The notes: generated from the letters alone by a model not told the origin. A DNA stretch of 6,498 nucleotides from Candidatus Zixiibacteriota bacterium (GCA_030628225.1 DAOVRJ010000145.1:1-6498), one strand, 5' to 3'; numbered from the stretch's first letter, positions 1-6,498 are shown. Numbers and translations are program-made.

Positions 1-2
1 CC

Positions 3-170
3 GAGTGGAACGCCACAGCCCAGACCTACAACAAATACCTGGGCATACCCTTCACCGACTTCCCTGTCAGGCCGGGAAGGGCCTATCGGGTGGAGGTGAC
101 GGCCGATGCCACCTGGCCGTTTGGCAGCAAGGCAGTGCCAGGTGATGGGCTAAGACGGCGAAGCCGATAG
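3..170 (+). CDS. C-terminal end of an unidentified protein (5' truncated by window edge)
   Basis: An open frame enters from the left edge and ends at the TAG at 168-170, giving 55 visible residues. They begin EWNATAQTYNKYLG and continue with PFTDFPVRPGRAYRVEVTA, which reads like a beta-rich domain often seen in large secreted proteins of FCB-type candidate phyla (a W-A-x-x-Y...VRPGRAYRVEVT pattern). The last residues, GDGLRRRSR, are basic and do not resemble the sorting domain that ends the next two plus-strand genes, so the frame may have been cut short or shifted. The stop lies 21 bases before a strong terminator. The direction and terminator fit a real gene end. The function is not known, and the family resemblance is from memory only. 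Confidence 0.6.
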   Translation, partial: EWNATAQTYNKYLGIPFTDFPVRPGRAYRVEVTADATWPFGSKAVPGDGLRRRSR

Positions 171-191
171 ATATCTGGAAAACTAAAAATC

Positions 192-220
192 AAAAGGCGG
201 GCTTTGCGCCCGCCTTTTTT
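192..220 (+). terminator. Rho-independent terminator, copy A
   Basis: A perfect GGCGGGC/GCCCGCC stem (196-202 with 208-214) and a TTTGC loop are followed by six T, with four A before the stem that can pair with the first T residues. It ends the partial gene stopping at 170. The same hairpin occurs at 1833-1861 and 4078-4106. Confidence 0.92.
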
Positions 221-343
221 ATCAGTATTATCCCCAAACGGGTTCTTTGGGGGAACCCAGAGAAAAAATCCTCTCAAAAATAAGCGAATCATGAGTACAT
301 AAGCGGAAAAAAACTCGAAATTTAAAAAAATCCAAAAAAAGAT

Positions 344-372
344 TTGACAAGAAACACATAAGATACTATATT
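344..372 (+). promoter_or_regulatory. Sigma-70-type promoter upstream of the Kelch gene
   Basis: TTGACA at 344-349, a 17-base spacer, then TATATT at 367-372, preceded by an A-rich, UP-element-like tract (311-340). Transcription would start near 379, leaving a leader of about 175 bases before the ATG at 554. The same bases also fit the Bacteroidetes pattern TTTG...TAnnTTTG (343-346 and 367-374), so the element matches both promoter types. It is unchanged in copy B. Confidence 0.8.
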
Positions 373-381
373 TGCGCGTTT

Positions 382-432
382 ACGGCCAGAGGAACACTAT
401 TTATGGTGTATCCTGATGGGCAATTAAGGTGA
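382..432 (+). other. Leader mini-ORF, probable half Kelch-unit relic
   Basis: The frame from 382 reads TARGTLFMVYPDGQLR then TGA. It contains an ATG at 403 with AGAGGA (388-393) nine bases upstream, so a nine-residue peptide could be translated. The residues resemble the middle of a Kelch unit (compare SARIDHAMVYIGGDQALL in the neighbouring gene). In copy B the same piece runs into clear Kelch sequence after a frameshift. I read it mainly as a gene relic. A regulatory leader peptide is possible but not shown. Confidence 0.35.
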
Positions 433-553
433 TTGTGGACGGGGAGGGGGTATAAAAAGCCCACAGTGGAGACAATCTGCCAGCATTTGTGTTGAGGAAG
501 TCTTGGGGAGAAAATGAGACGAGGCCAATTTTTAAGGAGGAGGTTTTGTTCAA

Positions 554-1810
554 ATGAGAACAATGCTTTGTAGTTTATTCTTGGTTTGCATTCTCTTAGC
601 CAGTGCAGTAGATGCCGCTGACGACTGGACTCAGAAATTTCCTTCATCGAAACCATCGGCGCGATACGCTCATGCCATGGCTTACATCGGCGGCGATCAG
701 GCGCTTTTATTTGGCGGGACCGCTGGTGGCGATGAAACCTGGGTCTATGATCTCAGCACGAACACCTGGACTCAGACGCCCGAAAGCCCTTCATCCAAAC
801 CATCGGCGCGAATCGACCACGCTATGGTTTACATCGGCGGCGATCAGGCGCTTTTATTTGGCGGGAACGTTGGTGGCGATGAGACCTGGGTCTATGATCT
901 CAGCACGAACACCTGGACTCAGAAAAGCCCTTCATCCAAACCATCGGCGCGATACTTCCACGCTATGGCTTACATCGGCGGCGATCAGGTGCTTTTATTC
1001 GGCGGGGACGATGGTGCTTTTGACGATGAGACCTGGGTCTATGATCTCAGCACGAACACCTGGACCCAGGATACGAATACTACCCAGCCTACGGTTAGAG
1101 CTGGACATGGACTCTCCGAGACCAGCATGGATGGATCGAGCTACCTGGTATTATTTGGCGGGTACGATGGTGCTTACGACGACGAGACCTGGACTTTTGG
1201 CGGCGGGGATTATCCTCTCCCTGTGGAGCTCTCCTCCTTCACCGCCACCGGCGGCCAGGGGATGGTCACCCTGGAGTGGATCACCGAGAGCGAAAGCGAT
1301 AACCTGGGTTTCCATCTGTACCGCAGTGAGCATGATAGTCGAATTTTCCAGAGAATCACCGGGGAGCTGATCGCCGGCTCGGGAAATTCCTCCAGCCCTA
1401 GGGACTACTTCTGGGAAGACCGACGAGTAGAGAATGGCCAGACGTACTGGTACCAACTGCAGAGCATCGACTTCCAGGGACAGACCCGGACATACGGCCC
1501 GGTCAGCGCCACACCCACAGAGGCTCTGCCCCACACTTATCGGCTCAGCCAGAACTACCCCAATCCCTTCAACCCCCAGACCTGGATCAGCTACCAGTTG
1601 CCCGAGTTAAGCTCGGTCACGGTCAAAATTTACAACGTCAGGGGACAGCTGGTGAAGACCCTGTTGGACGGTGAGCAGACTCCCGGTATCCATCGGTTGC
1701 TCTGGGACGGTCGAGATCATAGCGAGGTTCCTCTGGCCAGCGGCGTCTACTTCTGCCGGATGAAATCGAACTCCCACGCCCAAACGGTCAAGATGGTCTT
1801 GCTCCGGTAA
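554..1810 (+). CDS. Secreted Kelch-repeat protein with Fn3-like and C-terminal sorting (T9SS / FlgD-Ig-like) domains
   Basis: 418 residues. The start at 554 is supported by AAGGAGGAGG (534-543), ten bases upstream, and by a signal peptide (MRTMLCSLFLVCILLA..., likely cut after VDA at 19-21). Four Kelch units follow (residues about 25-220), each with an SKPSAR-x-x-HAM...LLFGG...DETWVYDL pattern; units 1-3 are nearly identical and unit 4 is diverged. Residues about 221-320 form an Fn3-like domain opening with PLPVELSSF, and 329-418 a tail with NYPNPFNP, WISYQLP and ASGVYF, typical of type IX secretion cargo or FlgD-Ig-like domains. The protein is probably exported and anchored or released at the cell surface. 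Its ligand is unknown. Four Kelch units are few for a closed propeller, which usually needs five to seven, so it may oligomerise or have lost units. It is flanked by direct repeats at 185-440 and 1826-2081. Confidence 0.9.
   Translation: MRTMLCSLFLVCILLASAVDAADDWTQKFPSSKPSARYAHAMAYIGGDQALLFGGTAGGDETWVYDLSTNTWTQTPESPSSKPSARIDHAMVYIGGDQALLFGGNVGGDETWVYDLSTNTWTQKSPSSKPSARYFHAMAYIGGDQVLLFGGDDGAFDDETWVYDLSTNTWTQDTNTTQPTVRAGHGLSETSMDGSSYLVLFGGYDGAYDDETWTFGGGDYPLPVELSSFTATGGQGMVTLEWITESESDNLGFHLYRSEHDSRIFQRITGELIAGSGNSSSPRDYFWEDRRVENGQTYWYQLQSIDFQGQTRTYGPVSATPTEALPHTYRLSQNYPNPFNPQTWISYQLPELSSVTVKIYNVRGQLVKTLLDGEQTPGIHRLLWDGRDHSEVPLASGVYFCRMKSNSHAQTVKMVLLR
626..1060 (+). repeat. Tandem Kelch-unit repeats in DNA (three units)
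   Basis: Units start at the TGG codons at 626, 767 and 914 and are 141, 147 and 147 bases long; a diverged fourth follows from 1061. The first three share long runs of exact DNA identity (for example around GAGACCTGGGTCTATGATCT) and differ mainly after HAM and after LLFGG. This points to recent in-frame amplification or ongoing homogenisation. Length differences are whole codons. Confidence 0.88.
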
Positions 1811-1861
1811 AAAACGCCTATACTCAAAAATCAAAAGGCGGGCTTTGCGCCCGCCTTTTTT
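1560..1861 (+). repeat. Sorting-domain + terminator module, copy 1
   Basis: Matches 3806-4106. It covers the codons from NPFNP to the stop, the short 3' UTR and the GC-rich terminator. From 1580 to the stop I count 9 mismatches in 231 bases; eight are synonymous and one changes Asn to Ser. The 3' UTR differs by one substitution and one indel. Upstream, the Fn3-like coding sequences of the two genes are clearly diverged in DNA, so identity begins abruptly. Confidence 0.9.
1833..1861 (+). terminator. Rho-independent terminator, copy B
   Basis: Same hairpin as at 192-220: stem 1837-1843 with 1849-1855, five-base loop and six T. It lies 22 bases after the Kelch gene stop. It belongs to both repeat families, being the end of the sorting-domain module and the beginning of the intergenic direct repeat. 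Confidence 0.92.
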
Positions 1862-1984
1862 AATATTATTATCCCCAAACGGGTTCTTTGGGGGAAACCA
1901 GAGAAAAAATCCTCTCAAAAATAAGCGAATCATGAGTACATAAGCGGAATAAAACTCAAAATTTAAAAAAATCCAAAAAAAGAT

Positions 1985-2013
1985 TTGACAAGAAACACAT
2001 AAGATACTATATT
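1985..2013 (+). promoter_or_regulatory. Promoter, copy B, upstream of Kelch relic and GLUG gene
   Basis: TTGACA (1985-1990), a 17-base spacer and TATATT (2008-2013), identical to copy A. If active, it gives a leader of about 390 bases before the GLUG gene ATG at 2413, crossing the relic and a mini-ORF. No terminator is visible between this promoter and 2413. Confidence 0.7.
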
Positions 2014-2022
2014 TGTGCGTTT

Positions 2023-2230
2023 GCGGCCAGAGGAACACTATTTATGGTGTATCCTGATGGGCAATTAAGGTAATGGTGGACTCGGCGAATACGGCGAGTT
2101 TGGCGACAACGATGAGACCTGGGTCTATTATCTGGACGAGAACGCCTGGACCCAGAAAAGCCCCTCCTCAAAACCATCTGAGCGAGAAAATCCTGTTAGC
2201 CATTACGAAATTGTTGAAAGGAGGTGGTAA
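2023..2230 (+). pseudogene. Broken Kelch-repeat fragment
   Basis: Two frames together make one Kelch unit. From 2023 the frame reads AARGTLFMVYPDGQLR and stops at 2071-2073. The next frame, open from 2069 to the TAA at 2228-2230, reads GNGGLGEYGEFG, then DNDETWVYYL, DENAWTQK and SPSSKPSER, matching DETWVYDL...NTWTQKSPSSKPSAR of the gene at 554. A shift between about 2065 and 2072 breaks the unit. There is no signal peptide, no second unit and no tail, so this is a remnant. DNA identity to the intact units is high only around the DETWV...WTQKSPSSKP part. The later half is certainly Kelch-derived; the earlier half is inferred from its position and residues. Confidence 0.75.
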
Positions 2231-2297
2231 GTTCATCGCTTGTTCTTTTTTTGTTCACTGTTTGTCCTGTGTTTTTATAAAACAGGAGGAATCAGTC

Positions 2298-2318
2298 ATG
2301 AAAAAAGGAAACGTTTAG
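2298..2318 (+). other. Six-residue mini-ORF with strong ribosome site
   Basis: ATG at 2298 follows CAGGAGGA (2284-2291) at normal spacing, but the frame (MKKGNV) stops after six residues at 2316-2318. A weak promoter-like pair, TTGTTC (2251-2256) and TTATAA (2275-2280, 18-base spacer), lies just upstream. Another ribosome-site-like AAGGAGG near 2219-2225 has no start codon at useful distance. The stretch 2218-2412 therefore looks like decayed gene starts, or a leader of the GLUG gene. I cannot tell which. Confidence 0.25.
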
Positions 2319-2399
2319 AATTAAGGAATAAATCCCCAGAAGAATTCTCAAACCTAAAGAGAGTTGCATGAACTTGACTCGAAGTATAATTCATTTGTT

Positions 2400-2405
2400 G
2401 GGAGG
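2400..2405 (+). promoter_or_regulatory. Ribosome binding site that fixes the GLUG gene start
   Basis: GGGAGG lies seven bases before the ATG at 2413. The in-frame ATG at 2368 has no comparable site and would put 15 extra residues in front of a clean signal peptide, so 2413 is preferred. Confidence 0.8.
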
Positions 2406-2412
2406 TCAAAAA

Positions 2413-4056
2413 ATGAAGAAAATGCTGCTGATCTTAGCAATAATCGTCCTGGGAACAGGGACGCTGTTTGCCGACGGGACCCAACCTCCCGGTTCGGGCA
2501 CTTCAATAGACCCTTATCAGGTTTCTATACTGGATCATTTATTGTGGATCAGTACGAATTCCAGCTCCTGGGGTTCGTATTTTGAACAAACCGCCAATAT
2601 TGATGCCTCGGCAACAAGCGGTTGGAACGGCGGTGCCGGCTTCTCACCCATTGGCAATAGCTCAACCAAATTCAGCGGCTCTTATGATGGCAACGGCTAT
2701 ACCATCAGTGGCTTGTACATCAATCGCTCTACTAATTGTATTGGTCTTTTTGGTTATACTAACGGTGCCACTATACAGGACCTGGGCGTGACCAATGTGA
2801 ATATTGTCGGTAATGGTCAGGTCGGCGGCCTGGTGGGGTGGAATTCTAATAGCACCGTGAGCAATTGCTATACCACCGGCAGTGTGACGGGGAACGACTG
2901 GGCTGTGGGTGGTTTAGTGGGTCTGAATTATGGATCAAATATTGTGCAGTATTGCTACAGCCTCTGTAGTGCGACAAGTGTGGGCAATCAACAAGTTGGC
3001 GGGTTGGTGGGAAGAAATGGGTGGTTAACGGGTAATACTGTGAGTAACTGCTATAGTCGTGGTGCTGTGACGGGGGGTTACTATTCTGGTGGTTTTATTG
3101 GGACCAATAATGGTGGCAATGAAGTGACCAACTGCTACAGTACTGGTTCTGTAATTGGCACCGATGGAGGTGGAGGAGACAATGTTGGCTTTACTGGTGG
3201 CAACTCGGGAACAGTAAACAACTGTTTTTGGGATACGCAAACCTCCGGAAAATCGGGAAGCGACGCCGGCACCGGCAAAACCACGGCGGAGATGAAAACC
3301 CATACCACTTTCACCGCTGCCGGCTGGGATTTTGAAGTAGAAACAGCGAACGGCACCAACGATTACTGGGATATGGATTACTCCGGAACGATCAATAATG
3401 GTTATCCCTATCTTTCCTGGCAGGATGGCGCTAATGTAAGCTTGCCGGTGGAACTGTCCTCATTTTCCGTTCATGCGCAGAACAATGCGGTCATCATTGC
3501 CTGGACAACAGAGAGTGAATTGGATAATCTGGGTTTTATCCTTGAACGTTCCAAGGGCGATAAGGCATCCTGGCAAGAAATGGCATCGTACAGAACACAT
3601 GATGCCCTAAAAGGCCAGGGCTCCACATCGAGCCGCACAGAATATACGTTTACCGATGTCACTGTCGAGGCCGGTGAGAGTTATTATTATCGCCTCTCGG
3701 ATGTGAGTATTCAAGGTGAGATAACCACCTATCCGCCCATTTTCATTCAACTGGTTGCCCAGCATGTTGCGCAGCCCACAGAATTTGTCCTGTACCAGAA
3801 TACTCCCAATCCCTTTAACCCCGACACCTGGATCAGCTACCAGCTACCCGAGTTAAGCTCAGTCACGGTCAAAATTTACAACGTCAGGGGACAGCTGGTG
3901 AAGACCCTGTTGGACGGTGAGCAGACTCCCGGTATCCATCGGCTGCTCTGGGACGGTCGAGATCATAGCGAGGTTCCTCTGGCCAGCGGGGTTTATTTCT
4001 GCCGAATGAAATCGAGCTCCCACGCCCAAACGGTCAAGATGGTCTTGCTCCGGTAA
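2413..4056 (+). CDS. Secreted GLUG-repeat protein with Fn3-like and C-terminal sorting (T9SS / FlgD-Ig-like) domains
   Basis: 547 residues. A signal peptide (MKKMLLILAIIVLGTGTLFA) is probably cut before D21. A beta-rich N-terminal part follows (FSGSYDGNGYTISGLYI near 87-103). GLUG-type repeats come next: VGGLVG at 137, 165 and 195, SGGFIG at 225 and a last one near 258, about 28-32 residues apart, most with an NCY motif. They end in CFWDTQTSG and GTGKTTAEMK (271-295) and NGYPYLSWQ (329-337), the usual closing motifs of such beta-helix-like adhesins. LPVELSSF at 344 opens an Fn3-like domain, and 458-547 is a YPNPFNP-type tail (here NTPNPFNP). It is probably an exported surface or adhesin-like protein; its ligand is unknown. 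The passenger DNA looks richer in A+T than the tail and the minus-strand genes, which may mean a separate origin. It converges on the radical SAM gene. Confidence 0.9.
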   Translation: MKKMLLILAIIVLGTGTLFADGTQPPGSGTSIDPYQVSILDHLLWISTNSSSWGSYFEQTANIDASATSGWNGGAGFSPIGNSSTKFSGSYDGNGYTISGLYINRSTNCIGLFGYTNGATIQDLGVTNVNIVGNGQVGGLVGWNSNSTVSNCYTTGSVTGNDWAVGGLVGLNYGSNIVQYCYSLCSATSVGNQQVGGLVGRNGWLTGNTVSNCYSRGAVTGGYYSGGFIGTNNGGNEVTNCYSTGSVIGTDGGGGDNVGFTGGNSGTVNNCFWDTQTSGKSGSDAGTGKTTAEMKTHTTFTAAGWDFEVETANGTNDYWDMDYSGTINNGYPYLSWQDGANVSLPVELSSFSVHAQNNAVIIAWTTESELDNLGFILERSKGDKASWQEMASYRTHDALKGQGSTSSRTEYTFTDVTVEAGESYYYRLSDVSIQGEITTYPPIFIQLVAQHVAQPTEFVLYQNTPNPFNPDTWISYQLPELSSVTVKIYNVRGQLVKTLLDGEQTPGIHRLLWDGRDHSEVPLASGVYFCRMKSSSHAQTVKMVLLR

Positions 4057-4106
4057 AAACGCCTATAGTCAAAAATCAAAAGGCGGGCTTTGCGCCCGCC
4101 TTTTTT
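3806..4106 (+). repeat. Sorting-domain + terminator module, copy 2
   Basis: Partner of 1560-1861, offset 2246 bases over the coding part. The last 76 residues of the two proteins differ at one position only (Asn to Ser, in MKSNSHAQ versus MKSSSHAQ). The repeat stops just after the terminator T-run; the promoter-leader part found after copy 1 is absent here. Confidence 0.9.
4078..4106. terminator. Terminator, copy C, probably bidirectional
   Basis: Stem 4082-4088 with 4094-4100, then TTTTTT on the plus strand, ending the GLUG gene. On the minus strand the same stem is followed by TTTTGATTTTTGA, so it can also end the leftward radical SAM operon, whose stop codon is about 110 bases away. Confidence 0.88.
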
Positions 4107-4153
4107 GTATGAAGATGATATTGAAAGGGGAGATCCACCCCACCTGATGTTTT

Positions 4154-4200
4154 GTGTCTTTCATTTCACTTTGCATTTATCATTTTACATTTTTCATTCG
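4154..4200. repeat. CATTT-rich low-complexity tract between convergent genes
   Basis: Five CATTT or CATTC words occur at irregular 7-12 base spacing (minus strand: repeated AAATG/GAATG). It lies in the 3' region of both convergent genes and has no coding sense that I can support. Confidence 0.55.
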
Positions 4201-4216
4201 ATATTCGCAGAATATC
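4200..4216. other. Perfect 7-bp inverted repeat at the radical SAM stop codon
   Basis: GATATTC-GCA-GAATATC forms a short AT-rich hairpin overlapping the TGA stop of the radical SAM gene. No T-run follows on either strand, so it is not a standard terminator. It might protect the 3' end of the mRNA or be chance. Confidence 0.4.
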
Positions 4217-5144
4217 ACTCCTCCCCCACAAAAAAGTATCTCCTGCCTTCATGGGTCTTCTGCGAAATTAACCTCTCCTCCAAAAGAACCCCCACGAACT
4301 TGGCCACCTCATGACGGTGGCGGCCCAGGGCCGTGGCCATCTCATCCATCGTGCAGGGACGGCGTCCCAGCATCTCGATGATAACCTCCCGCACCTCCTG
4401 GGGGCACCTCTTCCGGCGCACAGAGGGAGGCTGTGAAATCACTGTGGCCCGCTCCCCAAACAGGTTGCGGATCTCCTCCATCCGCCGGGGTATCAACGGT
4501 TTGGCGAAGCTCTCCGCCGGCGGCCGGATAGCGGTATTCAGGTCAATCCCATCTGGATCAATCCGGGCGATCTGCTCCCGGAACCTCTCCAGCTCTTCGG
4601 AGCCATCGTTGATGCCCTTTAACAGCAACACTTCCAGGCGGATCTTGCCCTGGTACCGGGCCCGAAAATCAGCCAGCCCGCTCACGATCTTCTCCAGACT
4701 CAAGGAGGCGTGCGGCCTGTTCACCTGCTGAAAGACCGCCTCTGTGCCCGCATCCAGGGAAGGTAAAATCAGATCGGCGGCCAACAGTTCCTCCTGAACC
4801 TGCTTATCCCAGAGCATGGAGCTGTTGGTGATGACCGCCACAGGCACATGCGTTATCTGCTTGACCCCGCGGATGAGCCAGCCCAGGTCAGAGTTCAGGG
4901 TGGGCTCTCCCGAGCCGGAGAAGGAAATAATATCCGGGCTGGTACCCGACTCCAGCGCGCTCCTGATCTGGTCTAAGATCACATCGGCGGAATAAAAACT
5001 CTCTCGCCGGACAGACTTGCCGGTCGTCCGCCCCAACTGACAGTACACACAGTCGAAGCTGCATACCTTAAAGGGGACCAGGTCCACCCCCAGGGAGAGA
5101 CCCAGCCGCCGCGATACTACCGGGCCGTACAGGTGTGATTTCAT
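4215..5144 (-). CDS. Radical SAM protein, COG0731-like Fe-S oxidoreductase with C-terminal winged helix
   Basis: 309 residues. The cluster motif CSFDCVYC has cysteines at 28, 32 and 35 (CxxxCxxC), the ligands of the 4Fe-4S cluster that cleaves S-adenosylmethionine. SGSGEPTLN at 76-84 is the SAM-contacting GEP motif, and ITNSSM (105-110) and VLLLKGIND (172-180) fit the barrel of this family. Residues about 247-309 look like a winged helix (PCTMDEMATALGR...VAKFVGVLLEERLI...RRYFFVG), seen in several COG0731 relatives. The ATG at 5144 is chosen because the family begins with this YGPV-SRRLG-SLGVDLVP stretch; longer versions would run over the zinc-ribbon gene. The ribosome site is weak (GGAGAG, about 13 bases away). 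It follows the zinc-ribbon gene by 44 bases, as probable last gene of the operon. The substrate is unknown. Confidence 0.9.
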   Translation of the reverse strand: MKSHLYGPVVSRRLGLSLGVDLVPFKVCSFDCVYCQLGRTTGKSVRRESFYSADVILDQIRSALESGTSPDIISFSGSGEPTLNSDLGWLIRGVKQITHVPVAVITNSSMLWDKQVQEELLAADLILPSLDAGTEAVFQQVNRPHASLSLEKIVSGLADFRARYQGKIRLEVLLLKGINDGSEELERFREQIARIDPDGIDLNTAIRPPAESFAKPLIPRRMEEIRNLFGERATVISQPPSVRRKRCPQEVREVIIEMLGRRPCTMDEMATALGRHRHEVAKFVGVLLEERLISQKTHEGRRYFFVGEE

Positions 5145-5188
5145 CTGAACCGCTTTCTCTCCGGCATCAAAAGTAAACTGCCGACAGG

Positions 5189-5443
5189 CTACCGGCCACA
5201 ACACCGCTTGGGGTCGCTGCAGGGGTTGGTGGTACCGCAGCACGAGGGAGCATCCTGGGCCGTCTGGCCGCTGAATTTCGGCGTCGGGGCACCACCCTTG
5301 AACACAAATCCACCGCCACCGGTGATCACCCGGTGAACCTTGCCGGCACACTTCGGACACCGCTTCAGGGGCGCATCTTTCATCCCCTGAGATTGCTCGA
5401 ACTGATGTCCGCATTTCTCACAGCGATATTCATAGGTAGGCAT
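5189..5443 (-). CDS. FmdB-family small zinc-ribbon protein with Cys-rich tail
   Basis: 84 residues beginning MPTYEYRCEKCGHQFE, the hallmark start of the FmdB / CxxC_CxxC_SSSS family. Zinc would be held by C8, C11, C29 and C32 (RCEKCG and RCPKCAG). A Gly-rich loop (TGGGGFVFKGG) follows, and the C-terminal end carries five more cysteines (68, 69, 75, 81, 82), which could bind a further metal. The ATG at 5443 follows a good ribosome site (GGAGGA), about five bases upstream. It lies 20 bases after the DUF364 gene and 44 before the radical SAM gene, all on the same strand. Family members are called putative regulatory proteins, but their function is not settled. Confidence 0.9.
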   Translation of the reverse strand: MPTYEYRCEKCGHQFEQSQGMKDAPLKRCPKCAGKVHRVITGGGGFVFKGGAPTPKFSGQTAQDAPSCCGTTNPCSDPKRCCGR

Positions 5444-5463
5444 TCGTCTTCCTCCGTGAAAAA

Positions 5464-6180
5464 TCACCGTTCGATACACACAAGCCTGACTCCTCTGACC
5501 TGCCGAAAGATGGCCCCCTCCTGGATGTGTCGGATGACCACCTGGGGGTCCGCAGCCTGAACCCCGCAGAGGGCGTTCAGGCCGTAATCGAGAAGAACCG
5601 GTGACAGAGGCGTGGTGGCCCCCAGCATGATGCGGAAGCTGTCCTGGCGGCACTTCTGCAGGATCTCCGGCAGAGTGTGGTTGATCAAAGTGGTGGCGCT
5701 GATGGCCACCACATCGGCCTGAGGCAGAACACGCCCGGCCTCGCTTTGGGGCAAATCGCCGGGACGCAGCCGTTGTTCGATAACCCAGAGGGTTTCGACA
5801 TGATCTCTCAATCTGGTCACAAAGGGAAAGTGGCCGATGACGGCGACCTTCCTGCCGGCGCTTCTCTCAACCAACAGCTCTTCCGCGTTGACCTCTTCTC
5901 CCTTAACCCTGGGCAGCATGGAGTTAATGGCCGCCATGCCGATGCTGGCCTCTATCAGGCTGTCCGAATTGGCCAGCCGGCAGAGCTCCCGGGCCGTTTT
6001 GTCCGTCAAATGGCCGGCTTCCTCCACCGGCCGGGACGGATGGCCGGGACACTCATCCCGCAGCGTCGATGCCAGACCCAGATAACGGGTCCACACGGCG
6101 GTCCAGTATGCGCAGACCCACACCTCCCGGACAGGATGATCCGGCTCCAGTGCGGCGATGAGATCATCGATGGGTGACAT
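5464..6180 (-). CDS. DUF4213/DUF364 protein, putative heavy-metal chelation family
   Basis: 238 residues. The N-terminal part (about 1-85) resembles DUF4213, including GMAAINSML (81-89), and the C-terminal part resembles DUF364 (PF04016), with KVAVIGHFPFV (111-121), LPQADVVAISATTLINHTL (151-169) and MLGATTPLSPVLLDYGLNAL (184-203). The only functional proposal I know for this family is structural: a Rossmann-like plus enolase-N-like fold suggested to take part in heavy-metal chelation. The length is normal. The ATG at 6180 is preceded by AGAGGG, eight bases away. It is the first of three leftward genes separated by 20 and 44 bases, so the metal-linked reading is shared with a zinc ribbon and an Fe-S radical enzyme. 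The pathway is not known. Confidence 0.85.
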   Translation of the reverse strand: MSPIDDLIAALEPDHPVREVWVCAYWTAVWTRYLGLASTLRDECPGHPSRPVEEAGHLTDKTARELCRLANSDSLIEASIGMAAINSMLPRVKGEEVNAEELLVERSAGRKVAVIGHFPFVTRLRDHVETLWVIEQRLRPGDLPQSEAGRVLPQADVVAISATTLINHTLPEILQKCRQDSFRIMLGATTPLSPVLLDYGLNALCGVQAADPQVVIRHIQEGAIFRQVRGVRLVCIER

Positions 6181-6241
6181 GCCTTTATCCCTCTCGAGCC
6201 AGCAGCTCTCTCAAGCGATCAGCCTTGTGATTGTTGGACCC

Positions 6242-6270
6242 TATATGTTGGATCCGGGAACGAAAAACAA
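6242..6270 (-). promoter_or_regulatory. Weak promoter candidate for the minus-strand operon
   Basis: Reading the minus strand: TTGTTT (6265-6270), a 17-base spacer, CATATA (6242-6247), about 60 bases before the ATG at 6180. A direct repeat GGATCCAACA / GGGTCCAACA (minus strand, 6246-6255 and 6232-6241, nine of ten bases alike) surrounds the -10 and might be an operator. Both motifs are imperfect. Confidence 0.3.
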
Positions 6271-6283
6271 GTCTTCGTTGAAT

Positions 6284-6335
6284 AAGTTGAGAGAGTTTTG
6301 AGAGTTCAGAGAGTTTGGAGAGTTGTGAGTTCGGA
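6284..6335 (+). repeat. 9-bp tandem array, left arm (GAGTTnnGA)
   Basis: Five 9-bp units run from 6284: AAGTTGAGA, GAGTTTTGA, GAGTTCAGA, GAGTTTGGA, GAGTTGTGA. A sixth GAGTTCGGA begins two bases early at 6327. Only positions 6-7 vary freely. The array lies upstream of the minus-strand operon, in a region with no supported gene. Confidence 0.8.
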
Positions 6336-6460
6336 ACGCGAAACGAAAATAGCTAAATAAAAATGTCAGGGATTGGGTGGAGTAATATTCCGAATCTTTG
6401 ATTGCTCCGAACTCCCAGCTCTGCACTCCGAGTTATGGCTGTTCCCAGCTTCGATTTTTT

Positions 6461-6498
6461 AACTCGCTAAACTCCCTCAACTCGCCCAACTCTCTAAA
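6461..6498 (-). repeat. 9-bp tandem array, right arm (inverted, runs off window)
   Basis: AACTC occurs at 6461, 6470, 6479 and 6488, exactly nine bases apart, which is GAGTTnnnn on the minus strand. The last two bases (AA) fit a further unit beyond the window. The orientation is opposite to the array at 6284, so the two form arms about 130 bases apart. The intervening 6336-6460 contains no gene that I can support; TCCGAACTC at 6406 pairs with GAGTTCGGA at 6327. Confidence 0.75.

Follow-up and report, generated by a model that had tools for sequence, protein, structure and literature searches.

How did two neighbouring genes with unrelated passengers come to end in nearly the same sequence? 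The question is raised by a Kelch-repeat gene and a GLUG-repeat gene in the window analysed here, which is the entire contig C145 (6,498 bp) of a 306-contig, 2.34-Mb assembly that is 92% complete. The features concerned are as follows.

554..1810, plus strand: Kelch gene, with signal-like N terminus, Kelch repeats, Fn3-like spacer and sorting tail (ORF; Kelch, FlgD_ig and Por_Secre_tail matches)
1562..1810, plus strand: sorting tail of the Kelch copy, NPFN to stop (TIGR04183, 37.8 bits, cut-off 23)
1549..1861, plus strand: repeat of tail, 3′ UTR and terminator T2 (94.9% identity to 3795-4106)
2413..4056, plus strand: GLUG gene, with signal-like N terminus, GLUG repeats, Fn3-like spacer and sorting tail (ORF; first ATG 2368)
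3795..4106, plus strand: repeat of Kelch-type tail (from 3808), 3′ UTR and terminator T3 of the GLUG gene (94.9% identity to 1549-1861)
4078-4104: hairpin T3, within the 3795..4106 repeat

Two putative T9SS cargo proteins with one tail

Hydrophobic, signal-like N termini are visible by eye in the Kelch and GLUG ORFs (MRTMLCSLFLVCILLASAVDA, MKKMLLILAIIVLGTGTLFA), and the sorting domains of both sit at the C terminus and score above the curated cut-offs of two families (TIGR04183, 37.8 and 32.4 bits for the two tails, cut-off 23; PF18962, 34.1 and 27.1 bits, cut-off 27). The GLUG repeats match PF07581 (43.6 bits, cut-off 20.5). We use "Fn3-like" for the spacer as a description only, not as a family assignment, and a Pfam search of this segment returned no match. 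A profile search of the same genome gave a SprA_N match on contig C258 (113.6 bits), and contig C166 carries a PorV-family match (259 bits) and a PorU match (743 bits, cut-off 420). Because SprA-, PorV- and PorU-type proteins are encoded and both tails pass the cut-offs, both proteins are likely exported through the T9SS. In all, this genome (G000) holds 22 PorV-family matches, far beyond the need for one or two shuttle proteins.

We defined the tail from the N of NPFN (1562 in the Kelch gene, 3808 in the GLUG gene) to the stop, giving 83 codons with the stop included. The two copies of the repeat lie 2246 bp apart and align over 314 bases; their identity extends through the 3′ UTR, begins abruptly at NPFN and stops precisely at the final T of the terminator. 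The original prediction had the spacing and the onset right and had put the likeness at about 96%. Its tally of eight synonymous differences in nine over 76 codons was close but inexact: 12 nucleotide differences affect 10 of the 83 codons, 8 of them synonymously, leaving two amino-acid changes (Q to D and N to S). Any clustering of these differences as later conversion patches is suggestive only (p 0.05 and 0.16). Synonymous divergence (dS) is 0.18 in the tail, whereas the 93 aligned codons upstream are saturated (pS 0.89), and the protein similarity of the two spacers is kept despite this saturation. The Fn3-like domains are therefore alike in protein and diverged in DNA, as had been proposed, rather than equally similar in DNA.

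Outside this pair, every tail in the genome is at most 78% identical to this one in DNA over an aligned stretch, which excludes chance as the source of the likeness. The tail had also been described as a mobile-looking module, and this part of the prediction did not survive. The near-identical tail occurs in two copies, both on C145, and its hairpin is unique to that contig; a tail found nowhere else had been named as counting against the idea, and this literally describes the near-identical sequence, though some 69 diverged tails exist. No mobility gene was seen among the window ORFs examined, and no orphan tail lies within the window. A dispersed mobile tail was rejected, as the genome holds no further near-identical copy and the next best match reaches 78% in DNA.

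The GLUG gene is joined at the NPFN codons

Two further genes place the parts of the locus, one in the same genome (C210) and one on contig C77 of the comparison genome G001, the nearest available relative, from the same family within the Zixibacteria. None of the relatives searched was a same-genus genome showing the ancestral state.

3507..3816 (about), plus strand: Fn3-like segment in common with the C210 gene (129/139 informative sites C210-type)
3816..3820, plus strand: crossover interval in the F-N-P codons of NPFNP (last C210-type base 3816, first Kelch-type base 3820)
1227..1237, plus strand: Kelch/Fn3-like join, codons for PLPVELSS, where the matches to G001 contigs C20 and C77 meet

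In a three-way comparison of the GLUG, C210 and Kelch genes, informative sites divide 129:10 between C210-type and Kelch-type at 3507-3819 and 2:100 at 3820-4059, where 100 of 102 are Kelch-type (Fisher p 4e-53 for left against right; best change-point 3816). The GLUG and C210 genes are 94% identical in DNA across the final 168 aligned spacer bases, and their dS is 0.25 in the spacer (0.14 in its last 56 codons) and 1.67 in the tail. The C210 gene carries another tail and another passenger, with no DNA match to the GLUG gene upstream of about 3507. Toward its 3′ end the spacer becomes more alike in the two genes, identity going from about 75% to 100%, a gradient such as several conversion tracts with different endpoints would leave. 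Tested for mosaicism, the GLUG gene shows two parents whose relationships reverse at one point, synonymous sites included; on this sequence comparison it is demonstrably a mosaic, with an in-frame join at the NPFN codons. This join is mapped at the right-hand end of the replacement only, and a search of the same genome did not find the source of the GLUG passenger.

The Kelch spacer and tail match the G001 C77 gene at 74.8% from 1227 onward, collinear over 539 bp and close to the distance normally seen between the two genomes, whose other long matches lie at 76-81%; that gene encodes 897 aa with a passenger other than Kelch. Since spacer and tail are collinear there, the tail belongs with the Kelch spacer and the GLUG gene is the recipient, shown by these alignments to have received a Kelch-type tail. 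The Kelch part matches C20 of G001 at 73.9%, ending at 1237. By these matches the Kelch gene, too, is a composite when set against G001, with repeats akin to C20 and spacer plus tail akin to C77. The G001 Kelch genes on C20 and C22 (n=2) have no spacer of this kind ahead of their tails. Within the Kelch repeats, two units at 641-923, spaced 147 bp apart, are 92% identical in DNA, and by this likeness the propeller is one that has recently turned over internally.

A second repeat and a Kelch remnant

The window contains another direct repeat, overlooked in the original prediction, as was a fragment of a Kelch gene.

185..440, plus strand: repeat copy 1, terminator T1 and promoter region P1 (256 bp, 96.1% identity to 1826-2081)
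1826..2081, plus strand: repeat copy 2, terminator T2 and promoter region P2 (96.1% identity to 185-440)
344..372, plus strand: predicted sigma-70-like promoter TTGACA-17-TATATT, copy 1 (11/12 consensus positions; consensus match only)
1985-2013, plus strand: predicted promoter, copy 2, identical to copy 1
2102..2188, plus strand: Kelch-repeat remnant without start or signal sequence (29 aa, 69% identity to Kelch residues 106-134)

The order of the locus is T1-P1-Kelch-tail-T2-P2-Kelch remnant-GLUG-tail-T3. Promoter repeats come after T1 and T2 and tail repeats come before T2 and T3, an arrangement which suggests a tandem duplication of promoter, gene, tail and terminator with replacement of the second passenger. 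The 36-bp terminator is present in three identical copies on C145, and searches of the same genome found neither its hairpin (up to 2 mismatches allowed) nor the terminator-promoter repeat on any other contig. The tails have diverged further at synonymous sites (16%) than the two copies of the promoter repeat have (4%; Fisher p 0.0025), so that the two blocks may differ in age. The 87-bp Kelch remnant, between P2 and the GLUG gene, is 83% identical in DNA to 877-952, against 95-96% in the surrounding repeats, and may therefore have a less direct origin than plain copying from this Kelch gene.

At the left edge of the window (3-170) lies the 3′ end of an upstream ORF (...YRVEVTADATWPFGSKAVPGDGLRRRSR), without sorting tail or Pfam match and followed directly by T1; a cargo gene may have lost its tail here. 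On the minus strand, 4215-6180 encodes a radical SAM protein and a DUF364/DUF4213 protein, and between their genes is a small CxxC-rich ORF with the look, by eye only, of an FmdB-type zinc ribbon. At the right edge (6285-6498) a 9-bp unit is repeated imperfectly in tandem (AGTTNNGAG), and an inverted copy lies where the contig ends (38 nt, 79% complementary); a 56-bp stretch there has a 79% match to contig C28.

Origin of the locus

We consider it probable that a cassette was duplicated in tandem and that a GLUG passenger with a C210-type spacer then replaced the Kelch passenger and spacer in the second copy. On this view both genes are mosaics of three separable parts, of which the first is the signal sequence with its passenger, the second the Fn3-like spacer and the third a type IX sorting tail followed by its terminator. 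The duplicated unit would have comprised promoter, Kelch gene, tail and terminator. The right-hand crossover of the replacement in copy 2 lies within the strongly conserved QNYPNPFN codons, which would have preserved the reading frame and left the new GLUG gene with a Kelch-type tail and the 3′ UTR and terminator that follow it; the upstream promoter copy and the Kelch remnant would have stayed behind. We infer that duplication preceded replacement and that homologous recombination was seeded at NPFN; the swapped tail presumably still exports its protein through the T9SS.

A different history, which we regard as rather unlikely, is gene conversion confined to the tail region. The GLUG gene would already have lain downstream of the Kelch gene, Kelch sequence would have been written over the GLUG tail, 3′ UTR and terminator, and the promoter region would have been duplicated separately. 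The evidence at the NPFN junction is equally compatible with such an event, the unequal divergence of the tail and promoter repeats would suit it, and on C20 of G001 neighbouring genes with unrelated passengers share tails whose similarity fades near the gene end. It would, however, turn the terminator-promoter repeat and the Kelch remnant into separate coincidences, and these two features favour duplication with passenger replacement. The original prediction had left passenger exchange and gene conversion side by side, and that choice is narrowed by the identification of the GLUG gene as recipient. Its picture of passengers swapped in frame onto a common tail stands as to the separable parts and the NPFN join, given the GLUG mosaic and the recurring discordance described below, but not as to a common or mobile tail, with two copies on one contig.

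Wrong joining of pieces of different genes during assembly is very improbable. The window is a whole 6,498-bp contig of a 306-contig assembly, and such repeats trouble assemblers; against this, the C210 and Kelch sequences share only about 11 identical bases at the NPFN join, far under usual assembly word lengths, the 12 substitutions of its own in the GLUG tail mark a second real copy, and a join of the same kind occurs in another genome (C71/C75, below). Selection on the export signal alone is refuted. The tail is indeed the part common to all these proteins, but a typical pair of tails shows 44% identity in protein and 53% in DNA, and the likeness of the Kelch/GLUG pair extends to synonymous sites, the 3′ UTR and the terminator.

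Passenger and tail discordance recurs

We then pooled the 153 tail genes of the own genome and G001. Four pairs rank highest in likeness of upstream DNA (at least 85%), and two of them have unrelated tails. One is GLUG/C210 (94% upstream, 57% in tail DNA), and the other, C71/C75 of G001, is 86% identical in DNA up to NPFN (dS 0.19) and then continues into unrelated tails (51%), the similarity changing at NPFN as in the GLUG/C210 join. The pair C24/C52, also among the four, shows a dip inside the tail.

The converse situation is found on C20 of G001, where adjoining genes with unrelated passengers have tails up to 84% alike. Tails at least 68% alike without upstream homology occur in 7/33 neighbouring pairs and 64/5818 other pairs; the 7 pairs come from three contigs and so from few clusters, and pairs are not independent. 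The enrichment is at the upper end only, as the median tail likeness of neighbours is not significant (p 0.08). Locus L144 (G001 C20:1384-8547) has four adjacent same-strand genes with unrelated passengers and tails 68-84% alike in DNA.

The codons surrounding NPFN are far better conserved in DNA than their flanks. Exact in-register runs of at least 16 nt are found at NPFN in 5-10% of gene pairs, in none in linkers, and in fewer than 0.3% in a stretch inside the tail. This conservation points to NPFN as the likeliest site for homologous pairing between genes with unrelated passengers, and an in-frame crossover there would keep both the passenger and the full tail. It is possible, and we propose it tentatively, that in these Zixibacteria, with roughly 70-100 tail genes per genome, the QNYPNPFN codons act as a standing recombination seed through which passengers exchange tails and neighbours tend to come to share them, any passenger added in frame ahead of NPFN thereby being exported. 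With the same join in a gene pair of each of two related bacteria, it appears that surface proteins of this kind and their export signals are exchanged in evolution like interchangeable parts.

The locus illustrates, down to single bases, a route by which a bacterium with many T9SS cargo genes can gain a new exported surface protein, through a join of a passenger and a tail already in the genome within a block of conserved codons. Natural tail swaps within a genome show which combinations have been kept by evolution, and the discordance is a warning that passenger orthology and tail orthology need separate treatment in these families.

Comparison with known systems

The two proteins resemble T9SS type A sorting domain proteins (TIGR04183/PF18962, with FlgD_ig, PF13860) in their C-terminal tails and in the accompanying SprA/PorU/PorV-type genes. 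Membership of this family says nothing of tail exchange, and cargo status here comes from sequence. A literature search, incomplete because most subscription journals lay outside it, returned nothing relevant on tail exchange in Zixibacteria or at NPFNP. Published work shows that a CTD has to suit the domain before it and that one brought in from a different species may not function (PMC11285876).

In Rhs proteins, a conserved stretch allows one protein end to be replaced by C-terminal displacement (PMC2935791), and here likewise one end is replaced at a conserved stretch and the rest kept. In Rhs, however, the core is kept, the tip varies and orphan tips form arrays, whereas here the C-terminal end is common and the passenger varies; with a shared C terminus and no orphan tail in the window, Rhs-type displacement was rejected. 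The gingipain/HagA adhesins of Porphyromonas gingivalis are modular T9SS cargo that rearranges, with recombination decoupling their domains (PMC5266723), and in both systems T9SS cargo genes are built by combining domain modules. In P. gingivalis it is adhesin modules that move among related genes and the C-terminal domain is conserved, whereas here the sorting tail joins unrelated passengers at NPFN. Shuffling of domains in T9SS cargo is an established process, of which this locus preserves an unusually clear junction; unlike in the systems compared, the exchanged part is the export tail together with its terminator.
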